DNA from: Thermococcus celericrescens
GTDB lineage: Archaea; Methanobacteriota_B; Thermococci; Thermococcales; Thermococcaceae
Length of the DNA: 35,562 nucleotides
Direction of reading: 5' to 3'
Assembly (NCBI RefSeq): GCF_001484195.1
Contig: NZ_LLYW01000021.1
Coordinates: 1 to 35,562, forward strand
This document shows positions 1 to 35,562 of the stretch, in pieces. The notes beneath the pieces were generated by a model, which saw only the letters and a program-made list of their open reading frames with translations, was not told the DNA's origin and ran no database searches. Position 1 is the stretch's first letter; each line of letters begins with the position of its first letter. Both the position numbers and the translations under genes were made by a program.

Positions 1-275
1 CCCGTCTCGATCAGCCTCACCCCCTCCCCCTCCGCCGCGGGCGGGAGTTCATCGAGGCGGTTGAACCCGGCCTGAACGCCGAGCAGAATGCTCTCTCCGA
101 GGTACTTTCCGAAGCAGTCCATGGGCATTCTCACTACCCTTTCGAAGAAGTAGTTCCTCTCGAAGGCCTCCGCAACGGCTTCAAAGGCCCTGAGATTGCC
201 CCGGTGAAGCACCCTGCTGGCTGAGGCGACGAGCAGGGGGTGGAGCAGGTGCCTCCTCTTGTCCGTGACTATTAC
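1..275 (-). pseudogene. 5'-interrupted gene of unknown function, partial (runs off window)
   Basis: An open frame without stops reads on the minus strand from 275 to base 1 (about 91 codons, beginning VIVTDKRRHLL). It has no usable start codon of its own. Removing the tnpB element at 276-1725 joins it in frame to a GTG AAG ACG at 1734-1726, giving an N-terminus MKTVIVTDKRRH. A TATA-like AATAATTTAA lies upstream at about 1757-1767 (minus sense). The gene therefore appears to have been cut between codons 3 and 4 by the transposon and separated from its promoter and start. I do not recognise the family: the visible part is a soluble, mixed alpha/beta-looking sequence. Internal GTG or ATG codons could allow a shortened product, but nothing supports that. 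Confidence 0.6.
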
Positions 276-1725
276 CTTTTTCTCTCGAAAGCTTCACCCT
301 TCAAGGTGGGGATGCGGTGAACCGCCCAACAGCCCTCAAAGAGGAAAGCAAACTATTTTAAAGCCTAAGAACAATACCATACTTTGGAATGAGGCGAGCA
401 GTAACGGTAAAACTCCAACCCTCAAAGGAACAGGAGAAAACACTCTTCGAGTTAGCCGATACTGGAGCTAAAGTCTGGAACCGAGTGAATTATCTGAGAA
501 GACGAGAATTCTTTGAAGGCAAGCCCGTGGACTTCCTCAAAACCGAGAAGATAGTTTATGAAGAGTTTAAGAAGGAAATCGGCTCGGCAACAGTCCAGCA
601 AATCTGCAGGAAGAACGCTGAAAGCTGGAGAAGCTTCTTTTCCCTCCTCAGGAAAAGGCGGAATGGAGAACTACCCGAATGGCTCAAACCAAAACCCCCA
701 AACTACATCAAAGAAGGAGGCTTAATAGTCCTCAGAAACGACCAGTACAGGATTGAAGACAACAGGTTAATCCTCAAGGGACTCGGAAAGTTCAAACGCC
801 TCGAAGTCCAGTTTAAAGGCAGGATACACTTCAAAGGCAAGCAGGGGAGACTGGAAATCACCTACGATACCGTTAAGCAGAAGTGGTATGCTCACGTCAG
901 CTTTACCGTGGAAAAGAAACTGGTCAATGATAAATGGGTGAGAGTTCCAAGACGACCGTTAGGCAACCTCTCCGCTGGAATTGACTTGGGAGTGAACAAT
1001 CTCATGGCCGTTTACGTTGAAAACGGCGAAAGCTTCCTTGTGAACGGAAGACCATTAAAGTCAATCGCCTTTTACTGGCGGAAGAGGATTGCAGAGTATC
1101 AGTCCAAAATCAACAAAAGCGGTGCAAAGAAGAGTAAGAACCTCAAGAGGATGCACGAGAAAGCCAAACTCCAGGCGAGGCATTACATTAACACTGCCGT
1201 AAGGCAAACCCTTGAGAGGCTTTATCAGTTGGGCGTTGGCAGGATTGTCATTGGTTATCCAAAAGGAATCGCCAGAAACTCTGAGAAGAGCAGGAAACAA
1301 AACTTCCTCCTCTCTCACGTTTGGCGGTTCAATTATGTTATCAAACGCTTGAAGGAAGTGGCTGAGGAGTATGGCATCGTTGTTGAGGTTGTTGGTGAGG
1401 CTTTTACTTCTAAGCTTTGCCCTGTCTGCGGGAAGCCCCACGAGGGGGCGAGATTTGTTCGTGGTTTGTTTAAGTGTCCCGTGACGGGGCTTGTGTTTAA
1501 TGCGGATTTAGTTGGTGCTTTCAATATCTTGAGGAAGGCCGTAAAAACCATAACCCCGAGCCTCTCCGCTTTAGCGGGAGGTAGGGGTAACTGGCCTAAG
1601 ACCTGGCCGGAGGGGTCGAAGACCCAAGTTAGTTTGGGCTTTAATGAAACCCCTCAAACCTCCCCGTCAATGGTGAGGGGTTAACTCGTTGGAACCCTCA
1701 CCCATCACGGCGAGGAGGAGGTCAG
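276..1725 (+). mobile_element. tnpB-only IS200/IS605-family element, complete
   Basis: The left boundary follows TTAC (272-275), and the left end resembles the left end at 35146 (both run C/T-rich, then GAAAGC, then a GGGGATGC block). The right end reads GAGGGGTTAA, GTTGGAACCC and GAGGAGGTCAG, shared with the minus-strand element at 12882-13206. Setting the right boundary at 1725 restores the reading frame of the interrupted minus-strand gene exactly, with no target duplication. This matches the known behaviour of IS200/IS605 elements, which insert 3' of a short target motif without duplicating it. No tnpA is inside, so movement would need a TnpA in trans, such as the one starting at 35267. 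Confidence 0.85.
389..1684 (+). CDS. tnpB: TnpB, RNA-guided nuclease of an IS605-type element
   Basis: 431 aa, the usual length for archaeal TnpB. It starts MRRAVTVKLQPS and has an N-terminal helical and beta-barrel region followed by a RuvC-like nuclease. Visible catalytic residues are Asp near 199 (GIDLGVNN), Glu near 337 (VVGEAFTSK) and Asp near 372 (FNADLVGA), so the D-E-D set is intact. The zinc-ribbon has CPVC near 344-347 but KCPVT near 362-365, so the fourth Cys is replaced by Thr. This may be a lineage variant. By family knowledge, TnpB is guided by a right-end (omega/re) RNA and cuts DNA next to the target motif, here expected to be TTAC. The basic C-terminal tail overlaps the presumed guide-RNA scaffold. 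Confidence 0.93.
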   Translation: MRRAVTVKLQPSKEQEKTLFELADTGAKVWNRVNYLRRREFFEGKPVDFLKTEKIVYEEFKKEIGSATVQQICRKNAESWRSFFSLLRKRRNGELPEWLKPKPPNYIKEGGLIVLRNDQYRIEDNRLILKGLGKFKRLEVQFKGRIHFKGKQGRLEITYDTVKQKWYAHVSFTVEKKLVNDKWVRVPRRPLGNLSAGIDLGVNNLMAVYVENGESFLVNGRPLKSIAFYWRKRIAEYQSKINKSGAKKSKNLKRMHEKAKLQARHYINTAVRQTLERLYQLGVGRIVIGYPKGIARNSEKSRKQNFLLSHVWRFNYVIKRLKEVAEEYGIVVEVVGEAFTSKLCPVCGKPHEGARFVRGLFKCPVTGLVFNADLVGAFNILRKAVKTITPSLSALAGGRGNWPKTWPEGSKTQVSLGFNETPQTSPSMVRG

Positions 1726-1741
1726 CGTCTTCACGGCCCGT
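1590..1741 (+). ncRNA. predicted right-end omegaRNA (reRNA) of the tnpB element
   Basis: In this family the guide RNA is made from the 3' end of tnpB and the transposon right end, with the guide taken from flanking DNA just past the boundary. Here the scaffold would cover the tnpB tail and the conserved GAGGGGTTAA / GTTGGAACCC / GAGGAGGTCAG block to 1725. The guide would begin with CGTCTTCACGGCCCG at 1726. The right-end block is conserved between this element and the one at 12882-13206 even beyond the tnpB stop, which fits RNA-level constraint. The 5' end is a guess. Confidence 0.4.
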
Positions 1742-1825
1742 CTTTTGAGTGAGGCCTTAAATTATTTTCCCCGGTCGTAACGTTCCACCTTATTCAAACC
1801 TGGTTACTCCTGTCCCGTTTTGACA

Positions 1826-1883
1826 CGAAAGCGTTAAAAAGAGCATCCATCAACTGGGTTGCTACGTCAAATAATCCGGAGGT
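1826..1883 (+). promoter_or_regulatory. promoter and RBS of the OB-fold operon
   Basis: A BRE-like CGAAAGC followed by a TATA box GTTAAAAAG (1833-1841) predicts a start near 1865. A strong Shine-Dalgarno CGGAGGT at 1877-1883 lies 6 bases before the ATG at 1890 and fixes that start. The short stretch 1735-1825 also carries the TATA-like sequence of the interrupted minus-strand gene, so the region was probably a divergent promoter. Confidence 0.6.
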
Positions 1884-1889
1884 CTGCTC

Positions 1890-4865
1890 ATGTCAGGGAA
1901 GAAGGGTGAGAAAAAGCTCTACTACCACGGACTCAAGGAGCAGAAGAAGCTCAACGTATCGAGGCTCAAATACCTCTCGATTCTCCTGTCTGTAATCGGC
2001 GTCGCCGTTCTGCTCGTTGCCGCCCAGAGCGCCCAGGCACCGCTCGTCAGGGTGAGCGACGTCTACGGCAACTACCTGATGAACTACGCCGTCGTCAGGA
2101 TAAACGGAACGGTCGTTACGGTGCCCTACGTCTCTCAGACCGGCGGGAAGCTCGGCCTCACCTTCACGGTGGACGACGGAACGGGGCAGATAGACGTCAG
2201 GGTCTACTCCCCGCTCGCCGATGAGATGATACGGAAGGGTCTCGTTCCCTTCCCCGGCGACGAGGTGACGGCCGAGGTTCAGCTCCGCGTGAGGGAAACC
2301 TACACCTACTCGATGCTTCAGTACCTCGACGGCCTGAATTTCCGCTCGAAACTCTACTCCGATAATCCGCCCATCGTCAAGTCCCTCAACGCCAACATGA
2401 GCGGCTCCTACGTGGCCGTTGAGGGCATCGTCACCGAGTTCTCCAACGTCAGCTCCGGCTACCTGATGACCGTCGATACCGGCGACTCCCTTGTTTCCGT
2501 GCTCGTCCCGAGGGTTCTTCTCGTCTTCAACAACCTCTCCGTCAAGGTCGGCGACACCCTCTACGCCCCTGGAATAGTCTACCTCTACAAGGGCACTTCG
2601 CCGGAGATAGTCGTCAGGAACATCACCCGGCTCTCGGTGACCCCGATCGAAGAAGCTCCCGTCGTTCCGATAGGCGAGGCACCCAACTATCCGGGAATGG
2701 TCATGGCCGTTGAGGGAACGCTCGCTGGAATAACCTACGAGAACGGCCGCTACGTTCTGACCCTCACCGATGGAGAAGACTACCTCGACGCCCTCGTCCC
2801 GAGGGACATTCTCCCGAACCTCAACCCCTTCAACGCCTCGAGCGAGAGCACGGTCAGGGTCGCGGGAAGAATGGGGGACGACGGCAGGCTCGTTGCGGCC
2901 TACCTGGAGGTCGCCAAGCCCATGAAGATGGAGTTCAAGCCCATCGGAACCCTGACCCTCGACATGCGCGGCTCGATAGCGGCCGTGAGGGGCAACATCG
3001 AGGAGGTCGATAGAATAGGCTCGAACCTTAAGCTCGTCATCGACGACGGAACCGGAAGGCTGGACGTCTTCATCCCCTCGGCCGCCCTCGCGGAGCTCTC
3101 CAACGAGACGATGGCTCAGCTTAAGGTCGGCCTTGGAGTCGAGGTCGCCGGCTACCTCGAGGAGTACCGCGGAAAGCTTGAGGTGGTCGTTTACACCGGA
3201 GGTGGAATAAAGGCCCTCGGAGAGCCGCTCCCGCCGGAGGAGATAGAGCTCCCGAAGGTCACCGCGGCTCGGCTCGCTGACTATGAGGGCCAGCTCGTGG
3301 ATTTCGCGGGTTCAATCGAGGGCGTAACCTACGCCAACGGCACCTACTACCTCACCGTGGACGGCGTTAAGGCTTCGCTCCCGAGGGAGGCCTTGCTGAA
3401 CCTCAACCCGCTCGAGGTCGGAACCGGGAGTCAGGTCACGGTCAGGGGCCTGGTGGCTGGAGAGAACCTCGTGAAGGGCGAGAACCTCACCGTTGAGGTG
3501 CCGATAGCCCCGATTCCTCTCAAGCCCGACGAGGTTACCCCCGAGATGGAGGGCCAGCTCGTCGCGGTCGTTGGTAAAGTAACCGACGTGGCCAACCTCA
3601 GCGGCAACCTCAAGATAGTCGTCGGCAACCTTCCGGTCTTCGTGCCGCGCTCAACCGCCAACGAGCTGGCCTACGTCCCGGCCAAGGGCGACCTGGTGCA
3701 GATCGGCGGATACGTTGAAATCTACCGCGACGAGCCGGAGGTAGTGCTCTTCAACCCTGCCTCAATCGAGAAGATTGAGCAGGCTGGGCCCGTTGAGGGT
3801 ACCGTCTCCGACCTGAAGACCGCAATGGAACCCCTCCTCCTGACGGTTACGTGGGACTCAATTGCCTACCAGAAACCCGACTACGCCCTGACTTTCCACG
3901 ACTCCACCGGAAGCGCAACCCTGCTTGCCGAGCGCTCCCTCCTGCCCAACCCGCTTAAAGCAGGAACGGGCAGCACGCTGAGGGTGATAGCCGACCCGCT
4001 CTCCGGCAGGATAACCGCGCTGAACGTCACAAATGCCAGGCCCTCGCCGCTGGTCAGGACCGGCTCGGTGGACCTCTCGATGAAGGGCAAAACCATAACC
4101 GTGAACGGAACGGTTTCGAGCCTCTTCACCCTCGGAAGCAATCTCAAGCTGACTGTAGATGACGGAAGCGGCGGAATAGCGGTCTTCATACCCGGCGGCG
4201 CCAACCTGAGCGTCGAGAAGGGTCAGAGCGTTACCCTCGCTGGCTACGTGGACGAGTACGACGGCGAGGCCGAGGTTATAGTCTACGACCTCGATGCGGT
4301 CGTGGCGGCGGAGAAGCCCTCAGGAGGAACCGCGGGAATCGGAGAGGTGAAGGTCTCGGAGCTTTCCGCCGCCACCGGAAGGGTGAACCTCACCGTCACC
4401 TGGGATGGGTTGAGCTACGAGGACGGCTACGTCATGAAGGTCCACGACGACACCGGAAGCGCTGAGCTGTCAGTCTCGCGCGATGTCCTCCCCGACCTGA
4501 GGGAAGCGGGAACTGGAAGCACGCTGAGGATAACCTACAACGCCGACTCCGGTGAGGTGGTTTCCATAACCGTCGTCGAGGCGGTTCCGGCGGAGGAATT
4601 AAGGACGGGTGACGTTACCCTGAACCTCCTCGGAACGACTGTGGTCGTTGAGGGAACCGTGGTGGACGTCTACACCGGCAGCACCTTTGTCAAGCTGACC
4701 ATCGACGACGGAAGCGGAGAGCTGGTGGTCTTTATACCCAAGAGCGTGGCAGGGGACTTAACCTTCAGCGAGGGTCAGACGGTCAGGATTGCGGGCTACG
4801 TTGCCGAGTACAAGGGAACCGTTGAGGTCATTCCTTACAGGAGTGACTGCATTGAGGTGAGGTGA
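1890..4865 (+). CDS. membrane-anchored multi-OB-fold repeat protein
   Basis: 991 aa. A basic N-terminus (KKGEKKLYYHGLKEQKK) precedes one hydrophobic segment at about residues 28-47. The rest is predicted to lie outside the membrane. It is built from roughly ten tandem OB-fold-like units spaced about 85-100 residues apart. Each is marked by a strand such as VDDGTGQIDV (near 93), IDDGTGRLDVFIP (near 384), VDDGSGGIAVFIP (near 756) or IDDGSGELVVFIP (near 938), followed by a GYxxEYxGxxEV strand. Two unit types alternate, one ending in VFIP and one resembling HDDTGSAxLxxxxxLP. OB-folds of this tRNA_anti type usually bind nucleic acid or oligosaccharide; the ligand here is unknown. The stop overlaps the start of the next gene (TGATG), and the third gene of the operon also contains an OB-fold. 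Confidence 0.8.
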   Translation: MSGKKGEKKLYYHGLKEQKKLNVSRLKYLSILLSVIGVAVLLVAAQSAQAPLVRVSDVYGNYLMNYAVVRINGTVVTVPYVSQTGGKLGLTFTVDDGTGQIDVRVYSPLADEMIRKGLVPFPGDEVTAEVQLRVRETYTYSMLQYLDGLNFRSKLYSDNPPIVKSLNANMSGSYVAVEGIVTEFSNVSSGYLMTVDTGDSLVSVLVPRVLLVFNNLSVKVGDTLYAPGIVYLYKGTSPEIVVRNITRLSVTPIEEAPVVPIGEAPNYPGMVMAVEGTLAGITYENGRYVLTLTDGEDYLDALVPRDILPNLNPFNASSESTVRVAGRMGDDGRLVAAYLEVAKPMKMEFKPIGTLTLDMRGSIAAVRGNIEEVDRIGSNLKLVIDDGTGRLDVFIPSAALAELSNETMAQLKVGLGVEVAGYLEEYRGKLEVVVYTGGGIKALGEPLPPEEIELPKVTAARLADYEGQLVDFAGSIEGVTYANGTYYLTVDGVKASLPREALLNLNPLEVGTGSQVTVRGLVAGENLVKGENLTVEVPIAPIPLKPDEVTPEMEGQLVAVVGKVTDVANLSGNLKIVVGNLPVFVPRSTANELAYVPAKGDLVQIGGYVEIYRDEPEVVLFNPASIEKIEQAGPVEGTVSDLKTAMEPLLLTVTWDSIAYQKPDYALTFHDSTGSATLLAERSLLPNPLKAGTGSTLRVIADPLSGRITALNVTNARPSPLVRTGSVDLSMKGKTITVNGTVSSLFTLGSNLKLTVDDGSGGIAVFIPGGANLSVEKGQSVTLAGYVDEYDGEAEVIVYDLDAVVAAEKPSGGTAGIGEVKVSELSAATGRVNLTVTWDGLSYEDGYVMKVHDDTGSAELSVSRDVLPDLREAGTGSTLRITYNADSGEVVSITVVEAVPAEELRTGDVTLNLLGTTVVVEGTVVDVYTGSTFVKLTIDDGSGELVVFIPKSVAGDLTFSEGQTVRIAGYVAEYKGTVEVIPYRSDCIEVR

Positions 4866-6193
4866 TGGCCATGGTTCCCCTTTCAGACCTTTTAATCTGG
4901 TCCCTCGCGGGGGTGCTCTTCGGCGCCCTCATATCCTGGATCCCGGGCTTCCACATATTCAACATAATGGCCCTACTCGTTGCTGTCTTCGGCGTTGGCG
5001 AGCTGATGCCGGTTCAGGCCTTTCCCTTCTTCGCCATCGGCGCCATAGTTGCCTACGCCTACGTGAGCGCGATATCGAGCGTCTACTTCAGCGTCGCCGA
5101 TGAGAGCGCCGTCTTCCTCCTCTTCCCCACACAGCGCTACCTCCTCCTTGGTAGAGGCCACGAGGCGGTCCTGCTCTACCTCATCGGAGCGGTAGCGGGA
5201 ACCCTCTTCCTCGTCCTTGGGGCCCTCTTCATCTTCCCGAGGGTTCTCCCGCCAATCTACCAGGCCACTAGTCCGTACATCACTTACTTCCTCGTCGCCA
5301 TAGTGGTCTTCATGTTCATGAGCGAGTGGCCCAAGGAGGGCGACCGCGGAAGGACTCCGGCAGAGAGGCTCTGGCTGGCCTGGAGACAGATACTCGGCGG
5401 AATCCTGGTGTTCTTCCTCTCCGGCCTCTTGGGCTTCATAGTCATGAACACCAACCTCCTGCCGACGACGAGCGCCTACACCAGGCTCACGCCGATGTTC
5501 ATAGGCTTCTTCGGAATGTCCTGGGTGATACTCAACATACTCTCCAACCCGCCGATGCTCGAGCAGGTTCCCGATGATAGGGTTGAGAGTAGCCTCTACA
5601 ACACCCTCAAGGCCAGCTTCGGCGGCGCCCTCGGAGGAACCATAGCGGCCGTTTACCCGATAATCACCGGTGGAATGGGAGCTTTGATAGCGGGCCACAT
5701 GACGAGCCAGCGCGGAGACGACGCCTTCATCATAAGCCAGGGTGTGAACAGGGTCATCTACTACGTCGGAGCCTTCACGCTCCTCTTCCTGCCCCAGCTG
5801 AGGCTCACGAGGGGAGCTGCTGCCTGGCTGGTGAGTTCAATCTACACCCCCAAGAGCTACGCGGAATACTTGGCCGCGATAGGCGTTATCCTGCTCAGCG
5901 CGGGCATAAGCTTCCTCTTCACCTACTACCTCTCCAGGTTCCTAGCCAGGAGCTTCAACGTCGTCCACATCAAGAAGCTCTCCTACGTTGTCGCGGTGAC
6001 GCTCGTCGTCATCTCCTACCTCCTCACTGGACCGATGGGGCTGGCGGTGCTCTTCGTCTCGACGGCGATAGGAATGATGGCGGCTGCTTTCAACACCAGG
6101 AGGAGCTACTGCCTCGGCGGACTTATCCTGCCTGTGCTCATCAGCATGACAGGCCACACCGGCTACTTCATGTCCCTGCTCGGACTGGGGTGA
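4865..6193 (+). CDS. TctA/DUF112-like polytopic membrane protein
   Basis: 442 aa from the ATG at 4865, which overlaps the upstream stop and follows the RBS GAGGTGAG. It has about ten to twelve hydrophobic segments. An early PGFHIFN motif, a mid-protein GGALGGTIAAVYPIITGGMGALIAGHM stretch (glycine-rich re-entrant type) and the overall length match archaeal members of the TctA/DUF112 permease family (tripartite tricarboxylate transporter large subunit). No TctB or TctC partner is nearby, so it would act without the usual binding protein unless the OB-fold repeat protein plays that part. Substrate unknown. The next gene starts 7 bases downstream, so it is co-transcribed. Confidence 0.7.
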   Translation: MAMVPLSDLLIWSLAGVLFGALISWIPGFHIFNIMALLVAVFGVGELMPVQAFPFFAIGAIVAYAYVSAISSVYFSVADESAVFLLFPTQRYLLLGRGHEAVLLYLIGAVAGTLFLVLGALFIFPRVLPPIYQATSPYITYFLVAIVVFMFMSEWPKEGDRGRTPAERLWLAWRQILGGILVFFLSGLLGFIVMNTNLLPTTSAYTRLTPMFIGFFGMSWVILNILSNPPMLEQVPDDRVESSLYNTLKASFGGALGGTIAAVYPIITGGMGALIAGHMTSQRGDDAFIISQGVNRVIYYVGAFTLLFLPQLRLTRGAAAWLVSSIYTPKSYAEYLAAIGVILLSAGISFLFTYYLSRFLARSFNVVHIKKLSYVVAVTLVVISYLLTGPMGLAVLFVSTAIGMMAAAFNTRRSYCLGGLILPVLISMTGHTGYFMSLLGLG

Positions 6194-6199
6194 TGGAAG

Positions 6200-7600
6200 A
6201 TGAGGGGATTCACCCACTACATCTCGGGCCTCGCGGCGGCGACCTTCTTCGCTGCCCTCGTCGGTGATTTAAGGCTGGGCATACTCATTCCGGTCATAGC
6301 GGCTGCCGCCGCCTACTTCCCTGACTTCGTGGACTTCAAGTTCGGAAAGTTCCTGGCGAGAAGGGACTACGAGATAGACCCTGCCCCCTGGGACGAGAAG
6401 AAGCACTACGCGCCGAAGCTCGTTAGGGTAAGCGAGCTGAGCGAGGAAAACCGCTACCAGTTCTTTGCCATTGAGGGCAAGGTCGAGGAGATACTGGCGA
6501 GGGGCTCTGGAAAGGTCTCCTACAGGGTTCTCCGCGAGGACGGAAGCGAGGAGACCGTCACGGAGAGCTACAACAGCATAATCTTCACGCTCAACGACGG
6601 AACCGGAAAGATAACCGTTGAGGCCTTCGGCGACGACTACGAGTTCTTCGAGGAGGAGTTCGGAAAAATCGAGGAGGGCAAGAAGCTACTTGTCTTCGGC
6701 TACGTCGATGTCGAGGAGGACTGCTCGCTCAAGCTCGTCGTCAGCGATGCACCCCACCCGCAGGGCATAGCGGACACCATAGCGAGGGCCATTGAGGAGG
6801 CCTATCGTGAGGGCGAGAGGATAGTCAAGATACACAACATTCGCCTCCCCGGCGACGTTTACAGGCGCTTCTGGGTTCACCTCGACCCGCCCAAGAGGGA
6901 AGTCCGCGTCGAGATGGGGCCGATAGTAACGCCAGGTGGCGTTGCCATAGGCGGCGACGTTCCTGAGTACAGGAAGTACGGCATAGCCAAGGTGGGCGTG
7001 CCCTTCATTAAGACCTATCCAAAGCCCACCAGGATAGACTCATTCTCAGGCCCGGAGATAGCCTTCAGGAGGGCTGAGTTCAAGGGCAAGACGGTCGTCA
7101 AGGACAGGTTCCTGCCCTGGCACCACGGCTTCAGCCACTCCCTCACGATGGGCATGATAATAGGCCTCGTCGTCTTCGCTTTCTTCAAGCTGATCGGCTA
7201 TGAGCACGCGACGGAGCTTGCCCTCGCTTCGATGATCGGTCAGTGGCTCCACGTCTTCGAGGACCAGCTCGGCTTCATGGGAAGCAACCTGCTCCCGCCG
7301 ATAACCAAGGACGTCGTTCCGGGCTTCAAGCTCGGAGAAAGCGGCAGCGGTTTGACCAACTTCTCGACGGCCTGGTTGATGATAGCCTTCATGATATGGA
7401 ACTTCAACCGCTTCACTGACCCGAGGCCTATACCAATAAGCGACGCCAAACTGCTGCTCCTCCTGGCCTGGCCGTCGATAATAGGCTTTGGAATAGCAAT
7501 AGTCAAGAGCTTCAGGCTTAGAAGGGAAATCTCGGAGCTCATGGATTACTACACCAATCTCGAAGCCTTTGAGGAGCTGGAAGAGGTCGGAGGGATTTAA
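6200..7600 (+). CDS. YdjM-type membrane metal-dependent hydrolase with inserted OB-fold
   Basis: 466 aa. The N-terminal part has a His (MRGFTHYISG), membrane segments and PDFVDF. A soluble insertion at about residues 75-185 resembles an OB-fold (FTLNDGTGKITVEAFG, then VFGYVDVEEDCSLKLVV). The C-terminal half returns to the hydrolase signature with WHHGFSHSL, GQWLHVFEDQLGFMGSNLLPP and further membrane segments. The conserved His/Asp set matches the YdjM/DUF457 group of membrane metal-dependent hydrolases, whose substrates are mostly unknown. It is the last gene of the operon and ends overlapping the convergent methyltransferase gene by 4 bases. The shared OB-fold motif with the first gene suggests a common ligand. 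Confidence 0.7.
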   Translation: MRGFTHYISGLAAATFFAALVGDLRLGILIPVIAAAAAYFPDFVDFKFGKFLARRDYEIDPAPWDEKKHYAPKLVRVSELSEENRYQFFAIEGKVEEILARGSGKVSYRVLREDGSEETVTESYNSIIFTLNDGTGKITVEAFGDDYEFFEEEFGKIEEGKKLLVFGYVDVEEDCSLKLVVSDAPHPQGIADTIARAIEEAYREGERIVKIHNIRLPGDVYRRFWVHLDPPKREVRVEMGPIVTPGGVAIGGDVPEYRKYGIAKVGVPFIKTYPKPTRIDSFSGPEIAFRRAEFKGKTVVKDRFLPWHHGFSHSLTMGMIIGLVVFAFFKLIGYEHATELALASMIGQWLHVFEDQLGFMGSNLLPPITKDVVPGFKLGESGSGLTNFSTAWLMIAFMIWNFNRFTDPRPIPISDAKLLLLLAWPSIIGFGIAIVKSFRLRREISELMDYYTNLEAFEELEEVGGI

Positions 7601-8454
7601 TTCTTCCCTCCTTTGTTTTCCGGTTTCCTTCCCATAACCCCGAGCGCCTCCTCGACCCTTCTAACCCCGGCGAAGCCTGCCCTTCTCAGTCTCTCCATGA
7701 CGCCCTTCTGCAGGTCCTTCTTCCGATACTTCTTCCCTGGGTTGCCGACGTAGTGGAAGAGCCTCCCACCGGGTTTAAGAACCCTGAACAGTTCGCGGTA
7801 GAACTCTTCGGAGTAGAGTTGCCCGGCCAGAGAAAAGCGCGGTGGGTCGTGGATTATCACGTCAAAGCTCTCGTCCTTGAACTTCTTCACGACCTCGAAA
7901 GCGTCGCCCTGAATCACCTGAATCTTTCCGCCGGTGAAGAGCTCTCTGCTCCAGGGGTTTATCCTGGCGAGTTCGAGCACGTTCGGGTCCTTCTCGATGG
8001 TTATGACGTACGCCCCGCGCTTCGAGGCTTCTATGGCCGTGTATCCCAGCCCCATGCAGGTGTCGAGAACCGTTTCGCCCTCTCTCGGTTTTACGGCGTT
8101 CACCTTGTTCCTCGTGTCCTGGAGGGGGTTTACCTCCTTCGTGCGGTGCATTCTGATGCCGTTTATCTCAATCGTGGGCGGAATCGTCGGGACGAGCTTG
8201 TAGAAGTGCTCTCCTGCGATGGCGGCTTTGTAAACGCCGTCCCTCACGAAGTAAACGCTACCCTCGTCCCTCGCGATCCTCTCGATGACGTCCCTCTCAA
8301 CCCTGGTTCCATCTGGGAACATGAACCCGTCCCCGTCGAGGGTTACCAGCCACGAACGGCTGGTTTTCCTCAGGTCGAGGTTGAGCCTCGCTCCGCCCTT
8401 CGCGAAGAGCAGTCTTCTCGCGTCTTTTGCGGTTAAAAAGTACAACTCGTCCAT
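7597..8454 (-). CDS. SAM-dependent methyltransferase, archaeal COG2521-like
   Basis: 285 aa. The N-terminal 110 residues form a small accessory domain. The class I methyltransferase fold follows, with motif I VLDTCMGLGYTA near 130, acidic motif II ITIEKDP near 155, a GDAFEV motif and the active-site DPPRFS near 205. The DPP(R/Y) motif is typical of amino-methylating enzymes on RNA, DNA or protein; it fits the archaeal 'predicted methyltransferase' group. The substrate cannot be told. The lysine-rich tail (ENKGGKN) is common at the end of archaeal RNA-acting enzymes. It has its own promoter, a TATA box reading CATATAAAAG on the minus strand at 8490-8499, and an RBS GGTGGAG just before the ATG. 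Confidence 0.8.
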   Translation of the reverse strand: MDELYFLTAKDARRLLFAKGGARLNLDLRKTSRSWLVTLDGDGFMFPDGTRVERDVIERIARDEGSVYFVRDGVYKAAIAGEHFYKLVPTIPPTIEINGIRMHRTKEVNPLQDTRNKVNAVKPREGETVLDTCMGLGYTAIEASKRGAYVITIEKDPNVLELARINPWSRELFTGGKIQVIQGDAFEVVKKFKDESFDVIIHDPPRFSLAGQLYSEEFYRELFRVLKPGGRLFHYVGNPGKKYRKKDLQKGVMERLRRAGFAGVRRVEEALGVMGRKPENKGGKN

Positions 8455-8489
8455 GAAACTCCACCACTTTGATGCATCTGTGGGCTACT

Positions 8490-8520
8490 CTTTTATATGA
8501 CTTCCGCCCAAATTATAAAT
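8490..8520. promoter_or_regulatory. divergent promoter between methyltransferase and KaiC-like gene
   Basis: Two AT-rich boxes, CTTTTATATG (8489-8498) and AATTATAAAT (8511-8520), lie between divergent starts at 8454 (minus) and 8535 (plus). The first reads as a good TATA box in both directions: about 36 bases from the minus ATG and 37 from the plus ATG. Which box serves which gene cannot be decided from sequence alone. Confidence 0.5.
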
Positions 8521-8534
8521 CGGGGTGTGTATCG

Positions 8535-9248
8535 ATGGGCCTCCCCGAGAGGATACCGAGTGGTATTAAGGGTTTTGATGAGATAATTGAGGGAGGACTC
8601 CTGCCGGGTAAGACGTACCTCCTCATAGGTCCGCCTGGCAGCGGTAAAACTACCTTTGCCATGCAGTTTTTGATTGAGGGAGCGAGAAGAGGGGAGAGGG
8701 TGGCCTACGTTTCCCTCATACACAATCCCAATGAGGTCGTCAAGGACATGGCCCGCTTTGACCCATCCGTTTGGATTTATGTTAAGTCCGGCAAACTAAT
8801 CCTGTGTGACTTTGGAAAGGATCTGTGGAGGAGGTCTGGAAAGCCTCCATCGTGGGGCGGGGTCCTCATGCAGGTGCGGGAGCTCGCGGAGAGGAACAGG
8901 ATAAGCAGACTTGTTATCGATCCCTTAACCGCTATAGAATTCCAAACCAGCGATCCCGCGGAGAAAAAGGCCGAGCTTTCGAACTTCATCAGGGCGATTG
9001 AGGATCTAAACGTAACGACGTTTCTTGTGGCAGAGCTGACGGATCTGGACAAGTACACCGAGGAACACTATATAGCCGACGGCGTTATAATGCTGCACTA
9101 CTTCATGAGCGAAGACGGATCGGAGATGGTCAGGGCCGTTCAGGTTCTCAAGATGAGGCGGACAAAGCATCTTACCCGGATGTTTGCGGTGAAATTCTCC
9201 AGCGGTGGGCTGGTGGTTCTCGACGAATCTCCCCTTGGTGAGGCATGA
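8535..9248 (+). CDS. KaiC-like RecA-superfamily ATPase
   Basis: 237 aa from the ATG at 8535. An upstream in-frame ATG at 8469 would place the promoter inside the gene, so 8535 is preferred. The N-terminus IPSGIKGFDEIIEGGLLPGKTYLLIGPPGSGKTTFA is the classic KaiC start with Walker A GPPGSGKT near 32. Walker B is LVIDPLTAI near 120. It is a single KaiC domain, as in many Thermococcales paralogues thought to act in signalling or regulation. The stop overlaps the start of the 148-aa gene (ATGATGG), so the two probably work together. Confidence 0.85.
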   Translation: MGLPERIPSGIKGFDEIIEGGLLPGKTYLLIGPPGSGKTTFAMQFLIEGARRGERVAYVSLIHNPNEVVKDMARFDPSVWIYVKSGKLILCDFGKDLWRRSGKPPSWGGVLMQVRELAERNRISRLVIDPLTAIEFQTSDPAEKKAELSNFIRAIEDLNVTTFLVAELTDLDKYTEEHYIADGVIMLHYFMSEDGSEMVRAVQVLKMRRTKHLTRMFAVKFSSGGLVVLDESPLGEA

Positions 9249-9691
9249 TGGATAGGGATTCCAAGCGGAGGATACGCTTGGAGGATGTCCTGAAGGAGGA
9301 AAACACACTCGAAAAAGCTTACCTGGCAGGATATCTGATAGGCTACGGCGGACATTCGGAGTGGAGTGGCTGGGTCAGGGAACTGAGGCAGGATGTCTAC
9401 TCCAGGGCAGGGTCGGAAAACCTTCTGGACGAGGCGAGGATGGCGTATCTCCGGGGCAAGAGGGAGGGCATGGATGCCCGCTACAGGGACATACAGCGGG
9501 GCATTTACAGGGTTTCAAAGTTTGAAAAGGTCAGGATGCGCCGTTTGACCGAACGTTTTGCGCTGTTTGAGGGTTTGGGGGAGGGGGGTACCTACAGAAG
9601 GCCAAGGTTTCTAAGGCTTGGAAGGCTGGGGAACTCTTTGGGGATGCTCCGCCGGTCGTATGCAGGCCTGCCAAGGTTTCTCAGGAGGTAG
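9245..9691 (+). CDS. hypothetical basic protein paired with KaiC-like ATPase
   Basis: 148 aa, overlapping the end of the KaiC-like gene by 4 bases. The N-terminal two thirds are helical and charged (RRIRLEDVLKEENTLEKAYLAGYLIGYGGHSEW). The last 45 residues are strongly Arg-rich (YRRPRFLRLGRLG, MLRRSYAGLPRFLRR), suggesting nucleic-acid or membrane-surface contact. I do not recognise a family. Tight coupling to the ATPase suggests a partner or effector of that protein. It converges on the dipeptidase gene with no intergenic space. Confidence 0.6.
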   Translation: MMDRDSKRRIRLEDVLKEENTLEKAYLAGYLIGYGGHSEWSGWVRELRQDVYSRAGSENLLDEARMAYLRGKREGMDARYRDIQRGIYRVSKFEKVRMRRLTERFALFEGLGEGGTYRRPRFLRLGRLGNSLGMLRRSYAGLPRFLRR

Positions 9692-10627
9692 TCACCCGAC
9701 GACCCGCTCAAAAACACGCTCGAAGTTTTCGAAGGTTATCGCTTTAACCTCTTTCTCGCTGAGGGTCTCCGAGAGCCTCTCTATCAGGTGGGGTATCCTC
9801 GATTCGTCCTCGAAGCCCTCAACGCTCCTCCCGCTCCAGCCACGGAGGTAGTAAACGAAGTCGAAGCCGAGCCCAACGTGGCGGTAGCCGGCCAGATCGA
9901 CCAGGTACGTTATGTGCTCCACGTACCCCTCCAGCGTTGCCCGCTCCCGGTGGATAAAGCTCGGGATGGCAACTGCACCTATAACGCCGTTCCTCTCTGA
10001 TATCGCCTTTATCTGCTCATCCGTCAGGTTCCGCGGATGGTCGCACAGCCTCCTCGCGTTGGAGTGGGACGCTATGACAGGGAACGCCGTGACATCCAGG
10101 GCGTCCCAGAAGCCCCTGTCGTTGATGTGGCTGAGGTCAAGCAGTATCCCGAGCTCCTCGGCCTTTCCGACGACTTCAACGCCGAAGTTCGTCAGTCCGC
10201 TCCCCGTTCTCTCAAAGACCCCGTCAGCTATGGCGTTTCTCAGGCTCCAAGTGAGCGTCAGAACCCTCAAGCCGAGGCGGTGGAAGAGCTCCAGCAGGCC
10301 AAGGCTCTCCCCTATTGGCTCCCCGCCCTCAAGGCTGAGCCACAGGGCGACCTTTCCGTCCCCGATGGCATTTTTCATTCCATTGACGGTTGTGACCAGC
10401 TCAAAGCGCTCGCTCCCCCCGACGTCCTTAAGCAGGGAGTTCAGGACCTCAAAACCGTAGGCCGTTGCGTCTCCCCTTCTCTCCGGCCGCGTCCAGATGG
10501 CCATAACCCTGGCCCTAACCCAGGGACCGAAGAACCTCTCGAAGTTCCTCTCCAGCACAAGGCTCCTTCCGTTCATCCTCTCGTCGTGGATGAGCGTTGG
10601 CAGGTCTGAGTGGGCGTCGAATATCAC
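9692..10627 (-). CDS. membrane dipeptidase-family (M19) metallohydrolase
   Basis: 311 aa with a GTG start that overlaps the stop of the upstream TPR-like gene (GTGA). M19 signatures are all visible: N-terminal FDAHSDLP (His/Asp metal ligands), LSLEGGEPIG (bridging Glu), LLDLSHIN, VIASHSNARRLCDHPRNLTDEQIKAI and GLGFDF. By family knowledge it is a TIM-barrel dinuclear zinc enzyme that splits dipeptides, sometimes with D-residues or other amide substrates. No signal peptide, so cytoplasmic here. Confidence 0.88.
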   Translation of the reverse strand: MIFDAHSDLPTLIHDERMNGRSLVLERNFERFFGPWVRARVMAIWTRPERRGDATAYGFEVLNSLLKDVGGSERFELVTTVNGMKNAIGDGKVALWLSLEGGEPIGESLGLLELFHRLGLRVLTLTWSLRNAIADGVFERTGSGLTNFGVEVVGKAEELGILLDLSHINDRGFWDALDVTAFPVIASHSNARRLCDHPRNLTDEQIKAISERNGVIGAVAIPSFIHRERATLEGYVEHITYLVDLAGYRHVGLGFDFVYYLRGWSGRSVEGFEDESRIPHLIERLSETLSEKEVKAITFENFERVFERVVG

Positions 10628-11706
10628 AGCTTGCCCTCCCTCAGCGTCTCGATTTCAATGAGGGCTTCTTCCCTCACCTGGGGGTCCGGGATGTTGATTG
10701 CAAGTTTTTCGGCACTGTCGACATCTTCGTTGAGGGCCAGTTCGATGGCTATTGCCTTCATTGCCTCGCTCTTCTTTCGGATGTCCTTTATCTTTATGGC
10801 GAACGCCAGTGCCCTCTTGAGGCTTCCCAGCGCTGTGAGGAGTCTGGCTATCTGCTGAACGTTCGCCTCGGTGAAATGCGGGTTCTGACAGTTCTCAAAG
10901 GCCTTATCCACAACGTCAAGGTACTCTGGGTTGTTCACTCTTTTCATCCACAGTGCTATCTCAAGTGTCCCTATGAGTCTAACTACGCCGCTGTAGTTTC
11001 TGTCCAAGATTGCCAGCGCGTAGTGATTTTTGCCCTCCAGGAGCGCCCGCCGAATCTGGGGGAGGCCAACGTCGTAGACGGTTTTCGTTAGCTCTATTTT
11101 CTTTTCAACTATGGCCGCCTGCTGGTTAACGTTGAGCTTATCGAATATATCAAAGGACATCTCATAAAATTTTAGTGCTCTGCTGGAGGGTACGCTGTCT
11201 CCCGCCTTTTCCAGAAGTTCCGCAATCTTCAGCAGGCCGTCTACTTTGAGGCGGTACGCAATTTCCGCGTTAATGATGCTGTCAAAAGCGAGGTCAAAAA
11301 CCTCCAGAGCCTGCTCTGAGTATCCGGAAATGGCCATGTGGTACGCGAGGAATGCCAGGGCTATTCCCTTCTCCGTGGGATCTTTTACCCTGTCCAGCTC
11401 CTCTATGGCGCTGTTAAAAAAGTCCGCCGCCTCATCATGATACCCAATTTTTTCTAGGACTGAGGCTATCATCGAGTACCCCATGGCCCTGTCCGTTGGG
11501 TGATCCATTTTTTGTACTATGTACGTAGCATCATCAATTATGGTGGGTATCCAATCCGCCGGCCCCCCTTTGGAGTGTATAGTGATGGCCACCTGGGTCA
11601 TGGCGTCCACTTTGTCCAGCGGATCGTCGAGCATCTCTATCTTTTCCATTGCATCCTCATAGTAGCCCCTTTCTATCAGGGGAATAACATCCTCAAGCGT
11701 CGTCAT
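10624..11706 (-). CDS. TPR-like helical repeat protein
   Basis: 360 aa, almost entirely alpha-helical. It has repeated pairs such as LIERGYYEDAMEKIEMLDDPLDKVDAMTQVA, DHPTDRAMGYSMIASVLEKIGYHDEAADFFNSAIEEL and KDPTEKGIALAFLAYHMAISGYSEQALEVFDLA, roughly 36-40 residues apart, matching tetratricopeptide-like repeats. It is likely a cytoplasmic scaffold or adaptor. It shares an operon with the M19 dipeptidase (4-base overlap) and starts at an ATG 27 bases from a TATA box shared with the divergent DUF531 gene. Confidence 0.7.
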   Translation of the reverse strand: MTTLEDVIPLIERGYYEDAMEKIEMLDDPLDKVDAMTQVAITIHSKGGPADWIPTIIDDATYIVQKMDHPTDRAMGYSMIASVLEKIGYHDEAADFFNSAIEELDRVKDPTEKGIALAFLAYHMAISGYSEQALEVFDLAFDSIINAEIAYRLKVDGLLKIAELLEKAGDSVPSSRALKFYEMSFDIFDKLNVNQQAAIVEKKIELTKTVYDVGLPQIRRALLEGKNHYALAILDRNYSGVVRLIGTLEIALWMKRVNNPEYLDVVDKAFENCQNPHFTEANVQQIARLLTALGSLKRALAFAIKIKDIRKKSEAMKAIAIELALNEDVDSAEKLAINIPDPQVREEALIEIETLREGKL

Positions 11707-11730
11707 ACTAACTTTTTAATTCGCTCTAAA

Positions 11731-11745
11731 TCCTTATAAATATTT
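11731..11745. promoter_or_regulatory. shared bidirectional TATA region
   Basis: TCCTTATAAATATTT reads as a TATA box on both strands (TTATAAATA forward, ATTTATAAG reverse). It lies between the TPR-like gene (start 11706, minus) and DUF531 (start 11770, plus). The minus transcript would begin within a few bases of its ATG, suggesting a leaderless or nearly leaderless message. A second AT-rich box (CTTTTTAATT, about 11712-11721) could serve the plus gene, which has an RBS GGTGAGGAG before its ATG. Confidence 0.5.
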
Positions 11746-11769
11746 GTTGATTATCCTGGGTGAGGAGTT

Positions 11770-12321
11770 ATGCTGACGATAGCCTTGTACAACACCTACG
11801 ACCCCAAGAGGCTCCATGAGGCCCACCTGCGCGCCATAGCCCGAGCGGGACCCATAGCGTATGCCTACGGCTTTCACCTGGCCCTGGTGGGCTTCCCCTT
11901 CGAGGGCAGGCCGATCGATGTGGCGGAGGAGATAAGCGGCCACACCACGATAGGCGAGGGCGGCAAGTACCTCATAGAACTGGCGGAGGGGAACCGCTTC
12001 CACCTTCTGGACTTTCCCAGGCGGGGCTTCCCGCCGCAGTTCGGAACACCCGTTGCCACCACCAGGAAGCCCAGTGCTGAGAAGGAGATAACACCCCTTG
12101 AGCTCGCCGAACGCGCCCTCCGCGGTGAGAGCTTTCTCCTCCTGGTGGGCCTCGGACGGCACGGCCTTCCCAAGGAAATCTTTAAGACCGCCCGCTACCA
12201 CATGGACATAACTGGAAAAAGGGTGAGCCTCGAAACGTGCACCGCCATCGGTGCCATTCCCGCGAGGATAAGCACCCTCATGGAGGCTCTGAGATGGAAG
12301 ACGGGTGGAAAAAAGATCTAG
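11770..12321 (+). CDS. DUF531 family protein
   Basis: 183 aa. Features of the archaeal DUF531 family are visible: the N-terminal ALYNTYDPKRLHEAHLRAIARAGPIAYAYGFHLALVGFP, the central DFPRRGFPPQFGTPVATT, and the C-terminal LLLVGLGRHGLPKEIFKTARYHMDITGKRVSLETCTAIGAIPARI. The GLGRHGLP segment and the late Glu-Thr-Cys-Thr-Ala loop resemble the knotted SAM-binding region of SPOUT methyltransferases, so an RNA methyltransferase role is possible but unproven. Its 3' end overlaps the signal peptidase gene by 28 bases. Confidence 0.75.
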   Translation: MLTIALYNTYDPKRLHEAHLRAIARAGPIAYAYGFHLALVGFPFEGRPIDVAEEISGHTTIGEGGKYLIELAEGNRFHLLDFPRRGFPPQFGTPVATTRKPSAEKEITPLELAERALRGESFLLLVGLGRHGLPKEIFKTARYHMDITGKRVSLETCTAIGAIPARISTLMEALRWKTGGKKI

Positions 12322-12770
12322 CATGGGTGCTGATAGCGGTCATAGTTGTCTTCATCTTCCAGTTCGGCCTTAAGGTTGCGCTCCACACTGACTCCCCCCT
12401 CGTCATAGTCGTTAGCGGCTCGATGGAGCCCGTCTTCTACCGCGGGGACGTCGTCCTGCTGAAGGGGATAAGCGAGGAGAACATCGACGATGTTCACATC
12501 AATGACGTCATCGTTTACAAGCGTCCCGGCTACGAGTATCCCATCATCCATCGCGTTAGGGAGATAAGCGAGGTGAACCTCGGCGGTAAGACCGAGAAGT
12601 GCTTCCTCACGTGGGGCGACAACAACTGGGCCCCTGACCCAGAATACCCGACCCCCTACGGTATGGTGCCGTGCGTCCCGGCCTACGCCGTCGAGGACAA
12701 GGCCCTGCTGGTGCTCCCGAAGATAGGCCTCATTCCCCTTGAAATCAGGGAGAACCTGGGCCTGGGATGA
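12294..12770 (+). CDS. signal peptidase I, archaeal type
   Basis: 158 aa from the ATG at 12294, preceded by TGGAGG at 12281-12286; the longer in-frame start at 12237 would lie inside DUF531 and has no RBS. One N-terminal membrane segment (WVLIAVIVVFIFQFGL) is followed by the catalytic box VVSGSMEPVFYRGDVV with Ser near 43. PIIHRV near 82 has the His that replaces the bacterial Lys in archaeal and eukaryotic SPC enzymes, and WGDNN near 104 has the conserved Asp. It cleaves signal peptides at the outer face of the membrane. It overlaps DUF531, so the two are co-expressed. Confidence 0.9.
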   Translation: MEDGWKKDLAWVLIAVIVVFIFQFGLKVALHTDSPLVIVVSGSMEPVFYRGDVVLLKGISEENIDDVHINDVIVYKRPGYEYPIIHRVREISEVNLGGKTEKCFLTWGDNNWAPDPEYPTPYGMVPCVPAYAVEDKALLVLPKIGLIPLEIRENLGLG

Positions 12771-12858
12771 TGTGAGGGTAGGTGGCCGAGCGGTGCGATG
12801 AGGAACTAATCGGCCCCTGACCGGGAACTTTTGCCGGGCGGAGGCGTGATCTAAATTC
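12767..12858 (+). ncRNA. candidate small structured RNA (possible C/D box sRNA)
   Basis: Right after the signal peptidase stop, GGCCGA (12784-12789) pairs with TCGGCC (12810-12815), and CCGG (12821-12824) pairs with CCGG (12834-12837). GCGATGA (12795-12801) resembles a C' box, CTGA (12817-12820) a D box, and ATGATGT (12767-12773) an imperfect C box. A T-rich stretch follows. Such features fit an archaeal C/D box guide RNA or another small RNA, but the boxes are not perfect and no target was matched. It starts like a tRNA (GGTGGCCGAGCGGT) but has no acceptor stem or T-arm. Confidence 0.3.
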
Positions 12859-12872
12859 GTTTTTATTTTGTT
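12858..12872 (+). terminator. T-rich transcription terminator
   Basis: CGTTTTTATTTTGTT follows the DUF531-signal peptidase operon and the possible small RNA. Runs of T are the usual archaeal termination signal. Confidence 0.55.
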
Positions 12873-12881
12873 AGAACATCC

Positions 12882-13206
12882 CTGACCTCCTCCCCGCCTT
12901 AGATAGGGGTTCCAACGGTTTAACCCCTCGCTAAGGGTGGAGAGGTTTTTGGGCACTCATCCCCTACTCCCGTCGCCGGTTTCAGCTCGGCCCGAGGGGA
13001 CGGTCTTGCTCTCATTACCCCTACCGCCAGACCGGATTGGGGTTATCGCTTAAGGCCACTCGCGGATTTCAAACCACTCCAAGGCGGAGTGGTAACTGAA
13101 ACCCTCGCCCCATCGGGTTCTTTTGAGTGGCCTCCCCAAGGCCTTACTACACTCCAAAGTTCAAAAGGGTTTCGACTGTTGGAATGCCGGATTGCCGGAG
13201 AAAAAT
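12882..13206 (-). mobile_element. 325-bp non-autonomous IS200/IS605-type element
   Basis: On the minus strand the element begins right after TTAC (complement of 13207-13210) with ATTTTTCTCC, matching the C/T-rich starts of the other two IS ends here. It finishes with GAGGGGTTAA, CGTTGGAACCC and GGGAGGAGGTCAG, matching the right end at 1675-1725. A remnant of the TnpB C-terminus is readable before that (DECPKTSPPLARG then stop at 12920-12922, compare ETPQTSPSMVRG then stop in the intact tnpB). The similarity continues past the stop codon. It has no transposase gene and would depend on TnpA in trans. No functional gene was found in 12873-13233. Confidence 0.7.
13054..13132. repeat. three-way-junction inverted repeats inside the small IS element
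   Basis: GGCCACTC (13054-13061) pairs with GAGTGGCC (13125-13132). Inside are two further perfect hairpins: CCACTCC (13074-13080) with GGAGTGG (13086-13092), and AACCC (13100-13104) with GGGTT (13115-13119). Together they form a closed three-way junction. This may be part of a guide-RNA scaffold or of the transposon's structured DNA. Confidence 0.55.
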
Positions 13207-13233
13207 GTAACCGCCGGGATTGGGGAGATGCGT

Positions 13234-13362
13234 TCAGTTTTTCACCTCCACCTTAAACTCCCGCGCCTTTCTCTTCATTCTCCACTCCCCGATCTTCCTC
13301 ACGAACGGGCAGCGGGAGCGCCAGCGCCAGTAGGCCCTCTTCAGTCCATCCATCATTTTCAT
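13234..13362 (-). CDS. small basic hypothetical protein (42 aa)
   Basis: MKMMDGLKRAYWRWRSRCP, then a Lys/Arg-rich tail. The ATG at 13362 is 4 bases past the stop of the PLD-family gene, so it would be read from the same transcript. A longer in-frame start at 13416 overlaps that gene and is less likely. It is rich in Arg, Lys and Trp. I do not recognise it. Small size makes the call uncertain. Confidence 0.45.
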   Translation of the reverse strand: MKMMDGLKRAYWRWRSRCPFVRKIGEWRMKRKAREFKVEVKN

Positions 13363-13366
13363 CGAC

Positions 13367-14149
13367 CTAATACCCCCTTTTAATCTCCTCGAAGTACTCC
13401 AAGAGCGACTCCGCAATCTCCTGGGACTCGATTCTAACGCTCACCTCGTGATTCCAGTCCAGCGCGGCCTCGCTCCAGTTGTGGCTTCCGATGTAAACCA
13501 CCCTGTCGTCTATCACCACCATCTTTGTGTGGAGGGTTACCGAGGGGGAATCAAAGACCACATCGACCCCGTTGGAGCGGAGGTAGTCGTAGGTGGCCAT
13601 GTTGTCTTCGATGCCGTTTTCGAGTATCACGTGGACGCTCACGCCCCTCTTCCTGGCCTCCACCAGCGCCCTTATCAGGTCGTTGGCGTGATCGTAGCTA
13701 TCGTTGGGGTCGTACTTCATGAGGAACATAGTGACGTAAACGCTCTCCCGCGCACCGCGTATGTCCTCGATGAGGCTCCTGTAATACGCGTCGTCCACCA
13801 ACAGTTCTGTCGGGGGGGCGTTCTCCTCCCTTTTTGACCCCTCCAGCAGGCAGTCGCGGTACTTCGCGCTGAGCTCCTCCAGGCTCTCACTCGTCCGGGC
13901 TAACGTCGAGTTCAGGAGCCGGAGGTTCTCGATGCAGGCAGTGAGGTTCTTTCTGAGCTCCGTTTCAACACTGTGGTTCTCGATGTACTTGGTTTCTGTC
14001 ACGGTGAGGGTTTCAGTGACCGTTCTGGTTTTTTCCAGAGTAACGGTTTCCTCGGTGGTGGCTTCCAGGGTTGAGGTTCTCCCAAGACAGCCCGCCACTG
14101 CGAGCATCGCTGCCACCAGTACGGCCGCTAGGTACACTTTTGATCGCAT
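13367..14149 (-). CDS. PLD-family nuclease/phosphodiesterase lipoprotein
   Basis: 260 aa. The N-terminus has a lipoprotein-type signal (YLAAVLVAAMLAVAGC, lipobox Cys near 21). A Thr/Glu-rich stalk and coiled-coil segment (about 25-110) follow, then one phospholipase D domain. The HKD motif is LHTKMVVIDDRVVYIGSHNWS near 207-227. A single HKD with this spacing is typical of Nuc-type phosphodiesterases that act as dimers. The protein is predicted to be tethered outside the cell membrane, where it could degrade nucleic acid or phospholipid. A TATA-like GCTTTAAGG at about 14168-14177 (minus sense) sits so close to the ATG that the message may be leaderless. Confidence 0.82.
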   Translation of the reverse strand: MRSKVYLAAVLVAAMLAVAGCLGRTSTLEATTEETVTLEKTRTVTETLTVTETKYIENHSVETELRKNLTACIENLRLLNSTLARTSESLEELSAKYRDCLLEGSKREENAPPTELLVDDAYYRSLIEDIRGARESVYVTMFLMKYDPNDSYDHANDLIRALVEARKRGVSVHVILENGIEDNMATYDYLRSNGVDVVFDSPSVTLHTKMVVIDDRVVYIGSHNWSEAALDWNHEVSVRIESQEIAESLLEYFEEIKRGY

Positions 14150-14186
14150 GGATGGTCATAGGAGGCACGCCTTAAAGCTTTAGCGG

Positions 14187-14224
14187 GTGAAACCTTTTAA
14201 CGTCCCCGCCGTATCCCCTGTGGT
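14187..14224 (+). promoter_or_regulatory. host promoter now driving the integrase fragment
   Basis: GTGAAACCTTTTAACG has a BRE-like GAAAC and TATA CTTTTAA (14194-14200), predicting a start near 14222. The sequence is CpG-containing host DNA. Before integration it would have led into ATGATGAGTCTGGAGCC and the coiled-coil gene now at 31126. Integration placed the integrase C-terminal fragment downstream instead. Confidence 0.5.
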
Positions 14225-14239
14225 TGGGATGATGAGTCT
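14225..14239 (+). repeat. attL core, TGGGATGATGAGTCT
   Basis: The same 15 bases recur at 31096-31110. The core contains the codons ATG ATG AGT CT that both the integrase frame and the right-end RHH frame share, so recombination between the two copies rejoins the integrase gene in frame. It is not in a tRNA gene. Confidence 0.85.
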
Positions 14240-16373
14240 AGATAACAAAATAACTTCTATTGTTTATTCTAATGTGAGAACTCACCTGCCTGAGTTGCAC
14301 TCTGATTGGAATTTAACCCAAGATGTATCATCATCCAATTTGTTTACATATGGTGCCAATATTGGTGAAAAATCAAAACAAAATACAATTAAGACTTATA
14401 AAGGTAATAACATCAAAGGCAAATTTTATAAAAACTGGATGCACAGGTTGGAAATGACAATGGAGGGGTATATGATGTCAATGGGTAATGGTAAAATAAT
14501 GCCCCAGTACACAATGTGTTATCTCCAAGAAGTACTAAGCTGGGCTAGGGTTGAGTTCATGAGAGTATTCAGTGCTCTTGTTCAGGATTTAGCCACCTTG
14601 CTTAACATAGACCAATCAACAGTAGGGGAAGCACTTGAAGAGGTAATTGACTCACTAGTTGAAAGGAAGACCATACTTTTCACCAAACAGCTTACCAAGG
14701 CAGTGGCAAAGCATTCAGGAGTGTATCAAATCAAAATACATGAGGGAGAAATCAAGGACATCTTGTGGGCTTACAATAAACTTAGAGAGCTGGGCTTAAC
14801 TTCTGAAGGCTTTAAAATCAAAGTGTACATTGACACTTTAATTGGCATTAACAAAAGGTTAAAAGTTGAACTTAAGCTGAAAAGGAAAGAAGGGCAGTAC
14901 TACATCTTCAAGGTTCCAACAGAAGATGCTGAGAAACTTGAAAGTAAGTTTGTAGATATCCTAGTGGTACTTGATAATAAAACCTCACAACTGATTCTCA
15001 AAGCTACTGAAGATGCTGAGAATATTATTGACAGTGTAAGAGAAATCATTGAATCAAGGAGGCTCATACCTTCAATGTCCTCATGGCCAGCACCTCCTTG
15101 TTTTTCAGACTTACAACATCCAGTTTCCCAAACAGGCCTAGGGCATCAAAATCTCTCTCAGAAGGATGTGGTAAAATCAGAGGGTAACATAGTCCAAAAT
15201 CCTGTAGGACAGGATGCTAAAGAAAGTAAGAAGATACTGAAAAGAAGCAAGCTTTATGATGTGCTGGAGGGGGGTGTAATCTTCATTAAGGTCAAGGATG
15301 CCCTTGAGGAATTCAAAAAATGGTCAATAAGAGACTTCAGGTATGAGATATATGAAAATGGAAAAACTAAAACAGTAACATACAATGATTGGGATGAATT
15401 TGTTAATGACAGAAACATGCCACCAGTCATTGAAAAAAGCAAGAGGAACATTCTTCAGAGGATAAGATATGTGGAGGTCTTCTTGGAGCACACTCAGGGT
15501 GTTATCACTGAGGAGACTATAGAGGAGTTCTTTGATTGGTTACAGTATAAGAAACCAATAACTAATGGGAAAACTGTGAGAAGCGGTGTAAGCAAAGACA
15601 CATTCAACAAGTACAAGAGTCATATTAAGAAGTTCTTTGAATTCTTGAAACTCAGACACTACCAGGGTTATGTGGCCCAGGTGAACTATACTGTAAAAAC
15701 AAGAAAGACTAATAGGGTTAAAGTTGTAGATGAAAATGACATTAAAAACTTGATTAGATACATCAGAAGCTCAAACAAATTTAGTCAGGAAGAAAAAGAT
15801 GAGTTGGTAGGGTTGATTCTTCTGGAAGCAACTACAGGGCTAAGGACAAGTGAAGCACTTAGGTTAAAAGTTGGTGACATTGATTTTGGAAACAGGATTG
15901 TCTTGGTGAGGTCTGAGATTACAAAGAAGAACTATAGCAGAATAGTCTATATTACTAAGGAGGTAGCAAACTATCTCAAGGACACAGTGGTTGGGAAGTA
16001 CAATAAAGGTTCAAATGATTACCTGTTCAGTCCAAATATATCAGGATTTAAGGAATCAAGCAAGGGTAGGGTTACACAGAGACTTAAAAGAGCAGGTATT
16101 GCCTTCAATATGAAATCCCTTAGAAAGTTCTATGTTACAATGACTAGAAATCCCCCCAAAGAGGCCCTGGAGCTTCTTAGAACTAACAAGGCCCTAGACA
16201 GTTTGGAGTTCCTAACAGCTGGTCACAAGACTTTGGAAATTGTTGAAAGCCATTATGACTACACAAAGACAAGTGTTGATGAAATACTCAAAAAGGCAAA
16301 ACTCCTAGATAGGCTATTGGCCCAGAGAGATGTTTATGATGTGGTTTTCAACAACACAAGGCTCTTGGAATGA
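14229..16373 (+). CDS. tyrosine recombinase integrase, C-terminal part (IntC)
   Basis: 714 aa from MMSLDNKITS. The first 400 residues are unrecognised and helical. The last 250 are a tyrosine recombinase: Arg in ATTGLRTSEALRL (near 538), Lys around EITKKNYSRIVYI, KSLRKF (near 627, Lys in place of the usual box-II His), GHKTLEIVESHYDYT with His near 664 and the presumed nucleophile Tyr near 675. It catalyses site-specific integration and excision. At 714 aa it is about twice the usual SSV-type size. In the integrated state it begins inside the attL core and is read from the host promoter. In the circle it would be the continuation of the RHH protein at 30887. The next gene starts about 70 bases downstream. 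Confidence 0.85.
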   Translation: MMSLDNKITSIVYSNVRTHLPELHSDWNLTQDVSSSNLFTYGANIGEKSKQNTIKTYKGNNIKGKFYKNWMHRLEMTMEGYMMSMGNGKIMPQYTMCYLQEVLSWARVEFMRVFSALVQDLATLLNIDQSTVGEALEEVIDSLVERKTILFTKQLTKAVAKHSGVYQIKIHEGEIKDILWAYNKLRELGLTSEGFKIKVYIDTLIGINKRLKVELKLKRKEGQYYIFKVPTEDAEKLESKFVDILVVLDNKTSQLILKATEDAENIIDSVREIIESRRLIPSMSSWPAPPCFSDLQHPVSQTGLGHQNLSQKDVVKSEGNIVQNPVGQDAKESKKILKRSKLYDVLEGGVIFIKVKDALEEFKKWSIRDFRYEIYENGKTKTVTYNDWDEFVNDRNMPPVIEKSKRNILQRIRYVEVFLEHTQGVITEETIEEFFDWLQYKKPITNGKTVRSGVSKDTFNKYKSHIKKFFEFLKLRHYQGYVAQVNYTVKTRKTNRVKVVDENDIKNLIRYIRSSNKFSQEEKDELVGLILLEATTGLRTSEALRLKVGDIDFGNRIVLVRSEITKKNYSRIVYITKEVANYLKDTVVGKYNKGSNDYLFSPNISGFKESSKGRVTQRLKRAGIAFNMKSLRKFYVTMTRNPPKEALELLRTNKALDSLEFLTAGHKTLEIVESHYDYTKTSVDEILKKAKLLDRLLAQRDVYDVVFNNTRLLE

Positions 16374-16399
16374 AATATATTCTGCTTTATAATTTTTCA

Positions 16400-16431
16400 T
16401 GCCTTAAGTCAAATTTTTGTTTAATATATAA
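16400..16431 (+). promoter_or_regulatory. mcm promoter with shared TGCCYTAAGT motif
   Basis: TGCCTTAAGTCA (16400-16411) is followed by TTTAATATATAAA (about 16419-16431), a clear TATA box. The TGCCYTAAGT motif also precedes the two minus-strand genes at 19615 and 19993, with 31-34 bases between motif and start codon in each case if mcm begins at 16444. It may be an operator or an element-specific promoter part. Confidence 0.5.
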
Positions 16432-16443
16432 ATGGGATTAATA

Positions 16444-19002
16444 ATGGTGTGGGACAAGCAAGATGAGAAAGGAGAACATGCCCCTGAGGAGTACCCTGCT
16501 AAAATCATTGGGGGGAATATTCCCCCAGTCCCCCTAGCTGAGGGGAAGAGTAATAATCCACTCACATATTCCCCCCATGGAAAGGGGAATTGGGGAGGCC
16601 AGTATTCACTAAGGGGGAACTTCCTTAAGGATATGGATTCTTTGAAAAAAGCAATACACAGGGTTGTGCATGTTAGTAAGCAATATGAAATAGTCCCTCT
16701 TTTGGTGCTTTTCCTGCATCCAAACATCAGTAGAGATACTCTCACAGAATTATCAGTAAAGTTGAATCAAGAATTAGGGCTGAACTACAGGTTCAAATCA
16801 ATCCAAAATGGCATATCTTCAGTGCTCAAAAGAGAGGATATTATATTAACTTACAGGGTGAATGGAGTTAATTACTATTCTTTAAACAGTACTATAGAAA
16901 ATAAAATCATAAAAGAATACTCAGAGATAGTATCCGGTGTGAATGATAGTAGGGAGATAGAGGAGATAACTCCTGAGAAGTTAGTGCCAGAAGCTGAAAG
17001 TTTTCTCATGGGAGTCTACAAAGATGAAATCATCAAGCTACTAACAGAAGACCCATCAAAAGTGTTGACAGTGAAGTATGAGAAAGTATTAGCATTTTCA
17101 GACAAACTTGCAAGGTTAGTAAAGTACAGAACAAAAGAGGTTATGAAAATAACTTTTGCTAAGGCACTAGAAAAAGTAATCCAAGAGCTGAGTGGTGACT
17201 TATCAGATGAGAGTTCTCATGGCCTAAAAGTAACATTCACTTCTGAAGTGACACATAGAAGGTTGATAGATATAGATGTAAGTAGGGACCTGAACACCCT
17301 AATTACAGTAGAGGCAAAGATAATGGCACTGAGTAGGCCATTGATATTTTACCCAGAATTGGTTTTTGTGTGTAGGGATTGTGGAAATGAAATAATTAGA
17401 CTCCAGGATTTTCTAGTTCCAAGGATTGGGGAAAACAAATGCAGTGCATGTGGTTCAAAGAATCTCTTCATTGACACTTACAAGAGCAAAGGAAAGGAAC
17501 TTCTGGTATTTACTCTTCAAGACCTTCTAGAGAACTTGGAGAGTAATGAGCAGCCTCAGGATTTTCAAGCTTTTACAACACTCAACACCAAGAAGTTGCT
17601 TTCTCTTATGGGGCAGAAGGTCAAGGTAACTGGCATTGTCAGGACAAAAATCCAGCTTGAATCTGAAAGAGCCACCACTAGTGAGGTTGTCCTTGAAGTC
17701 ATTAATGTTCAGGAGACAGAACAAAGAGCCTCATCAAGGCTAACTAAAGAGGATATTGAAAGAATCCTTAATTTTAAAGAGAAATATTCAGAGAAAGAGA
17801 TAATAGATGTTTTAATTGATAGTATTGCCCCCAGTATCTATGCTAACAAAAAAGATACCCCAGAGCTGTGGGCTATTAAAAAATCAGCTCTACTTGCACT
17901 TGTCTCCCCAAAGAAGCTTGTTAATGGTAACCTAAGAAAATGGATTAATATCCTTGTTATTGGTGACAAAGGAACAGGTAAATCTAGGATTCTAGAGGAC
18001 TTAAAGAGAATTTTCCATCTAGAACTTGTCACTGGGGGAGGTAGTACAAACCAGGTAGGTCTTATTGGGATGGCAAAATATGATGACATGACAAAAAGAT
18101 GGGTGTATAGGGCAGGAGCTTTGGCAAGGGCAAATGGCACAGTGCTCTTAATTGATGAATTTGACAAATTAAAAGAAGATGATTATAAGGCTCTCCATAA
18201 TGCTATGAGTGTTGGTTATTACATTTTCAACAAGGCTGACTTGAACTTAGAAATCATGTCCAGAGAGTCAATAATGGCAATGGCTAATCCATTAAAAGGA
18301 GTAATCTCAAATCAGAAATCACTCTTTGAGCAGGTTGCCTTCAGCACAACATTACTAGACAGGTTTGACATCATAATTGGCCTCAGAACATATGAATCAA
18401 AGGAAGTTGTGGATAAGATTGATGAGAAAATCTGGGAAGCATCACAGGGGTTAATCAAAAGGCAAGTTGATGATAGATTACTAGTAAAGTACATTACATA
18501 TGCTCAAAAGATTGTCCCCACTTGGGAGGACACAGCAAAGCAGAAGCTCTCTGATTTTGTAAAAGAACTGAGAAAATACCTTAAAGAGAATGGAACCTTT
18601 AACTATTCTCATAGGCTACAGATGAGCATGATAAATATTTCAGAAGCTATTGCCAAATTGAAGCTAAAAGACAGAGTTACTGTAGAGGATGTCCATGAAG
18701 CAATTGAGCTAATAAAAATTGCAGTAAAAAGTTGGGGGGAGGATATTGACTTTTCACTACTGAGTGAATTATCCTATGAGTTTACAGGGGAACAGAGAAG
18801 AATGCTTGATGCAGTTGAAGAAACTCTTGAAGACCTCAGAAACTACTATCCAAATGGAGTCCCTAGAGATGAGTTGGTGAGTGTCCTTGAGAAAAAGTTG
18901 GGTTCAAAAGATGCCGTGAGAAAGGCACTTACCCTTGCAATAAAAGTTAACCTAATTACAAAGATTTCAGGGGAAAGTTATATTCTCACAAGGGACACTT
19001 GA
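16444..19002 (+). CDS. mcm: MCM-type replicative helicase of the element
   Basis: 852 aa from ATG 16444. Other in-frame starts are 16432 and 16633; the last would drop a Gly/Pro-rich low-complexity head. Order of parts: N-terminal extension with a winged-helix-like region, MCM N-terminal domain with a C4 zinc motif (CRDCG near 310 and CSACG near 337), AAA+ domain with Walker A GDKGTGKS near 510, Walker B LLIDEFDK near 567, sensor 1 AMANP near 613 and arginine finger LLDRFD near 638, then a C-terminal winged helix (about 780-850). It should unwind DNA at the element's own origin. It is longer than chromosomal MCM (about 680 aa without inteins) because of the extra N-terminal domain. The nucleotide composition is element-like. 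Confidence 0.9.
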   Translation: MVWDKQDEKGEHAPEEYPAKIIGGNIPPVPLAEGKSNNPLTYSPHGKGNWGGQYSLRGNFLKDMDSLKKAIHRVVHVSKQYEIVPLLVLFLHPNISRDTLTELSVKLNQELGLNYRFKSIQNGISSVLKREDIILTYRVNGVNYYSLNSTIENKIIKEYSEIVSGVNDSREIEEITPEKLVPEAESFLMGVYKDEIIKLLTEDPSKVLTVKYEKVLAFSDKLARLVKYRTKEVMKITFAKALEKVIQELSGDLSDESSHGLKVTFTSEVTHRRLIDIDVSRDLNTLITVEAKIMALSRPLIFYPELVFVCRDCGNEIIRLQDFLVPRIGENKCSACGSKNLFIDTYKSKGKELLVFTLQDLLENLESNEQPQDFQAFTTLNTKKLLSLMGQKVKVTGIVRTKIQLESERATTSEVVLEVINVQETEQRASSRLTKEDIERILNFKEKYSEKEIIDVLIDSIAPSIYANKKDTPELWAIKKSALLALVSPKKLVNGNLRKWINILVIGDKGTGKSRILEDLKRIFHLELVTGGGSTNQVGLIGMAKYDDMTKRWVYRAGALARANGTVLLIDEFDKLKEDDYKALHNAMSVGYYIFNKADLNLEIMSRESIMAMANPLKGVISNQKSLFEQVAFSTTLLDRFDIIIGLRTYESKEVVDKIDEKIWEASQGLIKRQVDDRLLVKYITYAQKIVPTWEDTAKQKLSDFVKELRKYLKENGTFNYSHRLQMSMINISEAIAKLKLKDRVTVEDVHEAIELIKIAVKSWGEDIDFSLLSELSYEFTGEQRRMLDAVEETLEDLRNYYPNGVPRDELVSVLEKKLGSKDAVRKALTLAIKVNLITKISGESYILTRDT
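16510..16620 (+). repeat. cluster of G/C-run inverted repeats, candidate origin
   Basis: GGGGGAATATTCCCCC (16511-16526) is a perfect 16-bp palindrome. CCCCT/AGGGG arms flank AGCTG (16531-16545), and ATTCCCC (16568-16574) pairs with GGGGAAT (16584-16590). GGGGGAAC recurs at 16613-16620. These stand out in an AT-rich element and fall in the dispensable-looking start of mcm, before the in-frame ATG at 16633. They may be initiator or MCM binding sites; this is inference. Confidence 0.4.
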
Positions 19003-19039
19003 GTTTAAAACTCCACAAATCCCTTTATTGATGTTTTGA

Positions 19040-19615
19040 CTATTGGTCTTTTGAGGCCTGTTCCATAAACTCATCTTGGGGAAAGAGGTGTAATATAAAC
19101 TTGGTTTTTCTCTTGAAATATTCACCTTCAATATCACTCTTGTCCAAGAGCTCTGTTAATAATTCAAGCTGCTTTTCCACTCCTTTTATTGTTCCTAGAG
19201 CATCTTCCTTGTTTCCTTGTGGAATCAAAAGAAGCAGCTTTAGTTTTAGAGAATGTAGAATTTTGTGAACCCATGAGCATATTGGTTGTGGAACTCCTGA
19301 AAAATCCCATTCTTCCTCAACACTCCATATTTCCCATTTATCTCCAAATTTCCTGCTTTTGTTGTGTTCTCTAACTATGAGAATCTTTGGTTCCTTGCAG
19401 TTTGTGTATACAGTAAACTGAAGCCTCTCCTTATGAGTATGGTCTAATGTATCTCTCCCAAGCCTTAGATAACAAATACTCATATTCTTTGGCACTGATA
19501 CATCATACTGATTAGTTCCATCTCCAATTAGGATTAATCTCAAGTTAGCAGGTTCATCCTCAATTACAATATTTGCATAGTCATCTAGAATTACAAAATC
19601 TGAATTCTTGACCAT
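19040..19615 (-). CDS. hypothetical protein of the element (191 aa)
   Basis: No family recognised. The N-terminal half looks beta-rich (FVILDDYANIVIEDEPANLRLILIGDG), the C-terminal half helical with heptad-like spacing (GNKEDALGTIKGVEKQLELLTELLDKSD). No membrane segment or signal. It follows the tandem-RHH gene by about 40 bases on the same strand. Its own upstream region repeats that gene's upstream elements: a TGCCCTAAGT motif, then TTAATGGTGATGACATG containing the RBS. The two are probably co-regulated. It ends 37 bases from the convergent mcm stop. Confidence 0.6.
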   Translation of the reverse strand: MVKNSDFVILDDYANIVIEDEPANLRLILIGDGTNQYDVSVPKNMSICYLRLGRDTLDHTHKERLQFTVYTNCKEPKILIVREHNKSRKFGDKWEIWSVEEEWDFSGVPQPICSWVHKILHSLKLKLLLLIPQGNKEDALGTIKGVEKQLELLTELLDKSDIEGEYFKRKTKFILHLFPQDEFMEQASKDQ

Positions 19616-19646
19616 GTCATCACCATTAAGATAATGGGAAATTATA

Positions 19647-19656
19647 ACTTAGGGCA
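19647..19656 (-). promoter_or_regulatory. TGCCCTAAGT motif upstream of 191-aa gene
   Basis: Complement of ACTTAGGGCA. It lies 31 bases before the ATG at 19615 and is the second of three copies in the element. The copies at 16400 and 20028 have near-equal spacing to their genes. Confidence 0.4.
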
Positions 19657-19657
19657 G

Positions 19658-19993
19658 TTACACTTTTTGCTCTATATTTCTCAAATAGAATGCCACAGCA
19701 CTGTCTATCCACATGCTCATGCTGAGGTCAAGTTTTTCTGCCCATGTTTTTATTCTTTTATGATTCACCTCACTTACTGAAAAAGTTCTTAGTGTTGTAA
19801 TGTCCCCAGCCATGAAGTCAACATACCATTGTAAAAACTTCTTGAATTTGTCTATGTGGTTTATTGAAAAGTTCAAAGCTTTAATAATCACTTTGACCAT
19901 TGGGATGCTACTTCTCTCAGAGTACTCCTTTAGAGACTTGTATGTTTCAACATACATGAGAACATTCAATTTTTTGTAACCCTCCTTTCCCAT
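19658..19993 (-). CDS. tandem ribbon-helix-helix-like regulator
   Basis: 111 aa. Two segments each look like a short beta strand followed by two helices: KKLNVLMYVETYKSLKEYSERSSIPMVKVIIKALNFSI (about 7-45) and LRTFSVSEVNHKRIKTWAEKLDLSMSMWIDSAVAFYLRNIE (about 68-108). This is the arrangement of ribbon-helix-helix repressors, here perhaps fused in one chain so that a monomer mimics a dimer. It is divergent from hsdM and shares an upstream motif with mcm and the 191-aa gene, so it may control copy number, the defence operon or both. The RBS GGTGGTGA lies 7 bases before the ATG. The fold call is from pattern only. Confidence 0.5.
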   Translation of the reverse strand: MGKEGYKKLNVLMYVETYKSLKEYSERSSIPMVKVIIKALNFSINHIDKFKKFLQWYVDFMAGDITTLRTFSVSEVNHKRIKTWAEKLDLSMSMWIDSAVAFYLRNIEQKV

Positions 19994-20027
19994 GATGTCA
20001 CCACCATTAATTAATAGAACACTAATG

Positions 20028-20089
20028 ACTTAGGGCATCAGAAAAGGTTATTTACTGCCTTATTGCAGTCATTGTGGTGGTGGGGTATA
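20028..20089. promoter_or_regulatory. divergent control region: RHH gene and defence operon
   Basis: The minus-strand motif TGCCCTAAGT (20028-20037) serves the RHH gene. For the plus strand, GAAAAGGTTATTTAC (20041-20055) gives a BRE-like and a TATA-like element. An inverted repeat ACTGC/GCAGT (20054-20058 and 20065-20069) overlaps the predicted start region. GGTGGTGGGG then serves as RBS for the ATG at 20090. Confidence 0.45.
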
Positions 20090-21709
20090 ATGGACAAGGA
20101 AGTCCCTTTAACTACCTTTATCAAAAAATCTAATTCCAAAAAATCAGATGAAACTAAAATGGAAAAAAGAATTAATAAAGTAGCAGACTTGATAGATAAA
20201 GAGCAATTAAAAACTTGGCTTTGGGATGCAGCAAATATCCTAAGGAACAGAGTTGATTACATGCCATACATACTAACCCTCTTATTCTACAAGAGATTAT
20301 CAGATGTATATGAAGATGAGTATAAGGAGGTTTATGAGAGGGTCTTTAATCAGATGAAAGAAAAACTTGGAGATGAGAAAGCTAAGAAGATTGCTGAGAT
20401 TGAAGCTAAGAAAAAGAGTTGGCATAAGTATCAGATACCAGAAGATTGCCTTTGGGAGAGAGTCAAGAACACTCCTGTAAACATTGGGGAGAAACTAAAT
20501 GAGGTCCTCATGAAGATTGAAGAACATAATGAGAGCCTAAGGGGGCTTTTGACTAGAGTAGACTTTAATAGAAAGGATGTTCTCCCAGACCAGAAGTTAA
20601 AGCAACTAATTGACCACTTTGATAGATATAGAATTGGAAAAAATGTCAGCCCTGACCTCCTTGGAGAGGCTTATGAGTATCTTGTTGAGCAGTTTGCTCT
20701 CACAAGTGGGAAGAAGGGTGGAGAATTTTTCACCCCCAAAGAGGTTGTGAAAGTTCTTGTCAGAATCCTTGACCCTAAGGATTATGAAGAGGTTTATGAC
20801 CCAGCATGTGGAACTGGTGGTATGTTGATAACTGCATACTACCACATAAAAGAGAATGGTGGTGACCTAAAGAAGACCAAATTCTATGGACAGGAACTCA
20901 ATGACATGACCTATGTGATAGCCAGAGTTAACATGGTGGTTCATGACATTAAGAATGCTGACATAAGGCAAGGTGATACTTTCCTCAGTCCCCATTTCAC
21001 AGAGGGTGGAAGGCTAAAGAAATTTGATGTGGTTCTTGCAAACCCCCCTTGGAATGACAAGAATCTGAAAGGCCTTGAAGAGAACATCAAGAGAGCTCCA
21101 TTCAGTGGGGATAGATTTCCCTTTGGAATACCCCCCTTAGGAACCTCAGCTGACTGGCTGTGGATTCAGCATATGCTTGCAAGTGCAAGAGATGACACAG
21201 GGAGGGTAGGGGTAGTAATTGACAATGGTGCCCTCTTCAGAGGAGGGAAAGAGAAAGACATTAGGGCAAAGATTGTGGAAAAGGACTGGATAGATACTAT
21301 AATTGCACTCCCTGAAAAGCTGTTTTATAATACAGGGGCTCCTGGTGTCCTGATAATATTCAGGAAGAACAAGCCTGATAATAGGAAGGGTAAGATACTT
21401 TTCATTAATGCCAGCCAGGACTATGAAGAAGGCAAGAGACAGAACAAACTTAGGCCTCAAGACATTGATAAGATTGTGGATGCATACAATGACTTCAAAA
21501 ACATTGATGGTTATGCAAGAGTTGTCAGCTTGGAGGAAGTAAGGGAGAATGACTACAACTTAAATGTCACCCTGTATGTGACACCCATAATTGAAAGGGA
21601 TGAAGTTGATATAGGGGAAGTATGGAGTAAAATTGAAACTCTTGAAGATGAGAGGGGTTCCCTTAAGGCAAAGATAGAGGAGTACCTTAAGGAGCTCCAG
21701 GTGATTTGA
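20090..21709 (+). CDS. hsdM: type I restriction-modification methyltransferase subunit HsdM
   Basis: 539 aa from ATG 20090; an upstream in-frame TTG at 20063 overlaps the promoter. The N-terminal helical domain (LKTWLWDAANILRNRVDYMPYILTLLFYKRLSDVYEDEY) is the HsdM_N region. The N6-adenine methyltransferase has FxGxG-type motif I DPACGTGGML near 243 and motif IV NPPW near 321. It modifies adenine at sites chosen by HsdS and is also part of the restriction complex with HsdR. It heads an eight-gene operon: its stop overlaps the next start (TGATG). Unusually, hsdS does not follow directly; three unrelated genes lie between. Confidence 0.95.
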   Translation: MDKEVPLTTFIKKSNSKKSDETKMEKRINKVADLIDKEQLKTWLWDAANILRNRVDYMPYILTLLFYKRLSDVYEDEYKEVYERVFNQMKEKLGDEKAKKIAEIEAKKKSWHKYQIPEDCLWERVKNTPVNIGEKLNEVLMKIEEHNESLRGLLTRVDFNRKDVLPDQKLKQLIDHFDRYRIGKNVSPDLLGEAYEYLVEQFALTSGKKGGEFFTPKEVVKVLVRILDPKDYEEVYDPACGTGGMLITAYYHIKENGGDLKKTKFYGQELNDMTYVIARVNMVVHDIKNADIRQGDTFLSPHFTEGGRLKKFDVVLANPPWNDKNLKGLEENIKRAPFSGDRFPFGIPPLGTSADWLWIQHMLASARDDTGRVGVVIDNGALFRGGKEKDIRAKIVEKDWIDTIIALPEKLFYNTGAPGVLIIFRKNKPDNRKGKILFINASQDYEEGKRQNKLRPQDIDKIVDAYNDFKNIDGYARVVSLEEVRENDYNLNVTLYVTPIIERDEVDIGEVWSKIETLEDERGSLKAKIEEYLKELQVI

Positions 21710-22176
21710 TGGAGATTTTGAATATCATTTTTTCCTTCATTAATTACCTTGCCTCTTTCATTGCATTCATAGTGTGGGGAATTATTGGGGCAGTCAGCTT
21801 TGTGGTGAGCTTGCTGTCCTCAAGGGCATTTATAACATACATCCCTCATCCAGTTGTAGAATTGATAGGCCCTCTAGCTATGTTGTGGGTGGGTGCTGAA
21901 GTTGAAGAGTATTACACTCCAAGGCCTGTGATATTCCTGAATGCTATTGCTATAAATCTGCATTTTCTGGCCATGGGATGGGATTCCATGTGGGTCAGGT
22001 TCTACATGAACTTAGGTCTTATTTTTGGAGGGCTTGCATGGTGGTCTTATGAAGAGGAGTTTAGCATGCATTCTACATTTTATGACTGGGCTAAATTGCT
22101 TTATGGTACTGGTACATGTGGCTTAGTGATACTTATGACATGGGTGTGGGAGCATTTATTTAGTGCAATACCCTAA
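21709..22176 (+). CDS. small polytopic membrane protein of the defence operon
   Basis: 155 aa from ATG 21709, overlapping the hsdM stop. About four to five hydrophobic segments: IIFSFINYLASFIAFIVWGIIGAVSFVVSLL (6-36), ELIGPLAMLWVGAEV (51-65), VIFLNAIAINLHFLAM (74-89), FYMNLGLIFGGLAWW (98-112) and LYGTGTCGLVILMTWVW (131-147). There is no signature I can name. Its place between hsdM and a KwaA-like membrane protein, with tight spacing, suggests it belongs to the membrane part of the defence complex rather than being a chance passenger. Confidence 0.7.
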   Translation: MEILNIIFSFINYLASFIAFIVWGIIGAVSFVVSLLSSRAFITYIPHPVVELIGPLAMLWVGAEVEEYYTPRPVIFLNAIAINLHFLAMGWDSMWVRFYMNLGLIFGGLAWWSYEEEFSMHSTFYDWAKLLYGTGTCGLVILMTWVWEHLFSAIP

Positions 22177-22189
22177 AGGTGGTATTGAG

Positions 22190-22768
22190 ATGGAAGAGAA
22201 ACCAACACTACTCACTAGGCTGTGGCTCTTCCTTAGCTCATACATCCCCCTATGGGTTATACTGCTAATTCAGACATATGATGGGCCAAAAGGATTTCAC
22301 ACAATATTTTTTGGTTTGCTCAGTATATTTTCACTGCTATCACTACTTCTCTTTTTAAGAGTGGCAAGGCAGAAACTAAATGTTGGTAAGGGTGAGAGGA
22401 TTTGTGATAACTTTATTGTAGTTGATGAATATCAAGATATGAATCATGTGTACTTTGAATACCTGGTTACTTATGTTGTCTCCATGATGTCCTTTATTCC
22501 AAAAGACCAGGGAATGAGAAATATTTTGACATTTCTGGTGTTCATGCTCATGGTGTTTACTTTTTACCTTAGGGCAAACCTCATCTATGCCAATCCAGTG
22601 CTGGGTGCATTAGGGTATAATATGTTCAGGGTAAAGAACAGGGAATCAGGTCATTGGGTATTATTAATAACCAGAAAAGATAAAATACTAATTGCAGATA
22701 AAACTAATCCAGAGAAAATTTGTGTGTCAAGTCTGTCAGGTAACATCTTCCTGGAGGTTGAAGACTGA
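22190..22768 (+). CDS. KwaA-like four-helix membrane protein (Kiwa defence)
   Basis: 192 aa from ATG 22190 with RBS AAGGTGGT; the alternative GTG at 22163 overlaps the previous gene. Hydrophobic segments lie near 10-30, 36-58, 82-103 and 112-130, followed by a soluble C-terminal tail. The stretch YLVTYVVSMMSFIP, then LRANLIYANPVLGALGYNMFRV, resembles the KwaA subunit of the Kiwa system, which forms a membrane assembly that senses phage attack. It is followed directly by a KwaB-like gene (TGATG overlap), the order of known Kiwa loci. The assignment rests on pattern memory and gene order. Confidence 0.55.
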   Translation: MEEKPTLLTRLWLFLSSYIPLWVILLIQTYDGPKGFHTIFFGLLSIFSLLSLLLFLRVARQKLNVGKGERICDNFIVVDEYQDMNHVYFEYLVTYVVSMMSFIPKDQGMRNILTFLVFMLMVFTFYLRANLIYANPVLGALGYNMFRVKNRESGHWVLLITRKDKILIADKTNPEKICVSSLSGNIFLEVED

Positions 22769-23925
22769 TGGATGAGCCTGAAAAGAGTAGGGTTCTTGCA
22801 AGGGGTCAAACAATTATAACCCTGAAGAAGTTTCATTCAAAGATTAATGAAGTTGCAGATATGACAGTTGATGTGTACCTTGTGGAGAGTACTGGCAAGA
22901 AGGCAAAAGACCCCAGAACTTGGTTCAGGACCCATAACCTGATTCTTCCCACCAGTTACAGAAGAAAGATTGTAAAGCTGTTTAACCAAAAATTCTTGAG
23001 GGTCATTAACAAGATATCAAAAGATGACACTGACTTCACTAACTTCTTTGATTATAACAGACCATTTTCAGGTGGGGTTGTCAGGTATATTGAACCACAA
23101 CATATCCCAGGATTTGAGGTGATATGGAACCAAATAAGACAAGGGGGTTCCAAATCATCAACATCAGCTAAAGGTGTAAAGTCTATTGTGGGGTATGTTC
23201 TTGATATACAGTTTAAAGATGGGGGTAGAGTGGCATTCTTTGTGAAAAATAGGAGGTCATTCATACTCAAGAAGAACAGCATCATGGTGGGGCTGTTTAG
23301 AAAACAACTGTCACTAGCAACTGATGATTACACTTCTATTCCATTGGCCATTGATTCAATTTATTTTGAGTTCCCAGATAGTGATAATGATGGGTGGTTA
23401 CTGGTGTTGAACACCAGGTATTTTGAATCATTCTTCAAGTACTATGAGCACTACAAACAAATCACCCAAGAAACAATGTCAAAACTCAAGGGTTCTGGAT
23501 TCATTGAGTTTGAAAATGAGGGGAAGGTCATGAAATATGCTCTCAGTACAGTTACAATATTTAGGACACTAACCCAACTACAGAAGAGCAAGTTTTTCAG
23601 CTTCATAACAGATGATGGAGTTGACACAGGTTCAGAAAGGTACAAAAATTTTGTCAATGACTTGCTAGACCAGCTGGATGTTCTTAGTGCAAAGGAGAGA
23701 CCAAACCTTAAGGTAACTGAAGATGATGACCATATCAGGATTAAGATTGAGGACAAAAAAGGCCTGAAGCAGTTCATAGAAATTTGTCAAAGAAAGTACA
23801 TGGCAACTGTTAGTAGGAGGAGTGGAGTGGTTAGGTTTTATGAGGTAAAAGGTGGAGTGAGGGAACTTAAGCAACTCCCCCTTGATGTATGGTTAAGGAC
23901 AAAGCCACAGGGTGAAACTGCATGA
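22768..23925 (+). CDS. KwaB-like (DUF4868-type) defence effector
   Basis: 385 aa, soluble. The centre and C-terminus follow the DUF4868 pattern: a strand-rich core with AFFVKNRRSFILKK (near 155), SIYFEFPDSDNDGWLLVLNTRYFESFFKYYEHYKQ (near 198-232), LTQLQKSKFFSF (near 270), and a final KQFIEICQRKYMATVSRRSGVVRFYEVKGG (near 333-362). In the known system KwaB is the DNA-binding partner held at the membrane by KwaA. It is longer than typical KwaB (about 315 aa), mainly at the N-terminus. It starts on the KwaA-like stop and ends overlapping hsdS by 4 bases (ATGA), so Kiwa-like and type I RM parts are translated as one unit. Confidence 0.6.
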   Translation: MDEPEKSRVLARGQTIITLKKFHSKINEVADMTVDVYLVESTGKKAKDPRTWFRTHNLILPTSYRRKIVKLFNQKFLRVINKISKDDTDFTNFFDYNRPFSGGVVRYIEPQHIPGFEVIWNQIRQGGSKSSTSAKGVKSIVGYVLDIQFKDGGRVAFFVKNRRSFILKKNSIMVGLFRKQLSLATDDYTSIPLAIDSIYFEFPDSDNDGWLLVLNTRYFESFFKYYEHYKQITQETMSKLKGSGFIEFENEGKVMKYALSTVTIFRTLTQLQKSKFFSFITDDGVDTGSERYKNFVNDLLDQLDVLSAKERPNLKVTEDDDHIRIKIEDKKGLKQFIEICQRKYMATVSRRSGVVRFYEVKGGVRELKQLPLDVWLRTKPQGETA

Positions 23926-25205
23926 GTGATATGTTGGACAAATTTAGGGCTCTACTTGGGGAGGTACCCAAAGAGTGGAAAGTTGTTAAATTGAAAGACA
24001 TAGCAGAGACCTTCATTAGTGGGGGTACTCCTTCCACTAAGAATCCTGAATATTGGGGTGGTGATATACCTTGGATTAGAAGTGTTCATATAACAAAGTA
24101 CTATATTGATGAATCCTCAATTAAACAGCATATAACAAAGAAAGGATTAGAAAATAGTTCTACAAAAGTTGTCCCAAAGGGTAATGTAATAATAGCTACA
24201 AGAGTAGGAATTGGAAACTCTGCAGTAAACCTGATAGATGTAGCAATTAATCAAGATTTAACTGGAGTAATAATTGATACATCTAAGATAGACCCCTTCT
24301 TTTTAGTGTGGTACCTCCATTTGCCAAGGGTACTCATGCTTTTTGAATTATTTTCAAGAGGTACCACAATAAAAGGAATTCCAAAAAAGCATTTACAAGA
24401 ACTTTATGTCCCTCTCCCACCACTCCCAGAGCAGAAGAAAATAGCTGAAATACTATCCACAATTGACAAGGCCATTGAGAAAACTGATGCCTTAATTCAC
24501 CATTACCAGCAACTCAAGAATGCCTTAATGCAGAGGCTGTTCACTGAGGGGATTGGACATACAAGGTTCAAACCAAGTCCCTTAGGGCAAATTCCTGCTG
24601 AGTGGGATGTTGTTAAGATTGGGGACATAATTGAATTTGCTCAGTATGGGCTCTCAATAAAGATGTATGATGAAGGCCAGTACCCTATTGTCAAGATGGA
24701 TAGTATAATCAATGGGAAAGTCATGCCTGTAAACCTAAAATATGTAGACTTAGATGAAGAAACATTCAATAAATTTAAACTAGAAAAGGGAGATGTCTTG
24801 GTCAATAGGACAAATAGTTATGAGCTTGTGGGCAAGACAGGGATTTTCATGCTTGAGGGGGACTATGTTTTTGCCTCCTATCTCATAAGACTTAGACCCA
24901 AAGAAGATATTATTGACTCAGCTTTTTTGACATATTACCTGATACTGTCTCAGGACAGACTGAGGCAAATTGCAACTAGGGGAGTAAGCCAAGCCAATAT
25001 TAATGCAACCAATCTGAAGAAATTCCTAGTACCACTGCCTCCTCTAGAAGAACAAAAGAAAATAGCCCAGATTCTCATGACCATTGACAATAAGATTGAG
25101 GCTGAAATGAAGACAAAAGAAGAGCTTGAGAAACTCAAGCAGGGGATGATGGACAAACTTCTCACTGGAAAAGTGAGGGTTAAGGTGGGTGAGGAAAGTG
25201 GATAA
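23922..25205 (+). CDS. hsdS: type I restriction-modification specificity subunit HsdS
   Basis: 427 aa with two target-recognition halves. TRD1 begins VPKEWKVVKLKDIAETFISGGTPS (near 14), TRD2 begins IPAEWDVVKIGDIIEFAQYG (near 225). Each is followed by the conserved spacer helix start LPPLPEQKKIAEILSTIDKAIEK (near 166) and LPPLEEQKKIAQILMTIDNKIEA (near 370). The ends of the two halves are alike, as expected for the pseudo-dimeric S subunit. It sets the bipartite DNA recognition sequence for both methylation and cleavage. The stop lies inside the start region of the next gene. Confidence 0.94.
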   Translation: MSDMLDKFRALLGEVPKEWKVVKLKDIAETFISGGTPSTKNPEYWGGDIPWIRSVHITKYYIDESSIKQHITKKGLENSSTKVVPKGNVIIATRVGIGNSAVNLIDVAINQDLTGVIIDTSKIDPFFLVWYLHLPRVLMLFELFSRGTTIKGIPKKHLQELYVPLPPLPEQKKIAEILSTIDKAIEKTDALIHHYQQLKNALMQRLFTEGIGHTRFKPSPLGQIPAEWDVVKIGDIIEFAQYGLSIKMYDEGQYPIVKMDSIINGKVMPVNLKYVDLDEETFNKFKLEKGDVLVNRTNSYELVGKTGIFMLEGDYVFASYLIRLRPKEDIIDSAFLTYYLILSQDRLRQIATRGVSQANINATNLKKFLVPLPPLEEQKKIAQILMTIDNKIEAEMKTKEELEKLKQGMMDKLLTGKVRVKVGEESG

Positions 25206-27057
25206 GCTTGACCCAAAGATGGATAATTTGCTTGAGATATTGAAACAGGCTGAAGATGGTAAATTAGTCCTTCCCCAGTTCCAAAGAGACTTTGTATGGT
25301 CAAGGCAGGACATTAAGGATTTATTGGTTTCACTCCTCAATGGCTACTTTGTGGGCACATTCCTCTTCCTTAGAACAGACCCTACCCAACCACCATTTAA
25401 GTGGAGGCCAATCCAGGGTGTCAGTTTGCCAGTTGATGGAAATGGTAATTATATTGCAGAACCAGAGGCCATGATTCTTGATGGCCAGCAGAGGATAACA
25501 TCACTCCACTATGTGTTCTATGCACCACCAAAAGAAGTTGTCACCCCAAAGTACACCAGCAGGAGATACCTCTTCTTCTTCTTGAGGCTTGAAGAATTGG
25601 GAAAGGGTAATGTTGAGGATGCTGTGTTCAGTGTGAATGAAGATGATGCTAGGAAGTACTTGGACAAAAACTATCAGTTTGAGCACAAGATAGTTCCATT
25701 CACAGAGCTTTCTAACAAAGAAAAGTGGGAAGATTGGGTAGAGGAATTCATAGAGTATCATGTTGACAAATACATAGAGGAGAACATTGGTGAAGATGTT
25801 AGCTTTAAACAGGGTAGAGAACTGACTCAAGAGTACAAGAGGCAACTTAAGGCAGAGGCAGACCGCTGGGAGAAGTACATTAACAATCTCCTAGAGTTCA
25901 AGGTTCCAGTCCTTTACTTGCCAAAAATTGAACCAGACAATAAACAAAAACTTGGTGAAGTCTGCACAATATTTGAGAAGATGAACAGCACTGGAGTTAG
26001 GTTATCAGTCTTTGACCTCTTGACTGCCAGACTATATAAAGATGATATTGACCTTCATAAAATATGGCAGGACACTGTTGATTCATTTGAGGGTATCAGA
26101 AAGTTGTCTGAGGACAACCCAGACCTCTTTAAAGTGTTGCTACTCAGGGCACTAGGCCTTATGAGAGTGCTCAGGGACAGGGATAAGGACAAGGGTGAGA
26201 AGGAGATTAGTGATGTTAAAAATAGGTCTTTAATTAATTTGTCACCAGTGGATTTTGAGTCAGATTGGTGGATTATGGCAAGGTATTTTGACAGAGCCAT
26301 TGAGAGAGTTATGAGTACCAATCAAGATGGGTTTGGGGCATTCCTGCCAAAGTGGGTTCCTTACAAACCCATGCTCCCAGTTTTGGCAACACTCCTCTAC
26401 TATGTGGAGGGTACTAAAGAGCTATCACCAATAGAAAAGAGTAAGGCTTACACACTAATAAAGCAGTGGTACTGGAGTTCAGTATTCACTGAGAGGTACA
26501 GCAGTGCTGTTGAGTCTAAGTCTTTGAGTGATACACTAGAGTTAATAAAGGCTTTCAAAGAGCCTGAATTCCTACCCTCAATGATTACTGAGGCAAGGAC
26601 TAGAATTACCTCACTAAACTTACACACAGTCTCAAGAAGTGGAAGTGCAATTTACAGAGGCATTATGAACTTAATTGCATTGAACCATGCAAGGGACTTT
26701 CTCCAAGTTGATGCCATAGAATTCCATAACCTAGAAGACCACCATATATTCCCCCAGGCCTTCCTAAGGAGGCAAGGTTTTGGAGACAAAGACAAATCCA
26801 AGATTAATATCATACTTAATAGAACCCTCATCACTGATGAAACCAACAGGAAGATTTCAGCAACATCACCAAAAGAGTACATTAAATGGATTCCTGGTGA
26901 TTTGGAGGAGGTTCTCAAGCCTCACTTTATTGATTCTGGGTGCATTGATGCTATGAAAGAGAACAATTATGAGAAGTTCCTGGAAAGGAGGAGGATGCTT
27001 ATTTTAAACAAAGTGCAAGAACTTATAGGTGGGGGAGGGGAGGATGTCAACTCCTGA
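25198..27057 (+). CDS. GmrSD-like nuclease, DUF262 plus DUF1524
   Basis: 619 aa from GTG 25198 (GTG 25189 is possible; both overlap the hsdS end). The N-terminal DUF262 domain has VLPQFQRDFVWSRQDIKDLL (near 14), the ParB-like nucleotide motif ILDGQQRITSLHY (near 92) and FEKMNSTGVRLSVFDLLTARL (near 258). The C-terminal DUF1524 domain has the His-Me/HNH motif LEDHHIFPQAFL (near 515) and NIILNRTLITDETNRKISATSP. GmrSD-type proteins cut modified DNA using NTP, so it may destroy phage DNA with modified bases that escape the type I enzyme. Lying between hsdS and hsdR and overlapping both, it is an integral member of this operon. Confidence 0.88.
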   Translation: MDKLDPKMDNLLEILKQAEDGKLVLPQFQRDFVWSRQDIKDLLVSLLNGYFVGTFLFLRTDPTQPPFKWRPIQGVSLPVDGNGNYIAEPEAMILDGQQRITSLHYVFYAPPKEVVTPKYTSRRYLFFFLRLEELGKGNVEDAVFSVNEDDARKYLDKNYQFEHKIVPFTELSNKEKWEDWVEEFIEYHVDKYIEENIGEDVSFKQGRELTQEYKRQLKAEADRWEKYINNLLEFKVPVLYLPKIEPDNKQKLGEVCTIFEKMNSTGVRLSVFDLLTARLYKDDIDLHKIWQDTVDSFEGIRKLSEDNPDLFKVLLLRALGLMRVLRDRDKDKGEKEISDVKNRSLINLSPVDFESDWWIMARYFDRAIERVMSTNQDGFGAFLPKWVPYKPMLPVLATLLYYVEGTKELSPIEKSKAYTLIKQWYWSSVFTERYSSAVESKSLSDTLELIKAFKEPEFLPSMITEARTRITSLNLHTVSRSGSAIYRGIMNLIALNHARDFLQVDAIEFHNLEDHHIFPQAFLRRQGFGDKDKSKINIILNRTLITDETNRKISATSPKEYIKWIPGDLEEVLKPHFIDSGCIDAMKENNYEKFLERRRMLILNKVQELIGGGGEDVNS

Positions 27058-30000
27058 AGAGAGGATATCTGAGTATCCATTTATCAATATCATGTCCAAG
27101 GAACTCGGCTGGGAGTATGTGCCTCCTTCAGAATTAAAGAAGGAGAGGGACTACAACTCAGCTCTTCTTAAAGACAGACTAATGAGGGCCCTCCTTAGGA
27201 TAAATGCTGGGAAGATATCTGAGGAAGATGCCGAGCAGATAATTAAAAAGCTGGAGTATCTCCCCCACACTATAGAAGGGAACAGGGAGTTTCTGGAGAT
27301 TTTGAAGAATGGTCTTTCTTTCAAACCCAAAGGTTCAAAGTTCCACAGAACAATATGGTTAATTGATTATGAGAATCTTGGGAATAATGAGTTCTTGGTA
27401 ACTAGACAGTTCTATATTAAAGAGGGTGAGAATAGGAGAAGGCCAGACATTGTTCTGTTCATTAATGGAATTCCAGTTGTGGTGATTGAGGTCAAAAGCC
27501 CTACTACTGAAAGTGAAACCCTTGAAGTTGCATACCAGCAGATAAAAGATTATGAATCTGCTGTTCCCAAGCTGTTTGTTTTTAATCAATTCAACATCAT
27601 CTCAGATTGGACTGAGGTTCTTTATGCTCCAACCTTTTCAGATGCCCCCTTGGACATGTGGGGAAGATGGAAAGACCCCTATCCTCACAAGCTTGATGTG
27701 ACTTATTATGAAGACCCCATTAAAGTGACTGCATATGGTATGCTGTCAAAGGAGAATCTGATTGACCTAATTAGAAATTTCATATTCTTTAGGCATGAGA
27801 AAAATAAGCTTGTAAAGATTATATCTAGGTACATGCAGTTCAGAGCAACAAATAAAATCCATGACAGGATTCTCAGGACTTATCTTGGTGAGGACAACAA
27901 AAAGACTGGACTTATATGGCACACCCAAGGTTCAGGAAAAAGTTTGACCATGTTTTTCACAGCTTGGAAACTATACAGAACAGAAGAGCTTGACAATCCA
28001 ACCATTGTCATAGTGGTTGACAGAGATAATTTGGAACAACAAATGTTTGAGACATTCCAAAAGCACAAGTTCAATGTTAAGAGAGCCTCCTCAATACCAA
28101 AATTAATTGAGATGCTATACAATGATGAGAGAGGCATAATACTAACTACTGTTCAGAAGTTCCAAGAGCCTAGAGAATCAGAGGATAAGGAGAGAACAAG
28201 GAGATACAGAGAGATGTTTGAAGCCTTGAAGAGTGGAAACCACCCAGTAAACAAGAGGCAGAATGTTATAATTCTAACTGATGAGAGCCACAGGAGCCAG
28301 TATGGTGTGTTGGCTATAAACATGAGGGCCATGCTTTCCAATGCATTCATCTTTGGTTTTACTGGTACACCAATAGCAAAGGATGAGAGGAACACCTTTG
28401 AAAAATTCAACCCTCCAGGGGAATTATATTTGGACAGGTATTCTATTGAGGAGTCAATAAGGGATGGGTTTACAGTCCCAATTTATTACCAGTATAAGGG
28501 AGTCAAATATAAGGTGGACAAGGAGTTAGCTGACAAGTTATTTGAATCAGAGTTCTGGATGCTAGATGAAGAGACAAAGAAGAAACTCCAAAAGAAAGTT
28601 GACAGGAAGCTCCTACTTAAGCTCAGGAAAAGGATTGAGCTTGTTGCTAAGGATATTGCAGAGCACTACCAAAAATACATAGAACCATTGGGATTCAAAG
28701 GGCAAGTAGTTGCAGTAAATAGATGGGCTTGTGCTTATTACAAAGAGGAGCTGGATAAGTATCTTCCCCCAGAGTGGAGTGAGGTGGTGTTTTCACCAAG
28801 GGATGATGACCCACAAGAACTGAGGAAATATCATAAGAGCAAGGAGAAGATTGAAGAAATTGTTGAGAAGTTTAGGCATGGAGACACCCCTAAGCTCCTC
28901 ATTGTAACAAACATGCTACTAACAGGGTTTGATGCTCCAGTAAATCAGGTCATGTATTTAGACAAATACTTGAGAGACCACAATTTATTACAGGCCATTG
29001 CTAGAGTAAACAGGCCTGCACCTGGAAAGGAGTTTGGATTAGTGGTTGATTATAGTGGGGTGTTTGAGAACCTGAAGGAGGTTCTTAATTTTTACCAAGA
29101 GGACATCAAAGGTGTGGCATACAATTATGACTCACTAAAAGAGGGCTTCAAGAACATATATAATGAACTTGTGGAATTTTTGGGTGGTGTTAACCAAGTT
29201 AATAAAAACACCCTTGATTACTTTGTCATTAATTATCTGAGAGACCCGGCTAGGGCCAAGTTCTTTGAGGAGAAATACCAGCAACTTGCAAAATTGTTTG
29301 AGTTCATTTCTCCAGACCCATTTTTGGCACCATATCTTGACACTTACAAGAAAATAACTGCCATTTACAAGGCCTATGTAAGAAAATACAAGGGTAAGAA
29401 GGGTAGGAAGTTCAGAGATTATTATAAGAAAACTGAGAAAATAATTGAGAGGAGTGTGGAAGCCAAGGAAATTGAAGACAAATTCCCAGTAATTAAATTT
29501 GATGTTGACTACCTGGAGAAGCTGTCATCAAAGGTTAAGAAAGGGGAAGCTAATGACTCAAAACTTATTGACCTCACAGTGGTATTAAAGAAATGGTCTG
29601 AGAGAAACAAAAACAAAGGCCCTGCATATCAAAAGTTATCTGAAAGAATTGAGAAGTTGATAAAAAGAATCTATGAAAATGCTGAGAAAATACAGGAATT
29701 CAGCAAGCAACTTCATGAACTAGCCCAGGAAGTCATTGAGATTGAGAAAGAGCCCCTGAAATATGGTCTTAGTTCTGAGGAGTTTCTTCTGATGTCATTC
29801 CTTCATGAAAAACTAGGTGTTGATAAACAGACAGCAAGGAAGTATGTACTTGAACTGAAAGAGGAACTTAAAGACAAAATGTTCAGTGGTTGGACTACTA
29901 GGGAGAGTGCCAGAGCTGAGGTTGAACAGAGTGTCAGATTGTTCTTGCTGGTTAAATTAGCTGAGAGAAACTTAGAACCTAGTGAGCTTGAAAGGACACT

Positions 30001-30064
30001 AGATACTATTCACCATGAGTTCTTTGAGCTGTTGGTAGAGAACTTTGATGAGGGTTGGAAGTGA
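27044..30064 (+). CDS. hsdR: type I restriction endonuclease subunit HsdR
   Basis: 1006 aa from ATG 27044, preceded by GGGGAGG; it overlaps the DUF262 gene by 14 bases. The N-terminal nuclease has RPDIVLFINGIPVVVIEVKSP (PD-ExK, near 132-152). The SF2 translocase follows with Walker A HTQGSGKS near 299, DESH box LTDESHRSQYG near 416, FTGTP near 443, and late motifs LLTGFDAPVNQ and ARVNRP (near 625-665). The C-terminal 300 residues are helical and likely dock to HsdM. All catalytic motifs look intact, so the R-M complex could be active. The stop overlaps the next start (GTGA). Confidence 0.95.
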   Translation: MSTPEERISEYPFINIMSKELGWEYVPPSELKKERDYNSALLKDRLMRALLRINAGKISEEDAEQIIKKLEYLPHTIEGNREFLEILKNGLSFKPKGSKFHRTIWLIDYENLGNNEFLVTRQFYIKEGENRRRPDIVLFINGIPVVVIEVKSPTTESETLEVAYQQIKDYESAVPKLFVFNQFNIISDWTEVLYAPTFSDAPLDMWGRWKDPYPHKLDVTYYEDPIKVTAYGMLSKENLIDLIRNFIFFRHEKNKLVKIISRYMQFRATNKIHDRILRTYLGEDNKKTGLIWHTQGSGKSLTMFFTAWKLYRTEELDNPTIVIVVDRDNLEQQMFETFQKHKFNVKRASSIPKLIEMLYNDERGIILTTVQKFQEPRESEDKERTRRYREMFEALKSGNHPVNKRQNVIILTDESHRSQYGVLAINMRAMLSNAFIFGFTGTPIAKDERNTFEKFNPPGELYLDRYSIEESIRDGFTVPIYYQYKGVKYKVDKELADKLFESEFWMLDEETKKKLQKKVDRKLLLKLRKRIELVAKDIAEHYQKYIEPLGFKGQVVAVNRWACAYYKEELDKYLPPEWSEVVFSPRDDDPQELRKYHKSKEKIEEIVEKFRHGDTPKLLIVTNMLLTGFDAPVNQVMYLDKYLRDHNLLQAIARVNRPAPGKEFGLVVDYSGVFENLKEVLNFYQEDIKGVAYNYDSLKEGFKNIYNELVEFLGGVNQVNKNTLDYFVINYLRDPARAKFFEEKYQQLAKLFEFISPDPFLAPYLDTYKKITAIYKAYVRKYKGKKGRKFRDYYKKTEKIIERSVEAKEIEDKFPVIKFDVDYLEKLSSKVKKGEANDSKLIDLTVVLKKWSERNKNKGPAYQKLSERIEKLIKRIYENAEKIQEFSKQLHELAQEVIEIEKEPLKYGLSSEEFLLMSFLHEKLGVDKQTARKYVLELKEELKDKMFSGWTTRESARAEVEQSVRLFLLVKLAERNLEPSELERTLDTIHHEFFELLVENFDEGWK

Positions 30065-30789
30065 GCATAGGCTTTTACTCAGATATCCCACTTTTAATTG
30101 AAGTTAGAGATGTCAAGTTAGCTAGGATAATAATTAGACCTGATGGTATTGTGAGGGTTGTGGTTCCTGCAGGATATGATGTGGAGCAACTATTATCCAA
30201 AAAGAGAGAATGGATTCTCCAACAACTCTCACAAATAGAACAGTATCAAAAAGTTGCATTGAGTGAGAACTTTTATCTCTTTGGGAAACCAGTTAGATTA
30301 TATGTCAGGTACCATACTGGTCAAAGTAGCAAGTTGACCATTCTAAACCACAAGGTCATTTTATCTGTCCCTGAATCTAGGAAGGGACAGGAGATTAGCC
30401 TTCTTGAAAAGGAGCTTAGAAAACTACTCAGAAATAGGCTGAATGAAGTTCTAACCCAATATTCAAGACTTTTAGGGGTTAAATACAACAGAGTCTCAAT
30501 AAAGAAGCACAGGAGTAAGTGGGGTAGCTGTTCTCATAAAAACAATCTTAACTTTAATCTAGCCCTTCTATCCCTTCCAGAGGATACCATGAAATATGCT
30601 GTTCTTCATGAGCTTGTCCACTTAATTGAGAAAAAACACACTAAAAAATTCTGGCTTATTGTTAGTTCACTGATTCCAGACTATAAAAAACATGAGAAAA
30701 TTCTGGAGGAACACTGGATAATTGTGTGGAATAATGAAATTTGGAGAGAGTTATTGAATTTACCACTACCATCTGTTTCTGGGGTATGA
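30061..30789 (+). CDS. YgjP/DUF45-type zinc metallopeptidase-like protein
   Basis: 242 aa from GTG 30061, which overlaps the hsdR stop (a TTG at 30055 is also possible). The signature KKHRSKWGSCSHKNNLNFNLALLSLPEDTMKYAVLHELVHLIEKKHTKKFW contains the WGS(C) strand and HELVH (HExxH) followed by a third ligand His in KKHTKKFW. This is the YgjP-like M48-related family often found downstream of type I hsdR genes in bacteria and archaea. Its role in restriction is not known; a protease that controls HsdR or releases an effector is possible. It is the last gene of the operon. Confidence 0.9.
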   Translation: MSIGFYSDIPLLIEVRDVKLARIIIRPDGIVRVVVPAGYDVEQLLSKKREWILQQLSQIEQYQKVALSENFYLFGKPVRLYVRYHTGQSSKLTILNHKVILSVPESRKGQEISLLEKELRKLLRNRLNEVLTQYSRLLGVKYNRVSIKKHRSKWGSCSHKNNLNFNLALLSLPEDTMKYAVLHELVHLIEKKHTKKFWLIVSSLIPDYKKHEKILEEHWIIVWNNEIWRELLNLPLPSVSGV

Positions 30790-30841
30790 TGCTAGTCCAT
30801 TTTGTCATCCCAAGAGTAAATTAATCTAGTCTAGTAGAGAA

Positions 30842-30881
30842 ATATTATATACAGGTATGCATTAATATGCATACTGGGTGG
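30842..30881 (+). promoter_or_regulatory. integrase/RHH promoter with palindromic operator
   Basis: A TATA box ATATTATATA (30842-30851) is followed at once by a perfect inverted repeat: GTATGCAT (30855-30862), spacer TAAT, ATGCATAC (30867-30874). GGGTGG (30876-30881) is the RBS for ATG 30887. The inverted repeat lies where RNA polymerase would start, so a bound repressor would block transcription. The RHH domain encoded just downstream is the obvious candidate. Confidence 0.6.
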
Positions 30882-30886
30882 TTATC

Positions 30887-31129
30887 ATGGTTAGAAAAGT
30901 TAGGACAACTGTACTTATCTCTAGGGAGCTTCACCAAAAGGCAAAGGAGAGGGGCATAAACTTGAGCAAGCTTCTTGAAAGGGCCTTGATGATAGAGCTA
31001 GAACTTCTAGAAAGTATTGACTTGAAAAGGGAGGAGCTCTTGAGGCAAAGGCTCTTAGAGGATAAAGTTAAGAATGGGGATGAAAGAGTGACTGATGGGA
31101 TGATGAGTCTGGAGCCCCCTGATCGGTGA
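30887..31129 (+). CDS. integrase N-terminal part (IntN) with ribbon-helix-helix domain
   Basis: 80 aa from ATG 30887 as it stands. VRKVRTTVLISRELHQKAKERGINLSKLLERALMIELELLE is a ribbon-helix-helix DNA-binding pattern, followed by a charged helix. The frame enters the attR core (ATG ATG AGT CT) and then runs into host DNA as MMSLEPPDR and a stop. In the excised circle the same frame would continue MMSLDNKITS into the tyrosine recombinase at 14229, making a protein of about 788 aa. SSV-type integrases are split in the same way. The stop overlaps a GTG at 31126 (GTGA), so the host gene may now be translated by coupling to this one. Confidence 0.8.
   Translation: MVRKVRTTVLISRELHQKAKERGINLSKLLERALMIELELLESIDLKREELLRQRLLEDKVKNGDERVTDGMMSLEPPDR
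31096..31110 (+). repeat. attR core, TGGGATGATGAGTCT
   Basis: Second copy of the 15-bp att core. The next bases (GGAGCCCCC, then GATCGG and TTTCGCGG) are host-like: they contain the GATC and CpG words missing from the element. Confidence 0.85.
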
Positions 31130-31449
31130 GGAGGTTTCGCGGGGCTGACCGAGATGATAAGGAACGCCTCTGTCGGGAGTACCTGGAGGAAATCGACCGG
31201 CTGGAGCGCTCGCTCCGGGAGCTGGAGGAGGAGCTTATAGAGCTGAGAATGCAGCTGAACCTCAAGGTGGACGAGGCCAACAGGCTCGCCATAGAGAACG
31301 CAAGCTTGAGGCACAGGATTGAGATGATGGAGCGGCGCGAGAAACGATTGGTGGAGTTTCTCCGGAAGCTTAAGATTCCGGTAATATACATCGACGAGGA
31401 GAGGTTTGAGGACGTGGATGTGGACCTCGGTCCCGATTCGAAGGACTGA
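31126..31449 (+). CDS. coiled-coil hypothetical protein (host gene at attB)
   Basis: 107 aa with a GTG start inside GGTGAGGAGG. Almost all of it is a charged coiled coil (ERLCREYLEEIDRLERSLRELEEELIELRMQL, then ENASLRHRIEMMERREKRLVEFLRKL). It ends in a short strand PVIYIDEERFEDVDVD. I do not recognise a function. Host-type GC content. The element entered just upstream, so the original promoter and leader (14187-14224) are now 17 kb away; the ancestral leader would have encoded a 9-codon ORF MMSLEPPDR overlapping the GTG. Expression may now depend on the integrase promoter. In-frame ATG codons occur only far inside. Confidence 0.65.
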   Translation: MRRFRGADRDDKERLCREYLEEIDRLERSLRELEEELIELRMQLNLKVDEANRLAIENASLRHRIEMMERREKRLVEFLRKLKIPVIYIDEERFEDVDVDLGPDSKD

Positions 31450-31451
31450 GG

Positions 31452-31500
31452 AAAACCTTAATAGCCCAACTTCATTTTCTACTTCAGTTTAAGAGGTGAG
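31452..31500 (+). promoter_or_regulatory. alaS promoter and RBS
   Basis: BRE-like GAAAAC and TATA-like CTTAATAG (31457-31464) predict a start near 31488. GAGGTGAG (31493-31500) is the RBS for ATG 31505. Confidence 0.5.
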
Positions 31501-31504
31501 GCTA

Positions 31505-34245
31505 ATGAGCATGGATATGACCACGAGGATGTTTAAGGAAGAGGGGTGGATAAGGAAGCAGTGCCCCAAGTGTGGCAAGTTCTTCTGGACGCTCGATCCG
31601 GACAGGAAGACCTGCGGTGACCCGCCGTGTGACGAGTACTCCTTCATCGGAAAGCCCGGAATCCCGAAGAAGTACAGCCTGGAGGAAATGAGGGAGGCGT
31701 TCCTGAGCTTCTTTGAGAGAAAGGGCCACGGGAGGGTAAAGCGCTTCCCGGTTCTCCCCCGCTGGCGCGATGACGTTCTCCTCGTCGGGGCTTCGATCAT
31801 GGACTTCCAGCCATGGGTCATAAGCGGTGAAGCGGACCCGCCGGCCAACCCCCTCACGATAAGCCAGCCGTCGATTCGCTTCACCGACATAGACAACGTC
31901 GGAATCACGGGCAGGCATTTCACGATATTTGAGATGATGGCGCACCACGCCTTTAACTACCCGGACAAGCCGGTTTACTGGATGGACGAGACGGTGGAGC
32001 TGGCCTTCGAGTTCTTTACCAAGGAGCTCGGGATGAAGGGTGAGGACATAACCTTCAAGGAGAACCCCTGGGCCGGCGGAGGAAACGCGGGCCCGGCCTT
32101 CGAGGTGCTCTACCGCGGTCTTGAGGTTGCCACCCTGGTTTTCATGCAGTACAAGAAGGCGCCAAAGGACGCCGACCCGGCTCAGGTTGTGGAGATCAAG
32201 GGCGACTACTACGTCCCGATGGAGACGAGGGTCGTTGACACCGGCTACGGCCTTGAGAGGCTCGTCTGGATGAGCCACGGGACGCCTACCGCCTACGACG
32301 CCGTCCTCGGCTACGTCGTCGAGCCCCTGAAGAGGATGGCGGGTGTGGAGAAGATAGATGAGCGCATCCTCATGGAGAACTCCCGCCTGGCGGGTATGTT
32401 CGACATCGAGGACATGGGCGACCTGAGGTACCTCCGCGAGCAGGTGGCCAAACGCGTCGGAATCAGCGTTGAGGAGCTTACAAAGGCTGTGAGGCCCTAC
32501 GAGCTGATATACGCCGTGGCCGACCACACCAAGGCTTTAACCTTCATGCTCGCCGACGGCGTTATCCCGTCCAACGTCAAGGCGGGCTACCTCGCGAGGC
32601 TCCTGATAAGGAAGAGCATAAGGCACCTCCGTGAGCTCGGCCTCGAGGTCCCGCTGGCGGAGATAGTGGCCATGCACATCAGGGAGCTCTCGCCGACCTA
32701 TCCCGAGTTCAAGGAGATGGAGGACGTCATTCTCGACATCGTCAACGTCGAGGAGAGGCGCTACCAGGAGACCCTCAGGCGCGGAAGCGACCTCGTGAAG
32801 CGAGAGGTGGCCAAGCTCAAGAAGGCCGGCAGGGATGAAATTCCGCTCGAAAGGCTCCTCCTGTTCTACGAGAGCCACGGACTGACGCCGGAGATCGTCG
32901 CGGAGGTGGCGCAGAAGGAGGGAATCAGGGTCGAGATCCCTGACAACTTCTACACGCTGGTCGCTAAGGAAGCGGAGAGGGCAGAGAAGAAGGCCGCCGC
33001 TGAATACGCCGTTGACTTCGAACTGGTCAAGGATCTCCCTGACACGAGGACGCTCTACTACGAGGATCCATTCATGAGGGAGTTCGATGCCGAGGTTCTC
33101 AATGTCATAGACGACTGGGTGGTGCTCAACCAGACCGCCTTCTATCCGGAGGGCGGCGGTCAGCCATGCGACCTCGGTGAGCTCGAAGTTGAGGGGGAGA
33201 AGGTCGAGGTCACGGACGTTCAGAAGATAGGCAAGGTTATCCTCCACAGGGTCGAGAGGCCGGAGCTCTTCAGGCCCGGCGCGAAGGTTCACGGAAGGAT
33301 CGACTGGGACAGGAGAATCCAGCACATGCGCCACCACACTGGAACCCACGTCCTCATGGGTGCCCTCGTAAGGGTTCTCGGAAAGCACGTCTGGCAGGCC
33401 GGTTCACAGCTCCACACTGACTGGGCCAGGCTGGACATAAGCCACTACAAGCGCATAAGTGAGGATGAGCTCAGGGAGATTGAGAGGCTCGCCAACAGGG
33501 CCGTCATGGAGAACAGGAAGGTGACCTGGGAGTGGCTTCCGAGGACCGAGGCCGAGATGAAGTACGGCTTCCGCCTCTACCAGGGCGGTGTCGTTCCTGG
33601 AAGGGTCATCAGGGTGCTCAAGATTGAGGACTGGGACGTCCAGGCCTGCGGTGGAACGCACCTGCCCAACACTGGTCTAATCGGTCCGATCAAGATTCTG
33701 AGAACCGAGCGTATACAGGACGGTGTTGAGAGGATAATCTTCGCCGCCGGAGAGGCCGCGGTTGACTGGATGCAGGAGACCGAGAGGCTTCTCAAGAGAA
33801 CCGCCGAGACCTTCCGCGTCCCGCCCGAGAAGGTGCCGGAGACGGCCGAGCGCTTCTTCAGCGAGTGGAAGGAGGCGAGAAAGGAGGTCGAGAAGCTCAG
33901 GAAGGAGCTGGCCAAGCTCCTCGTCTACGAGCTCGAGGGGAAGGTCGAGAAGTTGGGGAGGTTGAGTTCATCGGAGCCGTCGTTGAGGGCGCGATGGACG
34001 ACCTCCGCGAGGCCGCCAACAAGCTCAGGAAGGAGAAGCGCGTCGTCGTCCTCATCAGCAGGGAGGGCCACTTCGTCGTTGCCGTTGGCGACGGCCTGGA
34101 CGTAAAGGCCGGGGAGCTGGCCAGGGCAGTAACCTCGGTCGCCGGCGGCGGCGGTGGCGGAAGGAAGGAGCTCGCCCAGGGCAGGGTGAAGAACCCGCTG
34201 AAGGCGGAGGAGGCGATAGAGGAGGTTAAGAGAAGGCTCGGCTGA
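31505..34245 (+). CDS. alaS: alanyl-tRNA synthetase, with apparent -1 frameshift
   Basis: Archaeal AlaRS: N-terminal zinc-like CPKCGKFFW, class II core ([26 protein letters not shown], then [21 protein letters not shown]), editing domain ([12 protein letters not shown], then [12 protein letters not shown]) and the C-Ala domain ending [14 protein letters not shown]. The frame opened at 31505 fails after GKVEKLG and would stop at 34105. The next frame continues the family sequence as [12 protein letters not shown] to the stop at 34245. Adding one G to the GGGG run at 33955-33958 restores a single 913-aa protein, the expected length. As the enzyme is essential and all other parts are intact, a sequencing error in a G run is the simplest explanation; a real lesion would remove the C-terminal dimerisation and DHHA1 region. 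Confidence 0.92.
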
Positions 34246-34248
34246 GCC

Positions 34249-34274
34249 CCCGTTCTTTCTTCCCTTCTTCCATT
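34249..34274 (+). terminator. possible terminator after alaS
   Basis: A pyrimidine-rich stretch with several short T runs (TTCTTTCTTCCCTTCTTCC) directly follows the alaS stop. No hairpin is seen. Confidence 0.3.
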
Positions 34275-34280
34275 AGGGGA

Positions 34281-34649
34281 GTGATTTGCATCAAGGTCAA
34301 AACCCTCACGAGAGAGATCGTCGCGCTCGCCGATGAGCTCGGCTTGAATGCGGTTCTGGAATACCGAACGCCCGACGGCACGAGGATAGACATCGCGATT
34401 CTGCGGGATGAGCGAAAGCTCCTCGCGATAGAGCTTGAGGCCTCCTTCAAGTGGTTTCCCCAAAGGGTTCTCTACGATGTGGTTAAGGCCCACCGAGCGG
34501 GTTTCCCGGAGCTCTGGGTTGTCACACCCTTCCGCGGCAACCCTGGATGGGTTCGGGGGTACGCTGAGGAGCTCGGGCTGACCCTCAGGATAATGGGAGA
34601 AGAGGAGGCAATTTCAAGGCTCAAGACTTGCTCTCCTTGCGGTACTTGA
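34281..34649 (+). CDS. small PD-(D/E)XK-like hypothetical protein
   Basis: 122 aa from GTG 34281. RIDIAILRDERKLLAIELEASFKWFPQRVLYDVVKAHRAGFPELWVVTPF has the layout of a restriction-endonuclease-like core: Asp near 35, Glu-x-Glu near 48-50, then a helix and the LWVVTP strand. The usual Lys of ExK is not present (ELEAS), so activity is uncertain. It starts 35 bases after alaS and overlaps the 3' end of the minus-strand gene by 29 bases. Function unknown. Confidence 0.5.
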   Translation: MICIKVKTLTREIVALADELGLNAVLEYRTPDGTRIDIAILRDERKLLAIELEASFKWFPQRVLYDVVKAHRAGFPELWVVTPFRGNPGWVRGYAEELGLTLRIMGEEEAISRLKTCSPCGT

Positions 34650-35085
34650 TGTATATGACGTCCTCCGCATGCCACATGGGTATCTTGTCGCCGGTTATCA
34701 GTATTTCGGCCTGGCCCTTCTGGTAAACTATCTCCTTGGTAAGCTCCGGTGGGAGCTGGAACTGGACGTAAACTTCACCGGGGAGGCTGTCCTTCTCGAC
34801 CTGGATTCTGAATTCGTCGCTGCCCCTGTAGCTCATATCTCCGTAGCGCACTAGGTATGAGGTTCCCTTGGGAAACGCTATCTTCAGCTCAAAGGAGTCC
34901 ACGTGAGGCTCTATTCTCATGGTGAACAATCCGACGCCGTCCTTCGTTACGAATGTGACGCTTTGATTGTCAACGTAAAATACCTCTTTGTACTCTATAC
35001 TTGCGGGTGGTATCTGGGCAGTGTGGAACGCGTAGGCCACTAGGGCTACAGTGATGACCGCCATGATTACCAGTGCCTTGTTCAC
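34621..35085 (-). CDS. membrane-anchored hypothetical protein
   Basis: 154 aa from GTG 35085, chosen because GGAGGGG lies at the right distance upstream; ATG 35100 within that sequence would lack an RBS. One N-terminal hydrophobic segment (ALVIMAVITVALVAYAF) anchors it. The rest is a beta-rich domain (EYKEVFYVDNQSVTFVTKDGVGLFTMRIEPHVDSFELKIAFP) that looks like an immunoglobulin-type or jelly-roll fold facing outward. No family recognised. A TATA-like GTTAATAA lies at about 35118-35126 on the minus strand. The IS200-type element begins about 60 bases upstream of its start. Confidence 0.6.
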   Translation of the reverse strand: MNKALVIMAVITVALVAYAFHTAQIPPASIEYKEVFYVDNQSVTFVTKDGVGLFTMRIEPHVDSFELKIAFPKGTSYLVRYGDMSYRGSDEFRIQVEKDSLPGEVYVQFQLPPELTKEIVYQKGQAEILITGDKIPMWHAEDVIYIKYRKESKS

Positions 35086-35145
35086 GAGTATCCCCTCCAT
35101 AAGACTCTTCCGGAAGGTTATTAACACTTTTGTGTAGGTGTTTAC

Positions 35146-35562
35146 TTTTTTCTTTTGAAAGCCTCGCTCTTTAGGGCGGGGATGCAGTAATCGAAAGACC
35201 AGCCTGAGGGCAGGAAAGCGAAAAACATTTAAGCAATAAAACACACCATACATTAAGGGGTTCACAATGAAGCCTGAATCACCGAGAATCAAGAGGACAA
35301 GACATGCAAAACACTTCTTAACCTATCACTTTGTCTGGATACCAAAATACGGGAGGGACATTCTCGTTGGAAAAGTCGCTGAAAGGCTCAAAGAAATGCT
35401 CAAGGAATACTCCCAAGAAATCGGGTGTGAGGTCATTGCACTCGAAGTAATGCCAGACCACGTTCACGTTTTCCTCCAGGCAAAGCCAAACCTCTCGCCG
35501 GCCCAAATAGTGAACCACCTGAAGGGCAAAACCGCCAGAAAACTCCTTCAAGAATTCCCCGA
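35146..35562 (+). mobile_element. IS200/IS605-type element, left end and start of tnpA (partial)
   Basis: The left end follows TTTAC (35141-35145) with TTTTTTCTTTTGAAAGC, then GGGCGGGGATGCAGT, matching the left end of the element at 276. A TATA-like ACATTTAAGC (about 35225-35234) precedes tnpA. The element continues past the window. Confidence 0.8.
35267..35562 (+). CDS. tnpA: Y1 (HUH) transposase TnpA, N-terminal part
   Basis: 98 codons are in the window and the frame is open to the end. It begins MKPESPRIKRTRHAKHF, then LTYHFVWIPKYGRDIL, and contains ALEVMPDHVHVFLQAKP with the HUH pair His-Val-His, the mark of the IS200 single-strand transposase. The catalytic Tyr would lie beyond the window. 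TnpA excises and inserts single-stranded DNA next to a TTAC-type target and could move the tnpB-only and 325-bp elements in this window, whose ends look alike. Confidence 0.92.
   Translation, partial: MKPESPRIKRTRHAKHFLTYHFVWIPKYGRDILVGKVAERLKEMLKEYSQEIGCEVIALEVMPDHVHVFLQAKPNLSPAQIVNHLKGKTARKLLQEFP

Follow-up and report, generated by a model that had tools for sequence, protein, structure and literature searches.

Can a transposon derivative that carries no protein gene serve as a source of guide RNA for a nuclease encoded elsewhere in the genome? The question is raised by a 325-bp element in the stretch of Thermococcus celericrescens DNA analysed here (contig NZ_LLYW01000021.1, positions 1 to 35,562 of the forward strand; the whole stretch of 35,562 nucleotides is referred to as the window). 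A sequence-only reading had described it as a transposon derivative that keeps both ends and the omegaRNA region, and had suggested that it might make a stand-alone guide RNA for a TnpB acting in trans, such as the one encoded from position 389.

Borders and parts of the window element

The element lies on the minus strand, from 13206 to 12882. Its borders as read from the sequence are exact, and the TTAC and the flank guide that had been claimed for it were both recovered. From its sequence we class it as IS200/IS605-derived and gene-less. The TTAC target tetranucleotide (13207..13210, minus strand) adjoins the left end and is the putative TAM once the site is empty. The left end itself is reduced to a remnant, ATTTTTCT (13199..13206, minus strand); the left-end hairpin that follows in other copies is deleted. 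A BRE/TATA-like box, TCGAAACCCTTTTGAAC (13159..13175, minus strand), stands 24 nt ahead of AAGGCC, and the transcript start is predicted at ~13145–13150. Downstream lie a 5' RNA domain of which a three-way junction is left (13050..13149, minus strand), assigned from the fold of the window copy and from covariation in relatives, and the omegaRNA scaffold with helices P1–P5 and a GNRA hairpin, which includes the transposon right end (12882..13046, minus strand; 153.4 bits with the covariance model R1 described below, the training set of which contained the window copy). The right end reads ...GGAGGAGGTCAG and terminates at 12882. The flank directly past it begins GGATGTTCTAAC and forms the putative guide (GGATGTTCTAACAAAA, 12866..12881, minus strand, placed by its position after GTCAG). 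This guide occurs once in the own genome when up to two mismatches are allowed, and it is identical at a copy occupying the same site in genome G027 (L135).

The element is located downstream of a minus-strand ORF of the same direction (13367–14149) and converges on the C/D-box RNA sR36 (12763–12822), which is ~60 bp from its right end. A second C/D-box RNA of the window, sR23, is at 31098–31150. Together with the labels of the pattern-scan matches given below, these two archaeal RNAs point to the Thermococci. A long ORF elsewhere in the window contains three diverged 48-nt repeats (3030–4739; 67–79% identical to the first), which are probably repeated protein domains.

A possible partner protein is encoded at 389..1684 (plus strand) by a tnpB of 431 aa with OrfB_IS605 and Cas12f1-like_TNB. 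The omegaRNA scaffold of this element, made up of the tnpB tail and the right end (1550..1725, plus strand), was matched by R1 over model positions 1–170 of 170 (116.8 bits, E = 1.4e-39; R1 E-values are rough), and its guide starts after the scaffold, at 1726. Assignment of the putative RNA of the window copy to this TnpB in particular was rejected, since the genome contains many equal candidates: 24 uninterrupted tnpB stretches cover at least 399 of the 431 codons. In the alignment, the RuvC-II glutamate region of the window TnpB reads IVIGYPKG, and a Glu is found instead in GEAFTS ahead of the zinc-finger motif; rearranged TnpBs exist. At the window edge a tnpA-bearing element starts (35142..35562, plus strand; TTAC at 35142–35145, left end from 35146), whose Y1 transposase runs off the contig (PF01797 at 35318–35560, E = 7.9e-27). 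It is a possible source of transposase. The right-end hairpin of R1 also matched weakly in left ends, at 35155–35181 (E = 0.004) and 285–311 (E = 0.12) of the window.

A family of gene-less elements in the same genome

In the own genome (2,337,139 bases, 73 contigs), 58 stretches matched the window element. Eighteen of these loci are gene-less copies (L001–L018, L001 being the window copy), which answers the copy-number check that the sequence-only reading had proposed; most of the others are right ends of tnpB elements, L019 is a remnant, and L020 is part of L016. The 17 sister copies measure 382–415 bp (411 bp for L011), compared with 325 bp for the window copy. The absence of a protein gene, also claimed earlier, agrees with the reading frames, the longest of which (from a Met, Val or Leu start) varies between 63 and 134 codons among the 18 copies. 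As in a PATE (palindrome-associated transposable element), there is no transposase gene, 325 bp is too short for one, and the frame lengths differ between copies.

From left end to right end, the family is ordered as TNAC target, T-rich start, left-end hairpin, box, branched 5' domain, scaffold and flank. The box, CGAAACCCTTTTRAAC, fits the archaeal BRE plus TATA box consensus; the pattern is present in 17 of the 18 own copies, with the 24-nt distance to AAGGCC in 14. The scaffold reads ATAACCCC...GGTCAG and is followed by the flank: the copies listed end in GTCAG and continue into unrelated sequence, apart from rare deviations in the end itself, for example GTCCG in L093. The target tetranucleotide is TTAC in 12 own copies, TGAC in four, TCAC in one and TTCC in one (that of L011 was set by hand). 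Of 52 left-end positions of the tnpA element that starts at the window edge, 38–47 are identical in the 17 sisters and 27 in the window copy. The claim that the window element keeps both ends was therefore not confirmed: subterminal palindromes of the PATE type are present in the family, whereas the window copy has lost its left-end hairpin and has an altered right-end hairpin, with 6 of 8 pairs.

Sister copy L017 interrupts a coding gene; in genomes G021 and G032 its two flanks meet exactly. These two exact empty sites, both with the tetranucleotide CTAC, show insertion 3' of the tetranucleotide without target duplication. G010 was rejected as an empty site of L017, the same TTAC being occupied there by a tnpB-bearing element (L227, ~663–2124); 264 bases of the right flank are missing at this place, and independent insertion and recombination would account for the arrangement equally well. 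An empty site of the window copy was not found, its two flanks lying far apart in G021, G032 and G010. The own genome has three tnpA stretches, every one of them cut by a contig end. At sister copy L008 a CRISPR repeat (1444–1473, minus strand; Rfam CRISPR-DR6, 41 bits, cut-off 39) is found 27 nt past the right end, which may place this element within or next to a CRISPR array.

The scaffold covaries and is shared with tnpB tails

Pairing was counted on alignment A1, which holds 55 of 79 prepared gene-less scaffolds. It excludes near-duplicates, the chimera L081 and a number of copies that are divergent or shortened; L070, a duplicate of L010, was dropped throughout. With five helices, P1–P5, and the inner hairpins placed on A1, 92.2% of cells were paired, compared with 86.8% in shuffles. 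Cells changed on both sides numbered 103 versus 37.9 in shuffles; the covariation score was 0.199, whereas shuffles gave 0.104 and sliding the partners gave no more than 0.074. The scaffold hairpins thus covary, a point that the sequence-only reading had left to be checked. The strongest double changes are in P1b, P2 and the GNRA hairpin P3b, all far from the element ends. P5 doubles as DNA end hairpin, and its pairing is therefore not evidence for RNA alone.

The covariance model R1 was built from gene-less copies alone, with no tnpB tail in the training set. It matched positions 1–170 in every one of the 39 own-genome tnpB tails tested (59.0–129.3 bits; the loci were drawn from 73 tnpB stretches, some of them pieces of a single gene). 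The earlier claim that the element shares a tnpB tail overlapping the guide-RNA scaffold is borne out by this model, and the full-length matches identify the 3' half of the gene-less elements as TnpB omegaRNA scaffold.

The two kinds of scaffold differ in P3, which is long and within the coding region in tnpB tails and compact with a GNRA hairpin in gene-less copies. The GNRA hairpin after AAA was found in 68 of 80 gene-less copies versus 0 of 39 tnpB tails. In this count, two gene-less neighbours (in L035 and L042, the one in L042 having the hairpin) and four minor matches were set aside on the tnpB side, and one tnpB tail and one minor match on the gene-less side. L081 is a chimera, a gene-less element with a tnpB-type P3. 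We take the distribution of the hairpin to mean that the gene-less lineage follows an RNA evolution of its own.

A conserved, branched 5' domain

Alignment A2 contains 48 of 60 five-prime domains; 19 further copies had no start by the pattern used, and the row of the window copy aligns badly beyond its deletion. Over four helices, 95.6% of cells were paired in the 48 copies, 43 cells had changed on both sides versus 17.1 in shuffles, and the score was 0.152 versus at most 0.091 with slid partners. Neither pairs with a double change (4 versus 2.5, as high in 94 of 500 shuffles) nor pair types (as high in 484 of 500 shuffles) were clearly in excess. These counts were made on chosen helices because RNAalifold missed one arm, the length of which varies, and that arm is left out of them. 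An alternative first hairpin on the same central strand has equal support. The central strand of the domain (window 13050–13149, minus strand, and relatives) pairs with either of two strands, both kept in relatives; the two mutually exclusive pairings are a possible switch.

The three-way junction described by the sequence-only reading does fold in the window copy (−46.5 kcal/mol, z = −4.6), but it is the reduced form of this more branched domain, two arms of which are deleted by comparison with the sister copies. Outside gene-less elements the domain was not seen in a search of 61 genomes at E 1e-8 with the best 10 or fewer candidates per genome.

Wear of the window copy

The window copy retains the promoter box, the scaffold outline and the guide. 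Its scaffold has 31 of 39 pairs in the alignment of 55 chosen copies, the fewest there, with P2 at 4 of 6. In the model alignment of 80 copies it has 32 of 39; six copies have fewer (L088, L127, L091, L153, L092 and L133) and five others equal it, so that its scaffold cannot be called the poorest in the family. Degraded pairing had been named by the sequence-only reading as an argument against a stand-alone guide RNA, and the pairing found is low, not extreme. The tails of the 39 tnpB loci keep 26–38 of the 39 pairs. By R1 score the window copy ranks 17th of the 18 own copies and 62nd of 80 overall, and the predicted fold of its putative RNA (−124.8 kcal/mol, z = −4.7) is far more stable than those of shuffled sequences. 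The scaffold is somewhat weakened and could still be functional. Having lost the left-end hairpin, the copy is probably immobile.

At the same site in G027, L135 has near-identical flanks and guide around a full-length but strongly different element. Independent insertions of the two copies at one TTAC seem unlikely. The situation is most simply read as gene conversion, an exchange between copies that would uncouple flank age from element sequence.

Distribution and transcripts of relatives

A family-wide search, in which the best seven or fewer candidates were scored per genome, gave matches in 76 of 94 Thermococcaceae genomes, tnpB element right ends included. Matches that span 350 or more of the 411 query bases were taken as gene-less copies; they were present in at least 33 of the 94 genomes and in 5 of 6 genera. 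Within the genus, tnpB was detected at E 1e-40 in 38 of 61 genomes, and in 20 of the 23 that have a near-complete gene-less copy; it was not found at this threshold in G016, G038 (86% complete) and G050. A pattern scan of named genomes returned 15 stretches, all labelled MAG, 13 of which are labelled Thermococci, Thermococcus or Thermococcales; the two labelled Chloroflexi and Bdellovibrionaceae are taken as chance matches.

Assignment of the window element to a described Rfam family was rejected. The sole lax match was CRISPR-DR15 (23.2 bits, cut-off 36, E = 0.018), which we read as chance similarity of a hairpin. Rfam HgcC (RF00062, gathering cut-off 50 bits) gave no match in the window element at E up to 10. 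On gene-less relatives it reached at most 42.9 bits, below the cut-off, and sot0042 was likewise below its own; tnpB right ends were matched by HgcC as well, once over the cut-off (51.8 bits). At E up to 1, HgcC had matches in 6 of 14 control genomes and was over the cut-off in one, so that only strong matches count.

In T. kodakarensis, dRNA-seq detected five of seven HgcC RNAs; three start within transposase genes, HgcC4 and HgcC5 are unlinked to any, and the HgcC4 start is shared with TK1679 (PMC4247193). In G011, which we infer to be T. kodakarensis, HgcC-model matches were found, among others, at 251008, 424909, 743289, 1474300 and 1630043, with the spacing expected for TK0298, TK0495, TK0850, TK1679 and TK1820. 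The match at 1474300 (to 1474447, minus strand) is a left-truncated gene-less copy (L230) within a gene, downstream of a TATA-like box, and fits the published description of HgcC4. R1 gave 128.9–194.8 bits on two G011 tnpB tails and L230 (the L230 scaffold being in the training set as L089), and a weak 29.3 bits on the locus at 1630043. The published T. kodakarensis HgcC RNAs, as described there, appear to belong to the gene-less/TnpB scaffold family. Circular omegaRNAs are reported from other archaea (PMC12558985).

Proposed mobile guide-RNA genes and alternative readings

The gene-less elements have their ends and scaffold in common with those elements of the genome that carry tnpA or tnpB. 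A promoter-like box, a branched 5' domain that is conserved, and a covarying scaffold with flank directly after it are features of the family; and insertion, seen on sister copy L017, was exact and without duplication. In our estimate, the gene-less IS200/IS605 derivatives of the Thermococcaceae are probably a family of mobile guide-RNA genes, and the window element is one of its worn members. By anatomy, the family-level idea of a transposable stand-alone guide RNA using TnpB in trans is well supported, through the promoter-like box, the covarying scaffold of the tnpB-tail RNA family and the published transcripts of apparent family members. That the putative RNA of the window copy itself guides TnpB in trans is plausible. 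Weighing against the proposal are the wear of the window copy and the failure to find its empty site, the three genus genomes that have a near-complete gene-less copy but no tnpB at E 1e-40, the truncation of all three own tnpA stretches, and the two 5'-domain counts that stay within the range of shuffles.

Trans mobilisation and trans guidance are modelled here on the known IS200/IS605 pathway and on the anatomy of the elements. TnpA from complete elements would excise and insert gene-less copies via the end hairpins. The RNA would start at the 5' domain, run through the scaffold into the flank, and be bound by TnpB made elsewhere in the genome. Its flank part would then direct TnpB to TTAC plus guide on an allele of the same locus that lacks the element, and the cut would favour repair that restores the element.

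The strongest alternative, which we consider unlikely though deserving of serious weight, is an ordinary PATE, a passive end-carrying relic of which no guide RNA is used. The RNA-like part would then be kept by the need of TnpA for the ends and by refreshing recombination with tnpB copies. Copies do seem to exchange sequence, as judged from L135, a much diverged element between near-identical flanks at the same site, and from L081 with its tnpB-type P3; yet the GNRA hairpin covaries while being absent from all 39 tnpB tails, and therefore cannot be refreshed from them. Conservation of the promoter box and the 5' domain, neither of which is required by the ends, also speaks against a passive relic. 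The worn state of the window copy suits a relic, and precedents exist: archaeal PATEs are known and gene-less (PMC3119063), and a Halanaerobium PATE-like sequence has a tnpB end and a whole right end (PMC7290912).

Compared with mobile guide-RNA genes, it seems improbable that the stand-alone scaffold acts as a decoy or regulator, titrating TnpB or silencing the family and thereby limiting damage. Numerous copies with a promoter-like box alongside numerous tnpB genes would be consistent with such a role, but the unrelated flank directly after the scaffold end in the copies listed is something a decoy does not need, even if it comes free with insertion.

Scaffolds in host gene leaders

Scaffolds without transposon ends were found, on the sense strand, in the 5' leaders of several genes (gene names were read from translations). 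For rpl10e, 59 genomes gave a match, and in 5 of them it extends through the leader with the scaffold (L234:367-490, L235, L158:651-774 on the minus strand, L237 and L159, in genomes G024, G059, G058, G010 and G002), and the start codon is 33–36 nt downstream of the matched scaffold part. The scaffold in this leader is read as an insert, because the promoter part adjoins the gene directly in the 17 other genomes for which it is listed. The other leaders (L233:395-559, L242:446-614 on the minus strand, L232:457-589, L241:487-619 and L239:460-633 on the minus strand) belong to rpl1 (G009, G023), gdhA (G010), an acetyl-CoA synthetase-like gene (G005) and a PRC-barrel-like gene (G027). R1 gave 76.6–121.5 bits on seven leader scaffolds (L158, L232, L233, L234, L239, L241 and L242), two of the five rpl10e ones included.

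That some copies, perhaps the window copy among them, are now host regulatory RNAs or leaders is suggested by these end-less scaffolds in the leaders of rpl10e, rpl1, gdhA and the acetyl-CoA synthetase-like gene and by the rpl10e insert common to five genomes, but as an account of the window copy, which is not in a leader and lies downstream of the same-direction ORF 13367–14149, converging on sR36, it is the most doubtful of the alternatives.

Returning to mobile guide-RNA genes, we put forward as a tentative extension that the elements form an old Thermococcaceae transposon lineage with a guide RNA as sole product. They would be satellites that borrow TnpA for moving and TnpB for site defence, and together a genome-wide, trans-acting guide set, and the scaffold would have been captured repeatedly without ends as host 5' leaders (rpl10e, rpl1, gdhA), maybe as a host RNA element. 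If the family works as proposed, a transposon needs no protein of its own for RNA-guided site defence, promoter, scaffold, ends and flank being sufficient, and guide and nuclease are separated at the level of mobile elements, in parallel to crRNA arrays split from Cas genes. The leader insertions would then be cases of a guide-RNA scaffold captured by host genes. Three literatures, on PATEs, HgcC RNAs and omegaRNAs, would be joined, with T. kodakarensis as a direct test system.

Comparison with known systems

The family resembles the PATEs of IS200/IS605 in having no gene, IS605-type subterminal hairpins, no terminal inverted repeat, no target duplication and heterogeneous copies (PMC3119063). 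It differs in the promoter-like box, the conserved 5' RNA domain and the covarying omegaRNA scaffold, which are absent from the part of that paper available. The Halanaerobium PATE-like element is similar in having no tnpA but retaining the final 58 nt of tnpB together with the right end (PMC7290912); it is one sequence, and the word RNA does not occur in that text, whereas the Thermococcaceae elements are a family-wide lineage. In the open-licence literature we found no description of promoter-bearing gene-less TnpB guide-RNA elements, and the available parts of PMC11870625 and PMC6640164 hold nothing on them; with subscription papers outside its scope, this search gives weak evidence of absence.

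TnpB omegaRNAs, archaeal sotRNAs and HgcC RNAs share the scaffold family, as indicated by R1 on tnpB tails and by weak HgcC and sot0042 matches on gene-less copies. The gene-less scaffold differs from them in lying outside any tnpB, in its compact GNRA P3 in place of a long coding P3, and in the extra 5' domain. The stand-alone IscB omegaRNAs of Ktedonobacter are likewise guide scaffolds without an adjoining nuclease gene for which trans action has been proposed; they differ from the gene-less family in serving IscB, not TnpB, in being bacterial and in having an unrelated scaffold.
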